A model generated the notes under the pieces. That model had not been told where the DNA came from. It saw only the letters and a list, made by a program, of their open reading frames with translations, and searched no databases. Positions 1 to 64,000 of a stretch of 64,000 nucleotides of DNA are shown here, piece by piece. This DNA comes from Capsulimonas corticalis (GTDB lineage Bacteria; Armatimonadota; Armatimonadia; Armatimonadales; Capsulimonadaceae): the NCBI RefSeq assembly GCF_003574315.2, contig NZ_AP025739.1, positions 5,270,001 to 5,334,000 of the forward strand, read 5' to 3'. Positions within the stretch are counted from its first letter, which is position 1; each line of letters begins with the position of its first letter. The position numbers were made by a program, and so were the translations under genes.

Positions 1-401
1 TCTTTCTTGACACGTCTTATATTATCGCTCTCTCCACGCCTAAGGATAATCATCATCACATTGCCTTAGATCTACGCACAATGATTGTAGATGCCAATCC
101 AAGCCTCATTACATCGCAAGGTGTCCTTCTTGAGATTGGCAATTCGCTCTCGAAAATTCAACATCGCAAAATTGCCGCCGTGATTCTCTCCGCGTTATCA
201 AACGATCCACGTATAGAAATTGTCGATTTGACCATTGATCTTTACGAAGCCGCACTTCTCCTTTATGCAACGCGCCCAGACAAGGAGTGGGGCTTGACGG
301 ATTGTTTATCGTTCACGATAATGGAACAGCGTGGAATTCATCAAGCGTTAACGGCGGATGAGCACATCACACAAGCTGGCTATCAAGCTTTAATGCGATA
401 G
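1..401 (+). CDS. PIN-domain protein, probable VapC-like toxin nuclease (5' end missing)
   Basis: The frame is already open at the left edge and reads FLDTSYIIALSTPKDNHHH before the first ATG at 81, so the true start lies outside the window. FLDTSY is the usual first strand of a PIN domain with its metal-binding Asp. Further acidic residues follow in LLEIGNSL, in GLTDCLSF and in TADEH near the end, the spacing expected of this small Mg-dependent ribonuclease fold. VapC-type members cleave RNA and are paired with an antitoxin encoded just upstream, which cannot be seen here. About 132 residues are present, close to full length. The family is clear; the toxin role is inferred. Confidence 0.8.
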   Translation, partial: FLDTSYIIALSTPKDNHHHIALDLRTMIVDANPSLITSQGVLLEIGNSLSKIQHRKIAAVILSALSNDPRIEIVDLTIDLYEAALLLYATRPDKEWGLTDCLSFTIMEQRGIHQALTADEHITQAGYQALMR

Positions 402-622
402 AACGATCCCATTTGCTATGGTTCCAGATTGAGCGTCCGTGCCTACGACAGCATCCTCAAGTTCGCGCGGACTGTGGCGGATCTCGACGCGGCGACGGAT
501 ATTGGGGTTGGGACATGTGGCGGAGGCGATCCAGTATCGCGCGCGGGATCGGAAGGTGTGGGGGTAAGATAAATCGTCTCTGTATCTTCGTGAATGGACT
601 TCAGACATAGGAGGATATCCCA

Positions 623-1480
623 ATGGCGGATGTGATTGAAGTGGAAGACGCTTTGGAGGAATTCCAAAAAGGGCGGTATGAGGATCCGGACACCGGTTCG
701 GAAGCAAAAGGCAAAGAGGATTACCGCGATTATGACGCTGAGGCGCGGGCTACGGTCAAGGAATTCTACCGGCTAAACCATACCTACCAAACATACGATT
801 TTGTGCAGCGAAAAAAAGAGCAATATCTGTCCTTGAGCCGAAGGAAGATGGGGATTTGGGAAGCGATGGAGTTTCTCAACAATCTCGTCGATGACAGCGA
901 TCCGGACACGGACCTCACGCAGATCGAACATCTTATGCAGACTGCGGAGGCGATCCGCGCCGACGGACATCCGCGCTGGTTCATTCTCACCGGGCTTATT
1001 CACGACCTTGGCAAGATCCTCTGCCTGTGGGACGAACCACAGTGGGCCGTCGTCGGCGATACATTCCCCGTGGGCTGCGCTTACAGCGATAAGGTCGTCT
1101 TCCCCGAATTTTTTGCGCTCAACCCAGACTCTCAGGTTTCCGAATATCAAACGCCTCGCGGAATTTATGAGCCTGCCTGCGGTCTTGACAACGTGCATCT
1201 CTCCTGGGGGCACGACGAATATCTCTATCAGGTAGTCAAGGACCATATGCCGGAAGAAAGTCTGTACATGATCCGGTATCACTCCTTTTACGCCGCCCAT
1301 CGCGAAGGGGCATACATGTACCTGATGAACGATCGAGATCAGGAGATGTTTGCATGGGTGCGAAAGTTCAATCCCTACGATCTCTACTCAAAAACGCCTG
1401 TCCGGCCGGATGTCGCCGCCCTGCGTCCTTACTACGAGGAGCTGATCGCCGAATACTTCCCGGCGACGCTGCGCTGGTAA
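623..1480 (+). CDS. myo-inositol oxygenase (MIOX)
   Basis: MIOX uses a mixed-valent di-iron centre and O2 to cleave myo-inositol to D-glucuronate in the cytoplasm. The 285-residue product matches the length and layout of the family: an N-terminal [20 protein letters not shown] segment, a His in [12 protein letters not shown], the HD pair in GLIHDLGK, then [26 protein letters not shown] and a late Asp in [10 protein letters not shown]. These supply the His/Asp iron ligands of this HD-fold enzyme. An AGGAGG motif lies about 10 bases before the ATG. The gap to the preceding gene is 221 bases and holds nothing recognisable. A cupin gene follows 67 bases later and may be co-transcribed. The product could enter uronate catabolism, but no uronate genes are in this window. 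Confidence 0.93.
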
Positions 1481-1547
1481 TCGCATTTCGGTTTCGCGTG
1501 AGGAATCGCATCCTCGCTGAGGAACATTCTATAAGGAAGGCAGCACA

Positions 1548-1988
1548 ATGCCCGCGGAACACAACAAGCATTTTCAGCTCGGCCAGCTGGAAATCCGATT
1601 CCTGCTCGACGGCGACGACACCGACGGCCGCCAGTGCGCGTTTGAGTTTACTGTGCCGCCGGGCGCGCGCGTGCCGGCGGCCCACTACCACGAGCACGTT
1701 GACGAGATCATTTACGGTTTGGAGGGAACGCTGACGTTCACCGTCGATGGCGTTCCCCACCCGCTCGGCCCCGGCGACAGCGTCTTCGTCCCGCGCGGCG
1801 CGGCGCACCACTTTGTCAACAGAAGCGCCGCGACAACGCGCACCCTGGCGGTGCTCACTCCCGCCAGCATTGGTCCCGCGTATTTCCGCGACATTGCCGC
1901 TCTCCTCGCGGCGGGAGGGCCGCCCGATCCCGTAAAAGTGGCGGCAGTCATGCGCCAGCATGGACTGATCGTCGCGCCGACCGAGTAA
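1548..1988 (+). CDS. Single-domain cupin protein
   Basis: A 146-residue protein with both cupin motifs. Motif 1 is AAHYHEHVDEIIYGLEG (two His and a Glu as metal ligands) and motif 2 is GDSVFVPRGAAHHFVN (the third His). The family includes small metal-binding enzymes, isomerases and ligand-binding proteins, so the exact reaction cannot be named. An AAGGAAGG ribosome site precedes the ATG. It sits directly after the inositol oxygenase and just before exported hydrolases, with no signal peptide of its own, so it is expected in the cytoplasm. A sugar-related role is plausible from context only. Confidence 0.8.
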   Translation: MPAEHNKHFQLGQLEIRFLLDGDDTDGRQCAFEFTVPPGARVPAAHYHEHVDEIIYGLEGTLTFTVDGVPHPLGPGDSVFVPRGAAHHFVNRSAATTRTLAVLTPASIGPAYFRDIAALLAAGGPPDPVKVAAVMRQHGLIVAPTE

Positions 1989-2005
1989 GGCATCGTCACC
2001 ATCTT

Positions 2006-2899
2006 ATGAATCCAATACGTCTCATTCGTCATTCCCTCCTGATTGCCGTTCTCCTCGTTTTGCTCACGGCGGCGCTGGCCTTGGGAGATACGTCCTCCCC
2101 TGTGCTGGAGCCTGGAATGCACGGTTTGATCGTCCAAACAAAAACTGCCGTTCATTCGACGGTGACGCTGTGGGTAATACTTCCGGAGGATACGGGCAAA
2201 AAAATCGGGTGCGTGATCATCGCGCCGGCAGGCACGCCGGAAATTTGGGGTTCGGAGTTAGGGAATACTGAGGAGTACTATCCCTACGTGCGCGCTGGTT
2301 TCGCGGTGGTCGCATATTCGCTGGACGGGCCGGCGCCCGACGATCGGAACAGCCAGGATCTCGCAACAATGGCCGCCAGTCACGCCGCCTTCGCCCGTGC
2401 GGGCGCGGGCGTGGCGGACGCAGGCGCGGCGATCGATTATATCGTACACCATGTTCCACAAGTCGACCCAAAGAGAATCTATTCAGCGGGCCATAGCTCC
2501 GCCGGTACGGTCGCGCTGCTCGTCGCCGCCAAGGATCGACGCATTCGGGGCTGCCTGGCCTACTGCCCGCCGACCGACCTAATGGCGGAACACGCGGACG
2601 AAATTTCTGCGCTGCAAGACGTAATGCCGGATATCTCCGTTTTTTGTACAAAGAATTCACCATCGACGAATGTGAAAAGGATCACGTGTCCGGTCTTTCT
2701 TTTCACGTCACTGGCCGACACCGTCGTTTCACCGGGCTACGTCTACCGGTTCGATAAGATCCTGAAGCGCACAAACTCGCGCGTGACCTTTGCTTGCGTG
2801 CGCGATGGCGGCCATTACGAAGCGATGATCAATGATGGCGTTCCGCGTGGGATCGAATGGCTGAAAATCGTAGACGCCAAACTGAAAAGTCAGAAATAA
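2006..2899 (+). CDS. Exported alpha/beta-hydrolase, first member of tandem pair A
   Basis: This 297-residue protein starts with a basic stretch and a hydrophobic segment (about residues 10-27) that looks like a signal peptide. The nucleophile elbow is AGHSSAG near residue 164. A strand followed by DGGHYEAM near the C-terminus supplies the catalytic His, and an Asp is available in SLADTVVS. The fold resembles prolyl oligopeptidase/dienelactone hydrolase-like esterases. The substrate is unknown. It is paralogous along its length to the next gene, and the last 100 bases of the two are almost identical, including the stop codon and a few bases after it. It may be an esterase or peptidase acting outside the cytoplasmic membrane. 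Confidence 0.75.
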   Translation: MNPIRLIRHSLLIAVLLVLLTAALALGDTSSPVLEPGMHGLIVQTKTAVHSTVTLWVILPEDTGKKIGCVIIAPAGTPEIWGSELGNTEEYYPYVRAGFAVVAYSLDGPAPDDRNSQDLATMAASHAAFARAGAGVADAGAAIDYIVHHVPQVDPKRIYSAGHSSAGTVALLVAAKDRRIRGCLAYCPPTDLMAEHADEISALQDVMPDISVFCTKNSPSTNVKRITCPVFLFTSLADTVVSPGYVYRFDKILKRTNSRVTFACVRDGGHYEAMINDGVPRGIEWLKIVDAKLKSQK

Positions 2900-2959
2900 A
2901 AGCGCTTGCCATAACGCTCCCATGATCTCGTTGCTGGTTCGAGCTCTATGGAAGGTGAA

Positions 2960-3862
2960 ATGAGATTGACGATTAATTCCACGGCTCGAATTGTACTCTT
3001 GTCTGCCGCCGTATTGACATTGCTCTGGCTTATCTCAGATAAGCCGCATCCGCGGAGAAGCGCCGCGATGCCGACATTTGAGCCGGGCATGAGCGGCTCA
3101 GTGGTTCAAACGAGGACCGCGATAAACTCTCGCGTGACGCTTTGGGTGTTTCTCCCGCCGAATACGGGCAAAAAGATCGGCTGCGTTATTATTGCTCCAT
3201 CCGGCACCCCTCAAATCTATGGGGCGGATCTAGGGAATACGCAGGAATACTTTCTCTACGTTCGGGCCGGTTTCGCGGTGGTGGCTTACTCGCTGGACGG
3301 CAGTTTGCCGGACGACCCAAGCGTGGATCAAACACTCGACGCACATCGCGCGTTCGCGAGGGCCGGCGCGGGAGTGGAGGACGCGAATGCGGCGATCGAT
3401 TATATTCACCGATATCTTCCGCAAATCGATCCAATGAGAATTTACACCGCCGGCCACAGCTCCGCTGGAGCGGAGGCGCTGCTCGTCGCCGCCACGAATC
3501 CCCGAATTCACGGCTGCCTGGCTTACTGTCCGCCGACGGACTTAATCGCCGAGCATGGAGGGAAACTTGCGGGCCTTCAGGAATTTATTCCCGACATCCG
3601 CAGTTTCCTTACTCACACCTCTCCGTCCGAGAATATTCATAAACTCAGCTGTCCCGTATTTTTGTTTGCGTCTCTTGGCGATCGGACGATTGCCGCCGCA
3701 TCTGTGGATAAATTTGCCAACGAGCTCAAGCGCGAAAATTCACACGTATCTTTCGTCTGCGCACGCGATGGCGGCCATTACGAAGCGATGATCAAGGACG
3801 GCGTTCCGCGCGGGGTCGAGTGGCTGAAGATCGTAGACACCAAGCTGAAAAGTCAGAAATAA
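2960..3862 (+). CDS. Exported alpha/beta-hydrolase, second member of tandem pair A
   Basis: A 300-residue paralogue of the preceding gene with a hydrophobic N-terminus, nucleophile elbow AGHSSAG and C-terminal DGGHYEAM. The ATG at 2960 is chosen because GAAGGTGA lies just before it; an in-frame ATG at 2948 would add four residues. Compared with its twin, the signal region and first third have diverged, while the active-site blocks and the 3' end are nearly identical. The substrate cannot be inferred from sequence. The 60-base gap to the previous gene has no obvious terminator, so both may share a transcript. Confidence 0.75.
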   Translation: MRLTINSTARIVLLSAAVLTLLWLISDKPHPRRSAAMPTFEPGMSGSVVQTRTAINSRVTLWVFLPPNTGKKIGCVIIAPSGTPQIYGADLGNTQEYFLYVRAGFAVVAYSLDGSLPDDPSVDQTLDAHRAFARAGAGVEDANAAIDYIHRYLPQIDPMRIYTAGHSSAGAEALLVAATNPRIHGCLAYCPPTDLIAEHGGKLAGLQEFIPDIRSFLTHTSPSENIHKLSCPVFLFASLGDRTIAAASVDKFANELKRENSHVSFVCARDGGHYEAMIKDGVPRGVEWLKIVDTKLKSQK

Positions 3863-3895
3863 AAGCTCGCCATGACCTGAACAGGAGGCTTCGTC

Positions 3896-4654
3896 ATGCA
3901 CCGCCCCTCTCTGCGTTTCTCAGCGCCGTATTTCTTTTGCGGCTTGTCGCTGTTAAGTCTTGCCGCGATTGCCGAACAAGCCGACATCGCAGCGCCCCCG
4001 AAGCATCTCGCGCAGGCTGAGAAGCTCGTCGATAACCTCAAGGGCGCCCAGGAAAATGTTTATGGCGGCGGCAAGCGCCATATCGATTGGGCGCCGGATG
4101 AGTGCGCCGCGCGAACCGTGTGTTCGAGTTTTATGACTCTGCTGCTACAGCATACTTACGGCTGGACCAGTGACGCCTTTCAGGACAAGATGCATTCCAC
4201 CAATCCGGAAGCCGGCGATTATCACGACGCCATCGTGGACCGGCGCGGTTTCAAGCAAGTCCGTCATATGAGCGCCTTGCGCCCGGGCGATATTCTGGCG
4301 GTGAAGTATACGGATCACCATGTCAGCAGCGATGGGGTTGAGGATACGGGGCATGTGATGCTTGTCCGAGAAGCGCCGGTGCTTATGGAGAGTAAAAAGC
4401 CGGTCATCCCGGGAACACAGCAGTATCGCGTGGTAATTATCGATTCCAGCGCATCGGGACATGGACCGACCGATACGCGCGCAAAACCGGAAGGCGGCTT
4501 CACGGGCGGTATTGGAAGCGGGACGATACGCCTCTACGCCGACGCCTCTGGAGAGATCGAAGGTTACACCTGGAGCAACACAACAAGCTCCCCATACTAT
4601 ACCGGTCCCGCGCGCGATCTTGTGGCGGGCCGGTTGAAATTTACGGATTGGTAA
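3896..4654 (+). CDS. Secreted protein with papain/NlpC-P60-like layout, function unknown
   Basis: A 252-residue protein preceded by AGGAGG. The N-terminus has a hydrophobic core ending near ...AAIAEQADIAAPP, suggesting export. Inside are a Cys in RTVCSSFMTLLLQ, then RPGDILAV, then GHVMLV, then VIIDSSASGHG. The order Cys, RPGDIL, GHV and a polar residue resembles the NlpC/P60 and CHAP family of cysteine peptidases or amidases, where Cys and His form the catalytic pair. Overall similarity cannot be tested here, so this is a weak family suggestion. It lies between two tandem hydrolase pairs on the same strand. Confidence 0.55.
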   Translation: MHRPSLRFSAPYFFCGLSLLSLAAIAEQADIAAPPKHLAQAEKLVDNLKGAQENVYGGGKRHIDWAPDECAARTVCSSFMTLLLQHTYGWTSDAFQDKMHSTNPEAGDYHDAIVDRRGFKQVRHMSALRPGDILAVKYTDHHVSSDGVEDTGHVMLVREAPVLMESKKPVIPGTQQYRVVIIDSSASGHGPTDTRAKPEGGFTGGIGSGTIRLYADASGEIEGYTWSNTTSSPYYTGPARDLVAGRLKFTDW

Positions 4655-4696
4655 GAATCTTTTCAGCACAAGTAGAAATTAAAGTAGATAAACCAC

Positions 4697-5665
4697 ATGA
4701 ATGACTTCGGACTGCCGCCTCAGCCCCCTCGCCGTATCTCTCCGGTCCTGATCGCAGGCGTCACGTTTGCCGTGGTCTTTCTCGTGATGTGGTTTGTGAC
4801 GCGCGCTCATCATAACAAGATGACGCTTGCGGCGGCGCGTTTGGTATTCACGACACATCTGACCGCGCATAAAAAGACAACGGATCCCGCGCCGCCGCCG
4901 CCAGAGTACTCCCCAATCTCGATGGTCATGTATCCCGCGCCTCTGGGAAAGTATCCGGCATACATCACCGCGCCCCACACAAAGGGCGTCAAGTATCCGG
5001 CGATCATCTGGCTGGCCGGCGGTTTCGACAATGGGATCGGCGACACGCCGTGGGCGGCGGCGGACCCGAGCAACGATCAGTCCGCGCGGGCGTTTCCCGA
5101 AGCGGGGATCGTGACAATGTATCCGTCGCTACGCGGCGGAAACAATAATCCCGGCTATATGGAATCGTTTTACGGCGAGGTCAACGATGTGCTGGCGGCG
5201 GAAAAATATCTGGCGCAGCTGCCATATGTCGATCCCAAGCGCATCTATCTCGGCGGCCACAGCACCGGCGGGACGCTTGCTCTGTTAGCCGACGAATCGA
5301 CGAACCAATTTCGCGCCGTCTTCTCCTGCGGCCCCGTTGCGCGCGCCACCGATTACGGCCCGGAAAACCTCACTTACGATACCGATGATGACAATGAGAA
5401 TCGGCTTCGCTCTCCCATCGAGTTCCTCGATTCGATCAGCACGCCGACATATATCATTGAGGGAACGGACGGCACATCCAATATCCGCTCGCTGAATGAA
5501 TTACAATCGGCAAACGCGAATCCACTGATCCATTTCCTCCCGATCCCATTCCAAGACCACTTTAGCGAGCTTGCCGTCTCTACGCCGATGCTCGCCCGAT
5601 GGATTATCCACGACACCGGCCCGAAGTTCCAGGTCAAGGACGCCGCCGCCGCCGCGCTGAAGTAA
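4697..5665 (+). CDS. Membrane-anchored alpha/beta-hydrolase, first member of tandem pair B
   Basis: A 322-residue protein. Residues about 15-35 form a hydrophobic segment without a clear cleavage site, suggesting a signal anchor. The catalytic part has WLAGGFDNGIGDTPW, a RIYLGGHSTGGTLALLADE nucleophile elbow, a candidate Asp in EGTDGTSN and His in FQDHFSELA. This is the layout of the prolyl-oligopeptidase/acylaminoacyl-peptidase-like hydrolases. It is closely paralogous to the next gene but clearly different from pair A upstream. Substrate unknown; a role outside the membrane is likely. Confidence 0.75.
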   Translation: MNDFGLPPQPPRRISPVLIAGVTFAVVFLVMWFVTRAHHNKMTLAAARLVFTTHLTAHKKTTDPAPPPPEYSPISMVMYPAPLGKYPAYITAPHTKGVKYPAIIWLAGGFDNGIGDTPWAAADPSNDQSARAFPEAGIVTMYPSLRGGNNNPGYMESFYGEVNDVLAAEKYLAQLPYVDPKRIYLGGHSTGGTLALLADESTNQFRAVFSCGPVARATDYGPENLTYDTDDDNENRLRSPIEFLDSISTPTYIIEGTDGTSNIRSLNELQSANANPLIHFLPIPFQDHFSELAVSTPMLARWIIHDTGPKFQVKDAAAAALK

Positions 5666-5770
5666 TTCTGAAAATGACGATGAGGACGTTTAAGGTGTAC
5701 CGATGAGCATGCGATGTCGGATTTCGTTGTGCTTCCTCGCTGGGATGCGCGACTGAAGTATAATGTCCGT

Positions 5771-6790
5771 ATGAAAGTCCAGAACGATGTGTTTCAATCG
5801 CAATTATGCCTCTCCCACGCAGGGATATTAACGATCGTGCTGTGTGCGCTTGCCGCGACCCCGTTCAAGGAGGCGCACGCCGCGCAATCCGCCCCACATA
5901 AGCGTTCGTCTCTCGTACAGGCGCGCGCGGGCTTCGTCACCCACCTCACGACGAACAAGAAGACAACGGATCCCGTCCCGACTCCGCCAGCCGGTGTGCT
6001 GTCTCTGGTGAACTATCCCGCTCCTCTCGGAAATTTCCCCGCTTATATCAGCGCGCCGCCTACAACGGATAAGCGTTATCCCGCCATTGTGTGGATTGCC
6101 GGCGGTTTTGACAATGGGATCGGCGATACGCCTTGGACGCCTCAGGAGGCGGACAACGACCAATCGGCCAGCGCATTTCGAGAGGCTGGCATTGTCACGA
6201 TGTATCCTTCTCTGCGCGGAGGAAACAACAATCCTGGCTACATCGAATCCTTCTATGGAGAAGTCGAAGACGTGCTTGCGGCGGCGAAATATCTCGCCCA
6301 GCAGCCATTTGTTGACCCGAAACGGATCTACCTTGGCGGTCACAGCACCGGCGGAACTTTAGTTCTGCTCGCCGATGAATCGACCGATCTTTTTCGAGCC
6401 GTGTTTTCCTTCGGCCCTGTTGCGCGCGCTTCCGAGTATGACGATGCGTCTCTGACTTTCGACTCCAGTAACGAGATGGAGAATCGGCTGCGGTCGCCTA
6501 TATCTTTCCTGGATGCGATTACCAGTCCCACCTACGTCATTGAAGGAACAGCGGATCCTTCCAACATCGCGGCGGTCAACGAGCTAGAGGCGGCAAACAG
6601 CAATCCGCGAATCCACTTCATCCCGATCGACGACCAAACTCATTTCAGCGAGTTAGCAATCTCCACGCCAATGGTCGCCAAATGGATTACGGGCGACAGC
6701 GGCCCGTATTTCCGCATCGGCGCCGCGGACAATACGCCCGCGCAGACAACAGCGAAGAAAGTAATCAAGAAAAAGGCCAAGCGACATTGA
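5771..6790 (+). CDS. Exported alpha/beta-hydrolase, second member of tandem pair B
   Basis: A 339-residue paralogue of the preceding gene, with WIAGGFDNGIGDTPW, YLGGHSTGGTLVLLADE, EGTADPSN and DDQTHFSELA. The ATG at 5771 is chosen because it gives a good signal peptide ending around AHAAQS; an upstream start at 5714 would put charged residues before it. The C-terminus is a lysine-rich tail (KKVIKKKAKRH) not shared with its twin, which might bind envelope polymers or nucleic acid. The function of the tail is unknown. Confidence 0.75.
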   Translation: MKVQNDVFQSQLCLSHAGILTIVLCALAATPFKEAHAAQSAPHKRSSLVQARAGFVTHLTTNKKTTDPVPTPPAGVLSLVNYPAPLGNFPAYISAPPTTDKRYPAIVWIAGGFDNGIGDTPWTPQEADNDQSASAFREAGIVTMYPSLRGGNNNPGYIESFYGEVEDVLAAAKYLAQQPFVDPKRIYLGGHSTGGTLVLLADESTDLFRAVFSFGPVARASEYDDASLTFDSSNEMENRLRSPISFLDAITSPTYVIEGTADPSNIAAVNELEAANSNPRIHFIPIDDQTHFSELAISTPMVAKWITGDSGPYFRIGAADNTPAQTTAKKVIKKKAKRH

Positions 6791-7743
6791 ACACGTCAAG
6801 CGGAACTGGGAATGGGATAGATCGACAAATAATAGCGAGTGCGGAAGAATTGATTGGCGTCTGGAGCGGATCGGAGTTCCCAACGCAAGAAACGACAATT
6901 GTGCTTTGTAAGGACGGGCACGGTCTCTATTTTTACTACCATGGGAGCGACGGCCGTGCGACATTTGTCGATGAGTTCCGATGGACAATCGGAGAAAAAG
7001 AGCTCAATCTCTTCTGGCCCGAACACGTCATCCCTCTCTCGGAGACGCAAGGATATGACGAAAGCCAATCCGAAGTTGACGGAGATGAGTGGGTCTTACA
7101 AAGAGATTATGAGGTTGCCTCCTCGTGTTGGTTTACAGATAACAGCAAGTCGCGGCTTGTCCTCGCCATCGATAGCGATTTTGCCTTTGCCCCGATGCTC
7201 AATCGATTGCAGTCGAACCCGGTCTACGAGCATGAGCTGGCGCGCCTGAAACATTTGGCCGCAAATTTCAACCCATTCAGCTCAGATCGCCAAGTGTGGC
7301 TAGTGAGCGAAGGCGTCTGGACGAAAGCTGTCGTCGCCGCAGGAAATACATACGAGGAATATTATCCCATTGCCGGCGTGCAACGGCTGCCGATTGTCTT
7401 AGGGTGTCTTGGCCTGATGCTCACGGATCCCGTTTCTCCGCATCAGCATCATCCAGATATCATTTATGTTCTAGCGATGCTGCCGCCGCTAGGGATTCTT
7501 GCCAACTTCAAGAGTGAAGGCGCACCGCTCCCAATGCGTCGGCTCTTTCTCAGCCTCGCGGTATGGTATTGCTTAATGAGCATCATTATCATCATGGGGA
7601 ATATCGCGCATCACTGGCAAAGGGCTTGGCAGATCCCCATGGCGCTGATCGCCTTCGGGATCTATTCTTGCGTGCTGATACTCGCTCAGGAGGTTTTGCG
7701 TCATCTAAGCCAGTTGAAAAAGTTGCTTGGAGCTAAGCAATAA
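6787..7743 (+). CDS. Predicted membrane protein, unknown function
   Basis: About 318 residues. The frame runs back to 6682 but overlaps the previous gene there; a TTG at 6787 that overlaps its TGA stop (TTGA) is the most economical start and fits translational coupling. The first 190 residues are soluble and polar (SAEELIGVWSGSEFP, FVDEFRWTIGEKELN), reminiscent of lipocalin-like GVW... domains. The last 130 residues hold several hydrophobic segments (about 200-215, 225-240, 255-275, 285-305). No family was recognised. The start is uncertain. Confidence 0.6.
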   Translation: MNTSSGTGNGIDRQIIASAEELIGVWSGSEFPTQETTIVLCKDGHGLYFYYHGSDGRATFVDEFRWTIGEKELNLFWPEHVIPLSETQGYDESQSEVDGDEWVLQRDYEVASSCWFTDNSKSRLVLAIDSDFAFAPMLNRLQSNPVYEHELARLKHLAANFNPFSSDRQVWLVSEGVWTKAVVAAGNTYEEYYPIAGVQRLPIVLGCLGLMLTDPVSPHQHHPDIIYVLAMLPPLGILANFKSEGAPLPMRRLFLSLAVWYCLMSIIIIMGNIAHHWQRAWQIPMALIAFGIYSCVLILAQEVLRHLSQLKKLLGAKQ

Positions 7744-7765
7744 CGCTCCGTCGCTCGCCATAAAA

Positions 7766-9016
7766 TTAACTCCCGTACCAGATCACCAGCGTGCGCAGGG
7801 CGCCGCGCTCGGTGAGCATATTTGTGCGGAAGCGTTCGGTAGGGATATCCAGTAAGGGCGAGGCGCCGTGCTGGTGGTCGACGATCATGAGGGCGCGTTC
7901 GATGCAGGAGGCGGTGGGGGCGGGCAAGTCTTCGCTGGCGGCGTAGGCGCGGGCGTACCAGCAGATGAGGGGATAGGTGAGGAGCAGGGCGCTGATCCCA
8001 TCGAGGTAGCTGCGGCCGTAGAACGCGGGGCCGAAGAATCCCATGCTGGAGAGGTGGGTGTGGAGGTAACGCTCCAGAACCTGAGCGGCTTCGGGGGTTG
8101 GGACGCCGGTCTCGCGCTCCATAGCTTGAAATTCGACTTCGGGGAAGCCGGCGCGCACGGCGGGGACGGCGCCTTTGCCGGACAGCATCGCGAGCGAAAC
8201 GCTGAGGCGCTGGGTGAGATGCGCTTTTTCCCCCACCCGGTCGTAGCGCCCGTAAAGGCCGGCTAGCTGGCGGAAGGCGATGTGCTCTGGACCGGTGGGC
8301 GATTTGCGCCGCAGGGTGTCGGCGGCGGCGGTGGACTGGACTTCGGCGGCGACGTCGTCGAGAAACTCTTCGAACTCTTCCTCCGTGAGCTTCACGATGC
8401 GCGGGTGGCGCAGCACGGCGGCGAGGTTCACGCAGGCGGTGATCCGGCGGGTAATATCCAGCGAGACATCCAGCAGCACGCGTTCGAATGTTTCGGTGAT
8501 GCGCGCGAGCTGGCTCCAGGAGAGATGAACGCGGCCGTAGAGGGGCGGCGCCGGAAGCGCCGCCGCGTCTTCCGGCAGGGCTGGCTTAATAAGCTTTTGC
8601 AGATCGGCGCGGTGCGCGGTGATGGGGCGTCCGAGGTTTTTCGCGGTGGCGGGACAATCGAACCGGACATCGACGCGGACATCGTCGCCCAGCGGGACAA
8701 ACGCAAACGGGTACATGCGGCACGCCACGGGTTTCGCGGGCTCACCGTACTTCGCGTGGATTCGGCACAGATTCTTCTCTAGAAAAACACATGAGCCGTC
8801 GGCGCGATGCGCCAGCTGGTAGCCGTCGCCATGCCGGGTAAACAGCGGTTTGCCGCCCAGATCCAGCTGTTCATCGGTCCAGCCTTGCTTTTCAATCCGA
8901 TCGCGGTCTTCCTGCGTCACGACAATTGCAAAGCGGCCCCGGCAGCAATCGCCGCAGCTCGTGCAATCGTAATGCTGGAATCCTGGGGGCGTGATTAATT
9001 TGAGCGGTATACTCAA
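7766..9016 (-). CDS. YkgJ/FliB-like cysteine-cluster protein
   Basis: A 416-residue protein with an N-terminal CTSCGDCCRGRFAIVVT cluster, the CxxCxxCC signature of the YkgJ (UPF0153) group, followed by further Cys in FLEKNLCRIH and VACRMYPF. Families with this cluster bind zinc or iron-sulfur. Longer members such as FliB are annotated as flagellin lysine N-methylases, but no flagellar genes are here, so the methylase role is only one option. The start is a TTG at 9016; an ATG is not available nearby. The start lies inside an inverted repeat (9006-9069) that also contains the likely -10 box. Confidence 0.7.
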   Translation of the reverse strand: MSIPLKLITPPGFQHYDCTSCGDCCRGRFAIVVTQEDRDRIEKQGWTDEQLDLGGKPLFTRHGDGYQLAHRADGSCVFLEKNLCRIHAKYGEPAKPVACRMYPFAFVPLGDDVRVDVRFDCPATAKNLGRPITAHRADLQKLIKPALPEDAAALPAPPLYGRVHLSWSQLARITETFERVLLDVSLDITRRITACVNLAAVLRHPRIVKLTEEEFEEFLDDVAAEVQSTAAADTLRRKSPTGPEHIAFRQLAGLYGRYDRVGEKAHLTQRLSVSLAMLSGKGAVPAVRAGFPEVEFQAMERETGVPTPEAAQVLERYLHTHLSSMGFFGPAFYGRSYLDGISALLLTYPLICWYARAYAASEDLPAPTASCIERALMIVDHQHGASPLLDIPTERFRTNMLTERGALRTLVIWYGS

Positions 9017-9069
9017 GGGGCGTCTTTCCGGTCGGTTTCGCGGTGGTTAGGATGCCCCCTGAGTATACC
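9006..9069 (-). promoter_or_regulatory. Inverted repeat spanning -10 box and TTG start of the YkgJ-like gene
   Basis: Arms 9006-9021 and 9054-9069 are 16 bases each with one mismatch and are separated by 32 bases. On the minus strand the upstream arm carries TATACT, a good -10 box, and the downstream arm carries the TTG start. The mRNA could pair GGGGC with GCCCC next to the start codon, or a protein could bind both arms. A matching -35 box is not convincing. Confidence 0.5.
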
Positions 9070-9088
9070 AGATTTTCGATTTGGCCGA

Positions 9089-9916
9089 TTAGTACTCGTA
9101 CTGGCGCACGTAGTCGATGTCGAAATTGCCGTTGGGATGCGTGCTTCCGTCGGGGTTGCCGGGCCAGTTGCCGCCGATGGCGCAGTTCAGGATCATGAAC
9201 ACGGTTTGGTTGTCAAAGACCCAATTGCCGCCGCCGCCGCGCGAGAAGGTTCCGGTCTGTTTTCCATCGACATAGAAGGTGCAGTAGCCGGGCTGCCAGT
9301 TGACCCCGTAGTTATGATAGGTCGTCGTGGAGCTGTTGGGCGAGGTGATCAGGGTCGGGTCCCAGCCGGGCATATGCAGGCTCTGGTGGTTCTCCCACTG
9401 TCCATTGATCTCTTCCGCCACATCGATCTCGCCGCACGCCGGCCAGCCGACCGAGCCGATATTGTTGCCGAGGAACCAGAACGCCGGCCAGTACCCTTTT
9501 CCCGCGTTCGGGAATTTACAGCGCGTTTCAAAATAGCCATAGGGGCCAAAGGAATGACGGCCCGAGGTATTGATGCGCGCCGAATACCAATGGCCGTTGC
9601 CATCCTGCTGCGGCTCGATTTGCAGCGCCTGGCTGTCCGTTCCCGTACCGTCCCAAATCATATGCGCATTGGCCAGGGAGCTGACATATGTCTCCAGCTC
9701 GTTGTTGCCCCACCCGCCCGCGCCGGTGTCGTATTTCCAGGTTCCGGAATAGGGCGCGGCGGACGACGACGCTCCCGTAAATTCATCGCTCCACACCAGG
9801 CGCATTCCAGAAGGCGCCTGCGCGTGGGACATTCCCCCTGAGATTCCGATGAGAGCGAGCGCCAGCGCCGGCGCGGTCCACTTTGCGATCCCCAACTTCA
9901 TTTGAAAGCGATACAT
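9089..9916 (-). CDS. Secreted glycoside hydrolase family 16 (endo-beta-glucanase type)
   Basis: A 275-residue protein with a signal peptide (hydrophobic core about residues 14-27, cleavage near SHAQAPS). The mature part has WSDEFTG, WGNNELETY, GYFETRCKFP, and the GH16 catalytic motif GEIDVAEEING, in which the first and last Glu of ExDxxE act as nucleophile and acid/base. FYVDGKQTGTFSRG and FMILNCAIGGNWPG follow, all typical of bacterial laminarinase/lichenase-like members. It should cleave beta-1,3- or mixed-linkage glucans outside the cell. An AAGGAGA motif precedes the chosen ATG. A strong promoter lies upstream at 10080-10108, with the end of an insertion sequence about 28 bases further up. 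Confidence 0.92.
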   Translation of the reverse strand: MYRFQMKLGIAKWTAPALALALIGISGGMSHAQAPSGMRLVWSDEFTGASSSAAPYSGTWKYDTGAGGWGNNELETYVSSLANAHMIWDGTGTDSQALQIEPQQDGNGHWYSARINTSGRHSFGPYGYFETRCKFPNAGKGYWPAFWFLGNNIGSVGWPACGEIDVAEEINGQWENHQSLHMPGWDPTLITSPNSSTTTYHNYGVNWQPGYCTFYVDGKQTGTFSRGGGGNWVFDNQTVFMILNCAIGGNWPGNPDGSTHPNGNFDIDYVRQYEY

Positions 9917-10079
9917 CTTCGTGCTGTCTCCTTAAGCTTGACTTCAACGCTGAATTGATCCGGGCGATAGTTTCGAACAGCCCCCTTTCGTCAGACACAC
10001 TTCCTGATTGGCAATAGTGTCTTTGAAAACAAATCAGAATGGCGCCACTAAAAACGCTTTTGCGTATTGGTATGTCCAG

Positions 10080-10108
10080 ATTATATCAAGGGTGAATCAT
10101 TGTGTCAA
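10080..10108 (-). promoter_or_regulatory. Sigma70-type promoter of the GH16 gene
   Basis: On the minus strand TTGACA (10108-10103), a 17-base spacer and TATAAT (10085-10080) match the consensus exactly. The predicted leader is about 155 bases. A short palindrome, ACGC-TTTT-GCGT (about 10054-10065), lies just downstream and could be an operator, but nothing else supports that. Confidence 0.8.
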
Positions 10109-10203
10109 GCACTATTTATTTATTCTGGCGCCGGCGTGTTACTGTTCCGCGAATATGTCCTCCTTAAGTGTTCTGCGATTATGTCCTCGTCGAACCTTAA
10201 GGA

Positions 10204-11523
10204 ATGGAGATATTGACGTTGACTGTCTCGGAACAAAGAACCATCGATCTGCTTACTCGGCTGGCAGCTCACCAGATTACCGTGGAGCGAGCCGCAGAAC
10301 TTCTTGGGCTCTCCTCTCGTCAGGTCCGGCGTAAGCTCAAACGCTTTCTGGCCGAGGGAGTAAATGCGATCCCGCACGGCAATCGCCGCCGAAAACCACA
10401 CAATATCCTCGACCCAGACACGCGGACACGGATCCTTGCTCTCACCAGCACCGGCGGACCCTACCATGGGTTCAATGTTTGCCACACGCGCGACTTGCTG
10501 GCCGCCAGCGATGACATCCAGATCGGGCGTTCCACCTTGCACAAGCTTCTTCACCCAAAGCTCCCCCAGAGGTTAAGGAAGCGAAACCTGCGCGAGGCGT
10601 GGTGCGTCGCCGACGCTTGCGCAAAGCCGCCTCGGGCATGATGGTGCAGATTGATGGTTCTCCACACGATTGGCTCGAAGGACGCGGGCCTCGCCTGTGC
10701 TTAATGGGTGCGATCGATGACGCCGACAACCATGTCCTGCATGCCCATTTATGTCCTGCATGCCCATTTTCGTCCGAACGAAGATGCTGCTGGTTATCTC
10801 TGGATGTTCCGAGCGATTGCCATCGAGTATGGCCTGCCCGCCAGCTACTACCATGACAAACACACCATCTTGAGATCACCCAAAAAGGCCACGATCGAGG
10901 ACGAACTGGCCGGACAGATCCCCATGAGCCATGTCCAGAAAGTACTCCATGACCTGGGCGTAGAGAGCATCGCCGCCCATTCCCCGCAAGCCAAAGGGCG
11001 GATCGAGCGGCTCTGGAGCACCTTTCAAGACCGGCTCGTCAAAGAAATGCGTTTGGCGGGTATCTCGACGATGGAGCAGGCGAATGCATTTTTGCCTGCG
11101 TTCATCGCTAAGCATAATGCTCAGTTCGGCATCGAAGCGGCCGATCCCCACTCGGCGTTCATTGTGTTAGAACCCGATTTTGATCTGGACTACTATTTCA
11201 GCATGCAGGAAACGCGCACCGTCAAGGCGGACCACACGCTGAGTTTTGAGGGCAAAGTCTACCAGATTACCGCTGCCTCACGAAGCCGCTCGCTAGCAGG
11301 TCAAAAAGTCAGTGTCCGAGTAAATCCCGAAGGCCAGCTTCACCTCTACGATGGGAAGAAGCGGCTCGATTATCGCCTTGCGTCCGCCGCGTCAGCGAAG
11401 GCAAAGCCCGAACAATCCTCACCCAAGCCTCCGAGGTCTCAGCTCGAAACACCGAAATCTCAGCCCTGCGATCCAGCCGCCGCTGTTAGAAAAAGGGCCT
11501 GGCTTCATGCGGTGGCTCCCTAG
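10204..11523 (+). pseudogene. DDE transposase, ISNCY/IS1202-like, two frameshifts
   Basis: Three pieces of one transposase are spread over two frames. 10204 to about 10560 encodes an N-terminal helix-turn-helix (AAELLGLSSRQVRRKLKRF). About 10560-10750 encodes MVQIDGSPHDWLEGRGP with the first catalytic Asp. About 10750-11523 encodes YHDKH (second Asp), AKGRIERLW (catalytic Glu) and DRLVKEMRLAGISTMEQ. The second break is caused by an exact 19-base tandem duplication (about 10732-10769). Deleting one copy restores DNHVLHAHFRPNEDAAGY in one frame. The first break is a single missing base near a run of C at 10562-10566. The element should be unable to move itself. Confidence 0.88.
10732..10769 (+). 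repeat. 19-base perfect tandem duplication inside the transposase
   Basis: The unit ATGTCCTGCATGCCCATTT occurs twice in direct succession. Nineteen is not a multiple of three, so it shifts the frame. Removing one unit rejoins the two halves of the transposase without loss. Confidence 0.9.
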
Positions 11524-11699
11524 CACAAAGTGGACAAAGTCGCAGAACACTTAGCGGACATAATCGCAGAGCAGGAACAGCACGGAATTTGCCGGGAAGA
11601 TTCCGGAGGCCAACGTGGTTGACCGAACGACCGAGGGGCCACCTGGAGATGAACGCTCATCTTCAGGCGGCCCCCGATTATGTCCTATCGGCGGACAGG

Positions 11700-13196
11700 C
11701 TAATTGACGACAACGTCGTCTACGTTGGCCCACTGGTTCGCGGAGGATTTGTTATAGAACGAAACCTCCAGAGTTCCGCTCGTGACATTCACCGTGGTGG
11801 AGATCTTCGTCCACGTATTCGTCGTGGGGAAGTTGACCGAGGTGATGCTGCTGCCTCCGTTGTAGTATCGCACCAGCATCTGGCAGGCGGTCTGGCCGCC
11901 GGAGCTTCTCACCCAGGCGCTGACGGTGTGCGAGCCATTGGGAACCGTGACTTGCTGGTACAGGGTCAGCTCGTAAGCGCTGGAAGACCAGGTCGTAAAT
12001 CCGTACGTTCCCGTGTGCGCATCGCCGGCGTAATTGGAGGCATAGCCGGCCGAGCCGTTGCTGCCGACCCACATATTCCAGTTGTTCAGGTTGCCGGTTT
12101 CAAATCCGGAGTTCGCCAGATAGTTCGTGGAGACGGGGTTGCCGCCGTTCGTGAAGAGCGACAGATATTTGGCCTTCGACTGCGGGAACTCGGATACGGT
12201 GGATCCATTGGAGCCGGGCCACAGGTCATGATCGCCATCCGAGGCGTAAACGTCAAAGTAGCACTCGATCGCGATATTGTTCGCCTTGAACCAATTGTAC
12301 ATGTTCTGAATGAACGAGGGATCGTCGCCGCCCGCCGGGCGGCTTTCGTTGACGCCCCAAACGCCCCATTCCGGAATGATGAGCGGAATTCCGGTGGACT
12401 GGGACAGGCCCGTGTAGTAGCTCAGGCCATAGTTGTCCTGATAATCCGTCCAGGCCGACGCCTGCTGCGCGGCGGTCGGCTGGTAGGTGGAGCTGGACGT
12501 ATTGGCGTACTCGTTTTGCGAGCCGTTGCCGCCATGCGGATAATCGTCGTAGACGTCATCCCCGATATAATCGACATATTGCGAGCTAAGGCCGTTCCAG
12601 TCCTGATCCGTCGCCTGCTGTCCCCATCCGTTGCTGGGATTCCAGCAGACTTTGTAGGAAGTGCCGTGGGCGGAATTGTAGGCGTGAACCGTATTTGCCG
12701 CCTGCTGGAAGGCCGGGACCCAGTGCGACTGATCCTGCGCGGCGTTCCAGACCGTATAGCCCAGGTTCATCTCCCAGCCGATGCGAAGAATGGCGCGGGT
12801 GAGGCCGGCGGCCTGCATATTCGAGCACATGGTGGTGAAATGGCTGTTGTAAGCGCCGGTCGCGCCCGCCGCCAGGGTCGATCCATCGCTGGGAATGAGC
12901 GGAACGCCCAGCAGAAGATTGCCGCTGGGGTTGTTCTTTTCCCAGGTCCCCCAAGGGCCGTACAGCCACTGCGAGTTTTCGATATCCCCCCAGTTGGAGT
13001 GCGGCTCGAAGTCCTCGCCCCAAACTCCCGTGCTGCCAAGCCACGTCTGATATTGCGGCAGCTGGTTGACGCCATAGGGAGCGGGGCCCGTGTAGACCGC
13101 TTCCTGAAACGCCGCCGCCGGCCGCTGCGCGGCGAGGCCGGCCGCAATTACCAATAACGTGGCGGACGCCGCCGCCACTTTTTGCAGTCTGTTCAT
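11700..13196 (-). CDS. Secreted GH26-like glycosidase with C-terminal carbohydrate-binding module
   Basis: A 498-residue protein. The ATG at 13196 is chosen because AAAGGAG precedes it and it starts a signal peptide (MNRLQKVAAASATLLVIAAG); the open frame extends 38 codons further upstream. The catalytic domain has AILRIGWEMNLGY (candidate acid/base Glu), YKVCWNPSNGW, YVDYIGDDVYDDYP and PLIIPEWGVWG (candidate nucleophile Glu), the order seen in clan GH-A and closest to GH26 endo-mannanases. The last about 140 residues (NSGFETGNLNNWNMWVG to NVDDVVVN) form a jelly-roll-type binding module nearly identical in design to that of the neighbouring gene. It probably acts on mannan or a related hemicellulose. 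The 116 bases between its stop and the insertion sequence hold nothing recognised. Confidence 0.8.
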   Translation of the reverse strand: MNRLQKVAAASATLLVIAAGLAAQRPAAAFQEAVYTGPAPYGVNQLPQYQTWLGSTGVWGEDFEPHSNWGDIENSQWLYGPWGTWEKNNPSGNLLLGVPLIPSDGSTLAAGATGAYNSHFTTMCSNMQAAGLTRAILRIGWEMNLGYTVWNAAQDQSHWVPAFQQAANTVHAYNSAHGTSYKVCWNPSNGWGQQATDQDWNGLSSQYVDYIGDDVYDDYPHGGNGSQNEYANTSSSTYQPTAAQQASAWTDYQDNYGLSYYTGLSQSTGIPLIIPEWGVWGVNESRPAGGDDPSFIQNMYNWFKANNIAIECYFDVYASDGDHDLWPGSNGSTVSEFPQSKAKYLSLFTNGGNPVSTNYLANSGFETGNLNNWNMWVGSNGSAGYASNYAGDAHTGTYGFTTWSSSAYELTLYQQVTVPNGSHTVSAWVRSSGGQTACQMLVRYYNGGSSITSVNFPTTNTWTKISTTVNVTSGTLEVSFYNKSSANQWANVDDVVVN

Positions 13197-13245
13197 CGTT
13201 ACTCCTTTGTTTTCCGTGTCGCGTATCACCGAGTTGTTTGAAGAA

Positions 13246-13274
13246 GCCATCCGGGGCATGCGGTCCCGGATGGC
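13246..13274 (-). terminator. Hairpin downstream of the second GH26-like gene
   Basis: A 10-bp perfect stem (GCCATCCGGG/CCCGGATGGC) with a 9-base loop lies between two minus-strand genes. The run of T that follows is weak (TTCTTC), so it may be an attenuator or only partly efficient. Confidence 0.55.
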
Positions 13275-13293
13275 AACCGTCGATCTGAGAAAG

Positions 13294-15132
13294 CTAATTG
13301 ACGACGACATCGTCGAGGTTCAGCCACTGATTGCCGCTAGCGTGACTATAGAAGGAGACCTCCAGAGTTCCAGTGGTGACATTCACCGTGGTGGAGATCT
13401 TTATCCAGGCGCTCGCCGCCGGGATATTGACGGTTACCGGAGAGCCGCCGTGGTATTGGACGATCATCTGGCACGCGGCTTGGCCTCCGCTGTTCTTAAC
13501 CCAGGCGCTAATGGTGTGCGAACCGTTCGGCACAGTCACCTGCTGGTACAGCGTCAGTTCGTAGGGACTGGTCGACCAGTTTGTGTAGCCCCACGATCCG
13601 GTGCGGGCGTCGCCGGTATAGTTGGACGCATACGCCGCCCCGCTATTGCCGCCAACCCACATGTTCCAGCCGCTGAGATTGCCGGCTTCAAACCCGGGGT
13701 TGACGAGATAGTTCGCGGGGACGACCGGGGTCGCGTTAACTTCGGAGGAATACGCGCTCGCGCCCTTCGAGTTGACGCCCTTGATCTTGTAGTAATAGCG
13801 GGTTCCGTTCGTCAGCCCCGTGTTCACATAGGAAGTTGCGGTGACGCCGGTCGCGATCGCGGTGGCGGATTCGCCGCCCGCCGTCGTTCCCCGATAGATG
13901 TTGTAGCTGGTCGCGCCGCCGGTGAAGTCCCAGGAGAGAGACACCTGGCCCGAGGCGGCCGTCGCACTCAGACCGGCGGGAACGGGCGGAACGGATGTAA
14001 AGCCGGCGTCGCCGAAGAGCTGCTTGTAAAGCGCGGCGGATTTTGGGAAGGTGGTGGCGCCGAAGATCCCGGATAGGCTGCTGTTGCCGTCCGCGGGCGC
14101 CTCAAAGTAGCACTCTGCGGCGACGTGATTATTCGGGTCCGACATCCAGTTGTACATTCGCTGGAGATACGAGGTGTTGTCGCCGCCGCTCGGATGGCTG
14201 CCGTCGTTGAGCTGCCACAGGCCCCATTCGCCGATTACCATCGGCTTGCCGTGAGTGCGGGCGAGATCGGCGAACACATTGATTCGCGGAAGCTCCGAAT
14301 TGAACCACGCGGAGTCGCGCTGGGCCTGAGTCGGCTGCGTGGTTCCCACGGGATACACTCCGCCGTACGCATAGTCGTATGTATCGATGCCGATATAATC
14401 GACATAGGCGTCGCCGGGATAGAAGTTCGGCGCCCATACCTGGACGTTGCCGTCGGTGGGATTCCAGCAGAACTTGATGAGGTGATTGGGATCGTTGGCG
14501 CGCATCGTGTTCACGATATTTCGCCACGCCGCGATGTAATTGTTGGGCATATTCGACATGACGTTGAGATTGCCGAATGGATTCCAGCCGCCGTCGAACT
14601 CATAGCCAAGGCGAACGATCACTTTCTTAAAGCCGAGGGAGTTGACTTCCTGAGCGTAATTGGCGAAATAGGACATGATCGTCGGATCATTGTTCGCTTC
14701 CGCCTGCCACGTCGCGTCTTCCCAGGCCAGTTTTTGGTTCCAGGAATCGTTGCCGTTGGGATCGGCCGGCATCTGCCCCATTCCCAGAATGACCGTCGGA
14801 AGATTCGCGCCGTATCGCTGCTGCATCGTGGACCAGGGGCTGTTCCAATTGACATGCTGGCAGCAGTCGTACCAGTCGCCCGGTCCCCACCCCGGATCCG
14901 CCTCGGCGCCAAGGTTCGCCACGCCGAGCCACGAACGATACGATCCCCAGTTGCCGGTTCCCTGGCCCGCCGGCCCGTTCAGATTCAGGTCATAGGCCTG
15001 GTTGTAGAGATAAACCGACTGCTCGAAGCTTGTCGCGGCGGCGGCCGGCTTCGACGCCGGCAAGAGCGCGGCGATGCCCAGCGCACACGCCGCCATGGAT
15101 TTTGTCCATCGTCGTAACATCATAGTGTCCAT
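13294..15132 (-). CDS. Secreted GH26-like glycosidase with fibronectin type III and binding module
   Basis: A 612-residue paralogue of the previous gene. The ATG at 15132 follows AAGGGAAG and starts a signal peptide ending near KPAAAATS; the longer frame is rejected. The catalytic domain shows VIVRLGYEFDGGWNPFG (acid/base Glu), IKFCWNPTDGN, YVDYIGIDTYDYAYG and PMVIGEWGLWQ (nucleophile Glu). A fibronectin type III domain (about VPAGLSATAASGQVSLSW to EVNATP) links to a C-terminal module like that of its neighbour (NPGFEAGNLSGWNMW to NLDDVVVN). An extracellular endo-acting hemicellulase is likely. Its promoter lies at 15342-15370, inside the end of the GH140 gene, with a palindromic operator just downstream. 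Confidence 0.8.
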   Translation of the reverse strand: MDTMMLRRWTKSMAACALGIAALLPASKPAAAATSFEQSVYLYNQAYDLNLNGPAGQGTGNWGSYRSWLGVANLGAEADPGWGPGDWYDCCQHVNWNSPWSTMQQRYGANLPTVILGMGQMPADPNGNDSWNQKLAWEDATWQAEANNDPTIMSYFANYAQEVNSLGFKKVIVRLGYEFDGGWNPFGNLNVMSNMPNNYIAAWRNIVNTMRANDPNHLIKFCWNPTDGNVQVWAPNFYPGDAYVDYIGIDTYDYAYGGVYPVGTTQPTQAQRDSAWFNSELPRINVFADLARTHGKPMVIGEWGLWQLNDGSHPSGGDNTSYLQRMYNWMSDPNNHVAAECYFEAPADGNSSLSGIFGATTFPKSAALYKQLFGDAGFTSVPPVPAGLSATAASGQVSLSWDFTGGATSYNIYRGTTAGGESATAIATGVTATSYVNTGLTNGTRYYYKIKGVNSKGASAYSSEVNATPVVPANYLVNPGFEAGNLSGWNMWVGGNSGAAYASNYTGDARTGSWGYTNWSTSPYELTLYQQVTVPNGSHTISAWVKNSGGQAACQMIVQYHGGSPVTVNIPAASAWIKISTTVNVTTGTLEVSFYSHASGNQWLNLDDVVVN

Positions 15133-15312
15133 AAGCTTCCCTTTTTGTATTGCAAACATAGCAATGAAAAACAACTGAGATTGAGTCGGAGCTCCAAAGC
15201 CCAACCCGTCGCCGCCATGGAAACGATTGACCTCCTCACGCCAATATCGGGCGGTGTTTTTAAATTGCAAATATAACAATAGATTCAAATTCAATATGGG
15301 CGATTACTACGC

Positions 15313-15370
15313 ACAAGGTAGACATGTCTACTTGACGAGCAATTATCTCACAGGCCCCTGGATTTGTCAA
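15313..15370 (-). promoter_or_regulatory. Promoter and palindromic operator of the second GH26-like gene
   Basis: On the minus strand TTGACA (15370-15365), a 17-base spacer and GATAAT (15347-15342) form a near-consensus promoter. About 10 bases past the expected start lies the 14-base perfect palindrome GTAGACATGTCTAC (15318-15331), extended with one bulge to 15313-15334. The TGA in the -35 box is the stop codon of the upstream GH140 gene. The spacer and flanks are nearly the same as in the GH140 promoter at 16716-16777. Confidence 0.8.
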
Positions 15371-16683
15371 GCGGTCAAAATTTCAGCAGGCGATCCGGGC
15401 GCCGGAAAGCCGCAGCTCTCGTCGTCAATCACGAGCACCCAGTCGTTTCCCGGTCCCGAGGACGGCGGTGTGAACTCCGTCAGGTTTTGACGCGGAACAA
15501 CCCCGCCGAAGCGCGCGGCGCCGGTGCGCGGGTCGAACCAGTGCATCGTCTTCTTCTCTCCCGAGAGACGATCCAGATGGACACGGAACGGACGACCGGA
15601 AGCGCTGTAGATCAGCGCATAGCGTCCATGTGAGTCTTGAGTCGCCTGAATATGGTCGGTTCCGATCGATGCGTCGCTCGCGAGCAAAGACTGCGCGGGA
15701 ATGCGCGTCAAGTAGGGTCGAGATTCCATCAGCGAACGCAGAATCCCCATCTGAACCGCGCCCGGCAGGTGGATCGCCTCGCGCCACGGAGTGCGGGGAT
15801 GGTTGACGGGCGGCTCCCAGGCGGGATTTAAGAACTGCCAGATGTCGTGACAGCCGTAGGTATGCCCGCAGGCGCCGGCGAAGACCGCGCCGTAGGCGGA
15901 TTTACGGACATCGTAATCGTCCAGATAACCGTAGGCGGGGTTGAAGGATGCGACATGATCTTCGTAGCCAGGCTCGCCATCGAGACAGGGCTTGACGGGC
16001 GTGCGGGCGTAGTCCGAGGCAATATCATGGTATGTGGCGCGATCGCGATCATGCCCCGTCTGCCACATATTGAAGTCGAGCCAAGGCTCATCATGCATCC
16101 ACTGCGCGGAACTATGACAGCCTGGAGGGTGAAACGTCCGCAGATGCGCGCCGCCATCGCCTTCGGACAGCCCTTCGGCCATCGCCCGGATCATCTCTTT
16201 GTGCTCGTCGCTGAGAATATGGCGGTCGCCCCCCAGCACCCAGATCAGGTTCGCGTTTCGATAACGGCGTCCCAGCCACTCTCCATAAGCGCGGGCATTG
16301 GCCGGGGTAAAGATCTCGGGACCGGCGCCCCACGCCTTGTTCCACTTGTCGCCCCAGGTCGGCAGCAAGGCGACGGTCAATCCCAATGCATTGGCGCAGG
16401 CGATCAGCCAGTCGGCGTACGCAAAATACTCTTCGTTCGGCCGCAATGGATCGTTGTCGATCAAAGCGATCTGTCCGTAACGGTTGGGCTTGGCGAATCC
16501 ATACTCGACCAGCGCCACCGTCTGAATGACCGTGAACTTCTTCGCGACCCGGTCCTGAAGATAGAACTCGGCTTCCTCGCGGTCCAGCCGGTACAGGATT
16601 TCCCAGGCGGTGTCGGCCAGATAAAAGAACGCCGTCCCGTCGTCATGGACGAGAAATCGTCGGTTGTCGCTGATTTTGAGCAT
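15367..16683 (-). CDS. DUF4038/GH140-like glycosidase, apiosidase type
   Basis: A 438-residue protein without a signal peptide. It opens with MLKISDNRRFLVHDDGTAFFYLADTAWE, the usual start of DUF4038 proteins. YGEWLGRRYRNANLIWVLGGDRH carries the Asp after the tryptophan-leucine strand, and TPVKPCLDGEPGYED carries the second acidic residue. A C-terminal beta-sandwich (about residues 350-438) ends the protein. GH140 members release apiose-containing sugars from rhamnogalacturonan II; other DUF4038 proteins have different specificities, so apiosidase is a guess from family. It has its own promoter with a 30-bp palindrome. The product appears cytoplasmic, so it may act on imported oligosaccharides. 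Confidence 0.78.
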   Translation of the reverse strand: MLKISDNRRFLVHDDGTAFFYLADTAWEILYRLDREEAEFYLQDRVAKKFTVIQTVALVEYGFAKPNRYGQIALIDNDPLRPNEEYFAYADWLIACANALGLTVALLPTWGDKWNKAWGAGPEIFTPANARAYGEWLGRRYRNANLIWVLGGDRHILSDEHKEMIRAMAEGLSEGDGGAHLRTFHPPGCHSSAQWMHDEPWLDFNMWQTGHDRDRATYHDIASDYARTPVKPCLDGEPGYEDHVASFNPAYGYLDDYDVRKSAYGAVFAGACGHTYGCHDIWQFLNPAWEPPVNHPRTPWREAIHLPGAVQMGILRSLMESRPYLTRIPAQSLLASDASIGTDHIQATQDSHGRYALIYSASGRPFRVHLDRLSGEKKTMHWFDPRTGAARFGGVVPRQNLTEFTPPSSGPGNDWVLVIDDESCGFPAPGSPAEILTA

Positions 16684-16715
16684 GGCGCTTCTTACATGAG
16701 GGCTTAATCTTGAAT

Positions 16716-16777
16716 AGCGTCAGGAAGACATGTCTTCCTGACGCTAAGATTATCTCATAGGACCTGACATTTGTCAA
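16716..16777 (-). promoter_or_regulatory. Promoter and 30-bp palindromic operator of the GH140-like gene
   Basis: On the minus strand TTGACA (16777-16772), a 17-base spacer and GATAAT (16754-16749). Immediately downstream, 16716-16745 is a perfect 30-base palindrome centred on AGACATGTCT. Its position near +10 suits a repressor that blocks transcription until an inducing sugar is present. The same core is found in the promoter at 15313-15370. Confidence 0.85.
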
Positions 16778-16810
16778 GGAGGCAAAAAGCGATTGCTCCG
16801 CTCTGAGCAT

Positions 16811-18139
16811 TTACACCGATTTCTCCCCCATCGGCCGCGCGCTGCGCGCCCATTTTGGCAGAAAGGGAATAAACAAAGCGCCGAGCAGGGAAAACAACGC
16901 TCCGGCCCAGCAGACGGCTTCCCATCCGGCGCGGTAATGGTGCTGCGCGCCGCCGAATGCGTCGTAGATCGAGCCGCCGAGCTTGCCGCCAAGCGTGCTT
17001 CCTAAAAACTGCGCCGCGTAGACCATGCCGTAAACCGTCGCTTCGATCTTTGGCGGACAGGCGCGCGCGCCCAGACCAAGCAAGGCGAGCAAATACCAGC
17101 CTCCCAGGACACTCCCTCCAAATGTGATCGCAATGGCGGATGTCGTATCACGCATCCATAACAGGGGAACGTATCCCAGGCAGTCCAGCAGCACCAATCC
17201 GAAAACTAACATGCGGGCAGGAAGACGAGGCGCAATCGCAGCGTATGTCAGGAAACCGACGACGGAGCCGGCGGCGCCCCACCCGTTCAGATCGCCCAGA
17301 AACTGCGGCGTGAACCGCAGATAGTCCACTTGATAGAAGAACTGCGCGCTGCCTGTTCCGGGGGTCAGGATCAGATAGAAGATAAAGGCGACGACCGCCC
17401 ACAGACCATCCGAGCGAAACGCGGTCTTCAAAACGGCGAACGACTGCGCGCTCTCCCGCCACTTCTCACGCATTCGCTCCGATGGGGTCCGTTCGGCGTC
17501 GGCGGCGTAACTCGACTTTTTCTCGTCGATGAACCATGTCAGCGGCAGCGCGAGCAGGGCCATCAAAGACGCTGCCAGGAAACACGCCCCGTACGACCAG
17601 TGCTGTGTGACGTAACCGCTGAGATGCGCGGCGACGGCCACGACCAGCGCCGAGCGCACGAACTGCTGGATCGTTTGCAGCCGCCCCGTCTGGCCGGTGG
17701 CGTTTCCCGTACGCACCAGCACCGCCTCCATGATCACGAACATCAGCACGATCCCCGCCGTCTGGCCGATCAGCAGGAGAACGAGCGCCGCGTACGAATA
17801 TCCGCGCAGCAGCGAGAGCGCGAACAGCGCCGCCGCCTCCACCAGGGCGGCGGCAAAAAAGTACGAACGGCGGTGGTAGCCTGCGAAGGGGACGATATCG
17901 GAGAGAAACCCGATCGCGGGCCGAAGGTACGCCGGAATATTGGTAAAAATCCCCAGCGTCGCAACGCCGCCGGCGGTCAGCGCCATCTGGTCTTTATAGA
18001 GAAAGTTCAGCTTTTCGACGGACAAGGCGTTGACAAACGTATCGACGGCGACGGTTCCGGCGACCAGCAGCGCCGTCTTGAGCACGGAGGCGCGCAGATC
18101 CGGCGCGGGTTCGGTTTCTTTGATCAAAGTGGGCGTCAT
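16811..18139 (-). CDS. MFS transporter, folate-biopterin/AmpG-like group
   Basis: A 442-residue integral membrane protein with about 12 hydrophobic segments and a charged central loop ([25 protein letters not shown]). The segment [23 protein letters not shown] matches the loop 2-3 signature of the folate-biopterin (BT1) and AmpG-related MFS groups. The substrate is not known. It overlaps the PEP carboxykinase gene by four bases (ATGA), which points to co-translation. Confidence 0.8.
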
Positions 18140-20010
18140 ACATTGTACTCCTGGGGCAAATCCCGCCGAAACGCCGCGTCGAGATTTCGGCGGATCGTCC
18201 CTAGTTCCGCCGGCATTCGCTCACCCAGCAACGTGAACAAGGCTTCGTGAGAGGCCAGATCCTGACGCCACTCGTCCTGATCCACCTGTGTCAAATCTTC
18301 GAAGCGCTCCCGGGAAAACTCTTCCCGGCCCGTCCAATCGATGTCCTCGTAGCGCGGCAGGAAGCCAATTTCGGTTTTGGCGGCGCCGGCGGCGCCTTGC
18401 GTGCGTTCGGCGATCCAGCGCAGGACGCGCAGATTATCGCCGAAGCCGGGCCAGAGATATCGGCCGTCCCCGTCTTTGCGGAACCAGTTGACATGGAAGA
18501 TTGGGGGCGGATCGAGGACACGACGCTCCATGCGCAGCCAGTGTTCGAAATAATCCGCAAGATGGCAGCCGCAAAATGGAAGCATCGCCATGGGATCATG
18601 GCGGGCTTGCCCGACCGCGCCGGCGGCCGCCGCCGTGGTTTCAGAGGCCATCGTCGCGGCGGCGTAGACGCCGTGCGCCCAGTCGAGCGTTTGATAGACC
18701 AGCGGCGCGACCTTCGCGCGCCGCCCGCCGAAGACAAAGGCGGAGATCGGAACGCCGTCGGGGTTTTGCGCCTCGGGATCCAGGCTCGGGCACTGGGCCA
18801 GCGCTACCGTAAAGCGCGCGTTCGGATGCGCGGCGGCGCGGCCGCAGCCGGGCGTCCAGTCCTGACCGCGCCAGTCGATCAAATGCGCGGGCGGCTCCGG
18901 CGTCATGCCTTCCCACCAAACGTCGCCGTCATCCGTCAGCGCCACGTTCGTAAAGAGGGTGTTTTCGCGGATCGTCGCCATGGCGTTTGGGTTGGTCGCT
19001 TCGGATGTCCCAGGAGCCACGCCGAAAAATCCGGCTTCGGGATTGATCGCGCGAAGCTTGCCGCCCTCCCCCACGGTGATCCAGGCGATATCGTCGCCCA
19101 CGGTCGTCACCTTCCAGCCTTCCATGCCCCTGGGAGGGATCAGCATGGACAGATTGGTCTTACCGCAGGCGCTGGGAAACGCGGCGGCGAGATAGGTCTT
19201 TTCGCCTTGGGTGCTTTGCAGGCCAAGAAGGAGCATATGCTCCGCGAGCCAGCCTTCGTCGCGCCCCATAACCGACGCGATACGCAAAGCCAGGCATTTC
19301 TTGCCGAGCAGCGCATTGCCGCCGTATCCGCTGCCGTAGGACCAGATCGCGCGCTCTTCGGGAAAGTGGGCGATATATTTTTCGGGGTTACACGGCCAGG
19401 ACGCGCTGCGCTCACCCGGGGCAAGCGGCGCGCCGACACTATGCAGGCATCGGACAAAGGCGCCGTCTTTGCCAAGCGCGTCCAGCACTGGCCGGCCGAT
19501 CCTCGCTATAAGATGCATGCTGGCGGCGACATAGGGTGAATCCGTGATCTCCACGCCGATCCGCGCGATGCTCGCCCCGATCGGTCCCATGCAAAACGGG
19601 ATCACATACATCGTTCGTCCGCGCATGGCGCCCCGGTACAGGGCCGTCAGCGTCCGTTTCATCTCCCAGGGATCGACCCAATTGTTCGTCGGCCCCGCGT
19701 CGCCTGGGTCCTGGCTGCACAGAAACGTCCGATGCTCCAGCCGCGCCACGTCATCGGCGTCCGAGCGCACCAGAAAGCTGCCGGGCCGCAGACGAGGATT
19801 GAGGCGGATCGCGGTTCCCGATCGGACCATTTCCTCACACACGGCGGCGTACTCTTCCGGCGAACCGTCGCACCAATGGACAGAGTCCGGCTGGCAATGG
19901 CCCGCCATTTCTGAGACCCACGCCTTCAAGCGCGTATGGGCGACGTATTCTGGAAACTCCAATGGGACGATGCTCTCGACGTTCACGGGGACGATTACCT
20001 CTCCAGCCAT
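18136..20010 (-). CDS. pckG: Phosphoenolpyruvate carboxykinase (GTP)
   Basis: The enzyme converts oxaloacetate and GTP to PEP, CO2 and GDP, the entry to gluconeogenesis. The 624-residue product has the GTP-type P-loop in [15 protein letters not shown] with the conserved reactive Cys, a kinase-2 segment around [10 protein letters not shown], and [25 protein letters not shown]. Length is usual for the GTP class. The ATG at 20010 is preferred; a TTG at 20025 would add five residues. In context it would let the cell build sugars from the 2-oxoglutarate that hydroxyproline degradation produces, via oxaloacetate. An MFS transporter gene follows with a four-base overlap. Confidence 0.95.
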
Positions 20011-20165
20011 ATCAACCGGGGCCAAATGATCTCAAGATTATGAAGCGTAACGGAGCGGGGGATAATGGAATTGCGTATCTGAAAATGGAATCGATTGATC
20101 GCGGCGCACGCGCATTTTCTGACGACCAACGGTCAAAATTCTCCATAAATTGATCGTGTAATTCC

Positions 20166-20195
20166 TTGGCTCGCCAGTTCGATTTCTGTTATGAT
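20166..20195 (+). promoter_or_regulatory. Possible promoter of the GH51 gene
   Basis: TTGGCT (20166-20171), an 18-base spacer and TATGAT (20190-20195). The match is moderate. It lies in the 218 bases between the divergent PEP carboxykinase and GH51 genes. Confidence 0.45.
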
Positions 20196-20228
20196 GGAAG
20201 GAGTAACAGTGGCGACAGGAGTTCCAAG

Positions 20229-22691
20229 ATGATATCTCGCACCGTCAGTCAAGCGGTCGTGCTGGCCTGCATGGGCGCGGCGTTCGGCGCGGCAAGCGCC
20301 CGCGCCGCCGAGCCGCCGCCCGGAAAGCTGACGGTGCAGATCGATCAGCCGGGCGCCGCGATCAGCCCCATGCTTTACGGCATGATGACGGAGGAGATCA
20401 ATCATTCCTACGACGGCGGCCTGTATGGCGAGCTGATTCAGAACCGCAGCTTCAAGGACGATCCCGCAAACCCCGTCCACTGGTCTTTCCTTCAGGAAGG
20501 CGGCGCGGCGGGATCGATGGGGCTGGACGGCGCCAAACCGGTCATCGGGGCGCTCTCGGCCAGTCTGAAGCTGACAATCACACACGGCGGCGGACGCGTT
20601 GGCGCGGCGAATGAGGGCTACTGGGGCATCCCCGCGCGGCCGAACACAACGTATCAGGCGTCGTTCTACGCGCGATCGTCCGACACGTTCACCGGCCCGC
20701 TCACACTGGACCTAGAGAGTAACGACGGCGCGCGCGTTTACGCACAGGCGCGGATCGACAAGATCTCCAGCGAGTGGCGCAAGTACCATGTGATGCTAAG
20801 CACCGGCGAGCTCACCCCTTCGGCGGCGAATCGCTTCGTCGTCTCGGCAAGCACACTGGGAACGGTATGGCTCAGTCAGGTCTCGCTTTTTCCCCCGACG
20901 TATCAAAACCGCGCCAATGGCAACCGGATCGACCTGATGCAGAAGATGGCCGCCATGAAGCCGACCTTCCTGCGCCTGCCTGGGGGGAATTATCTGGAAG
21001 GCAACGCGATCGCCGAGCGCTTCGACTGGAAACAGACGATCCACGGCATGGACGACCGGCCCGGCCATCAAGGCCCATGGGGGTACCGGTCCACGGATGG
21101 CCTCGGTCTGCTGGAGTTCTTCGAGTGGTGCGAGGATCTCAAGGTCGAGCCGATCCTGGCCGTCTACGCCGGCTATTCTCTGCCGCCGAAGAATGAAAAG
21201 ATCGATCCCGGCCCCGATCTGGCGCCGTACGTTCAGGACGCGCTCGACGAGATCGAGTACGCCACGGGCGACATCGACACCAAATGGGGCGCCGCGCGCG
21301 CCGCGGACGGCCATCCGGAGCCGTTCAAAATTCAATACGTGGAGATTGGCAATGAAGACTGGTTCGACCCCTCGGGCAGTTACGACGGCCGCTTCGCTCA
21401 GTTCTTCGACGCCATCCGGGCAAAATATCCGTCCTTGAAGCTGATCGCCACCATGCCCGTGCGCAGCCGCGCGGCGGATTTAAATGACGAGCATTTTTAT
21501 CGCAGCCCGGCGGAGATGGCGAAGGACGCGAAGCATTACGACAACTACAAACGCACGGGACCGAAGGTCTTCGTCGGGGAGTGGGCGTCGATCGAGGGGT
21601 CGCCGACGCCGAGCATGAACGCTGCGCTGGGCGACGCCGCCTGGCTGACGGGCCTGGAGCGCAACTCCGACGTTGTTCTGCTTTCGTGCTACGCGCCGAT
21701 GCTGGTGAACGTCAACCCCGACGCCTCGCAATGGGGCACAAATCTGATCGGGTACGACGCGCTCACGAGCTTCGCCTCTCCCTCCTATTACGTGCAGAAG
21801 ATGTTCGGAAGCAATCGGGGCGATGTCGTGCTGCCGGTCGACGTCACGCCGCAAGCCTACCCGGCGGTCACTCCCGCCCCCACGGCCGGCGCGGTCGGCG
21901 TCGGAACCTGGGTGACGCAGGCCGAGTTCAAGGACGCCAGCGTCACGCACGACGGCCGGACGATCTATCAAAAGGACTTCACCAGCGGCGCCGACGATTG
22001 GAAGAAGTCCGGGGGATCCTGGAGCGTGGAGGGCGATGTCCTGAAGGAAACGACGGAGATTGAGAACTGCCGCGCCGTCACGGGATCGCCCATGTGGTCG
22101 GACTACTCCTATAGCGTCAAAGCGCGCAAAACCGCCGGCGCCGAAGGCTTCCTCGTGATGTTCCATGTGAAGGACGACGACAACTACCTCTGGTGGAATG
22201 TCGGTGGCTGGGGAAACTCGCGCGCCGTTCTGGAGCGCTCCGTCAAGGGCGTGAAATCGCAGCTTGGCCCCATCGTTCCCATGCAGGTGGAAACGGGCCG
22301 CTGGTACGATGTCCGTGTCGATGTCCAGGGCCACCACATCCGCTGCTTCCTCGACGGAAAGCTCCTGGAGGAAACCGACGACTTCCTTCCGCCCCCGCCC
22401 GGCCCCGTCATCACCACCGCCAGTCGGGACAAAGCGACCGGAGATGTGATCCTGAAGGTCGTCAACTACCAGCAAAAGCCGCAGAATTTGACCATCGCTC
22501 TCGAAGGCGCAAGCAGCATCGCAAAGACGGCCACGGTCGAGCAAATCGCCGGCAATCCAGACGACGTCAACAGTATCGACGCTCCCAGCAAAATCGCTCC
22601 GACCAAGGCGACGATCAAAACCGGCGGCAAAACGTTCACACATCGCTTTCCGGGTTACTCCGTCAGCGTGATTCGGGTGAAGGCGGAGTGA
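20229..22691 (+). CDS. Secreted GH51 alpha-L-arabinofuranosidase with C-terminal beta-sandwich
   Basis: An 820-residue exported enzyme; the ATG at 20229 follows AGGAG and starts a signal peptide ending near ASARAAEPP. Order: an N-terminal carbohydrate-binding-like sandwich, then the TIM barrel with FLRLPGGNYLEGN, VEIGNEDWF (acid/base Glu near residue 375) and FVGEWAS (nucleophile Glu near 450), all GH51 signatures. Before the last part is inserted a 180-residue domain (about YQKDFTSGADDWKKSGG to FLDGKLLEETDD), a lectin-like sandwich akin to DUF1080/LamG domains. It should remove alpha-linked arabinofuranose from arabinan, arabinoxylan or arabinogalactan proteins. It faces the hydroxyproline operon, with convergent ends. 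Confidence 0.92.
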   Translation: MISRTVSQAVVLACMGAAFGAASARAAEPPPGKLTVQIDQPGAAISPMLYGMMTEEINHSYDGGLYGELIQNRSFKDDPANPVHWSFLQEGGAAGSMGLDGAKPVIGALSASLKLTITHGGGRVGAANEGYWGIPARPNTTYQASFYARSSDTFTGPLTLDLESNDGARVYAQARIDKISSEWRKYHVMLSTGELTPSAANRFVVSASTLGTVWLSQVSLFPPTYQNRANGNRIDLMQKMAAMKPTFLRLPGGNYLEGNAIAERFDWKQTIHGMDDRPGHQGPWGYRSTDGLGLLEFFEWCEDLKVEPILAVYAGYSLPPKNEKIDPGPDLAPYVQDALDEIEYATGDIDTKWGAARAADGHPEPFKIQYVEIGNEDWFDPSGSYDGRFAQFFDAIRAKYPSLKLIATMPVRSRAADLNDEHFYRSPAEMAKDAKHYDNYKRTGPKVFVGEWASIEGSPTPSMNAALGDAAWLTGLERNSDVVLLSCYAPMLVNVNPDASQWGTNLIGYDALTSFASPSYYVQKMFGSNRGDVVLPVDVTPQAYPAVTPAPTAGAVGVGTWVTQAEFKDASVTHDGRTIYQKDFTSGADDWKKSGGSWSVEGDVLKETTEIENCRAVTGSPMWSDYSYSVKARKTAGAEGFLVMFHVKDDDNYLWWNVGGWGNSRAVLERSVKGVKSQLGPIVPMQVETGRWYDVRVDVQGHHIRCFLDGKLLEETDDFLPPPPGPVITTASRDKATGDVILKVVNYQQKPQNLTIALEGASSIAKTATVEQIAGNPDDVNSIDAPSKIAPTKATIKTGGKTFTHRFPGYSVSVIRVKAE

Positions 22692-22756
22692 TTCGGGCGA
22701 CGCCTCCGAACAAAGCGGCTTCTCGTACTCCGTTCAAACCCACTCTCGCGCTTCGC

Positions 22757-23010
22757 GTGCTCCCTCCCGTGTCCTACCCACCCCCGGCGCTTCGGCGCGC
22801 CCTCCGTGTCCTACCTACCCCGGCGATTCCGCGCCACCCCTCCGCGACGGGAAGCGTTGATATGATTGCCTCATACGGGAGCGGCCTGCGATAACACGCT
22901 CTGAAATAACCCTTCCCGTCGCGGAGGGGTCGGCCGAAGGCCGGGGGTAGGTAGAACACGGCGGGGGCGCGTAAAGCGCCGGGGGTTAGGTAGGACACGG
23001 GAGGGAGCAC
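22757..23010. repeat. 254-bp fold-back element with about 96-base arms
   Basis: The left arm 22757-22852 and right arm 22914-23010 are inverted copies with only a few mismatches, around a 61-base centre. Each arm contains two tandem units of about 35-40 bases built on GTGTCCTACCTACCCCCGGC followed by a small GC hairpin. It fills the gap between the convergent GH51 gene and the hydroxyproline operon and carries no open frame of note. It could be a non-autonomous fold-back/MITE-like element or a strong two-way transcription stop. Confidence 0.85.
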
Positions 23011-23058
23011 GGGAAACGAAAAGCCTCAGGATGAGTTTTGGCCACAGAGGAAAGCAGT

Positions 23059-24726
23059 TCACCCGAGAAACTTCCACTCCACATCCAGATCCTGCTCCAG
23101 CGGATCTCCCGTGAGGAGCGCGCGCAAGGTGGGGATCGGCATGCAGTTTTCGCGCAAGACGGCGTCGTGGAATTCGCGGTCGGTCATGCGTCCTCCGTGG
23201 ACCAGTTCCCGGTGAAGGGAATGCATCTGCATGCCGCCGATGAGATAGGCGAGCTGATACAGCGGATCGTAGCCCCCCTCAAAGGAGCGGCGCACTTCGG
23301 CCTCGGCGTTGTCGCGTTCGTGTCCGACCTCGTGGACCAGCATCTCCACGCATTCCGCAGCCGTCATCTCGCCGAGGTGGAAGCCGAGGGAGAAGATCAC
23401 GCGGGCGCAGCGATGCTGGCGCCAGAAGAGCATTCCGATCTTTTCCTGGGGTGTTCGGGCAAAGCCGCGTTCCCAGAGCAGCATCTCCCAGTGCAGAGTC
23501 CAGCCCTCGGTCCAAAATGGCGTGTAAAAAATCTGGCGATACGGACGGTAGCGCTCCTGGCAGAAGCCCTGAAGATGGTGGCCGGGGATGAGCTCGTGAT
23601 GCACCGTGGCGCGGGCGAAATGGCGATTGTTGCCGCGCAGGCTCATCTCTTTTTGCGCGTGCTCCATGTCGTTTGTCGGAAAAGAGATGGAGATGGTCTC
23701 GCCGCCGGTGAAAAAGGGATTGATCTTTTGACGCTCGGCGGACATCATCTCCATCTGCCAGCACTCGCGCGCAAGCGCCGGCACGGTCACTAAATTCTCG
23801 CTCTCCACATAGGCAATGGCCTCATGCGCGAGGTCTCGGACGAGGGCGGTCTGAGCGCCGGGAGCGACGTGGTCCTGCTTGACCAGCTCCAGCGCCGCGC
23901 GCCAGTCATCGCCGCATCCCATCGCGCGCGCCGCCAGGCGAAGTTCGGTTCGGCATGCGAGCATGTCCGCGCGCGCCGCCGCGATCAGCTCTTCCGGGCT
24001 ATAGGCGATCTGCGCGTAGCGCAGTTCATCGCAAAGCGCCGCGCGTCCGATGGGAGCGCCCAAAATAGCCCCCTCGGCGGCGCCGATTGCGGCTTGCCGC
24101 AGAGCGATCGCATACGACTCCAGCGCGGCGTCCAGGCCCCGATAGGGCTTTTCAGCCCACCAAGTGAAGAGCGGATCGTACCCATTGTAAAACTCAAACC
24201 ACCCCGTCAGCATTTCGCGCAGCGCGAGGACAGCTTCGGCCGCGTCGGCGACGATTGTGGGAGACGCAAAGTCTCGATCGGATTCCAGAATCCCCTGCGC
24301 TGTCTTGACCTCGGTCCGCATTCGATCCAGGCGCCGGGCGATCTCGGCGGCGTCGATATCCGACATCTGTTTTCGCCGCGTCTCCAGTTCGGTCAAACAG
24401 GCCGCAAAGGGAAGCAGCGGCTGGGCTGCCGCGAACCGCAGACGCTCCTGCGCCAGACGCCGGGTTTCGGCGTCCAGCAAGCCGGTCAGCAAACGCCAGT
24501 CGCAGCGGTCGTCCCGGCTCAGGTCGTCGTACGGCAGGGCTTCCAGGGCTGAGCGCCATTCCTCTAGAAACGATTCCCGGCGCGCCCAGAACGCCTCGGA
24601 ATAAGGGACGGAGAGCTGACGCTCCAGACAGTTGCGGTCACTGCGAAACCGGGAGATCAATTCCGGCATGCGATCTTTCGCCCCAGCGATTTGGCTCGCG
24701 CGCGCGATGGTGAGAAGTGCGGTCAT
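23059..24726 (-). CDS. DUF885 metallopeptidase-like protein
   Basis: A 555-residue protein with ATVHHELIPGHHLQGF, the HExxPGHH signature of DUF885, and a downstream Glu-rich helix (VEMLVHEVGHERDNAEAEVRR) that could give a third metal ligand. The family is gluzincin-like and probably hydrolyses short peptides. The ATG at 24726 overlaps the stop of the aldehyde dehydrogenase (ATGA), the usual mark of co-translation; the frame runs upstream but there it is a shadow of that gene. There is no signal peptide, so it probably acts on imported peptides. It is the last gene of the operon. Confidence 0.8.
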   Translation of the reverse strand: MTALLTIARASQIAGAKDRMPELISRFRSDRNCLERQLSVPYSEAFWARRESFLEEWRSALEALPYDDLSRDDRCDWRLLTGLLDAETRRLAQERLRFAAAQPLLPFAACLTELETRRKQMSDIDAAEIARRLDRMRTEVKTAQGILESDRDFASPTIVADAAEAVLALREMLTGWFEFYNGYDPLFTWWAEKPYRGLDAALESYAIALRQAAIGAAEGAILGAPIGRAALCDELRYAQIAYSPEELIAAARADMLACRTELRLAARAMGCGDDWRAALELVKQDHVAPGAQTALVRDLAHEAIAYVESENLVTVPALARECWQMEMMSAERQKINPFFTGGETISISFPTNDMEHAQKEMSLRGNNRHFARATVHHELIPGHHLQGFCQERYRPYRQIFYTPFWTEGWTLHWEMLLWERGFARTPQEKIGMLFWRQHRCARVIFSLGFHLGEMTAAECVEMLVHEVGHERDNAEAEVRRSFEGGYDPLYQLAYLIGGMQMHSLHRELVHGGRMTDREFHDAVLRENCMPIPTLRALLTGDPLEQDLDVEWKFLG

Positions 24727-26315
24727 ACGATACCCTCGCGCGTCCAATGATTGTCGACCATCCGCCAGATTCCACGCGGGTTCTCGTCCTGAAGCTCCGG
24801 CGGCAGCAATTCCCTCGGAGCGCCCTGCCAGCAAATCGGACGCAGAAACCGGAAAATCGCCGCAGTCCCCACGGAGGTGGAGCGGCTGTCCGTCGTCGCG
24901 GGATAAGGGCCGCCATGCTGCATCGTCGGCGCGACTTCCACGCCGGTCGGGAATCCATTGAAGATCAAGCGGCCGGCTTTCGTTTCCAGGGTCGTCACAA
25001 GGTCGCGGAACGCGGATAACTCCGATGCGCCGGCGTGCACCGTCGCCGTCAACTGACCTTCCAGACGCCGGGCGACATCGAGCGTTTCCCTGGGATTGCG
25101 GCAGGCGACCACCAGCGTCAGCGGCCCAAAGACTTCCTCGGACAGCGCGTGTGTCTGCAAAAACGTCTCGGCGTCCGTACTGAACACGGATGGCGCGGCC
25201 AGCGCCATGGCCGCATCGGCCTTCTCGGCGGGCGGGGTCTCCAGATGCACGCCGCGCAGCGTTTTCAGGCGCTCCCGGCCATGATGGTAGGCGCTGCAAA
25301 TCCCCATCGTCAGCATCGAAGACGGCGTCTTGGAAACGGCGCGCGCGACCGTCTGTACGAATGCGTCCAGAGCAGGTCCCTGGATACCGACAACAAGCCC
25401 GGGATTCGTGCAGAACTGCCCCACTCCGGCCGTCACGGACTGCGCCAGTCCCGCCGCCAGCGCTTCGCCGCGCTCCGCCAGGGCGCCGGGAAGAATGAAC
25501 ACGGGGTTGACGCTGCCCATTTCAGCATAAACGGGGATCGGCTTCGGACGGCTCGCGGCGATGTCGAACAGCGCGCGGCCCGCGCCCAGCGAACCCGTGA
25601 AGGCGACGGCCTCCAGATCCGGGTGGCGCGCGAGACGGCCGCCGACATCCGCGCGGCCATGCACCATGGAGAAGACTCCTTCGGGCAAGTTCGCTCCCCG
25701 AACGGCCCGAAGGACCGCTTCCCCCACCATCTCCGATGTACCGGGATGCGCGGGATGCGCCTTGACCACCACGGGGCAGCCGGCGGCGAGCGCGGAGGCG
25801 GTGTCGCCGCCGGCCACGGAAAAGGCGAAGGGAAAGTTACTGGCGCCGAAGACAGCCACGGGACCGAGCGGGATCAGCATGCGGCGCATGTCCGGGCGCG
25901 GCAGGGGCGCGCGATCCGGCAAGGCGCGGTCGATCCGCGCATCCACATAAGAGCCTTCGCGGACCAGATCCGCGAACATGCGCAGTTGGCCGACGGTGCG
26001 TCCCCGCTCGCCGGTCAAGCGATCCTTGGGCAGCGCGCTTTCCTGATGCGCGATCTCCAGAAGATCGTCGCCGAGCGCCACGATCTCGTCGGCGATGCGG
26101 CTGAGAAAGTCGGCGCGCGCCTCGGCGGGAAGCGCGCGATAAGGGCCGGCCGCGCCCGCCGCAAGGCTCACCGCGCGGTCGATCTCCTCCGGCGTCGCCT
26201 CGTGGAACACCGTTTTCAGCGCTTGCCCGGTGAGGGTGCTGTATCCCGAAAACGTGATATCCCCCAGAGCGGACGATGTCTCGCCAAGCAAATTGCGGCC
26301 ATGCAGCGTCGTCAT
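24723..26315 (-). CDS. 2-oxoglutarate semialdehyde dehydrogenase (hydroxyproline pathway)
   Basis: A 530-residue aldehyde dehydrogenase of the type that oxidises 2-oxoglutarate semialdehyde (2,5-dioxopentanoate) to 2-oxoglutarate with NAD(P). Seen: GPVAVFGASNFPFAFSVAGG, VAFTGSLGAGRALFDIA (cofactor), PVYAEMGSVNP (general base Glu) and GVGQFCTNPGLVVG (catalytic Cys). The N-terminal TFSGYSTLTGQALKTVFHEAT is typical of this class. It catalyses the fourth and last step of trans-4-hydroxyproline breakdown here; the same enzyme class also serves sugar-acid pathways, but the operon settles the assignment. AAGGAAGAG precedes the ATG; 11 bases separate it from the peptidase gene upstream. Confidence 0.9.
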   Translation of the reverse strand: MTTLHGRNLLGETSSALGDITFSGYSTLTGQALKTVFHEATPEEIDRAVSLAAGAAGPYRALPAEARADFLSRIADEIVALGDDLLEIAHQESALPKDRLTGERGRTVGQLRMFADLVREGSYVDARIDRALPDRAPLPRPDMRRMLIPLGPVAVFGASNFPFAFSVAGGDTASALAAGCPVVVKAHPAHPGTSEMVGEAVLRAVRGANLPEGVFSMVHGRADVGGRLARHPDLEAVAFTGSLGAGRALFDIAASRPKPIPVYAEMGSVNPVFILPGALAERGEALAAGLAQSVTAGVGQFCTNPGLVVGIQGPALDAFVQTVARAVSKTPSSMLTMGICSAYHHGRERLKTLRGVHLETPPAEKADAAMALAAPSVFSTDAETFLQTHALSEEVFGPLTLVVACRNPRETLDVARRLEGQLTATVHAGASELSAFRDLVTTLETKAGRLIFNGFPTGVEVAPTMQHGGPYPATTDSRSTSVGTAAIFRFLRPICWQGAPRELLPPELQDENPRGIWRMVDNHWTREGIV

Positions 26316-26326
26316 AAATCTCTTCC

Positions 26327-27691
26327 TTACTGAAAAGCCAGTTCCCGTACGCCGTCCCCAAGCGTCATTGGAAAGCTCTGGATCAAGCCCCGCGAGGCGA
26401 TTAGCGCCTCCACTTCGCGCAGCTCCAGCGGCGCGCCGGATGTCAGCGCTTCAACCCCGTTTTCGGTGACGGCGACGGTGTCCTCGACTCGAACGTAAAG
26501 CCGCTCCTCCGGGATCCACATCTGCGGGTCGAGCGCAAAGACGAGACCGGGCTCCATCGGACGGTCGAAATACTTGCCGACATCGTGTACGGCCATGCCG
26601 ACGGGGTGCGAGAGGTGCCCTTCAAAGGTCAGGGTCCGGCGCGCCGCCTGCTCGTAGATCGGTTTCGAAAACGCGGTGTTTTCGATGACAATCGCCATGT
26701 CCGCCGCCGCTTCCGCGAGAATCTGGCGCGGGATGACGCCCGGGCGAATGTATTTGAGAAGCGTCTTGTGGTACTCCACGATATAGCCGTACAGCTCGCG
26801 CTGCGTAGCGTCGTACCGGCCGTTCACCGGCCACATGCGGCCGATATCACTTGTGTAGTTCTGGATATCGGGGGCGTAGTCCATCAGCACCAGCTCGCCG
26901 TCTTCGAGGAGACAATGGTTTTGGTAGTAATGCGCGTGCCAGATGTTTCCCGCCGTGGCGATGATCGGGCGATACCCCTCGCTTCGCACGTCGTTCATGC
27001 GATACACATAATCGGCCACCGCGCCCAGTTGATATTCGTAGACGCCGGGGCGCGTCGATCGCATCGCCTCCGCCACGGCGCGCGCGCAGACCGCGCCGGC
27101 CTCGCGCATGACCTCAAGCTCGCGCGGACTCTTGATCAATCGCAGGTCGTGCAAAATCGGCGAAAGGTCATGGATCTCGGCGGCGGGACAGTATCCCGCA
27201 AGGATCTCACGGACACGCTGATCCCGCGACCATCCGGCGCTCCAGGGATCGGCCGCAAGCGACCGGGCCGCCGCGCGCAGGGTATCCTGGCAGGCAAGAC
27301 GGCCTTCCGACGGGCTGTGCGGCGTAAAGATCTTCGCGGCGGTTTCGAGGTGATCCGTCAGGCAGCTGAGCCCCGCGACTTCGTCCACGCCGGAAATGCC
27401 TTTCAGCAGGTCGGCGTCCTCCGCGCCAAGCCCCCCGCCCTCGTTCGCGGCGTGGGGATCGCGATTGGGGACATAAAGCACCGATCGCCGCCGCGCGCCG
27501 TCCATGACCAGATAGCTTTGCGGGACCTCGATGCCGGTCAGGTAGTAAAAATCGTTTGTCTGACGGAATAGCTCAAAGCCCGCCACCGGGCCGGCGCCAT
27601 GCAAAAACGCGCTGACGCCCGATCCGATCCGATCGAACACCTTCTCGCGGCGCGCCGCAAATTCGTCCGCAGTCCAATAAGCCTTTTTCAT
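26327..27691 (-). CDS. Xaa-Pro aminopeptidase (M24B, aminopeptidase P type)
   Basis: A 454-residue cytosolic metallopeptidase that removes the residue before proline, and probably hydroxyproline, from peptide N-termini. The N-terminal domain (RREKVFDRIGSGVSAFLHGAGP) is the aminopeptidase P regulatory domain. The pita-bread domain has VLMDYAPDIQNYTSDIGRMW (two Asp ligands), HLSHPVGMAVHDVG (His), LVFALDPQMW where a Glu is usual, and YVRVEDTVAVTENG (Glu). A GGGAGAGGG ribosome site precedes the ATG. Its place inside the hydroxyproline operon suggests it supplies free hydroxyproline from peptides. Confidence 0.9.
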   Translation of the reverse strand: MKKAYWTADEFAARREKVFDRIGSGVSAFLHGAGPVAGFELFRQTNDFYYLTGIEVPQSYLVMDGARRRSVLYVPNRDPHAANEGGGLGAEDADLLKGISGVDEVAGLSCLTDHLETAAKIFTPHSPSEGRLACQDTLRAAARSLAADPWSAGWSRDQRVREILAGYCPAAEIHDLSPILHDLRLIKSPRELEVMREAGAVCARAVAEAMRSTRPGVYEYQLGAVADYVYRMNDVRSEGYRPIIATAGNIWHAHYYQNHCLLEDGELVLMDYAPDIQNYTSDIGRMWPVNGRYDATQRELYGYIVEYHKTLLKYIRPGVIPRQILAEAAADMAIVIENTAFSKPIYEQAARRTLTFEGHLSHPVGMAVHDVGKYFDRPMEPGLVFALDPQMWIPEERLYVRVEDTVAVTENGVEALTSGAPLELREVEALIASRGLIQSFPMTLGDGVRELAFQ

Positions 27692-27720
27692 GCGACCCTC
27701 TCCCGATGTCTTCGACGACC

Positions 27721-30372
27721 CTAATGCCCGGCGTGAATCTCCGCGATCCCGGGGCGGCTCTCGCCAACGTATACACCCAGCGGCGCGTCTCCCTGAACCG
27801 CCACAAGCCAGGAGTGCCCCGCATAGGTGTGCAGCACGCGGCTTGCTCCGGACAGAATCTCTCCATAGGATGTCCGCTTGCCGCCGCCCTCAAGCCAGAA
27901 CAGCTCCACCGTCTTCCCCGTATCGTTGCGAAACTCGATGGTCGTATCCGGCCCGCCGTCCGTCTGCGCCATCGCCTCGTCGCCGACGGGCCGCATCGTC
28001 AAATGGACCGGCGGCCTCGGCGCTTTGGGCGCGTTCCGATCCGGCGGCTCCACGCCGAGCAGATGCCGTACGAAGTAATCGCGGCGGCGACGCTCCCCGT
28101 AATCGCCGCCGCCGGTATGGTCCATTCCCGTGAGCACGAGCAGATCGAAATCCTTATCTTCACGCATCAGCGCATCGGTGAGACGCAGCGTTGACTCTGG
28201 GGGGACGTTCGAATCCAGCTCGCCCACCATCAGCAGCAGCTTGCCGCGCAGACGGCCGGCGTTCTCGATATTCGAGCTTTCTTTGTACCAGGGTCCGACC
28301 GGGTAGCCCATCCACTGCTCGTTCCACCAGCGCTTGTCGATCCGATTGTCGTGACAGCCGCAGCTGGAAACGCCGACATGATAAAACTCGGGATGGAAGA
28401 GAAGCGCCCCGGTGGAGTTCTGCCCGCCCGCCGATGTGCCATAGATCCCCACCCGATCGGTGTCGCAGTAGGGATATTTCGCGGCCACGGCTTTGATCCA
28501 CGCGATCCGGTCGGGAAAGCCGGCGTCCTTGATGTTGCGCCAGCATACATCGTGGAAGGCTTTGGAGCGATTGCGCGTCCCCATCCCATCACACATCACG
28601 ACGATGAAGCCCTGGTTCGCGAGCGTCTGCATCCCATTGCGCGCGCTGAAGCTCTTCTGCACGAACGAATCCTGCGGACCCGCGTAGATGCTCTCAATCA
28701 CGGGATATTTCTTCGCCGGATCGAAGTGAAACGGGCGCACCACGATCCCCCAGATATCCGTTCGGCCATCGCGCCCCTTGGCGGCGAACGGCTCCGGCGT
28801 CCGCCATCCGGCGGCGGTCAGCTCCGATGCGTCGGCCTGCTCCAGCGCCACAACCAGCGCGCCGTCCGACACGCGGCGCAGCGTGTGTCGCGGCGGCAGG
28901 TCCACGCGCGAATAGCTGTCGATCAAGTACTTACGGTCGGGCGAGTACTGGACTTCATGGGTCCCGTTGCCCTCGGTCAGCGCAACCAAATTTGAGCCGT
29001 CGAAGTTAACGCGATAGTGGTGGAGGAAATAAGGATCTTCCCCTTGGTTTTTCCCGCTCGCTGTGAACCAGATCCGCCGCGTGTCGTCATCCACGCGCTC
29101 CACGGAGCGCACGACCCACTCGCCGCGCGTGATCGGGTTCTTTCGCGCGCCCGTTTGGGAATCGTAGAGGTAAAGATGACGCCAGCCGTCCTGCTCGGAG
29201 GCATAGATCACCTCGGGCGCGCCCTTGGGATAGTAGGTGTACCCATTGTTGGAGTTGATAAACGTTTGTGTGCGCTCATCGATAACCGTTTTGGCCGCGC
29301 CGGTCTGCGCGTCGATCTCGAAAAGGCGAAACCGCTGATGCCCCCGGTCCGTGCGCTCGAAGTAGAATTGAGCGCCGCCGTCCCCGCGCCAGCGGATGTC
29401 GGTCCCGTCCCAGAAATCGATCGTATCGATCTGGGCCTTCACCGCCGCTCCCGTCTCGGGACGGAAGATCCACATGTCGAACTGGGAGAGATCGTCCCCC
29501 GGCTGCTCGTATTCGTGGTGGTGCAGCTCGCCGCGCGTATCGCCGTTTTTGGGCGACGACTCGACCATATAAACCGGCTTTACCGGGACCCGGTTCACCG
29601 TGAAAGCCACCAGCGTTTGGGAATCCGGAGACCAACGCATCATCTCGCTGATCGGACGCTCGGCCGTTCCCTGCGCGCCCAGAGGCTTCTCCGCGCCGCT
29701 CTTTGCATCGCGCAGCCAGGCGTTGTTCTCCTTGACGAACGCGATCCAGCGTCCATCCGGCGAAGCGGTCTCGGGGGCAGGCCCGCCGCCGTCATCATTA
29801 ATCTCGCGCCGCGCCCCCTCGACTGCGGGCGACGCCGGCAGCTCCGTGAGGATCGAGCGGGACGTGACATAACTTGACAGGTCGCACTGCCAGACCGTTT
29901 TGTCCACGGCGAAGAGCACGGATTTGCCGTCGTCCGCGAACGCGATTTCGCGAAACGGAAGGCGATCGCCCTCGTACGTCTTCCCTGTCGCCTGGGACAG
30001 GCTAGCGGCGAGCCTGGCGTGGTCAAAGGCCGCCTCTCGGGTTCCCTGGGCCGCGTCCACGAGCACAAACTCCTGGCGCGCCTTCGCCAGATCGCTGCGA
30101 TACCAGAAACGCGAGCCGCCGGCAAACCAGCGTGGCTCGATCTGGGTCTTGTAGACGGGAAGGCGAATGATATCCTCGTATGGCTCCTGCTGAGCCAGCA
30201 GCGCGGCGTACTCCGCCGGGGTGGGCCGGAACGGCGCCGGCGCGCCGGCGCTTCCCGTCGCGGCCTCGGCGCTCAGTGTGTTCATGGAAATCCCCGCCGA
30301 TCCCACCATCAATCCGGCCCCGCCCACGGCGGCCCGCGTCAAAAATCCCCGGCGTGTGATTCGCTTTTGCAT
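27721..30372 (-). CDS. Tat-exported S9 prolyl peptidase (DPP IV-like)
   Basis: An 883-residue protein with a Tat signal (ITRRGFLTRAAVGG). The middle is a beta-propeller (repeated DGRWIAFVKEN, SPDSQTLVAF, GAPEVIYASEQDGWRHLYLYD) as in DPP IV-type S9 enzymes. The C-terminal hydrolase has GIYGTSAGGQNSTGAL (nucleophile Ser), GELDSNVPPES (Asp) and LTGMDHTGGG (His). A short extra beta domain ends the protein. S9B/C members cleave after proline near the N-terminus of peptides. Outside the membrane it could shorten hydroxyproline-rich peptides before uptake. It lies 3 bases from the upstream oxidoreductase gene. Confidence 0.88.
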   Translation of the reverse strand: MQKRITRRGFLTRAAVGGAGLMVGSAGISMNTLSAEAATGSAGAPAPFRPTPAEYAALLAQQEPYEDIIRLPVYKTQIEPRWFAGGSRFWYRSDLAKARQEFVLVDAAQGTREAAFDHARLAASLSQATGKTYEGDRLPFREIAFADDGKSVLFAVDKTVWQCDLSSYVTSRSILTELPASPAVEGARREINDDGGGPAPETASPDGRWIAFVKENNAWLRDAKSGAEKPLGAQGTAERPISEMMRWSPDSQTLVAFTVNRVPVKPVYMVESSPKNGDTRGELHHHEYEQPGDDLSQFDMWIFRPETGAAVKAQIDTIDFWDGTDIRWRGDGGAQFYFERTDRGHQRFRLFEIDAQTGAAKTVIDERTQTFINSNNGYTYYPKGAPEVIYASEQDGWRHLYLYDSQTGARKNPITRGEWVVRSVERVDDDTRRIWFTASGKNQGEDPYFLHHYRVNFDGSNLVALTEGNGTHEVQYSPDRKYLIDSYSRVDLPPRHTLRRVSDGALVVALEQADASELTAAGWRTPEPFAAKGRDGRTDIWGIVVRPFHFDPAKKYPVIESIYAGPQDSFVQKSFSARNGMQTLANQGFIVVMCDGMGTRNRSKAFHDVCWRNIKDAGFPDRIAWIKAVAAKYPYCDTDRVGIYGTSAGGQNSTGALLFHPEFYHVGVSSCGCHDNRIDKRWWNEQWMGYPVGPWYKESSNIENAGRLRGKLLLMVGELDSNVPPESTLRLTDALMREDKDFDLLVLTGMDHTGGGDYGERRRRDYFVRHLLGVEPPDRNAPKAPRPPVHLTMRPVGDEAMAQTDGGPDTTIEFRNDTGKTVELFWLEGGGKRTSYGEILSGASRVLHTYAGHSWLVAVQGDAPLGVYVGESRPGIAEIHAGH

Positions 30373-30375
30373 AGG

Positions 30376-31635
30376 TTAATGAAACCGATCTGGACTGAGC
30401 GCGCCGATATCGATCTTCGGCGCATGGTCGGACAATATGTCGGCCAGGATCTCTCCGGTGGCGGGTCCCAAGCTGATCCCCATCATGGCGTGTCCCGTCG
30501 CGGCGATGAGATTCCGGTAGCGGTCAAAGCGCCCGACATACGGCATGCCGTCGGGAGAACAGGGGCGCAGTCCGCTCCAAACGGGAACGTTCTCGAAGTC
30601 GCCCGGCGCGAATCTGGGAAAATATTTTGGAACGGACTCCAAAATCCCATCGACACGCGGCCAGCTGATCGACAGATCGAGGCCCGTGACCTCCATCGTT
30701 CCGCCGATCCGCAATCCCGAGAGCATGGGCGTAACCGCCACGCGCGCCTCCATCAGGATCGAGCAGACACGCGGCGTTTGCGGCGGTTTGGGCAGCGTGA
30801 GACTATACCCCTTGCCCGCCTGCATCGGAAGCCGTATTCCCAGATCCCGCACCGTCCGCGGCGACCAGGCGCCGCCGGCCAGCACATATTCGTCGGCGGC
30901 AACTTCTCCCGCATCGGTCCGCGCGGACACGATGCGTCCGGACGCCGTTCCCCAGCCCGTCACCTCGGCGCCCCACAGAAAGCTCACCCCACCCGCCTCC
31001 AGCGCTTTGGTCAAGCGCTCGATAAAGATCTGCGGGGTCAGGTGGCCGTCCTGCGGGAAGTAGACCGAGCCGGCGATGTCCATCGTGATTTCCGGGTCCA
31101 CCCTGGCGGTCTCCAGCGGCGTCAGGACCTTCGCCTCCATGCCGAGCTTGCAGGCCATCTCCGCCGTATGCGCTTCTTCCTGTAGGGCGCTCTGTGTCTT
31201 GCAGAGCATCAGGAGGCCATTCTTTGTGAAACCAAAATCGTCGCCCAGATCCCGCGCCAGTTCTTGATAGCGCGCGCGGCTCGCCAGATGCAGGTCGCGC
31301 AGAATGGGCGCGGAGTTTGCCACGTGCGCCGCCGTCGCCGACTTCGCGAAGAGCGCTCCCCAGCGGATCAGGTCGGCGTCCGGCCGAGGCCGAACGTAGA
31401 ACGGGCTGCGTGGGCGCAGCATCATCTTCGCGCCCAGCGCCACCATGCCCGGCGCCGCCAGGGGAATGAAGTGGCTCGGCACGATCATGCCGGCGTTTCC
31501 GAGCGAACAGGAATCGTGCGCCGGGCCGCCGCGCTCGATCACCGTCACGCGATGCCCCTGCTTCATGGCGTAATACGCCGTGCAGAGGCCGATGACGCCG
31601 CCGCCGACCACGCAGATCTCTTTTGCCGTGGACAT
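30376..31635 (-). CDS. FAD-dependent D-amino acid oxidoreductase, probable cis-4-hydroxy-D-proline dehydrogenase
   Basis: A 419-residue DadA/DAO-type flavoprotein. It opens with the FAD Rossmann motif CVVGGGVIGLCTAYYAMKQG and ends with the conserved GHAMMGISLGPATGEILAD. The frame runs far upstream, but the ATG at 31635 overlaps the stop of the epimerase gene (TGATG) and fits the domain start. In context it should oxidise cis-4-hydroxy-D-proline, the epimerase product, to 1-pyrroline-4-hydroxy-2-carboxylate. Specificity is inferred from the operon; related enzymes use D-alanine or D-proline. Confidence 0.88.
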   Translation of the reverse strand: MSTAKEICVVGGGVIGLCTAYYAMKQGHRVTVIERGGPAHDSCSLGNAGMIVPSHFIPLAAPGMVALGAKMMLRPRSPFYVRPRPDADLIRWGALFAKSATAAHVANSAPILRDLHLASRARYQELARDLGDDFGFTKNGLLMLCKTQSALQEEAHTAEMACKLGMEAKVLTPLETARVDPEITMDIAGSVYFPQDGHLTPQIFIERLTKALEAGGVSFLWGAEVTGWGTASGRIVSARTDAGEVAADEYVLAGGAWSPRTVRDLGIRLPMQAGKGYSLTLPKPPQTPRVCSILMEARVAVTPMLSGLRIGGTMEVTGLDLSISWPRVDGILESVPKYFPRFAPGDFENVPVWSGLRPCSPDGMPYVGRFDRYRNLIAATGHAMMGISLGPATGEILADILSDHAPKIDIGALSPDRFH

Positions 31636-32579
31636 CAGCGAATGCCCTCGCGAAACGGATCGGCGGGATCGAAGACCAGTTGAGTGTCCGCCGTAATGTA
31701 CGCTCGCCCGGAGATCGTCGGGATGATCTCCTCGCCCTGGACGGCAACCGTTCCCTCGAACGCCGTTCCCAGGATCCCTTCCTGACGCCACACTTCCCCT
31801 TCCGCCAGCTTCCCGTCGGCGTAGAGGCAGGCGAGTTTGGCGCTGGTCCCCGTGCCGCAGGGCGATCGGTCGTACGCTTCGCCGGGACACAGAACGAAAT
31901 TCCGGCTTCCGGCCGTTTCCGACGGCGCGAACAGCTCCACATGGTCGATCTCGCGTCCATCGCGCCCGGTTACGCTCTGCGCCGCGAGCGCTTTCTGGAT
32001 CTTCACGGTGAAATCCGTCAGCGTCTTCGCGTTCGCAAGCGTGAGATCCTGACCGTGATCGTTCACCAGAAAGAACCAGTTGCCGCCCCAGGCCACATCG
32101 CCGCGAACCACGCCGTACCCATCGACACTCACCGGCGCCTGCTTCACCCAGCGATAGCTCGGGACATTTTCGACGGAGACTTTCCCCGAATGATGCAGCG
32201 TCGCGGTGACGATCCCCACGGGGGTTTCGATCCGATGCCGGCCGGGGACGATGACGCCCAGATGCGCCAATGTGGCGACCAGGCCGATCGTTCCGTGCCC
32301 GCACATCCCGAGATATCCGACATTGTTAAAAAAGATAACGCCCGCCGCGCAGGATGGATCCGACGGCGCGACCAGCAGCGCGCCGACCAATACGTCCGAC
32401 CCGCGCGGCTCGCAGACGACTCCCGACCGAAATCCGTCATACGACTCGCGGAACACCGACAGCTTCTCCGCGATGGAGCCGCCGCAGAGATTCGGACCTC
32501 CCGAAATCACGGTGCGCGTCGGCTCGCCTTCCGTGTGGGAATCGATGACGTGAACGGTCTCGCGGATACGATCGGTCAT
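31635..32579 (-). CDS. 4-hydroxyproline 2-epimerase (proline racemase family)
   Basis: A 314-residue protein with both catalytic Cys of the family: GYLGMCGHGTIGLVA and YDRSPCGTGTSAKLA. Two Cys mark a racemase or epimerase; in the related trans-3-hydroxyproline dehydratase the first is replaced by Ser or Thr. It should turn trans-4-hydroxy-L-proline into cis-4-hydroxy-D-proline, the first pathway step. DSHTEGEPTRTVISGG at the N-terminus is typical. The adjacent D-amino acid oxidoreductase, deaminase and semialdehyde dehydrogenase support hydroxyproline over proline as substrate. Confidence 0.93.
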   Translation of the reverse strand: MTDRIRETVHVIDSHTEGEPTRTVISGGPNLCGGSIAEKLSVFRESYDGFRSGVVCEPRGSDVLVGALLVAPSDPSCAAGVIFFNNVGYLGMCGHGTIGLVATLAHLGVIVPGRHRIETPVGIVTATLHHSGKVSVENVPSYRWVKQAPVSVDGYGVVRGDVAWGGNWFFLVNDHGQDLTLANAKTLTDFTVKIQKALAAQSVTGRDGREIDHVELFAPSETAGSRNFVLCPGEAYDRSPCGTGTSAKLACLYADGKLAEGEVWRQEGILGTAFEGTVAVQGEEIIPTISGRAYITADTQLVFDPADPFREGIR

Positions 32580-32587
32580 GACAATCG

Positions 32588-33481
32588 CTACTTTCTTTGC
32601 TGTCCAGACGAATCGTCATGGCTTTTCACGAGCAGCGCCTTCGGCCACGCGAAACGCGGCGATTTGGCGGGATCGAAGCCGCGCAAATGCGCGTCCGTCA
32701 AACGCTGTTTCACCGGGACGTAACGCCACGTTCGATTGGGAAAGACGGACGCGATCAGCGCTTCGAGATCCGGATCGTAAGCCTTCAAGTCCTCACGAGT
32801 AGCGATCACACGCTTGTCCGGTCCCGCGTTGCCGTTGCAGTTGAAATGGGACTGCACGCCTTCCGCCCAGTATTCATTGAGGTTGGTCGCGGCGTAAAAG
32901 CCATGAAACAACCCCGCCTTCATCGCACCATCGTAGCACGCCTTCAGACGCTTGTGAAATCCGGGATCGATCTCCGGCAGCCCCATCTCGGCGATGGCGT
33001 GAGAGAATTCGTGCACCAGAATATTTTCCCCGCGATACGGATCTCCGGGATAGTCCAGCAAATTCTCCTCGCCGCAGCTCACCGCCGGGCTGTCGGGCGT
33101 TGGACCCAGGCCCCGCGCCCGCTTATCCCAGTAGCTCGCCGGAGTCAAATCGCGGTTTTCCGGGATCGCGGTCGTCATCTCCGTGGGCGACTGTACGGCA
33201 AAACGAACTTTGTTTCGGATCAGCGCCTTTCGAATATCGCCGCGTCCTTCAAGCATCGAGTCGATCAGATATTTTGCCTCGCGCAGCGCATAATCCGAAA
33301 CATGCGCGGAGCTAACGATTGCAAAGCCGTCGTCCATCAGACACTTTCGGTAGAACGGCGAGAGCCCCAGCGCGCGCGTCACCGAGGCAGGCGGCGGAGG
33401 AACGGGATTGGCCGCCGCGTGAGAAACACCGGCGTCGCCAGACAGGATCATGGCGGCAATCACGATTGTGCGGAGTTTCAT
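32588..33481 (-). CDS. Secreted HExxH metallopeptidase-like protein
   Basis: A 297-residue protein with a signal peptide (MKLRTIVIAAMILSGDAGVSHAAA). A HExxH motif occurs in NILVHEFSHAIAEMG, and NEYWAEGVQSHF about 50 residues later offers a Glu as third zinc ligand, a gluzincin arrangement. Several Cys could form disulfides. No named family was recognised. It sits 8 bases from the epimerase gene and 30 bases from the deaminase gene, so it belongs to the operon. An extracellular protease acting on hydroxyproline-rich protein is a reasonable guess, not shown. Confidence 0.7.
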   Translation of the reverse strand: MKLRTIVIAAMILSGDAGVSHAAANPVPPPPASVTRALGLSPFYRKCLMDDGFAIVSSAHVSDYALREAKYLIDSMLEGRGDIRKALIRNKVRFAVQSPTEMTTAIPENRDLTPASYWDKRARGLGPTPDSPAVSCGEENLLDYPGDPYRGENILVHEFSHAIAEMGLPEIDPGFHKRLKACYDGAMKAGLFHGFYAATNLNEYWAEGVQSHFNCNGNAGPDKRVIATREDLKAYDPDLEALIASVFPNRTWRYVPVKQRLTDAHLRGFDPAKSPRFAWPKALLVKSHDDSSGQQRK

Positions 33482-33511
33482 TCGCGGCGATCCGTTTCCG
33501 TTCTTCCAGCG

Positions 33512-34426
33512 TTACGCCAGCGCCAGCGTGGGAATAGACGGCCGGTTCGCCAGCCCATGGCGGATCACCTTAAGAACGGCCTCACGCTCCGCGCCGGCGA
33601 GCGGCTGCCGGGGAGCGCGCACCCATTCGGCGCCGAGTCCGCACTCCTGGATGCATAGCTTGATGTTCTGCACGAACTTCAGCGAGACATCCAGATGCAG
33701 GAGCGGCATATACCAGCGGTAAAGCTCACGCGCCTTCTCCCACTCGCCCGCCATCGCCAGATCCCAGAGATACTGGTTTTCTTTTGGAAACGCCAGGCCG
33801 ATGCCGGCGATCCAGCCTTTCGCGCCGAGCATGATGCTTTCGAGCGCAAGATCGTCCACGCCGGTAAAGAGCATGTAGCGGTCCCCCACCAGATTGATGA
33901 TGTCCGAAATCCGGCAGGTGTTGCCCGACGATTCCTTGATGGCGACGAACTTCTCTTCATCGGCCAGCTGCGCGAACATCGCGGGCGTAATATCCACGCC
34001 GTATGCAATGGGATTGTTGTAACAGATGATCGGCAGATCGGAGGCGTCCGCGACGGCCCGGAAATGGATCATCGTCTCGGACGGGTCCGACTTGTAAACC
34101 ATCGCCGGAAGCACCATCAGCCCGTCCGCCCCGAGCCGCTCCATATCGCGGGCGTACCGGCAGGCCGCCGCCGTGCTGGTTTCCGAAACGCCGCTGAGAA
34201 CTGGAACCCGCCCCCGCGCCACATCCACCGTCATCTCCATCACGCGCCGCTTTTCGTCGGCCTCCAGCGCGGCGTTTTCGCCGAGCGAACCCAGCATCAC
34301 CAAGCCCTGCACGCCGGATTCGATCATGACTTCAATATGCTTGGCGGTCGCGTCGAGATCCAGCGTCTGGTCCTCGTGCAGGTGGGTTGTCAGCGCGGGA
34401 AATACGCCAGTCCATGTGGGCTTCAT
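33512..34426 (-). CDS. DHDPS/NAL-family 1-pyrroline-4-hydroxy-2-carboxylate deaminase
   Basis: A 304-residue TIM-barrel aldolase-fold protein. Seen: the start TGVFPALTTHL, LMLGSLGENAALEADEKRRVM, LPIICYNNPIAYG (Tyr) and KFVAIKESSGNTCRISD with the Schiff-base Lys. Family members include dihydrodipicolinate synthase and N-acetylneuraminate lyase; in this operon it should deaminate and dehydrate the oxidoreductase product to 2-oxoglutarate semialdehyde. The ATG at 34426 is chosen; the frame reaches 34495, but those codons lie in the promoter region. It is the first gene of the eight-gene operon. Confidence 0.9.
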   Translation of the reverse strand: MKPTWTGVFPALTTHLHEDQTLDLDATAKHIEVMIESGVQGLVMLGSLGENAALEADEKRRVMEMTVDVARGRVPVLSGVSETSTAAACRYARDMERLGADGLMVLPAMVYKSDPSETMIHFRAVADASDLPIICYNNPIAYGVDITPAMFAQLADEEKFVAIKESSGNTCRISDIINLVGDRYMLFTGVDDLALESIMLGAKGWIAGIGLAFPKENQYLWDLAMAGEWEKARELYRWYMPLLHLDVSLKFVQNIKLCIQECGLGAEWVRAPRQPLAGAEREAVLKVIRHGLANRPSIPTLALA

Positions 34427-34460
34427 AGGTCCATCTTTCTCCAATTCGCAAGCGTTCGGA

Positions 34461-34510
34461 TGTGTGACTAATCTCATGATTATTATCACACACATGGATT
34501 TTTACGACAA
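34461..34510 (-). promoter_or_regulatory. Promoter and operator-like palindrome of the hydroxyproline operon
   Basis: On the minus strand TTGTCG (34510-34505), a 17-base spacer and GATAAT (34487-34482). An interrupted palindrome with arms TGTGTGA (34461-34467) and TCACACA (34486-34492) and inner TAAT/ATTA overlaps the -10 box. A GntR/FadR-type repressor would fit such a site, but no regulator gene of that kind lies in the window. Confidence 0.6.
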
Positions 34511-34569
34511 TGGAATCCGTGCTAGAAATATGGAAGATATTATCCAGTCGATCCGTATGGCCGCGGAAG

Positions 34570-34758
34570 TTACGGCTTGGCTCCTTTGTGCGACGCCTCG
34601 CGGGCGCGCGCCATTGAAGCGATGATATCGCGATGGGCGGCGTCCGTTCTTTCGGGCGCGCTGGTGGCTTTGACGTTGTTGTAGCCGATCAGAAAAACCA
34701 TCAGAAGAGCGGCGGCGATGATCGCGATAATGACCTGGGGTTTGAGTGGTTTTGACAT
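34570..34758 (-). CDS. Small single-span membrane protein after prepilin 1
   Basis: A 62-residue protein: a short basic start (MSKPLKPQ), one membrane span (VIIAIIAAALLMVFLIGY) and a charged tail. The ATG at 34758 is chosen because the longer frame would cover a hairpin and lose the clean basic start. It follows a prepilin-like gene on the same strand, separated by a 16-bp-stem hairpin. A second, sequence-distinct small membrane protein occupies the same place after prepilin 2, so the pairing seems meaningful. Function unknown. Confidence 0.65.
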   Translation of the reverse strand: MSKPLKPQVIIAIIAAALLMVFLIGYNNVKATSAPERTDAAHRDIIASMARAREASHKGAKP

Positions 34759-34828
34759 AACGAAGCTCCAACAATGCGCGGGAATATCGTGGTGAACGCT
34801 CCGGGAATGCGCAATGACCTCGGAACGG

Positions 34829-34870
34829 AATGGGAGCAGCATGAACGTTCGATCTCATGCTGCTCCCATT
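34829..34870 (-). terminator. Strong hairpin between prepilin 1 and its small membrane protein gene
   Basis: A perfect 16-bp stem (34829-34844 with 34855-34870) around a 10-base loop. No run of T follows on the minus strand, so it may set transcript stability or partial termination rather than a full stop. The equivalent spot after prepilin 2 also has a hairpin. Confidence 0.65.
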
Positions 34871-34892
34871 CTGTAGAGAAAGAGCAAAACGC

Positions 34893-35687
34893 CTATTGCA
34901 GTCGAATCGTCATGACTTGCTTCTTGGCGCCCAGATTGTCGGTCGTGGTGTCGTTGTTTCCGCCGGGCGTTCCCGTTCCAAACGAAACGCTGGACGCTTT
35001 GAGATACTTCACATGACCGTCGGCCGCCAGGTAGTTGGAGGAGTACTCCAGGGTGGAGTCATGACGGGTTGGAAGCCAGCCGTAGTCGCCGCTCGATCCT
35101 CCGGACGCGTTTTGGATCGTGATCGGCGCCGACGGGTCGCCCTGGTTGCCGGTGTACTGCTGCGTCGTCGTGTCGGAGATTTCGTAAAGCAGGAACGTGC
35201 TGCTTGGCGCATTGAACTGCGACAGAGCGGCTCCGCCGAAGTTATCCACGCCCGGTGACGGGCCGTAGTCATAGACAAAGACGAAGTAGTTGATATTGTA
35301 CGAGACTTTTCTCGGCGTGGTGTAAGTCGGCTGCGCCTGGTTGATCGTGCTATCGTCGGGACAAGCGTAGACGCCGACACTCTTCACGTACGGATAGATC
35401 TGGTTCGCCCAGCCCGCTTGATTGCCGTTGGTGTCTGTTTCCCAGTTGGGATCGACGCCGCCGATGCTCGGATACTTCTCGTCATAATCCTGAACATACT
35501 GAGTAAATCCAAGCCCGAGCTGCTTGAGATTGCTCAGACAGGTGATCTGCCGCGCCTTCTCACGAGCTTTGGCGAAGACGGGAAATAGTATCGCCGCGAG
35601 AATCGCGATAATTGCTATGACGACGAGCAGTTCAATCAAAGTAAAACCCGATATTCCATTGCGATTGCGGTTCCAAATTTTTGTCAT
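34893..35687 (-). CDS. Prepilin-like (DUF1559-type) protein 1
   Basis: A 264-residue protein. A short basic leader ([14 protein letters not shown]) precedes [10 protein letters not shown] and a hydrophobic helix, with the conserved Glu at +5 after the Gly cleavage site, the signature of type IV prepilins. [20 protein letters not shown] follows, as in the large pseudopilin-like families of Armatimonadota and Planctomycetota. The C-terminal [22 protein letters not shown] resembles the H-X9-DG processing-associated motif but with a longer gap. It should be exported and held in the membrane or assembled. The ATG at 35687 has AGGAAT before it. It has a long leader shared with prepilin 2. Confidence 0.88.
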
Positions 35688-35774
35688 GACGGTAATTCCT
35701 TTGACGAAGAAAGCATTCGAAAATTTTGTGAAGGTCCGCAGAGAGACCGTCAAGACGCATTTGCCGGATCAACC

Positions 35775-36096
35775 GGCGAAATACGATCTTTACGGCGCAG
35801 TAAAGATAATTCAGGAAAATAACGTTAGGCTTTGCGTCGACCCCGACTTGGTGGATACGAGTTCATTATCACACCGAACGAGGAAAATTCGCAATGGAAT
35901 TTGCTGTCAATTTATGGAGAATATTGATGGCGGATGTTACAGAAAACCATCAGTGCTTTGCCGCCGATTTCGATCATTTTTCATGAAGATCGGCAGCGCT
36001 AATCGTTACGGAGTTTTGAAGACAGCAGTATGTCTACTGGAGATGAATCGCAGCAGATTTCTTGCCGGTATTTTCATACGTTAACACTATACTCCT
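35775..36096 (-). promoter_or_regulatory. Conserved leader of prepilin 1 (copy 1)
   Basis: The 440-base gap upstream of prepilin 1 has several blocks shared with the gap upstream of prepilin 2 in the same order. They are a hairpin block at 35775-35811 with arms ATCTTTAC and GTAAAGAT, a block around TCATTATCACACCG (about 35862-35876), a block ending TTTATGGAGAATATTGA (about 35910-35927), and a block around TTTTCATACGTTAACACTATACTCC (about 36070-36094) that may hold the promoter. The order suggests a structured 5' leader of about 390 bases or a compound regulatory region. Confidence 0.6.
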
Positions 36097-36127
36097 ATTT
36101 TATTAATTCTGTCTACGGCGCCGATAA

Positions 36128-36412
36128 TTATTTTTGTCCCGGAGCAGGCTTCGCTTCGCTGTTTTTGATCGCGGCGATCGCGGCGGGAGACAGGCGGCTG
36201 TAGTACTGCTTTTCCGTCGGCGTCAAGCCGCCGGGATCCTTCTCAGCCTTCGCCACAAGTTTCGCCAGGGTCATGCCCGATCCCGGCGCGGGCGCCGTGT
36301 AAGGCTGAGGCGCGAAGTAGCGATAGCCGGCGAAGGAGATCGCAGCGATGACAAGGATAACAATCGCGACGATTCCGGATGGCTTGATGCGTTCTGACAA
36401 CTCTTTCTCCAT
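36128..36412 (-). CDS. Small single-span membrane protein after prepilin 2
   Basis: A 94-residue protein with one membrane span (SGIVAIVILVIAAISFAGY) near the N-terminus and an external proline- and alanine-rich part (LAKLVAKAEKDPGGLTPTEKQYYSRLSP). The ATG at 36412 is chosen; a TTG at 36427 would add five residues. It follows prepilin 2 after a short hairpin, the same position as the 62-residue protein after prepilin 1, without clear sequence similarity to it. Function unknown. Confidence 0.65.
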   Translation of the reverse strand: MEKELSERIKPSGIVAIVILVIAAISFAGYRYFAPQPYTAPAPGSGMTLAKLVAKAEKDPGGLTPTEKQYYSRLSPAAIAAIKNSEAKPAPGQK

Positions 36413-36430
36413 TTCCGTATCGATCAATTC

Positions 36431-36456
36431 GAGGCCGGCCGATCTCGGCCGACCTC
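36431..36456 (-). terminator. Hairpin between prepilin 2 and its small membrane protein gene
   Basis: Arms 36431-36442 and 36445-36456 are inverted copies with one mismatch and a very small loop. It matches in place the hairpin between prepilin 1 and its partner gene. No strong run of T follows. Confidence 0.5.
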
Positions 36457-36501
36457 ATTACTAAAGCCGAACTTAGAACGATTTGAGGATCGATGCGAGG
36501 G

Positions 36502-37293
36502 TTAATCGTCCTCCGTCGTGAAGTATTTCCATGCGCCGACATCCAGACCCGATGTATCGTTGACCGGCGTCGACAGCTGTCCAAACGTCAGGGCTTTGAC
36601 ATGGCCGTCGCAAAACAGCGTGTTCGTGCGTCCGGTATGCCGGATCATAATTTGATTCGAACTGGTCACGGCGCCGGAGTCCGGATTTGTTGGGATTTCC
36701 TGGCTGGCCACATTCCACCAGGCGACCTGGAAATAGTTGGCGTCCATAACCCAGATCGTGTCTGATGGAGAACCGATGGCGGCCACCGTTTTGCAGCCGC
36801 CGTCGTCGCCGCCGGTCGGATGGTGCTTAAGGCTCTGGTGATCGAACTGATTGTCGCCAAAATAGGTGACATTCATTCCATAGCTGCCATGGTTTTCCAT
36901 GGAGTTGTTATTATTCGGGAGATTCCGATTGTAGATGAAGTGATTGGTGGCGTAATTTTCTTCGTCCGGACAGTTGAAAACCGCCTCGCTCTTGACATAG
37001 GGATAAACGGCGTCCTCCCATTTGTAATGGGAGTCATCGTTCTGGGACCAGTCGAAACCGCCATAAAACGCCTGAGTGAGCGTCTCATCATAGTCCTGGA
37101 CATACTGCATCAATCCCAGACCGATCTGCTTCTGATTGCTTAAGCAGGAAGTCTGCCGGGCCTTCTCTCGCGCTTTAGCGAACACGGGGAAAAGGATGGA
37201 GGCAAGAATCGCAATGATAGCGATAACAACGAGTAATTCGATGAGTGTAAAACCCGATTGCAAATTACGATTGCGGATCGACAGTGTGGTCAT
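36502..37293 (-). CDS. Prepilin-like protein 2 with H-X9-DG motif
   Basis: A 263-residue protein. [23 protein letters not shown] shows the basic leader, Gly cleavage site and +5 Glu of type IV prepilins. [23 protein letters not shown] follows. The C-terminal [18 protein letters not shown] has His, nine residues, then Asp-Gly exactly, the H-X9-DG motif. Two Cys pairs may form disulfides. AGGAA precedes the ATG. It is paralogous to prepilin 1, most strongly in the first 60 residues, and shares its upstream leader. Confidence 0.9.
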
Positions 37294-37379
37294 GGTTTTG
37301 ATTCCTTTAGCGAAAACTCTGCCCGAAAATTATCGTGAAGTCTGACAAACTAACCGTAAGCCACATACGCCGCCCATAT

Positions 37380-37655
37380 CGGCGAAATACGATCTTTACG
37401 GCATGGTAAAGATAATGGAGAGAATTGAGAAACCGGACGGCTGCGTCTCGACTTGGCGTCGATGGGTCCATTATCACATCGGGCTTGGGAAACGCGCAAG
37501 GGAATTGGATGTCATTTTATGGAGAATATTGAGGCGTGAGGAGATCGGAGCCGGCAAGACGGAGATTGAGTTTCGAGGGAGAAGATCGTTCGGATCACTC
37601 TTAACCTGGGCGATCTTCCCTGCTTCATTTTCATACATTAATAATATACTCAGGT
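37380..37655 (-). promoter_or_regulatory. Conserved leader of prepilin 2 (copy 2)
   Basis: The second copy of the leader described for prepilin 1: hairpin block 37380-37416, block TCCATTATCACATCG (about 37467-37481), block ATTTTATGGAGAATATTGA (about 37514-37532) and block TTTTCATACATTAATAATATACTC (about 37628-37651). The rest of the 500-base gap to the divergent GH127 gene holds a possible -10 box TATAAT at 37748-37753 for that gene. Confidence 0.6.
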
Positions 37656-37794
37656 TCACGCGCATCTGTCTATGGATGCGTCCCATTTATCAATATCTTC
37701 CATGAGATATCGCCTTCACTCCATAGCCGGCCACGCGCGCGCTGCTCTATAATAAGCGTATCACGAGTACGACCCGCATCGTTAGGACTGTTCC

Positions 37795-40254
37795 ATGTCT
37801 ACACCCAAGATCGATCCCCCGGCTGCCCCTTCCCTCACTCGCCGGCGCTTCCTCCAGGCCGTGGGAGCGGCCGGCGCGGGAGCGGCGCTGGGCGTCGGCG
37901 CGGCGCGCCCCGCCCATTCGCTGGCGAACCGGGAGGCGCGCGTGGATTCCGAAGAGGCGATCAAGGATGCTGTTCCCTGTATCGCGCGGCCTTTGCCGCT
38001 GACGGATGTGCGGCTGACCGGCGGTCCGCTGAAGCACGCGCAGGATCTAGACGCCGCTTATCTGCTCAAGCTCGAACCCGATCGAATGATGGCGTACCTG
38101 CGCGCGCAAGCAGGTCTTGCGCCCAAGGCAAAGGGCTATGGCGGCTGGGACAGCGACGGCAAGAGCCTGGCGGGGCATATCGCCGGACACTATCTCTCGG
38201 CGGTGAGTTTGATGTATGCCGCCACTGGCGACGCGCGTTTCAAGCAGCGGGCGGATATCCTGGCGGCGGAGATGAAGACCGTTCAGGACGCCAACGGCAA
38301 TGGTTATCTGGGCGCTCAGGAGGACGGGAAAAAGCGATACGCCGAGCTGGCGAACGGCGTGATCAGATCCGGGGGCTTCGATCTGAATGGGCTCTGGTCG
38401 CCATGGTACGTGGAGCACAAGATCTTCGCGGGACTTCGCGACGCCTATCGATACACGGGCAATAAAACCGCGCTGAGCGTTGAGAAGAAGTTTGCCGGCT
38501 GGGTGGAGGCGACGCTGGCTGGATTAGACGATGCCCAGGACCAGAAGATGCTGAATACCGAGTTCGGGGGCATGAACGAGGCGCTGGCGGACCTTTACGC
38601 CGACACAGGCGATAAACGCTGGCTGGCGCTGTCGGACAAGTTCCAGCACCGCGCCGTTCTGGAGCCGCTTGCGCGCCGGCAGGATATCCTCGGCGGTCTG
38701 CACGGCAACACGCAGATTCCCAAGCTGATCGGGTCGTTGTCGCGTTACGTCTACACGGGCGATGCGGCGGACGGCGTCGCCGCCCGGTTCTTCTGGGACA
38801 CCGTCGTGGAGCATCACACCTTCGCGACCGGGGGGCACGGGCAGAACGAATACTTTGGACCACCCGACCAGCTTAGCGCGCATGTGGATGGCCGCACGGA
38901 CGAGAGCTGCAACGTCTACAATATGCTCAAGATGACTCGCGAGCTGTTCGCGCTGGATCCGGACATCAAGTACGCCGAGTTCCATGAGCGGGCGCTGTTC
39001 AACCATGTCCTCGGATCGATGGACCCGGAGGACGGGCGAACGTGTTATATGGTCCCGGTCGGTCAGGGCGTCCAGCGCGAATATCAAGACATGTTCGAAA
39101 GCTTCACCTGCTGCGTGGGCACCGGGATGGAGAACCACGCGCTGCACGGGTACGGAATTTATTACACGGCCGGCGAGAAACTCTGGGTGAACCTTTACGC
39201 GCCGACCATCGCCGACTGGAAGGCGAAGGGCGCCCGCCTTTCCATGAGCACGAACTTCCCCGAGGGCGAGACGGCAACGCTGACGATAACATTGAAATCT
39301 CCCAAGGAGCTCACGCTCGCGCTGCGCCGGCCGCGCTGGGCCGGCGAAGGGTTCCGTGTGGCGATCAACGGCAAGCCGGTTGCGGCGTTACCCAGACCCG
39401 GCGCGTATGTTGAATTGAAGCGGCGATGGAAGAGCGGCGATACGGTGACGCTCTCGCTGCCGAAGACACTGAGAATGGAGCCCTTGCCGGACAATCCCAG
39501 TCGAGTGGCGCTGATGTGGGGGCCGCTGGTCCTCGCCGGCGATCTCGGGCCGGAGCGCGACGACGATGCGCCGCGCCCGCCCGTTCCGGTCTTCACGACG
39601 GCGGAGCGGCCCGTTGCGGAGTGGCTAAAGCCCGCTGCGAACGCGCCCGGGCAGTTCCAGAGCATCGGCGCGGGGCGCAACCCCGGCGGCGCAGGGCAGG
39701 CGATGGAAGTCCAATTCACGCCGTTTTATCGGCTCCATCGGCGTACGTACGCCGCTTACTGGGATCTGTACACCAGCGAGGAATGGACCAAGAAAGCGGC
39801 GGAGATCGCCGCCGAGCAGGAGACACAGCGCAAGCTGGACGCGGCCACCGTCGCGTTCGCGCAGCCCGGACAGATGCAGACCGAGCGCGATTTCAACCAG
39901 CAGGGCGAAGAAACGGAGCCGGACCGATTGATGGGCCGCGCGGGGCGCCGGGGCCGACAGTGGTTTTCCTTCGATCTCCCCGTCGATCCCGCGCATCCCA
40001 TGGCGCTGATCGTCACGTACAACGCGCAGGAGCGGGACACACGGATCTTCGATATTCTGGTCAACGGCGTCAAAGTCGGCGCAGAGACTGTCGAGCGAGG
40101 TTTGACGCCGAAGTTCTACGATGTCACCTACGCCATCCCCTCGGACGTCGTGTCGGGCAAAACCAAAGTCACGGTGCGCTTCCAGACCGCCGGCGGCAAG
40201 GAGATCGCCGCCGTCTACGGCATCCGGATGATCCGGTCCGACCAGGCGCGGTGA
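37795..40254 (+). CDS. Tat-exported GH127 beta-L-arabinofuranosidase
   Basis: An 819-residue protein with a Tat signal (LTRRRFLQAVGAAGAG). GH127 (formerly DUF1680) enzymes remove beta-L-arabinofuranose; the studied HypBA1 acts on the hydroxyproline-linked arabinose chains of extensin. The zinc-thiolate active site is complete: DGRTDESCNVYN (Glu and Cys, near residues 369-371) and FTCCVGTGMENHAL (two Cys, near 437-438, one the nucleophile). The N-terminal PLPLTDVRLTGGPLKHAQDLDA and an (alpha/alpha)6 barrel followed by beta-sandwiches are typical. It should act outside the membrane. A second, signal-less GH127 gene lies at 42990-45329. Confidence 0.93.
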   Translation: MSTPKIDPPAAPSLTRRRFLQAVGAAGAGAALGVGAARPAHSLANREARVDSEEAIKDAVPCIARPLPLTDVRLTGGPLKHAQDLDAAYLLKLEPDRMMAYLRAQAGLAPKAKGYGGWDSDGKSLAGHIAGHYLSAVSLMYAATGDARFKQRADILAAEMKTVQDANGNGYLGAQEDGKKRYAELANGVIRSGGFDLNGLWSPWYVEHKIFAGLRDAYRYTGNKTALSVEKKFAGWVEATLAGLDDAQDQKMLNTEFGGMNEALADLYADTGDKRWLALSDKFQHRAVLEPLARRQDILGGLHGNTQIPKLIGSLSRYVYTGDAADGVAARFFWDTVVEHHTFATGGHGQNEYFGPPDQLSAHVDGRTDESCNVYNMLKMTRELFALDPDIKYAEFHERALFNHVLGSMDPEDGRTCYMVPVGQGVQREYQDMFESFTCCVGTGMENHALHGYGIYYTAGEKLWVNLYAPTIADWKAKGARLSMSTNFPEGETATLTITLKSPKELTLALRRPRWAGEGFRVAINGKPVAALPRPGAYVELKRRWKSGDTVTLSLPKTLRMEPLPDNPSRVALMWGPLVLAGDLGPERDDDAPRPPVPVFTTAERPVAEWLKPAANAPGQFQSIGAGRNPGGAGQAMEVQFTPFYRLHRRTYAAYWDLYTSEEWTKKAAEIAAEQETQRKLDAATVAFAQPGQMQTERDFNQQGEETEPDRLMGRAGRRGRQWFSFDLPVDPAHPMALIVTYNAQERDTRIFDILVNGVKVGAETVERGLTPKFYDVTYAIPSDVVSGKTKVTVRFQTAGGKEIAAVYGIRMIRSDQAR

Positions 40255-40271
40255 TTTGCAAGGAAACCACG

Positions 40272-42953
40272 ATGCCTACGCTTCCGCCGGCGCCCGCGCC
40301 GCAGACGATCTCCAGCAGCGCCTTTCAAATCGGTTACTCCCCGCGCGGCGTCACCCACATGAAACGCGTTCACGATCGATACGACACCGATTATGTCGCG
40401 CCGAAGAGCGCCCTTGGAAATCTCATCCTCCGCTACCGAGCCGCCGGCGACAGGGAGTGGAAACAGGCGTCCGAGGCGACGGCGGCCGGCGGTAACGGCA
40501 AAGACACTCTGCGCTACACAATCAGCCGGACAAACAGCTTCAAAGCGACGGAAGAGTTTCGGCTCAAGGGCGCGGCGCTGGTCTGGACGATCGCTCTGAG
40601 CAATGCCACCGACCGCAAGCTGGAGATCGGCGACATGGGGCTTCCCCTGCCCTTCAACACACATTACGGCGCGGACACATCGGAGACATACACCAAGCGA
40701 TTGATCCGCCATAGTTTTGTCGCGGGCGGCGGTTCGTTCATTTACTGGATGCGGACCAATGCTCAGGGGCCGTTTCTGGTCATGACGCCCGGCGCGGGAA
40801 CATCGCTGGAGTATTTCGATGAGCCGCCGCGCGGCGCGTATACGCCTTACATCCACTCACAAGCGGCGCGCGCGGACCTGCGCGCCAAGGGCGGAACATG
40901 GCGTCTGCCACAGACACATCTGGTTCTGGCTCCGCAAGGACAGGCGGGCGACACCCATACCTATTCCTTTCGATTTCAATGGGCGCCCAATTACGCTGGC
41001 GTCCGCGATGTGCTCTGCGACGAGGGATTGGCGGATATCAATGTCGTTCCCGGGATGACCGTTCCGACCGACCTCTCCGCGATGTTTTCGCTGCGAACGC
41101 GCGCCCAAATTAAACGCGTGACGGCCGAGCATCCCGGCAAGACCAAAGTCGAATACCTGGGGGAGCGCGGGAAAGATATTCACGTCTACCGGGCGCGCTT
41201 CGCCCAGCTCGGCGAAAATCTGCTCACGATTGATCTTGGCGGCGGCCGGTCATTGCCGCTGGAGTTCTTCGTGACCGAGCCGCTGGAAACGCTCTATAAA
41301 AAGCGCGCCGCTTTCTTAGTTTCGCACGAGCAGCACCGCGATCCCGCCAAGTGGTACAACGGCCTCTTTTCCCAATGGGACATGAAGCGTTAGGTCCTGC
41401 GCAGTCCGGACGATCTGGACGGCCTGTGGTCCTACGCCGTCGCCAGCGACGACACCACGCTCGGCAAATCGGGGTATGTCGCGGCAAAAAACATCTACTA
41501 TCCCGATCAAGGCGAGATCGACGCCGTCGAGTATTACATCAAGAACTTCGTCTGGGGCGGCCTTCAGCAGACGGACAAGGAGCCCTACCCGTACGCCATC
41601 TACGGCATTCCTAATTGGAAAGTCTTGCGTGACGGCCCAGACACCAACGACGGCAAAAAACACCTCTGGCGGATCTACGATTACCCGCATGTGATCTCGC
41701 TCTACTACAGCATGTACCAGGTGGCGAAGAACGATCCGGAGATGACCAGTTATCTGGACGCCGACGGCTATCTGGAGCGCGCATTCGGGACAGCCAAAGC
41801 GTTCTTCACCATCCCCATGGCGCTTGCAAGCTGGTCGCCGTATGAAACCGGGACGTACAACGAAGTCGTCATCCCCGATCTCATCCAGGCGCTTGGCGCA
41901 GCGGGTCATCACGACCAGGCCGATTGGCTGCGCGCGGAGTGGGAAAAGAAGGTCGAATTTTTCGTCAACAAACATCCCTACCTCTACGGCTCGGAATATT
42001 CGTTCGACTCGACGGGCTTTGAATCGACTCAGGCTCTCGCCAGGTACGCCATGGATCGCGTCACGGCAAGCGGCCCCAGAACGACGGACTTTCAGACCAA
42101 GGTCAAATATGATGACGCGCGGGCTTTTCGGGAAGAACAGATGCGGCTGAATATCGCCTGCCGGGGCTGGCTGGAGACCTCGTACTACTACCTCGGCAGC
42201 GACTACCGCGGCGGCGGCAGCGCTTCCTACACCCTCAGCTATATGGCGCAGATGGGCGGCTGGGCGATTGTCGACTACGCGCTGCACGACGCGGCCGATC
42301 CCGCTCCCTACCTGAGACTGGGTTACGCCTCTTCTCTGAGTTCGTGGGCTCTGCTCAATACGGGGACTTCAGAATCGAACTACGGCTACTGGTATCCGGG
42401 CGCAAATAACGACGGCGGCGCGAGCGGCGGCTTCGAGCCGCGTCCATGGGGACGCGCGTGGCTGGGAAACAAAGAGATGGGACGCGGGCCGTGGTGGTAT
42501 TCGGGCGAGATCGATCTGGGGTTCAGCGGCGCGCTCCGCACGGCGGCGACTATTGTCGTTCGCGACCCGATCTTCGGCTTATTCGCCTACGGCGGCGACA
42601 TATCACAGCAGGGACCGGAGATCCATGTCATTCCCAAGGACGGACTGCGGGCGCGCTTTGACGCCGTCCTGGGAGCCAATCGGGTCAGTATCGCGATGGA
42701 TCGCGACGGATTCGCGCGCGGCCGCCCCATCGTATTCGATGGACAATGGCGCCGCATTGCATTCACGCTGGAAAATCGCGACGGAGCGCCCCACGACGCC
42801 ACCATCTCCGTGCGCGGCCTGCCGCCCGGAACGTATTCGGTGAGCGCCGGGAAACATCCCGACGCCCGGCTAAAAATTCATGCGGGCGAGGCCACGCCCA
42901 TCATAATCCCACTCGCCGGCGATTTTACGGACGTCACCATACGCCATGAATGA
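40272..42953 (+). pseudogene. Large DUF5695-like glycosidase-type protein interrupted by one in-frame TAG
   Basis: One continuous frame of 894 codons from the ATG at 40272 (AAGGAAA before it) to 42953, broken only by TAG at 41391-41393. Before it the protein ends QWDMKR; after it the same frame goes on VLRSPDDLDGLWSYAV with no gap, so a C-to-T change of a CAG codon would explain it. The N-terminal part is a beta-sandwich (SSAFQIGYSPRGVTHMKRVHD); the C-terminal part is an alpha/alpha barrel (WGGLQQTDKEPYPYAIYGIPNWK, ASWSPYETGTYNEVVIPD). It resembles the DUF5695 family from memory. There is no signal peptide. It starts 17 bases after the exported GH127 gene. It may be dead, read through, or split into two products; the piece after the stop has an ATG only at 41625. 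Confidence 0.75.
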
Positions 42954-42991
42954 AAAGCCGCTCGCTGCATTCGGCGAAGCCGCGAGCTTTT
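42954..42991. terminator. Two-way terminator between convergent genes
   Basis: Stem GCTCGC/GCGAGC (42960-42965 with 42982-42987) is flanked by AAAAG on one side and TTTT on the other, so a U-run follows on either strand. It sits between the DUF5695-like and second GH127 genes and overlaps the latter's stop codon. Confidence 0.65.
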
Positions 42992-45329
42992 AAGAGGCGC
43001 TGGAACTGCGCCGCACTATCCGCACGCCAAACACGCCCCCGATCTCATTGCCTTGCGCGCTTTGAAATCGAACCGTGACCCGTTCTTTCCCAGCCGCCAA
43101 CTCGTCGGGAATCGCATACGCGACATCATGGAACGCGCCGTTTGCGCTTCCCGGGCGGCTGCGCTCGATTGCGTGTTCTCCGATGCGCTGCCCGTCCACC
43201 AGGATCTCGAACGTTCGCGGCTGAAACTCCAGCGTTTGATAGGTCGCGATTAACGACAGCGAAGATGCGGGATCCACGGCAAGGTCCAGGGAAAACCAGC
43301 CTTTGCCCCGGCGGCCGGGGCGGCCGAGTATTCGATCCGACGCTGTACCCTCCTCCTGCAAATTGCAGTCGCGCTCGGGCTGCATCTCACCGAGCTGGGC
43401 ATAGGCGACGGTCACCGCCTCCAATCGTCGCTTCTTTTCCTGCGCAGCGGCAACTTCCACGGACTGGGCGCCCCATCCTTCGGGTGTATACAGATCCCAG
43501 TAAGCAGAATAAGCGCGCCGGTGCAGCCGGAAGAAGGGAACGAAATCGACCTGGACCTCGCAGGCGGCGTTATCGCTATCGCGGCCGACGCGCTCGCTGC
43601 GGAAGTGACCGGGGTGATCGCCCACGGGTTTCAGCCACTCCATGAGCGGAACGCCGGCGGCGATAAAGACAGGCGCGCTGACCGGCGTTTTCGGCTGCTC
43701 CGGCCCCAGGTCGCCGGCCAGAACGAGCGGTCCCCATAAGAATGCGACGCGATTGGGATTGTCCGGCAGCGGCTCCGCGCGAAGCGTCTTCGGGAGCAAC
43801 AGAGTCACTGTGTCGCCGCCCGTCCACTCGCGTTCGATCTGGACATACCCGCCCGGCGGCGGGAGATCGGCGACGCCTGCGCTGTTGACGCTCACGTCAA
43901 ACCCAGCGCCCGCCCATGATGGGCGACGCAGGGCTAATTTCAGCCGGCGGGGCGCGTCCATCTCTAATGTGAGCGTCGCGTTGTCGCCTTCCGGCAGAGT
44001 CGTTTCCATCGTCAAACGAACGCCGGCGGATTTCCAGTCGGCAGTCGAAGGCGCGTAAAGGTTGATCCAGAGCTTATCGCCGGTCGTGTAATAAATTCCA
44101 TCGCCATGCAGCGCGTGGCTCTCCATGCCGCTGCCCACGCAGCAAGTGAAGTCGTGAAATTTGTCCTGATATTCGCGCTCGGCGCCGCGCCCAACCGGAA
44201 CCATGTAGCACATGCGCCCGTCCTCGGGATCGATCGACCCCAGCACATGGTTGAACAGCGCGCGCTCCTGGAACTCGGCGTACTTGATGTCCGGATCCAG
44301 CGCGAACAGCGTCCGGGTCATCTTGAGCATATTATAGACGTTGCAGCTCTCGTCCGTGCGGCCATCCACGCGTTCGCTGAGCTCATTGGGGGGACCGAAG
44401 TACTCATCCTTGCCATGCCCTCCCGTGGCGAAGGTGTGATGCTCTACGACGGCGTCCCAGAAGAACCGGGCGGCGACGCCGTCCTGCTCCCGGCCGGTTT
44501 GGAGATAACGCGACAAAGTCCCGATCAGCTTGGGGATCTGCGTATTGCCGTGCAGGCCCGGGAGAGCGTTTTCCCGGCGCGCAAATGGATCGGTTACGTC
44601 ATGATGCTCAAATCGGTCGGCAAGCGCCAGCCAGCGCGCGTCTCCCGTATCGGCGTAAAGGTCGACGAAGACCTCGTTCATTCCGCCAAACTCCGTCTTC
44701 AGCATCTTCTGAACCTGGGCTTCATCGAGACCCGAAAGGATCGCCTCCGCCCACTCCGCGAAGCGAACTTCCAGCTCCAGCGCCAGAGAGTTGCCCGTCC
44801 ATCGATACGCATCGCGCAGTCCGGCGTATGTTTTATGCAGCACGTACCAGGGCGCCCAGAGACCGTTAAGGTCAAAGCCTCCGGACCGAATATCCCCGCG
44901 CGAAATCTCCTGAAAACGCTCTTTCCCATCGGCGAGCGCGCCAAGATACCCATCGCCGTTCGCCGCCTGCACATCGCTCATCTCGCGAACAAGCGCGTCG
45001 GCGCGTTCTTTGAAACGCGCGTCCCCCGTCGCGGCGAACATCAGGCTGACGGCGGAGAGATAATGTCCGGCGATATGCCCGGTCAGGTTACGCCCCTCCC
45101 CATCCCATCCCTCATATCCCAGCGCCTTCGGCGCGAGGCCGGCGCGCACGCGAAAGTACGCCATCATTCGGTCGGGTTCTAACTCCAGAAGATACTGCGC
45201 GGTGAGATCCTGAGCATGCTTCAGCGGACCGCCGGTCAGCCGCACATCCGTCAGCGGCAGAGGCCGCGCGGTCAAGGGAATCGGCGCCGGGATAATGGGA
45301 GAAGACGTGATAGCCGTGGTTGCGTTCAT
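42990..45329 (-). CDS. Cytosolic GH127 beta-L-arabinofuranosidase
   Basis: A 779-residue paralogue of the exported GH127 enzyme, similar over its whole length but without any signal peptide (it begins MNATTAITSSPIIPAPIPLTA). Active-site residues are kept: DGRTDESCNVYN (near 330) and FTCCVGSGMESHAL (near 400). It should cleave beta-L-arabinofuranosyl units from imported oligosaccharides or arabinosylated peptides. It lies downstream of a BTAD-type regulator and a DinB remnant on the same strand, with an 87-base gap. Confidence 0.93.
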   Translation of the reverse strand: MNATTAITSSPIIPAPIPLTARPLPLTDVRLTGGPLKHAQDLTAQYLLELEPDRMMAYFRVRAGLAPKALGYEGWDGEGRNLTGHIAGHYLSAVSLMFAATGDARFKERADALVREMSDVQAANGDGYLGALADGKERFQEISRGDIRSGGFDLNGLWAPWYVLHKTYAGLRDAYRWTGNSLALELEVRFAEWAEAILSGLDEAQVQKMLKTEFGGMNEVFVDLYADTGDARWLALADRFEHHDVTDPFARRENALPGLHGNTQIPKLIGTLSRYLQTGREQDGVAARFFWDAVVEHHTFATGGHGKDEYFGPPNELSERVDGRTDESCNVYNMLKMTRTLFALDPDIKYAEFQERALFNHVLGSIDPEDGRMCYMVPVGRGAEREYQDKFHDFTCCVGSGMESHALHGDGIYYTTGDKLWINLYAPSTADWKSAGVRLTMETTLPEGDNATLTLEMDAPRRLKLALRRPSWAGAGFDVSVNSAGVADLPPPGGYVQIEREWTGGDTVTLLLPKTLRAEPLPDNPNRVAFLWGPLVLAGDLGPEQPKTPVSAPVFIAAGVPLMEWLKPVGDHPGHFRSERVGRDSDNAACEVQVDFVPFFRLHRRAYSAYWDLYTPEGWGAQSVEVAAAQEKKRRLEAVTVAYAQLGEMQPERDCNLQEEGTASDRILGRPGRRGKGWFSLDLAVDPASSLSLIATYQTLEFQPRTFEILVDGQRIGEHAIERSRPGSANGAFHDVAYAIPDELAAGKERVTVRFQSAQGNEIGGVFGVRIVRRSSSAS

Positions 45330-45416
45330 GGGATATTATCTTCGCTTTTTGCTCGCGCAAGCAAGGGAGGCGGCGATACCGACATGGAATATACTGACGC
45401 CCCGGGTCACACGCGC

Positions 45417-45743
45417 CTACTTGCTGATCCAATGTGTATCTATTCCACGCGCCAGCAGAAGCTCAGAAAGCTGACCGACGTGTCCCTGAAGATGACGCAG
45501 GTTCATGAGCTCGTGCGAAAGCTTGCTCATGCCCTTATACCACGAGAATCCCGTCTCATCTGCATCAAGGTCGAGATGATCGAGCGTGAGATCGATGATA
45601 GAGTCGATAAACGCGACATAGCCGAGAGCGTCTTTGCGCGAGAGCGTGTCGATCGTTTCCGGCAACTCGTACGGCTCGACATCTCCGTGCATCTCCCAGA
45701 GCGCCTGGTAACACTCCGGGCTGCCCGGCCATGGCGAGAACGC
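45417..45743 (-). pseudogene. DinB-like protein remnant lacking its N-terminal part
   Basis: The frame opens right after the regulator's TGA and reads SPWPGSPECYQALWEM before the first ATG at 45692. It goes on through SRKDALGYVAFIDSIIDLTL, SWYKGMSKLSHELMNLRHLQGHVGQLSELLLARG, which matches the C-terminal two thirds of DinB/YfiT-type four-helix proteins, including the late His of HLQGHVGQL. The N-terminal helix with the first metal His is missing, and 45744 onward is the end of another gene. It is probably a truncated relic; a short protein from 45692 is possible but would lack the metal site. Confidence 0.6.
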
Positions 45744-45746
45744 CGC

Positions 45747-48700
45747 TCAAAACGATACCGTCAGCGCGTAATCCAGCGCCTGCTCCCAAGTTATGGCGCG
45801 GCCCCCGTCCCAAAGGGCGGCAAACTCATCTTCGCCCAGCACGGAACGCGCCTCCATGAGCTCCTCGTTAAACTTCTCCAGAGATTCGCGGGGCAAGGGC
45901 GCGCCAATACTGTCGCGCAGCGCATGGGCGGAGCCCCACAAACGCACCGCTCTCGGAACATCCGCCTGCGCCAGCGTCACGGTCGCCATTCTTTCCAGCC
46001 CAGCGGCAAACCCCAGTAGCTCCCCAAGTTCACTGCAAATCAGGAGCTCCTGCTCCAGCAGAACCCGCGCCGAGACGTAATCGCCTTGACGATAGGCAAG
46101 CATGTCCAAGCGGCTCATGTGGATGGCGATCCAGCTCTTGTCACCCAGTTCTTGGGAAATACTGAGGCCCTGCTCGTAGTAATCCTTAGCCGAGACGAAG
46201 TCGTCCTGTCGATCGGCCAGAACGCCTAAGTAATTGAGGCGCATCGCGACCCCGACCCTGTCTCCCAATTCGCGTGTAATGCTGAGACTCAGTTCGTAGT
46301 GGGCCTGCGACGCAGCGAAGTTTCCCTGTCGATAGGCCAGAACTCCCATATTGCTCAGAGCCAAAGCCAGGCTGCCCATATCGCCGAGTTTCCGGAAAAC
46401 GTCGACCGCCTCTTCGACAAACGATTGCGCCTCCTCATAATACCGCGGATCCAAAATCCTCATACCCTGAGTTTCGGTCAATGAGCTTAGCCAGAGCAGA
46501 GTGTTGCCAATATTCAGAGAATTCTGTGAATCGCGAAAATCGATCAAGCTTTGTTTGTAGTGCGCCCTCACCTCCTCGTAGTAGCGCTGGGCAGATTCGG
46601 CGTCACCTTGCTGATACGCTACTTCGTACAGATACCCGAGCAGAAGGCCGATCTCTACTCGATCTCCCAGCGCTCGAAAAATGCGGAGGCTCTGTTCGTA
46701 GCGCGCTCGCGACGAGATGTAGTCGCCTTGACAATCCGCGAGCATCCCCGCGCCTTTGAGCGCCAGCGCCCTCGCCGCCGTATCTCCATCGTTATCAGGA
46801 AGGGCAAGCGCCCGATTGAGGAATGCCCTCCCCTCGCTGTAAAGCCGCCGTTCGGCCCAATACCGCCACAACGCAGCCGTAATTCTCAAGCCGGTTTCGG
46901 CGCCTTGTGCGTCCCTTTCGCATCGATGGAGCGCCTCCCGCAAGTTGTCATAATCCTTGTCCAAACGCTGGAGCGCCCTTTCGAGTTCGACTCGCTCCAC
47001 ATACGGCAGCTTCGCCGCTTCCACAATCTTGAAGAACCAATCCCGATGCCGGATCTGAAGCAGGCTCGCCCAGCCGTGCTCGGAGAGCCGCGCATCCGCG
47101 TACTGACGCACCATCTCCAGAAGTCGATATCGCCCGCTTTCCATTGGTCCCGTCGCATCGAACGCCACCAGAGATTTGTCAACCAGCGAGATCAGAAGGT
47201 CCAGCACCCGCCATTTCGGAATAGCCTCATCGGAACAGACTTCCTCGGCCGCCTCCAGAGTCCAGCCGCCCGAGAAGACCGAAACACACTCCAGCAAACG
47301 CTGCTCCGAAGGACTGAGTAGCGCATACGACCAATCGAGCGTCGCTCTCAGTGTCTGCTGGCGCGACTGCGCCGCGCCGCCGCCGTCGGTAAGCTGCGCG
47401 AGGTGATCGTCCAAACGCTCGGCGATCTGATGGACTGTCAGGGAGCCGACCCGGGCGGCGGCCAGCTCGACGGCGAGCGGAATGCCGTCTATATGCGCGC
47501 AGATTTGGGCGACCGCCCGCGCATTGTCCCGCGTGAGTAGGAATGTTTTCTGAACGTCCTGGGCTCGATCCATGAAAAGCTGCACGCTTTCGTAGCCCCT
47601 CAGCACCCGCGCGAGGCCGGAGTCGGGCGCCGGCAGATACGCGGGATCCGGGACGGAAAGCGCCGGGACCATCCAGACGACCTCCCCCGTCACCCCCAGC
47701 GCCTCACGGCTGGTCGCAAGAATTTGCAGCCCCGCGCACTCCTCCAGCAGACGCCCCGCCAGCTCGGCGCTCGCGTCCAGCAGGTGCTCGCAGTTGTCCA
47801 GCACCAGCAGCACGCGCTGGGATCGCAAATGGGCGATCAGGATCTCAAGCAGCGTTCGTCCGCTTCCCTCCTTCAGCCGCAGCGTACTCGCCACTTGCAG
47901 GGCGATCTGCCTGCCGTCGGTCAGCGCCTCCAGTGAGACGAGACATACCCCCTGGGCGAATTCCGGCGCGGCCTCCCCGGCGACCGCGATGACCAGACGC
48001 GTCTTGCCGATCCCGCCTGCTCCCGTGAGCGTCACCAGACGAGACCTGCGCAGCGCCTCAAGCACATCCTCTCGCTCGTCTTCGCGCCCGACAAGGTCCG
48101 TAGGCGAATGCGGCAGATACCCGATGACAACTGGACCGTCTGATGCTTCGTGATGTGCGACGCGGGCCGGCGCGGAGGCGCGAAGCCGCGCCTCCGCCCG
48201 CAAATACGAGTAGAGCGCGACGGTCTCCTCGTCTGGAGACGCCCTTGGGTCGTCCTTGCGCAGCCAGCGTACGAAGGACTGATAAACCTCCAGAGCCGCG
48301 TTAGTGTCGCCGCTTTGGGCGAGCGCGCGCATCAGCCCTCGGCGCGAGGCCTCTCGCCAGGGATCCAGTGAAATCGCCCGCTGATAGCTCCGGACCGCCG
48401 CCGCCCAATCTCCGGTCGCGACAGCGGCGTCCGCCAGCGTTTGCAGCGCCTGAAGGCAGCGCTGTTCGCGCTCGGCGCGCTCCGGCTCCGCCCACCCCTC
48501 GGCGCATCCTTCCAGCAGCGGCCCGCGATAGAGCGCCGCCGCCCGCTCCAGCGATGACGTCTCCAACCCGGCCGCCGCCTCATCAAACACATGCGCGTCC
48601 ACATCCGCTCCGTCAAGATTGAAGGACAGGGTGTGACGAGCAGGCGATTGGAGACGCCAGCTTTCGCTTCCCAGCGCACGGCGCAGCGCGCTGAGGGCCA

Positions 48701-48953
48701 CGCGCAGGTTTGTGGCCGCCGCGCTTTGGTCCGCATCCGGCCAGAGCGTTCCAGCCAGCCATTCGCGATCGACCGGGCGCGCCTTTCGGAGCACCAGGAG
48801 CGCCAGCAGCCAGAGGACCTTTCGGGAGCGCAAACGCGGCAGCGCGCGGCCTTCGACCAGCACCTGCATCGGTCCAAAAAGCGTGATTGTGAAGGATGTG
48901 GATACGGAGTCGGCAGGGATCAAGGCGGTGACAATTCCTTTTGGCGTGAACAT
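45747..48953 (-). CDS. BTAD/AfsR-like regulator: winged helix, BTAD, NB-ARC ATPase and TPR
   Basis: A 1068-residue regulator. Order: OmpR-type winged helix with TLFGPMQVLVEGRALPRLRSRK (about residues 20-105), bacterial transcriptional activator domain (about 115-250, ending YQSFVRWLRKDDPRASP), NB-ARC ATPase with Walker A LTGAGGIGKTRLV (near 310) and Walker B RVLLVLDNCEHLL, then many TPR-like repeats (GNFAASQAHYELSLSITRELGDR, DDFVSAKDYYEQGLSISQELGDK). Such proteins bind a ligand or partner through the TPR part and activate nearby promoters. It is divergent from the redox gene cluster at 49107, with 153 bases between them, so that cluster is the most likely target. Confidence 0.88.
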   Translation of the reverse strand: MFTPKGIVTALIPADSVSTSFTITLFGPMQVLVEGRALPRLRSRKVLWLLALLVLRKARPVDREWLAGTLWPDADQSAAATNLRVALSALRRALGSESWRLQSPARHTLSFNLDGADVDAHVFDEAAAGLETSSLERAAALYRGPLLEGCAEGWAEPERAEREQRCLQALQTLADAAVATGDWAAAVRSYQRAISLDPWREASRRGLMRALAQSGDTNAALEVYQSFVRWLRKDDPRASPDEETVALYSYLRAEARLRASAPARVAHHEASDGPVVIGYLPHSPTDLVGREDEREDVLEALRRSRLVTLTGAGGIGKTRLVIAVAGEAAPEFAQGVCLVSLEALTDGRQIALQVASTLRLKEGSGRTLLEILIAHLRSQRVLLVLDNCEHLLDASAELAGRLLEECAGLQILATSREALGVTGEVVWMVPALSVPDPAYLPAPDSGLARVLRGYESVQLFMDRAQDVQKTFLLTRDNARAVAQICAHIDGIPLAVELAAARVGSLTVHQIAERLDDHLAQLTDGGGAAQSRQQTLRATLDWSYALLSPSEQRLLECVSVFSGGWTLEAAEEVCSDEAIPKWRVLDLLISLVDKSLVAFDATGPMESGRYRLLEMVRQYADARLSEHGWASLLQIRHRDWFFKIVEAAKLPYVERVELERALQRLDKDYDNLREALHRCERDAQGAETGLRITAALWRYWAERRLYSEGRAFLNRALALPDNDGDTAARALALKGAGMLADCQGDYISSRARYEQSLRIFRALGDRVEIGLLLGYLYEVAYQQGDAESAQRYYEEVRAHYKQSLIDFRDSQNSLNIGNTLLWLSSLTETQGMRILDPRYYEEAQSFVEEAVDVFRKLGDMGSLALALSNMGVLAYRQGNFAASQAHYELSLSITRELGDRVGVAMRLNYLGVLADRQDDFVSAKDYYEQGLSISQELGDKSWIAIHMSRLDMLAYRQGDYVSARVLLEQELLICSELGELLGFAAGLERMATVTLAQADVPRAVRLWGSAHALRDSIGAPLPRESLEKFNEELMEARSVLGEDEFAALWDGGRAITWEQALDYALTVSF

Positions 48954-49106
48954 CGTTGATGAAGCACAGGTCCGCCGGGCGAACGTTCTCGGGAGCGGAA
49001 CGATTTTCCTCCTGAACGGACAACGTTGCGGAAACCCCTCTCGGAGATAATAAGCCGTCCCTGAACTTCAGAGAGCGGATCACATCCGATCACGAGGAGA
49101 AAAATC

Positions 49107-49823
49107 ATGAACGAACTATTGGAGACAGCCATCAAAGCGCACGGCGGCCTGAGCCGCTGGAACGAACTGACGCAGGCGCGAGTGGAGGCGTCCCTCACCG
49201 GAGCCATCTGGTACGTCAAAGGCAAGCCCGATGCCCTCAAGGACGTCGTCATGACTATCGATACGAAGAGCGAGCATCTGGTCACGGACTTCCCCGGCCA
49301 GGACAAGCGCACGATCTTTGAGCCCAGCCGCATCGTGCTGGAGCGAGCGGACGGAACACCGATTGAGGTCCGCAATGACCCGGAGAAGTCGTTCGAGGGG
49401 CAGCAGCGCGAAACGCCTTGGGACGACATTCATGTCGCCTATTTCCAGGGCGAGGCATTGTGGACGTATTTGACCACCCCGTTTCTCTATACCTATGAGG
49501 GGTTTGCGACCGAGGAAATCGCTCCAATCCAGGTCGAAGGCGAGACGTGGCGGCGTTTGAAGGTCACCTTCCCGGACTATGTGAAAAGCCATACTCGCGA
49601 GCAGATCTCGTGTTTCGGTCCCGACGGTCTGCTGCGCCGGCACGATTATACGGTCGACATCCTCGGCGGCGCGACCGGTCTCAATTACGCTTCGGAGTAT
49701 CGCGACGTCAGCGGCGTGATCGTCCCGACCAAGCGCCGCATCTATGCCTACGAAGGCGACTACGTCAAGGTCCCGGAGCCGCTGCTGGTCGCGATCGACA
49801 TGGGCGAAGTCACATTTCGCTGA
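49107..49823 (+). CDS. LolA-like protein of unknown role
   Basis: A 238-residue protein without a signal peptide, preceded by AGGAGA. It is rich in beta strands (RVEASLTGAIWYVKGKPDAL, VVMTIDTKSEHLVTDF, RRLKVTFPDYVKSHTREQISCFGPDGLLRRHDY) and resembles the half-barrel of the LolA/outer-membrane-lipoprotein-sorting fold found in many cytosolic proteins beginning AIKAHGG. The function is unknown. It starts the cluster of old yellow enzymes and SDR, 30 bases ahead of the first. Confidence 0.6.
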   Translation: MNELLETAIKAHGGLSRWNELTQARVEASLTGAIWYVKGKPDALKDVVMTIDTKSEHLVTDFPGQDKRTIFEPSRIVLERADGTPIEVRNDPEKSFEGQQRETPWDDIHVAYFQGEALWTYLTTPFLYTYEGFATEEIAPIQVEGETWRRLKVTFPDYVKSHTREQISCFGPDGLLRRHDYTVDILGGATGLNYASEYRDVSGVIVPTKRRIYAYEGDYVKVPEPLLVAIDMGEVTFR

Positions 49824-49853
49824 GGCGCGTTTTTGAGGGATTGGAGGACACCA

Positions 49854-50953
49854 TTGGCAGCCAACACACTCTTCACGCCGCTGCGGCTGGGGGCGATCGA
49901 GCTTCCCACCCGAATCATCATGGCTCCGCTCACCCGGATGCGGGCCGGCGCCGGCGGGGTTCCCACACCGCTGAACGCCGAATATTACGCCCAGCGCGCC
50001 TCGGCGGCGCTGATCTTCACGGAAGACACCACGATCAGCCGTCAGGCGCAGGGCTATCCAAGCGTCCCGGGCGTGTTTACTCCCGAGCAAATCACGGGCT
50101 GGCGAGCGGTCACAAAAGCAGTCCACGCCCGTGGCGGGCGGATCGTCATGCAGATCGCTCACAACGGCCGCAACTCGCACTCTTCATATATGGCGAACGA
50201 GGAGCTTCCCGTCGCCCCGTCCGCGATCCCGCCGACGGGGCAGGCGCACACGCCGACTTTTGAAGCCGTCGATTACGAAACGCCGCGCCCACTGGACACA
50301 TCGGAACTGCCCGGCATCGTGGACGCCTTTCGCGCGGCGGCCATCAACGCCATGGAGGCCGGGTTTGACGGCGTCTCCGTGCAGGGCGCCAACGGCCCCT
50401 GCTGGAGCAATTTCTAGAGGATGGGACAAACCGGCGCAGCGACGACTACGGCGGCGCCATCGAGAACCGGGCTCGGCTGCTCCTGGAAGTGGTGGACGCG
50501 GTCGGAGCCGCCATCGGGCCGGACCGGGTCGGCGTTCGCCTATCGCCCTTCGGACAGTTCGGCGGGATCTCCGACAGCGACCCTCGAAGGCTCTTTTCCT
50601 ACGTCATCGCACAGCTCAGTCAGCGGCGGATCGCCTATCTGCATCTGATCGAAGCGCTCGGCTCCGAAATCGGCCTGAGCGACGATCTCCACGCGGGCGC
50701 GGTCAATAACGCCGCGCTGTTCCGCTCCCATTTCAACGGGCCGCTCATCTCAGCAGCGGCCTACACGCCGGAACGCGCCGCCGAGACAGTCGATGAGGGA
50801 CGCGCCGACGCCATCGCCTTCGGACGGCTGTTTATCGCCAACCCCGATCTTCCCGAGCGCATCCGGCGGAACGCTCCGCTCAACCCGCCTGTGCGCGCCA
50901 CCTTTTATGGAGGCGACGCGAAGGGCTACACGGACTATCCGACGCTTCCATAA
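49854..50953 (+). pseudogene. Old yellow enzyme family oxidoreductase, one-base frameshift
   Basis: An FMN-dependent alkene reductase gene starting at a TTG (49854) behind GGAGGA. The first frame covers LFTPLRLGAIELPTRIIMAPLTRMR to VQGANG and stops at 50415. The correct continuation, LEQFLEDGTNRRSDDYGGAIENRARLL, is in another frame from about 50402 on and runs to 50953 (IAFGRLFIANPDLPERI). One base is missing between 50397 and 50402. The active-site His-Asn pair is seen as QIAHNGRN where the family has HxGR. Alone, neither half would fold properly. An intact relative is next door. Confidence 0.85.
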
Positions 50954-50996
50954 CAAACGTCCATTTTCAGTAAAACTCTGCCACAAGGAGACCGCG

Positions 50997-52187
50997 ATGT
51001 TCACGCAAAACGCATTGATCGATTCACAACCCGCAGTCGAAACTTGCGCCTTCCCCAGAACGGAGGAGACTACCGACGCAGCTTTCAAACCGTCCTATCT
51101 CTTCACTCCCGTCGAGATCGGTCCGTATACGCTCGCGCATCGAGTCGTGATGGCGCCGCTCACACGGCTGCGCTCGGAAACGCCCGGGGATGTCCCCGGC
51201 GATCTGATGGTCGAATATTACGGCCAGCGCGCCTCCCCGGGCGGCTTCATCGTCTCGGAAGCGACGACCATTGCAGTGACCGGCCGGGGCTATCTGGGCG
51301 CTCCGGGTATCTACTCCGACGCGCAAGCGGCGGGCTGGCGGCGGGTGACGGACGCCGTACACGCCAAAGGCGGCCTCATCTTCATTCAGCTCTGGCATGT
51401 GGGCCGCGCCGCGCATGTCGAGATGACCGGCGGCGAGGCCCCGGTGAGCGCTTCCGCCGTCCCCTTCGAAGGCGTCGCCTTCACGAAGGACGGCTGGGTT
51501 CCGGTCTCCCCAAACCGCGCGCTTCGCACGGACGAAATACCCGGCGTCGTCGAAGCCTATCGCCTCGGCGCGGTTCGGGCGAAGGCGGCCGGCTTCGACG
51601 GCGTCGAAATCCATGGCGGCAACGGCTACCTGGTGGACCAGTTCCTCCAGGACGGCAGCAACAAACGGACCGACGAATACGGCGGGCCGATCGAACACCG
51701 CGCCCGGTTTCTGTTTGAGGTGCTGGACGCGGTCATCTCCGTGTGGGGAGCCGACCGTGTCGCGGTTCGTCTTTCACCCGCTACACGCTTTAACGGGATG
51801 TCCGACAGCAATCCCGAGGCGACCTTCGGATACGTCGCGAAGCAGCTCAATCGCTACGGCCTCGCTTACCTTCATATCATCGAGCCGCGAATCAACGGCA
51901 ATGAAGAGGTCTCGGAAGGGCTGGCGCCGGTGGCGACCGAGCATCTGCGCGCGATCTACACGGGAAAGCTCATCTCGGCAGGCGGTTTTCATCCCGATAC
52001 CGCCGAGGAGATCCTGAAGATCGGGAACGCCGACGCCGTCGCCTTTGGCCGTCTGTTCATCGCCAATCCCGACCTCCCCGAACGCCTGCGGCTCAGCCTT
52101 CCGCTCAATCCATACGACCGCTCGACCTTCTATGGCGGCGACGCCCACGGCTACACCGACTATCCGTTCTATGGAAAGGGAAGCTAA
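50997..52187 (+). CDS. Old yellow enzyme, NADPH-dependent alkene reductase
   Basis: A 396-residue FMN-dependent TIM barrel that reduces activated C=C bonds of enals, enones or nitro-compounds with NAD(P)H. Seen: VVMAPLTRLRSETPGDVPGDL, IFIQLWHVGRAAH (substrate His), VEIHGGNGYLVDQFLQDGSN, RTDEYGGPIEHRARF and AFGRLFIANPDLPERL. ATG 50997 follows AAGGAG; the longer frame runs into the previous gene. It seems able to replace the broken neighbour, to which it is paralogous. Confidence 0.93.
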   Translation: MFTQNALIDSQPAVETCAFPRTEETTDAAFKPSYLFTPVEIGPYTLAHRVVMAPLTRLRSETPGDVPGDLMVEYYGQRASPGGFIVSEATTIAVTGRGYLGAPGIYSDAQAAGWRRVTDAVHAKGGLIFIQLWHVGRAAHVEMTGGEAPVSASAVPFEGVAFTKDGWVPVSPNRALRTDEIPGVVEAYRLGAVRAKAAGFDGVEIHGGNGYLVDQFLQDGSNKRTDEYGGPIEHRARFLFEVLDAVISVWGADRVAVRLSPATRFNGMSDSNPEATFGYVAKQLNRYGLAYLHIIEPRINGNEEVSEGLAPVATEHLRAIYTGKLISAGGFHPDTAEEILKIGNADAVAFGRLFIANPDLPERLRLSLPLNPYDRSTFYGGDAHGYTDYPFYGKGS

Positions 52188-52192
52188 TCCTC

Positions 52193-52609
52193 ATGGAAGT
52201 CAACACTCAGGAACAAAACAAGACGATTGCGCTAGAAGCGTTCGAGGCCCTGTTCAACCAGCGCGATTACGCATTGGCGGAACGCTATTGGTCTCCGCAC
52301 TACATTCAGCACAGCGCCCACATCCCGCCGGGACGCGAGGGGCTCTTCGATCTCGTCCGAGCGATCCCGGAAACATCGAAATATGAGCTTGGATTGATCG
52401 CGGCGGAAGGAGACTTCGTCATCATGCACGGCCGGTACTCCGGGATCGGACTGCCGGCGAACTGGATCGCGGCGGACATTATCCGTATGAAGGACGGCGT
52501 ACTGATCGAACACTGGGATGTCATTCAGGACGAAGCCACGCGCGAACAGTCGCAGAGCGGCGCCCCCATGTTCGGCGACAGCTTCCCAAAAGAAAAGGAG
52601 CAGGAATGA
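52193..52609 (+). CDS. SnoaL/NTF2-like protein
   Basis: A 138-residue small cone-shaped-fold protein: NKTIALEAFEALFNQRDYALAERYWSPHYIQHSAHIPPGREGL, then FVIMHGRYSG and IIRMKDGVLIEHWDVIQDE. This pattern is usual in SnoaL-like polyketide-cyclase-related proteins of wide and mostly unknown function. It lies 5 bases after the old yellow enzyme gene and overlaps the SDR gene by four bases, so all three are likely translated together. Confidence 0.85.
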   Translation: MEVNTQEQNKTIALEAFEALFNQRDYALAERYWSPHYIQHSAHIPPGREGLFDLVRAIPETSKYELGLIAAEGDFVIMHGRYSGIGLPANWIAADIIRMKDGVLIEHWDVIQDEATREQSQSGAPMFGDSFPKEKEQE

Positions 52610-53349
52610 AACTCACGGGCAACACGATCTTTATCACCGGAGGCGGCTCAGGCATCGGCCGAGGGCTGGAGGAGGCGCTGCACGCGCTTGGGAATCAGGT
52701 GATCATCTCCGGGCGGCGGGCCGGCAATCTGGCCGAGACGATTCGCGCAAATCCCGGCATGCAATCGGTCGAACTGGATATTTCGGACTCGGCGAGCATC
52801 GCGGCAGTGGCGCAGTGGCTGATCGCGGAGCATCCAGCGCTGAACGTACTGATCAACAACGCCGGCGTCATGCATATCGACAACGCCGCAGGCGCTGTCG
52901 AGGAAGACCTGATCGTGTCCACTATCACGACCAATTTGATGGGGCCGATCCGCCTGACCGGGGCGCTGGTCGAACATCTGAAGCAGCAGGAGGCGGCGAC
53001 AATCGTCAACGTCGCCTCGGTGCTGGGTTTCGTCCCGATGGCTTCGGCGGCGGTTTATTCGTCCACGAAGGCGGCGATGCATTCCTACACACAGTCGCTT
53101 CGGTACAGGCTCCGGAACAGTTCGGTGGCGGTTCTGGAGCTTGCGCCGCCGTGGGTGCGGACAGATCTTCTCAACAGCAGCGAAGAGCCAAGGGCGATGC
53201 CGCTGGCGGAGTTCATCTCCGAAACCATGACGATATTGGGCGCGGATGCAGAGGAGATCATCGTCGAACGGGCGCAGCTTCTTCGGAGCAAGATCGGCGA
53301 CGCTTCGTTCGTCACTCAATTCAACGACCTGTTGGAGCAGTCCCAATAA
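52606..53349 (+). CDS. Short-chain dehydrogenase/reductase
   Basis: A 247-residue NAD(P)-dependent SDR. TGGGSGIGRGLEEAL is the dinucleotide-binding motif, NNAG the structural motif, and YSSTKAAMHSYTQSLRY carries the catalytic Tyr and Lys; a Ser in VASVLGF completes the triad. An Arg in SGRRAGNL after the second strand suggests NADPH. It resembles the DltE-like oxidoreductases often found near old yellow enzymes. The start overlaps the SnoaL-like gene (ATGA). Confidence 0.9.
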   Translation: MKLTGNTIFITGGGSGIGRGLEEALHALGNQVIISGRRAGNLAETIRANPGMQSVELDISDSASIAAVAQWLIAEHPALNVLINNAGVMHIDNAAGAVEEDLIVSTITTNLMGPIRLTGALVEHLKQQEAATIVNVASVLGFVPMASAAVYSSTKAAMHSYTQSLRYRLRNSSVAVLELAPPWVRTDLLNSSEEPRAMPLAEFISETMTILGADAEEIIVERAQLLRSKIGDASFVTQFNDLLEQSQ

Positions 53350-53431
53350 TCAAGCAGCCACGCCGATTACCCAATCGAGCTGCGGCGAACAACCATCACA
53401 GCAAACACGACAGACCATAGGAGAAACGACC

Positions 53432-54205
53432 ATGACATTCATCAACGCCAGCTTCCTCTCGGCCGCCGCCATCGCCCTCGCGGCGATCGCCGCGCCTCTC
53501 TCGGCCGCGCACGCCGACGCTCCGGCCAAGCCCGTCATCGTGCTCGTCCACGGCGCATTCGCCGACGCCACCGGCTGGAGCCACGTCATCCCACTGCTGG
53601 AGAAGGACGGTTACACGGTCTTCGCCGTCCAGAATTCACTGACTTCCCTGGACGCCGATGTCGCCACCACCAAGCGCGTCATCGAGGCCCAGAAAGGCCC
53701 CGTGGTGGTGGTCGGCCATTCGTACGGCGGCGCGGTCATCACCGGCGCGGCGGCGGATCAGGCGAACGTCAAAGCCCTGGTCTATCTGGCCGCATTCGCC
53801 CCGGACAGCGGCGAAGCCGTGGGCGTGTTCGCGGATCAGATCCCGCTCGCCAAAACGCTCGTACCGGATGCGGCGGGTTTCCTCTACATCGACCGGGCGA
53901 AGTTCCACGACGCCTTCTGCGCCGATGTGCCGGCGGAGGAAGCGCACATTATGGGGATCGTCCAGAAACCTCTCGCCAGCGCGATCTTCGGACAGTCCAT
54001 CCCCGCCGCCGCCTGGAAAACGATTCCATCCTGGTATCTGGTCAGCCAGGACGACCACGCGATCAGCCCGGACCTGGAGCGTTTCTACGCAAAGCGCATG
54101 GGCGCCCAAACCAGCGAGATCAAAGCCAGCCATGTGGCGTTTATCTCCCACCCCAAAGAGATCGTCCACTGGATCGAAGAGGCGGCGAACGCGTCGGCCA
54201 AATAA
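53432..54205 (+). CDS. Exported alpha/beta-hydrolase
   Basis: A 257-residue protein with a signal peptide (about MTFINASFLSAAAIALAAIA, cleavage near AHADAPA). VLVHGAFADATGW is the oxyanion region, VVVGHSYGGAVI the nucleophile elbow, VSQDDHAISPDLE the acid and IKASHVAFISHP the catalytic His. The substrate is unknown. ATG 53432 is preceded by AGGAGA. It closes the redox cluster and is followed by a strong hairpin. Confidence 0.85.
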   Translation: MTFINASFLSAAAIALAAIAAPLSAAHADAPAKPVIVLVHGAFADATGWSHVIPLLEKDGYTVFAVQNSLTSLDADVATTKRVIEAQKGPVVVVGHSYGGAVITGAAADQANVKALVYLAAFAPDSGEAVGVFADQIPLAKTLVPDAAGFLYIDRAKFHDAFCADVPAEEAHIMGIVQKPLASAIFGQSIPAAAWKTIPSWYLVSQDDHAISPDLERFYAKRMGAQTSEIKASHVAFISHPKEIVHWIEEAANASAK

Positions 54206-54214
54206 CACGACCAG

Positions 54215-54260
54215 CGGTGAAGGCGGCTTGCATCGTTCTTCTGGCAAGCCGCCTTCACCG
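54215..54260. terminator. Strong hairpin terminator between convergent genes
   Basis: A 17-bp perfect stem (54215-54231 with 54244-54260) and 12-base loop, followed on the plus strand by ACAATTTTGACTTT. It lies between the exported hydrolase and the convergent membrane protein gene. Confidence 0.75.
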
Positions 54261-54277
54261 CCGACAATTTTGACTTT

Positions 54278-54979
54278 CTATTCGATTTTGCCCGTCGCAT
54301 TTACGGATTTCGCAGCGTGACTAGCAGTCGGAGCCAAATACAAAGGACGAGTAAACGGTCGATCGATGCTTTCCATCAGCATGCGGGCTTCCGAAAGATC
54401 GAGGGACAATTTCGTGTTGAGATCGCGGACGGCTTCTACTTTGCGCCCGGCGGCGAGGTGTAAGTAAATCGCAAGAGTATCTGCTCCGTTCAGTTGGGAT
54501 AGGATAGGATGCTTCGCGATCAGTGCAGGGGAAACCGAAAAATCGCAGGCTTTCGTCCGCACGGCGTCGCCAATGCGGCCAAACTGCGTAAGTCGATTTG
54601 TGAGTTGCACCTTGCGGCCATTCACGGCGAGAAGAATCTGCTCGGGCGTGATGTCCAACTGCTGGACGTTCGTCCATGGCGCCTCAATCCACGGAGACTT
54701 ACGGAAAATGAGCGAGCGTTCACGATAGCGAAACCGGTCGTCGGTTAGGACAATCTCGATCTCTTTCCATATCAGGAGTGTTTCTATGCTCACGAACAAG
54801 AAGAGATCGCCCAATGCTGCGATCAGGCGTCGCGGAATCCCGATATGCAGCGCGGATGCGCCAAGGGCCGCGACAAAATTGATAACCCATGGGGCGTTGA
54901 AGCAGGCAAAAAGCAGCGCAAATATGGCTACCACGCCAAAAAGCATAGGACTTGTGGTTTGGCGTACTTCGACATTCAT
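54278..54979 (-). CDS. Predicted membrane protein with PH-like domain
   Basis: A 233-residue protein. Two hydrophobic segments are at about residues 12-38 and 48-70. After them VLTDDRFRYRERSLIFRKSPWIEAPWTNVQQLDITPEQI resembles the bacterial PH-like domain of membrane-associated proteins. The C-terminal LNTKLSLDLSEARMLMESI looks like the ribosomal L7/L12-like C-terminal helix motif. Function unknown; both domain suggestions are tentative. Confidence 0.6.
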   Translation of the reverse strand: MNVEVRQTTSPMLFGVVAIFALLFACFNAPWVINFVAALGASALHIGIPRRLIAALGDLFLFVSIETLLIWKEIEIVLTDDRFRYRERSLIFRKSPWIEAPWTNVQQLDITPEQILLAVNGRKVQLTNRLTQFGRIGDAVRTKACDFSVSPALIAKHPILSQLNGADTLAIYLHLAAGRKVEAVRDLNTKLSLDLSEARMLMESIDRPFTRPLYLAPTASHAAKSVNATGKIE

Positions 54980-55042
54980 ACCAGAGATAATACTCGATCG
55001 CGCCTCAAAGAGAATCCTCCACCTTCCCTAAGGTGCGACGCT

Positions 55043-58000
55043 TTACGCGACAAATGAGTAACTCCCCGAACCGATGGCGTACACCGTCGCGCCAATCTCC
55101 TGCCTTACGAACGTTACGCCCTTCGCCTGCGCCGCCGGGGCGCCGCCCTCGGTGATCTGGGCGGCGCCGGCCGCCGGGATCCAGACCGTCGCGGTGGAGT
55201 TCGCGGGAATGGTCATGTCGAGATGGAATTTGCCGTTTTGGCGCGTCCAGCTTGTGGCGATCTTGCCGTGGGGTCCAAGATGGCTGCCCTTTGCCCAGGT
55301 CAACCCGCCGACGACTTGAGGGCGGATGAGAATGTGCGAGAACCCGGGAGATTCGGGATCGAGTCCGATGCCGGCGAGCGCCTGGAAGAACCAGTTGCTC
55401 ACGTCGCCGAACATGATATGGTTGTGGGAGTCGCTTTCCGTCCACTGCTCCCAGAGCGTCGTGGCGCCTTGCGTGATCCACCACGCCCAGCTCGGCTGCT
55501 CCTTACGCGCGACAACGTGATGCGCGAGGTCGGCGCGGCCGCCGTCGGAGAGGACGCGCAGGATATATTTGGCGCCGAGGATGCCGCAGTCGATGTGGCC
55601 CTGCCGCTCGATGTCCGCGACGAGCGCGGCAAAGACGTCGTCCTGATGTTCGGCGGGAGTGAGACCGAAGAACAGCGGCATGGCCTGCGCGGTCTGTTCG
55701 CCCTCGGCGTACATTTTCGTCGCAGGGTTCCACCATTTGGCGTGGAATCCGGCTTTGATACGGTCCGCGAGCGCGCCGTATTTCCGCGCATCGGCGTCGC
55801 GGCCCAGAAGTTTGGCCGCATCGGAGAGAATGCGCGCGTCGTGATAGATATAGACCGTGGAGCTCAGCTGGCTGGGAGTCTTGGTCTTCCAGGGCAGCCA
55901 GTCGCCGAGGCTGTCGAAGGGAACGACGTCGTCCTCAAGCCGGCCGGCGACGTAATCGACGTAACGCGCGATGTAGTCGTAATGGCGCGCGAGGATGCGC
56001 GTGTCGCCGAGATATCGATATAAATCCCAGGCGATGATCGCGTAGGCGCTGTCCCAGGCGGGATGACAGCCGCCGCTCCCCCACCCGCCTGATGGAATGA
56101 TGTCGCCGACCTGACCGTTTTCCTGCTGGTTGTCCGCGATATCATTCAGCCACTTTGTGTAGAACGCCGCCGACTGGAAGTTCATCAGGCCGGCTTCGGC
56201 GGCGAGATGGGCGTCGCCCGTCCAGCCATTCTTTTCGCGCTGCGGGCAGTCGGTGGGAATGCTCTGGGCGTTGCTCAGATATGACCAGCGCGTGGCGTGC
56301 TGAATCTTGTTCAGCATCTCATCCGAGCAGGAGAACTCCCCGGCCGACGCGACATCGGTATGCGCGAATCGTCCCCGGAAGTTATGCGGGCTCGGTTTGC
56401 CCGGAAATCCCGTGATTTCGGCGTACTGGAAGCCGCTGTACGAGAAACGCTGCTCCCAGACCTCTTCACCGCCGCCCTTGCAAATATAGGTATCCGTTTG
56501 GAACAGCTGCGGCGGCGTGGTCTTGTTCATGAAGTAATCGATGTTCGAGGTATCCAGCGTCCCATCGGCGTGAACCAATTCGCCGTAACGCATCGTGATC
56601 GCGGTCCCTGCGGGAGCGGTCACGCGCAGCTGTACGTGCCCGGAGAAGTTCTGCCCGAAGTCGACGACATGCACGCCGGGCCTGGGTTCGGTGATCCTGA
56701 CCGGGGTCAGGCTCTGCGTGACGGCGACCGGCGGACAGCGCCGCGCCGCCAGCTTACCAGCAAGCGCAGGCATGTGGTGGACCGGCTCCCATGCCTTATC
56801 GTCGAAGCCGGGACGGTCCCAGCCGGGCGTTTCCAGCCGCGCGTCGTAGATCTCGCCGCTGTAGATCCCATCGCGGACAATGGGTCCGGCGGCGGTTTTC
56901 CAGGCGTCGTCGCTGACGATGGTTTGATGGCCGCCGCCCACATACTCGATCTCCAGCACGAGGCGCAGCCGCTGCGGGCCGCGCCAGGACGCCTTTTCGA
57001 ACTGCCAGGTCGCCAGATCGTGGACATCGTACCAGCCCTTGCCCAGCACCGCGCCGATGGCGTTCGAGCCCAGCGCCACCAAGTGCGTCACATCATAAGT
57101 CACGTACAGCGCATGTTTATCAAACGCCGTATAGGCGGGATCGCGTTCGGACGCGCCGCCGAGACGGGTCCCGTTCAGATAAATATCGGCGTATCCCAAG
57201 CCGCACGCATAGACCCGGGCGCGCTGGACGGGATCCTTCGACGAAAACTCACGACGCAGATACGGCGCGGGATCCGACATGGACAGGGATGCGGGAACCG
57301 CCGACGGAACTCCCCAGGGATGATCCCCGACCGCCGCCACGACCTGCGCGGCCGGCCATGCGCTGTCGTCGAAACCAAGGGCGTCCCATCCCGGGGTTTC
57401 GGCTGCGAACGCTTTCCACGAGCCATCCGAGATCACGACGATCGAGGCGCCCTGATCCAGCGTCACCACCAAACGGCAAGCAAGGCCGGCGGCGTCCTTC
57501 ACATTCGTTCCGACAATCGCCAAAACGTTCGCGCCCCGAACGATATGCTGGGTGACATCCTGCGCCTTCGTCGTCTTCCAGTCGTCCTCGCAGCCGCCGC
57601 GCGTCACTTCCTGTCCGTTGAGGCGCACGTCATACGCATCGTCGACGGTAAAGATCAGCTGCGCGGAGACGCATCGGCGTCCCTTCGGAACTATGAATGT
57701 CCGGCGAAACCAGCGCGATCCGTTCGGAGCTTTTTCGGCGGGATTAACGCCCAACTCCCCGTACCAGATCCACGAAACGCCTTCGAGGCTGGCCGGCGGC
57801 GCGCCGGCGGTAGCGGCCGTACGACCGATCCAGGCGCTCGACTTCCAATCCGCCTCCTCCAGCAGTCCCATTTCCCAGCGCGCCGTTTCGCTCCAGGGCG
57901 TCGCGACCCCGGCGGCGTCCCAGCTGCGCACGCGCCAGAAGCACTGCCGCCGGGGCGTCAGCGGCTTGCCGCGATATTCAATGTGGCTGGTGGCGTCGGA

Positions 58001-58315
58001 CAGAACCTTGCCGCTGTTCCACAGGTCGAAATGCCCGGCGGCCAGATCGTCCGGGGTGCTGGCGACCACAATCTGATAGGCGCTCTGCCGCCATCCGCGC
58101 GCGGACGCCTCGATTACCCAACTCAAACGCGGCGTGCGCTCATCGAGGCCTAAGGGATCGGTCAAATATTCACAGCGCAGATCCAGGGCGACGCCGCCCC
58201 CCTGCACGGCGGGCTTCGCCGCCGCGCACTCCACCTGCCCTCCAATAAAGCCGCCGGCCATCGTGCCCGCGACGAGCCCCATGAGCTCTCGTCGTGATAG
58301 TTTATAGTCAGACAT
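55043..58315 (-). CDS. Tat-exported GH78 alpha-L-rhamnosidase
   Basis: A 1090-residue protein. The ATG at 58315 starts a Tat-like signal (YKLSRRELMGLVAGTMAGG); the frame runs 66 codons further but without a sensible start. Order: an N-terminal beta domain (LRCEYLTDPLGLDERTPRLSW, the usual GH78 opening), two sandwich domains (YLRREFSSKDPVQRARVYACGLGYADIYLNG), then the alpha/alpha barrel with TDCPQREKNGWTGDAHLAAE (catalytic Asp and Glu region) and SWAWWITQGATTLWEQWTE (the general base Glu), and a C-terminal sandwich. It should release rhamnose from pectin or plant glycosides. It is divergent from a desaturase gene. Confidence 0.93.
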   Translation of the reverse strand: MSDYKLSRRELMGLVAGTMAGGFIGGQVECAAAKPAVQGGGVALDLRCEYLTDPLGLDERTPRLSWVIEASARGWRQSAYQIVVASTPDDLAAGHFDLWNSGKVLSDATSHIEYRGKPLTPRRQCFWRVRSWDAAGVATPWSETARWEMGLLEEADWKSSAWIGRTAATAGAPPASLEGVSWIWYGELGVNPAEKAPNGSRWFRRTFIVPKGRRCVSAQLIFTVDDAYDVRLNGQEVTRGGCEDDWKTTKAQDVTQHIVRGANVLAIVGTNVKDAAGLACRLVVTLDQGASIVVISDGSWKAFAAETPGWDALGFDDSAWPAAQVVAAVGDHPWGVPSAVPASLSMSDPAPYLRREFSSKDPVQRARVYACGLGYADIYLNGTRLGGASERDPAYTAFDKHALYVTYDVTHLVALGSNAIGAVLGKGWYDVHDLATWQFEKASWRGPQRLRLVLEIEYVGGGHQTIVSDDAWKTAAGPIVRDGIYSGEIYDARLETPGWDRPGFDDKAWEPVHHMPALAGKLAARRCPPVAVTQSLTPVRITEPRPGVHVVDFGQNFSGHVQLRVTAPAGTAITMRYGELVHADGTLDTSNIDYFMNKTTPPQLFQTDTYICKGGGEEVWEQRFSYSGFQYAEITGFPGKPSPHNFRGRFAHTDVASAGEFSCSDEMLNKIQHATRWSYLSNAQSIPTDCPQREKNGWTGDAHLAAEAGLMNFQSAAFYTKWLNDIADNQQENGQVGDIIPSGGWGSGGCHPAWDSAYAIIAWDLYRYLGDTRILARHYDYIARYVDYVAGRLEDDVVPFDSLGDWLPWKTKTPSQLSSTVYIYHDARILSDAAKLLGRDADARKYGALADRIKAGFHAKWWNPATKMYAEGEQTAQAMPLFFGLTPAEHQDDVFAALVADIERQGHIDCGILGAKYILRVLSDGGRADLAHHVVARKEQPSWAWWITQGATTLWEQWTESDSHNHIMFGDVSNWFFQALAGIGLDPESPGFSHILIRPQVVGGLTWAKGSHLGPHGKIATSWTRQNGKFHLDMTIPANSTATVWIPAAGAAQITEGGAPAAQAKGVTFVRQEIGATVYAIGSGSYSFVA

Positions 58316-58459
58316 AGTATTGCTTATCCAGTAGAAACGCCATTGGGAGATTGTGGTGGAATGTGGCGGTGATACGCTTAAAATTGGGCGAACGCTCCTC
58401 ATTTTCCTTCTCAATTTACAAATAAATCCCGAGGCGGCGATCGGGGGTAAAATGACGTC

Positions 58460-59965
58460 ATGGATGTCATTGTGATCGGCGGCGGTATGGGGGGCCTCTC
58501 GGCGGGAATACAACTGGCGGCGCGGGGAGCGCGTGTGACGTTGTTTGAAAAGAATGAGAGGGTCGGCGGCAAGCTCAACGTTTGGTCGGATGATGGATTT
58601 CTATTCGATACCGGCCCGCATGTGCTCACGATGCTCTGGGCCATCGACGAAATCTTCGCCGCCGCCGGGCGCCGCCTGGCCGACGCGGTCGATCTGATTC
58701 CCCTCGACACGATCTGCCGCTATCACTTCCCGGACGGCGCGACGCTGGACGCTCCCGCCGACCGCGACGCCGCGACACAGGCTATCGCCGAGTTCGCCCC
58801 GGGAGAAGAACAGGGCTTCGCGCGCTTCCTCGACTACGCCCGACGCGTCTCGGATGCAACCACGGACCCATTTCTGCGCAACGACTTCGGCGCAAGCGTC
58901 CACGGCGCTCCCACGCGCGAGCAGTGGGGACAACTGCGAGAGTTTTTGGCGCTCAAGCCCTGGCGCACGCTGCGCGACGTGGTGCGCGAACACTTCTCCG
59001 ACCCCAGACTGCGCGATGTGTTTGAACTTTACGCCCTTTACAGCGGCTCGCATCCCGCCCGCAGCTCTGGGATCTTCGCCACCGTCGCCGATGTCCAGTG
59101 GCGGCAAGGGACTTATTATGTCCGTGGCGGACTCTACAAACTCGCGGAGGCGCTTGTCGAATTGGCGCGAGATGTCGGCGTGTCGATCCAGACCAGCAGC
59201 CCCGTGCGTGAGATCATCGTCAAAAACGGACGGGCGCGCGGCGTCGCCCTGGAGAACGGAGCGCGCCACTACGCCGACGCCGTCGTCTGCAACGAAGATA
59301 CGCTGGCGGCGTACAAATCCCTGCTGGCGCCCCAGAGCCGCCCCCACTATCCCGATCGCAAAGCAGACGCCGTTGAGACAAGCACTTCGGCGTTTCTGCT
59401 CTTGCTCGGAGTGCGCGGCGAGTATCCGCAGCTTGCGCACCATAACTCGTTTCTTTCGACCGATCTCGAAGCCGAGTTTGGGAGCATCTTTGACCGGCAT
59501 CGTCCCGCAGACGATCCGACCGTCGGCGTCGCCTGCCAGAGCGTGACCGACCCGAGCAAAGCGCCGCCCGGCTGCTCCAACCTTTTTCTCATGACGAACC
59601 CGCCCGCTCTCAGCGATGCGTTCGATTGGACACGGGAGGCGGCCTCGTACCGCGAGATCGTCTTGAATAAATTGGAGGCGATGGGGCTGAAGGGGCTGCG
59701 CGATCGTATCGTCGTCGAGCAGATGTGGACGCCGTTGGACCTACAAAGCCGCTACAACGCCCGGCGCGGGGCGGTTTACGGCCTGAGCTCCAACGGCTGG
59801 CGCAACGCGTTTTTGCGGCCGCCCAACGTCTGTCCGGATGTGAAGGGGTTATACTTCGTCGGCGGCGGCACGCACCCTGGCGGCGGCCTGCCGCTGTGCG
59901 CGCTCTCCGGAACCAACGTCGCTCGCCAGCTTCAGGCAAATCATCGCCGGGAATTCCCATCGTGA
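58460..59965 (+). CDS. CrtI-like FAD-dependent desaturase/oxidase
   Basis: A 501-residue flavoprotein of the phytoene desaturase family. It begins with VIVIGGGMGGLSAGIQLAARG (FAD Rossmann motif) and GGKLNVWSDDGFLFDTGPHV, and ends with the family hallmark GLYFVGGGTHPGGGLPLCALSG. CrtI/CrtN/CrtP members dehydrogenate or oxidise carotenoid precursors. No other carotenoid gene is in the window, so the exact substrate is open. A possible -10 box TAAAAT lies at 58449-58454. Confidence 0.85.
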   Translation: MDVIVIGGGMGGLSAGIQLAARGARVTLFEKNERVGGKLNVWSDDGFLFDTGPHVLTMLWAIDEIFAAAGRRLADAVDLIPLDTICRYHFPDGATLDAPADRDAATQAIAEFAPGEEQGFARFLDYARRVSDATTDPFLRNDFGASVHGAPTREQWGQLREFLALKPWRTLRDVVREHFSDPRLRDVFELYALYSGSHPARSSGIFATVADVQWRQGTYYVRGGLYKLAEALVELARDVGVSIQTSSPVREIIVKNGRARGVALENGARHYADAVVCNEDTLAAYKSLLAPQSRPHYPDRKADAVETSTSAFLLLLGVRGEYPQLAHHNSFLSTDLEAEFGSIFDRHRPADDPTVGVACQSVTDPSKAPPGCSNLFLMTNPPALSDAFDWTREAASYREIVLNKLEAMGLKGLRDRIVVEQMWTPLDLQSRYNARRGAVYGLSSNGWRNAFLRPPNVCPDVKGLYFVGGGTHPGGGLPLCALSGTNVARQLQANHRREFPS

Positions 59966-60025
59966 GGGTACAATTTCTTCGCAAGAATATTGGGAAAGTT
60001 ACGCAGAGTTTCGAGGATAACTCCG

Positions 60026-60400
60026 ATGATCTGTCATGAATGCAAGGCGGATAATCCCGCCGGCCACAAATTTTGCGGCGGCTGCGGCAAAGAACTCAAG
60101 GCTCCCCCGCCCGATGTTCTGGTCGAAGGCGACCCGACCGCGTTTTACTGCAACAAGCACACCAAAACCATCACCCGCCTGCGCTGCGGCCGCTGCGCGA
60201 CCCCGATCTGCCCTCGCTGCATGGTCCAGGGCGTCGCGGGCGCTCGCTGCAAAGCCTGCGCCAAAAACAAAGTACCGATCCGGATCACGGGCGTGCTGCA
60301 TGGCGCCGGGAAAACGATCGAAAGCGGCATGCAGGGCCGCCGAAGCACCCTCTGGTACATGGTGATCCTGGATATTATCATTTCGCTGTTCCGGCGGTAG
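60026..60400 (+). CDS. Zinc-ribbon protein with B-box-like centre and C-terminal membrane anchor
   Basis: A 124-residue protein. The N-terminal MICHECKADNPAGHKFCGGCGKEL is a four-Cys zinc ribbon. A middle part (FYCNKHTKTITRLRCGRCATPICPRCMVQ) has the CxxH...CxxC...CxxC spacing of bacterial B-box-like zinc domains. The C-terminal WYMVILDIIISLFRR is a single hydrophobic tail. Function unknown; such proteins often have a longer rhomboid or DUF part after the zinc domain, absent here. Confidence 0.65.
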   Translation: MICHECKADNPAGHKFCGGCGKELKAPPPDVLVEGDPTAFYCNKHTKTITRLRCGRCATPICPRCMVQGVAGARCKACAKNKVPIRITGVLHGAGKTIESGMQGRRSTLWYMVILDIIISLFRR

Positions 60401-60490
60401 AGTACTGAACTGCGGGTATAAAACCCACGCGTTCAATACTCTTGGATGAGGTAGGTCTTTCGATAACGCAATCGCCAACATCGAGTTATT

Positions 60491-60528
60491 GGGTGGCATG
60501 CCGGCGCAAAGCCGCCGGCATGCCACCC
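60491..60528. repeat. Perfect 16-bp inverted repeat between convergent genes
   Basis: Arms 60491-60506 and 60513-60528 pair without mismatch around the 6-base loop CAAAGC. No run of T follows on either strand. It could be a REP-like element or a terminator for the zinc-ribbon gene and rsmG, whose ends face each other across 190 bases. Confidence 0.65.
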
Positions 60529-60590
60529 GGTGAAATTGGCCGAACAAAAGACTTCCTCAATGAAGACCCTGTGAGTGCCGTGGGACTTGC

Positions 60591-61268
60591 TCACACCCGC
60601 CGCCCCAGCACGATCTTCCGCTCCGTTTCTTCCTCTGCCTCCGGAAGCATCAGCGAGACGGGCTTCTCTAACTTGATCCCGAAGTTCTTCGCTGCGATCC
60701 GGCCCTCGGACATCTCCTCATCCACATTCGCGCCTTTCATCGCCACCAGAACGCCGCCGGAAAGGAGGAAGGGCGCGGTCCAGGGCAGCAGCTTCGCGAG
60801 CGACGCGACGGCGCGCGCGGTGACGACGTCGTAGGCGTGGGCGTGGTCCATTTCTTTGGCGGCGTCTTCGGCGCGGGCGTGCAGAATGTCGACGCGGGTG
60901 AGGGCCAGCGCGTCCGCGACAGCGCGGCAGAAGGTGAGCTTTTTGGCGGTGGAGTCGAGCAGGGTGAGATGGATGTCCGGGCGGACGATCTTGAGGGCGA
61001 GACCGGGCAGACCGGCGCCGGTTCCGACATCGATCAGGCGCGCATTCCGCGGGATCTGCATGACGCGCAGGACTGAGAGCGAATCCAGAAAGTGCTTGAC
61101 GGCGATGTCGCGTGGTGAGGTGAGACGCGTCAGGTTCATGCGCGTCGCGTTCCATTCCACGAGCAGATCGGCGTATTGCTGAAATTGATCGAGCTGAGCG
61201 GGAGTGAGGTTCAGGTCCCAGGCGTCGTTGGCGCCGCGACGAAATATATCGATAAGTTGTTCTTCCAC
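60591..61268 (-). CDS. rsmG: 16S rRNA (guanine-527-N7)-methyltransferase
   Basis: A 225-residue SAM-dependent methyltransferase that modifies G527 of 16S rRNA. Seen: the helical start QFQQYADLLVEWNATRMNLTRLTSPRDIAVKHFLDSL, motif I LIDVGTGAGLPGLALKIVRPDIHLTLLDS, and VVTARAVASLAKLLPW, all hallmarks of GidB/RsmG. A GTG at 61268 (VEEQLIDIFRRG) is the most likely start; the frame extends to 61373 without homology. It lies alone, not beside gidA or parAB as in many bacteria. Confidence 0.93.
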   Translation of the reverse strand: MEEQLIDIFRRGANDAWDLNLTPAQLDQFQQYADLLVEWNATRMNLTRLTSPRDIAVKHFLDSLSVLRVMQIPRNARLIDVGTGAGLPGLALKIVRPDIHLTLLDSTAKKLTFCRAVADALALTRVDILHARAEDAAKEMDHAHAYDVVTARAVASLAKLLPWTAPFLLSGGVLVAMKGANVDEEMSEGRIAAKNFGIKLEKPVSLMLPEAEEETERKIVLGRRV

Positions 61269-61342
61269 GCGAACATTATGACGAATATTCGCCGTATTGT
61301 CCGCGAGAAGACGCAAACTTGCCGATTTTGAGCGCCAATCGC

Positions 61343-61546
61343 CTAATTGGCGAGACCGCGCACGAGCCGCCATTCTCGAATGGGCTGACCATGCCGATAG
61401 ATCGTGTAGACAAAATCGCGGTCATAGGAACGATAGCCGTGCGTCTCCGCCCAGCACGTCATTTCCGATCGCTGTGTCTGCGGGTCCGGCTTATCGCTGG
61501 TCACAAAATACGCTCCGACGACCGGTCCTTCAATTTTCAATACCAC
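61343..61546 (-). CDS. Small hypothetical protein
   Basis: A 67-residue protein starting at GTG 61546 with GAAGGAC before it. It reads MVLKIEGPVVGAYFVTSDK and ends YTIYRHGQPIREWRLVRGLAN. It looks like a small alpha+beta protein; no family recognised. The upstream 300 bases to the ubiD start hold no other gene, only the ubiD promoter. Confidence 0.5.
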   Translation of the reverse strand: MVLKIEGPVVGAYFVTSDKPDPQTQRSEMTCWAETHGYRSYDRDFVYTIYRHGQPIREWRLVRGLAN

Positions 61547-61788
61547 GAAATTGTCCTTCAGTAAAAATGGAACGAGGAGCCGTATGTCGCCGCACCTCTC
61601 GGCTCGGACGGCCCCTCGATATTTATGGCGAGCACAGACGGCCTGGCGACCGAAGCATGGGCGTGCGGGGCGTCAGGAGAGGCCGCTCCGCGTTTCCAGT
61701 AGGACTGTGCTCGATATTGCCTACACCCTCAATTATGGCGGCCAGGCGTTCTCTGCACACTGCGCGGAATACGAGCTTTCCCGTCGCC

Positions 61789-61817
61789 TTGACAACCCCC
61801 ACCCGCCCCGGTATACT
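61789..61817 (+). promoter_or_regulatory. Sigma70-type promoter of ubiD
   Basis: TTGACA (61789-61794), a 17-base C-rich spacer and TATACT (61812-61817), one mismatch from consensus overall. The leader is about 40 bases. Confidence 0.85.
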
Positions 61818-61863
61818 CGAAGCTCGACACATTGTGAAAAATCGCACGGAATGGAAATAAGTG

Positions 61864-63333
61864 ATGGCTTACCAATCACTGCACGAATTTATTCAGCGTC
61901 TGGACAAGGCCGGCGAGCTGCGGCGAATCCAGCAGCAAGTCGATCCCTATCTGGAGATCACGGAGATCGCGGACCGCGTCATGAAGATGCCGGGCGGCGG
62001 CCCCGCGCTGCTTTTTGAGAACGTGAAAGGATCGAAGTTCCCGCTCGCGATCAATTTGATGGGCTCCCGGAAGCGCATGTCCTGGGCGCTCGGCGTGGAC
62101 GACATCGAAGAGATCGCCGACGAGATCGCCGCGCTTACCAGACTGCCCTCCAATATGCCGGCGTCGCTGCTCGGCAAGATCCAGATCCTGCCGCAGCTCG
62201 CGGCTCTGGGCGCCATTGCGCCCAAGCTCATCTCTCCCGTCACGGCGCCGTGCCAGGAGGTCGTGAAGCTTGGCAAGGACGCGAACCTCGACGAGCTTCC
62301 GATCCTCACCTGCTGGCCGGATGACGGCGGGCCGTTTATCACCCTGCCGCTGGTGTTCACCAAGGACGAAGGCACGGGCAAGCGTAACGTCGGCATGTAT
62401 CGGATTCAGAAGCAAGGTCCGCACGAGACGGGGATGCACTGGCAGCGTCACAAAGTGGGCAGCCGCCACTATGCGAACTACGAAGCCAAGGGCCGCGATA
62501 TTCCCGTCGCCATCGTTCTGGGCGGCGATCCCGCATTGACTTACGCCGCCACTGCGCCCCTGCCCGACGAGATCGACGAGATGGTCTTCGCCGGCTTCCT
62601 GCGCAAGAAACCCGTGGAGTTGGTGAAGTGCAAGACCATCGACATGGAAGTGCCCGCCGACGCCGACTTCGTGCTGGAGGGCTATGTCGCCCATAGCGAA
62701 CGTCGGCGCGAGGGACCGTTTGGCGACCACACCGGATACTACAGCCTCGCCGACGACTACCCCGTCTTTCGGATCACGGCGATCACGCATCGCCGCAGCG
62801 CCGTCTACCCCTGCACCATCGTCGGCCCGCCACCGATGGAGGACAAATATCTGGGCCTCGCCACCGAGCGCCTCTTCCTGCCGCTCGCGCGCCTCATGGT
62901 CCCGGAAATAATCGACTACCACCTGCCGTCGGAAGGCGCGTTTCACAACCTTGCCCTCATTCGCATCAAGAAGCGATATCCGGGACACGCGTTCAAAGTC
63001 ATGCACGCCCTCTGGGGATTAGGGCAGATGATGTTCACGAAGTGTATCGTCGTGGTGGATGAAGATGTGGATGTGCAGAACCCCGGCGAAGTCGTTTGGC
63101 GCGCCTTCGCGAATATCGACCCCGAACGCGATATTACATTTGTGAAGGGACCGATCGACGTTCTCGACCACGCCTCGCCGCTGATGGCCTTCGGATCGAA
63201 GATGGGGGTGGACGCCACGCGCAAGTGGCCGGATGAGGGATTCACCCGGGAATGGCCGGAAGTGCTGACGATGACGCCCGCGATCAAACAGCGCGTGGAC
63301 GCCATTTGGAGGTCGCTTGGCATCGAGGCGTAG
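61864..63333 (+). CDS. ubiD: UbiD-family prenylated-FMN decarboxylase
   Basis: A 489-residue protein of the UbiD family, which removes a carboxylate from aromatic or unsaturated acids using prenylated FMN. Seen: LHEFIQRLDKAGELRRI at the start, SRHYANYEAKGRDIPVAIVLGGDP, EVPADADFVLEGYV, RREGPFGDHTGYYS (the E-(X)-D region of the active site) and AFGSKMGVDATRKWP at the end. ATG 61864 is chosen; a GTG at 61861 adds one residue. ubiX lies 370 bases downstream and makes its cofactor. It may act in quinone synthesis; whether 4-hydroxybenzoate or a futalosine-pathway naphthoate is the substrate cannot be told. Confidence 0.93.
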   Translation: MAYQSLHEFIQRLDKAGELRRIQQQVDPYLEITEIADRVMKMPGGGPALLFENVKGSKFPLAINLMGSRKRMSWALGVDDIEEIADEIAALTRLPSNMPASLLGKIQILPQLAALGAIAPKLISPVTAPCQEVVKLGKDANLDELPILTCWPDDGGPFITLPLVFTKDEGTGKRNVGMYRIQKQGPHETGMHWQRHKVGSRHYANYEAKGRDIPVAIVLGGDPALTYAATAPLPDEIDEMVFAGFLRKKPVELVKCKTIDMEVPADADFVLEGYVAHSERRREGPFGDHTGYYSLADDYPVFRITAITHRRSAVYPCTIVGPPPMEDKYLGLATERLFLPLARLMVPEIIDYHLPSEGAFHNLALIRIKKRYPGHAFKVMHALWGLGQMMFTKCIVVVDEDVDVQNPGEVVWRAFANIDPERDITFVKGPIDVLDHASPLMAFGSKMGVDATRKWPDEGFTREWPEVLTMTPAIKQRVDAIWRSLGIEA

Positions 63334-63375
63334 GGTTGCGCCCTGGTAAAAATACGGTGAGTTTTTTGTGAAAAG

Positions 63376-63404
63376 TTGCCGAAAAGAATATTGTGCTGTA
63401 TAAT
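63376..63404 (+). promoter_or_regulatory. Promoter of the small membrane protein between ubiD and ubiX
   Basis: TTGCCG (63376-63381), a 17-base spacer and TATAAT (63399-63404). It would drive the small membrane protein and probably ubiX, apart from ubiD's own promoter. Confidence 0.7.
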
Positions 63405-63473
63405 TAGGTTCTACTACCCGGTTTACAGAGATCTCAAACGCGTTAATTTCTTGTACGAAAGAGGAATTCCCGG

Positions 63474-63689
63474 ATGGATGCAAAGTCACTTTTCACCAGC
63501 ACCGAAGTTTTGTCCGGCTTTGGCCTGATCGCCGTGGGCATCAGCGCGCAAGCCTTAGGAATACATGATATCTTTGCGGTGGCCATGGCCCCGTTCGGCG
63601 TCGGCCTGATCCTCAGCGATATGCTGTCCAAAGTTGCTCGCGCCACTCGCGACCGCGTCAAGGTCCGCATCCCGCGCGACAACGACTAG
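63474..63689 (+). CDS. Small membrane protein between ubiD and ubiX
   Basis: A 71-residue protein with AGAGGA before its ATG. Residues about 12-52 are hydrophobic and may form two spans (VLSGFGLIAVGISAQALG and IFAVAMAPFGVGLILSDML), followed by a basic tail (RATRDRVKVRIPRDND). No family recognised. Its stop is 16 bases ahead of ubiX, so the two are probably co-transcribed. Confidence 0.7.
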   Translation: MDAKSLFTSTEVLSGFGLIAVGISAQALGIHDIFAVAMAPFGVGLILSDMLSKVARATRDRVKVRIPRDND

Positions 63690-63705
63690 AATTGCCTTTG
63701 ATCTT

Positions 63706-64000
63706 ATGCCCAACCCCAAACGTCTCGTCGTTGCGGTGACCGGCGCCAGCGGCGCTCTGTACGCGATTCGGTTTCTCCAGCAGGCGTCCCGGCATTACGA
63801 TCAAATCTACCTGATGCTCTCCGACCAGGCGGCGATGGTGTTTTCCACGGAAACGGGCGGCTCTCTGTCTCGCCCGTTCACCGCCGCCCAGTACCTGGGC
63901 GAAGAGTACGCCGACGCGCCGATCCAATTTCTCGACTCCAAAGACTACTACACCCCGCCCGCTTCTGGATCGTTCGTCCATGACGGCATGGTCATTATTC
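63706..64000 (+). CDS. ubiX: UbiX flavin prenyltransferase (cut by the right edge)
   Basis: The frame begins at ATG 63706 and is still open at the window end, with 98 codons visible of about 190. MPNPKRLVVAVTGASGALYAIRFLQQ is the classic UbiX start with the FMN-binding GASGA motif; LMLSDQAAMVFSTE and SGSFVHDGMVII follow. UbiX links dimethylallyl phosphate to FMN, making the cofactor UbiD needs. Its neighbours fit this role. Confidence 0.93.
   Translation, partial: MPNPKRLVVAVTGASGALYAIRFLQQASRHYDQIYLMLSDQAAMVFSTETGGSLSRPFTAAQYLGEEYADAPIQFLDSKDYYTPPASGSFVHDGMVII

Follow-up and report, generated by a model that had tools for sequence, protein, structure and literature searches.

In Escherichia coli, the lac operator O1 is centred at about +11, overlaps the transcription start and is bound by LacI. 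A leucine of the hinge helix (Leu56 in LacI, Leu54 in PurR) inserts at the operator centre; this residue is common, but is not required for membership of the LacI family. The regulators of this family act mostly as local regulators of sugar utilisation, 72% of them are autoregulated, and they recognise even palindromes of 16-22 bases (PMC4052901). Among 1251 regulators with even palindromes, 1173 have operators with a central CG pair and 49 have another central pair, making CG typical but not universal (PMC4052901). A small search of the literature brought up no regulon described for the lineage studied here, and searching the literature with the operator motif returned only unrelated papers on eukaryotes. 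The system reported below is most probably a local sugar regulon of the ordinary LacI type; its operator is new, and two paralogs are candidates for its regulator.

The window, by which we mean the whole 64,000-base stretch analysed (C1:5270001-5334000), is part of a single-contig genome of 7,645,051 bases (Table 1). A first-pass annotation had described twin promoters (TTGACAAAT...GATAAT, 17-base spacer), each followed near +10 by a palindrome. Both promoters are present as described, and no other exact match to TTGACA-N17-GATAAT occurs in the window. The palindromes, both formed around AGACATGTCT, are likewise where they were said to be, centred 17 (O2) and 18 (O1) bases past the -10 hexamer, or at about +11; the 14-base perfect palindrome has the length given, while the one reported near 16730 as 30 bases long is slightly longer. 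The annotation judged such a recurrence improbable by chance; AGACATGTCT is found only twice in the window, against an expectation of 0.02. The -35/-10 pair itself is that of an ordinary strong sigma70-type promoter. Many near matches to TTGACA-N17-GATAAT, with few mismatches, are scattered across the genome; the pair is therefore not an informative element, and the promoter string was rejected as the shared signal.

Table 1. Features of the window (window positions) and of the second regulon locus
Feature	Position	Strand	Evidence and remarks
Promoter P1	16749..16777	-	TTGACA-N17-GATAAT, TGA before -10 hexamer; exact pattern match
Operator O1	16715..16746	.	32-base perfect palindrome, core GAAGACATGTCTTC, centre 18 bases beyond -10
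Apiosidase-like enzyme (PF13204 + PF12904), P1 target	15367..16683	-	Pfam 381 bits; PDB 8t9w 'Apiosidase' 455 bits
Promoter P2	15342..15370	-	TTGACA-N17-GATAAT, TGA before -10 hexamer; overlaps apiosidase gene 3' end
Operator O2	15315..15334	.	core GTAGACATGTCTAC, 14 bases perfect at 15318-15331, centre 17 bases beyond -10
GH26-like glycosidase, fn3 + CBM4_9-like domains, P2 target	13294..15132	-	Pfam PF02156 1.5e-8
Second GH26-related glycosidase	11700..13310	-	likely start MNRLQK near 13196
LacI#1	genome 5406110-5407165		LacI family
LacI#2	genome 5409751-5410794		LacI family
Site targets at locus L006			DUF1559 pseudopilin divergent from LacI#1; DUF1559-LacI#2 operon; GH26-GH36 operon

Genome-wide, AGACATGTCT has five copies, at 5285320 and 5286726 (both in the window), 5407356, 5411623 and 5417351. 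All five match GWAGACATGTCTWC, for which base composition predicts about 0.05 occurrences in 7.645 Mb, and the reversed control of GWAGACATGTCTWC has no match in the genome. Each copy lies just downstream of TTGAC[AT]-N17-(GATAAT, TATAAT, TATGAT or TAATAT) and upstream of a glycosidase or LacI-linked operon, which argues against random occurrence of the palindrome across the 7.645 Mb. Further degenerate sites with up to three mismatches were not in excess (368 in the genome vs 374 for the reversed control); since counts at two or three mismatches equal the background, the strong-site set is taken as five. The 20-base consensus, about AAGGWAGACA followed by TGTCTWCCTT, is an even palindrome within the usual 16-22 base range of LacI-family operators. 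Its arms extend 7-16 bases around a single centre, yielding perfect palindromes of 14 to 32 bases, and all five sites share the same central 10 bases. The operator sequence is new for a LacI-type regulon.

The layout of the five promoters is similarly uniform. Palindrome centres lie 17, 18, 22, 23 and 21 bases past the -10 hexamer, which would place them at about +11 to +17, assuming that transcription starts ~7 bases past the -10. The trinucleotide TGA directly precedes the -10 in all five operator promoters, compared to 5/56 of the other promoter-like matches listed, and on this basis the five look like extended -10 promoters.

The three sites outside the window cluster within 10 kb, ~120 kb from the window sites (5.40-5.42 Mb, locus L006). 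The annotation had spoken of two glycosidase genes; glycosidases are indeed among the targets, but the targets are more numerous, comprising a GH140-type apiosidase, at least two GH26-like enzymes, a GH36 alpha-galactosidase and one LacI repressor, so that the sites stand upstream of carbohydrate genes (GH140-type, GH26, GH36) and of a regulator itself (DUF1559-LacI#2 operon). The GH26-like enzyme of the window weakly matches Cellvibrio mannanase structures; we chose to place its start at MDTMMLRRW, giving a leader of ~200 bases after P2. The second GH26-related gene has no Pfam match of its own, is ~32% identical to its upstream neighbour in the catalytic region and 70% identical in the C-terminal domain, and, judging by the spacing, is probably co-transcribed from P2. 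The GH26 enzyme of the GH26-GH36 operon is 47% identical to the window GH26, and no operator copy lies near the other GH26 genes of the genome, outside the regulon loci, when their positions are compared with the five sites. The combination of GH26 with an alpha-galactosidase invites the guess that the substrate is galactomannan, a guess only, because enzymes with other activities also belong to GH26 and the Pfam matches score weakly.

The DUF1559 pseudopilin-like genes of the regulon (L006 5492-6277 and 8808-9590) stand beside the LacI genes, and of the other LacI-like genes checked, about a third likewise have prepilin-like N-termini no more than 1.5 kb away. After the operator, two more strong inverted repeats lie in the leader of the first of the DUF1559 genes (L006 5382-5434; GCGATCA-AGAA-TGATCGC and GCAAAACTATCA...TGATAGTTTTGC), possibly an attenuator or mRNA structure. 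One insertion sequence, encoding a helix-turn-helix and an rve-type transposase, is present in both regulon loci (window 10204-11523, split into two reading frames; L006 9777-11078 and 15467-16546).

The annotation had noted no obvious regulator gene nearby. This is correct for the window but not for the genome, where two LacI paralogs are found ~120 kb away beside three of the operators. In both proteins PF00356 and PF13377 score above the cut-off, and both combine a helix-turn-helix with a periplasmic-binding-protein-like sensor domain. LacI#1 and LacI#2 are 57% identical and have in common the DNA-contact helix GVAPQTVMS, which is absent from the other LacI relatives compared; with the next closest paralog of the genome, which reads GVAPSTVSR, identity falls to 39%. 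LacI#1 and LacI#2 are the best candidate repressors, as their genes stand beside 3/5 sites and LacI#2 belongs to a target operon. The promoter of LacI#1 itself contains a weak version of the operator with three mismatches, GAAGACACATCTCC, between the -35 and -10, a possible weak autoregulatory site. The genome contains a large expansion of LacI-like genes (L043-L072, L111-L130), although some of the matches to the LacI query cover the sensor domain only. Another LacI gene of this genome, at L066, has the hinge leucine and a CG-centred 20-base perfect palindrome, TAACTACAACGTTGTAGTTA, ~170 bases upstream.

We suggest that the palindrome most probably serves as operator for LacI#1, LacI#2 or both, which would repress a small, sugar-induced regulon for sugar degradation. 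A repressor dimer (LacI#1 and/or LacI#2) would sit on the operator at about +1 to +26 and block RNA polymerase at the five sigma70-type promoters. When plant polysaccharide is degraded, one of the sugars set free, which may be a fragment of mannan or galactomannan, would free the repressor from the operator, and the GH140-type apiosidase, the GH26 enzymes, the GH36 alpha-galactosidase, two DUF1559 pseudopilins and LacI#2 itself would be induced. The genome itself shows the sequence of the sites, how many there are, where they lie and what adjoins them; binding of LacI#1 and LacI#2 to them, repression as its effect and the identity of the inducer are what we infer. The earlier proposal of one repressor controlling a small sugar regulon stands in large part: a shared operator controlling such a regulon is well supported by five sites at the same promoter position, with one or both of the two LacI paralogs as putative repressors. 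This provides a concrete, testable candidate regulator-operator pair in this lineage, and the placing of an apiosidase and GH26 enzymes under one predicted control circuit is a clue to a shared substrate.

It is unlikely, in our judgement, that the operator is genuine and shared but bound by a regulator encoded elsewhere (a further LacI paralog, or one of GntR, TetR or MarR type), with the LacI#1 and LacI#2 genes as mere targets. Another protein could own the site because the genome has 92 matches to one LacI query, and an AT centre is unusual for LacI operators (1173/1251 have CG; PMC4052901); against this, three of the five sites are grouped in 10 kb around precisely the two LacI genes that have a distinctive recognition helix in common, and the genes tested next to the sites include no further regulator recognised by Pfam.

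The inverted repeats could also act as RNA, forming hairpins in the 5' leader that stabilise the mRNA or tune translation instead of binding a protein as DNA. While strong hairpins are predicted in three of the leaders (z -3.4, -5.5 and -3.2), the other two fold hardly better than shuffled sequences (z -0.1 and -1.0), and the central 10 bases stay constant at every site as the length of the perfect palindrome varies, a pattern expected of sequence recognition, not structure. With only 3/5 leaders folding well, this reading was rejected as very improbable. It is likewise very improbable that a promoter segment, mobile or recently duplicated, gave rise to the sites as copies with no shared regulator. 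Over 66 bases P1 and P2 share 76% identity, and two of the promoters at the sites outside the window have insertion-sequence copies immediately upstream, but the flanks beyond promoter and operator cannot be aligned, except for insertion-sequence ends and pseudopilin coding starts, and the operators of the GH26 paralogs are of different subtypes (GTAGAC and GAAGAC).

In the relatives searched, neither the motif nor a close LacI ortholog turned up, which fits a lineage-specific pair. Across 290 further genomes of the phylum the 14-base motif has no match, and relatives of LacI#2 above ~38% identity were found neither in 60 relatives nor in the species collection. Phylogenetic footprinting, which normally serves as independent confirmation, is therefore not possible, and the observation amounts to co-absence only, since motif and ortholog were not seen together in any second genome.

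Two features of the proposed LacI-operator pair depart from the family pattern. The central pair is AT in 5/5 sites in place of CG, and the hinge-helix leucine is replaced by Ala in LacI#1 and Thr in LacI#2. This leucine is missing from 23/67 distinct LacI-type DNA-binding domains of this genome and six relatives. Upstream palindromes were CG-centred for 7/10 regulators with the leucine vs 1/6 without it (repeat rows merged, divergent L058 pair merged), a difference that is not significant (Fisher two-sided ~0.12, computed by hand), and we regard the tendency as a lead. It may be, although we hold this quite tentatively, that LacI#1 and LacI#2 belong to a set of repressors within an expanded family that lack the hinge leucine and recognise operators without a central CG by a changed mode. 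The AT centre and the leucine loss together represent a small, testable departure from the usual rule of LacI recognition.

Both LacI#1 and LacI#2 match the solved complexes of CcpA with cre and PurR with the pur box over their full length, and differ from CcpA in the hinge, where CcpA has the leucine. Like E. coli lac O1, the window operators are centred at about +11 and overlap the predicted transcription start, such that a block of RNA polymerase would be expected; unlike lac O1, they have a different sequence, form a symmetric even palindrome, and no auxiliary operators were found. Also close are the local sugar-utilisation regulons of the LacI family (Ravcheev et al. 2014, PMC4052901), which similarly combine a ~20-base even palindromic operator, a few glycosidase operons and a regulator in its own regulon, whereas the regulon described here has an AT instead of a CG centre, two paralogous regulators, loci ~120 kb apart and DUF1559 pseudopilins among its targets.
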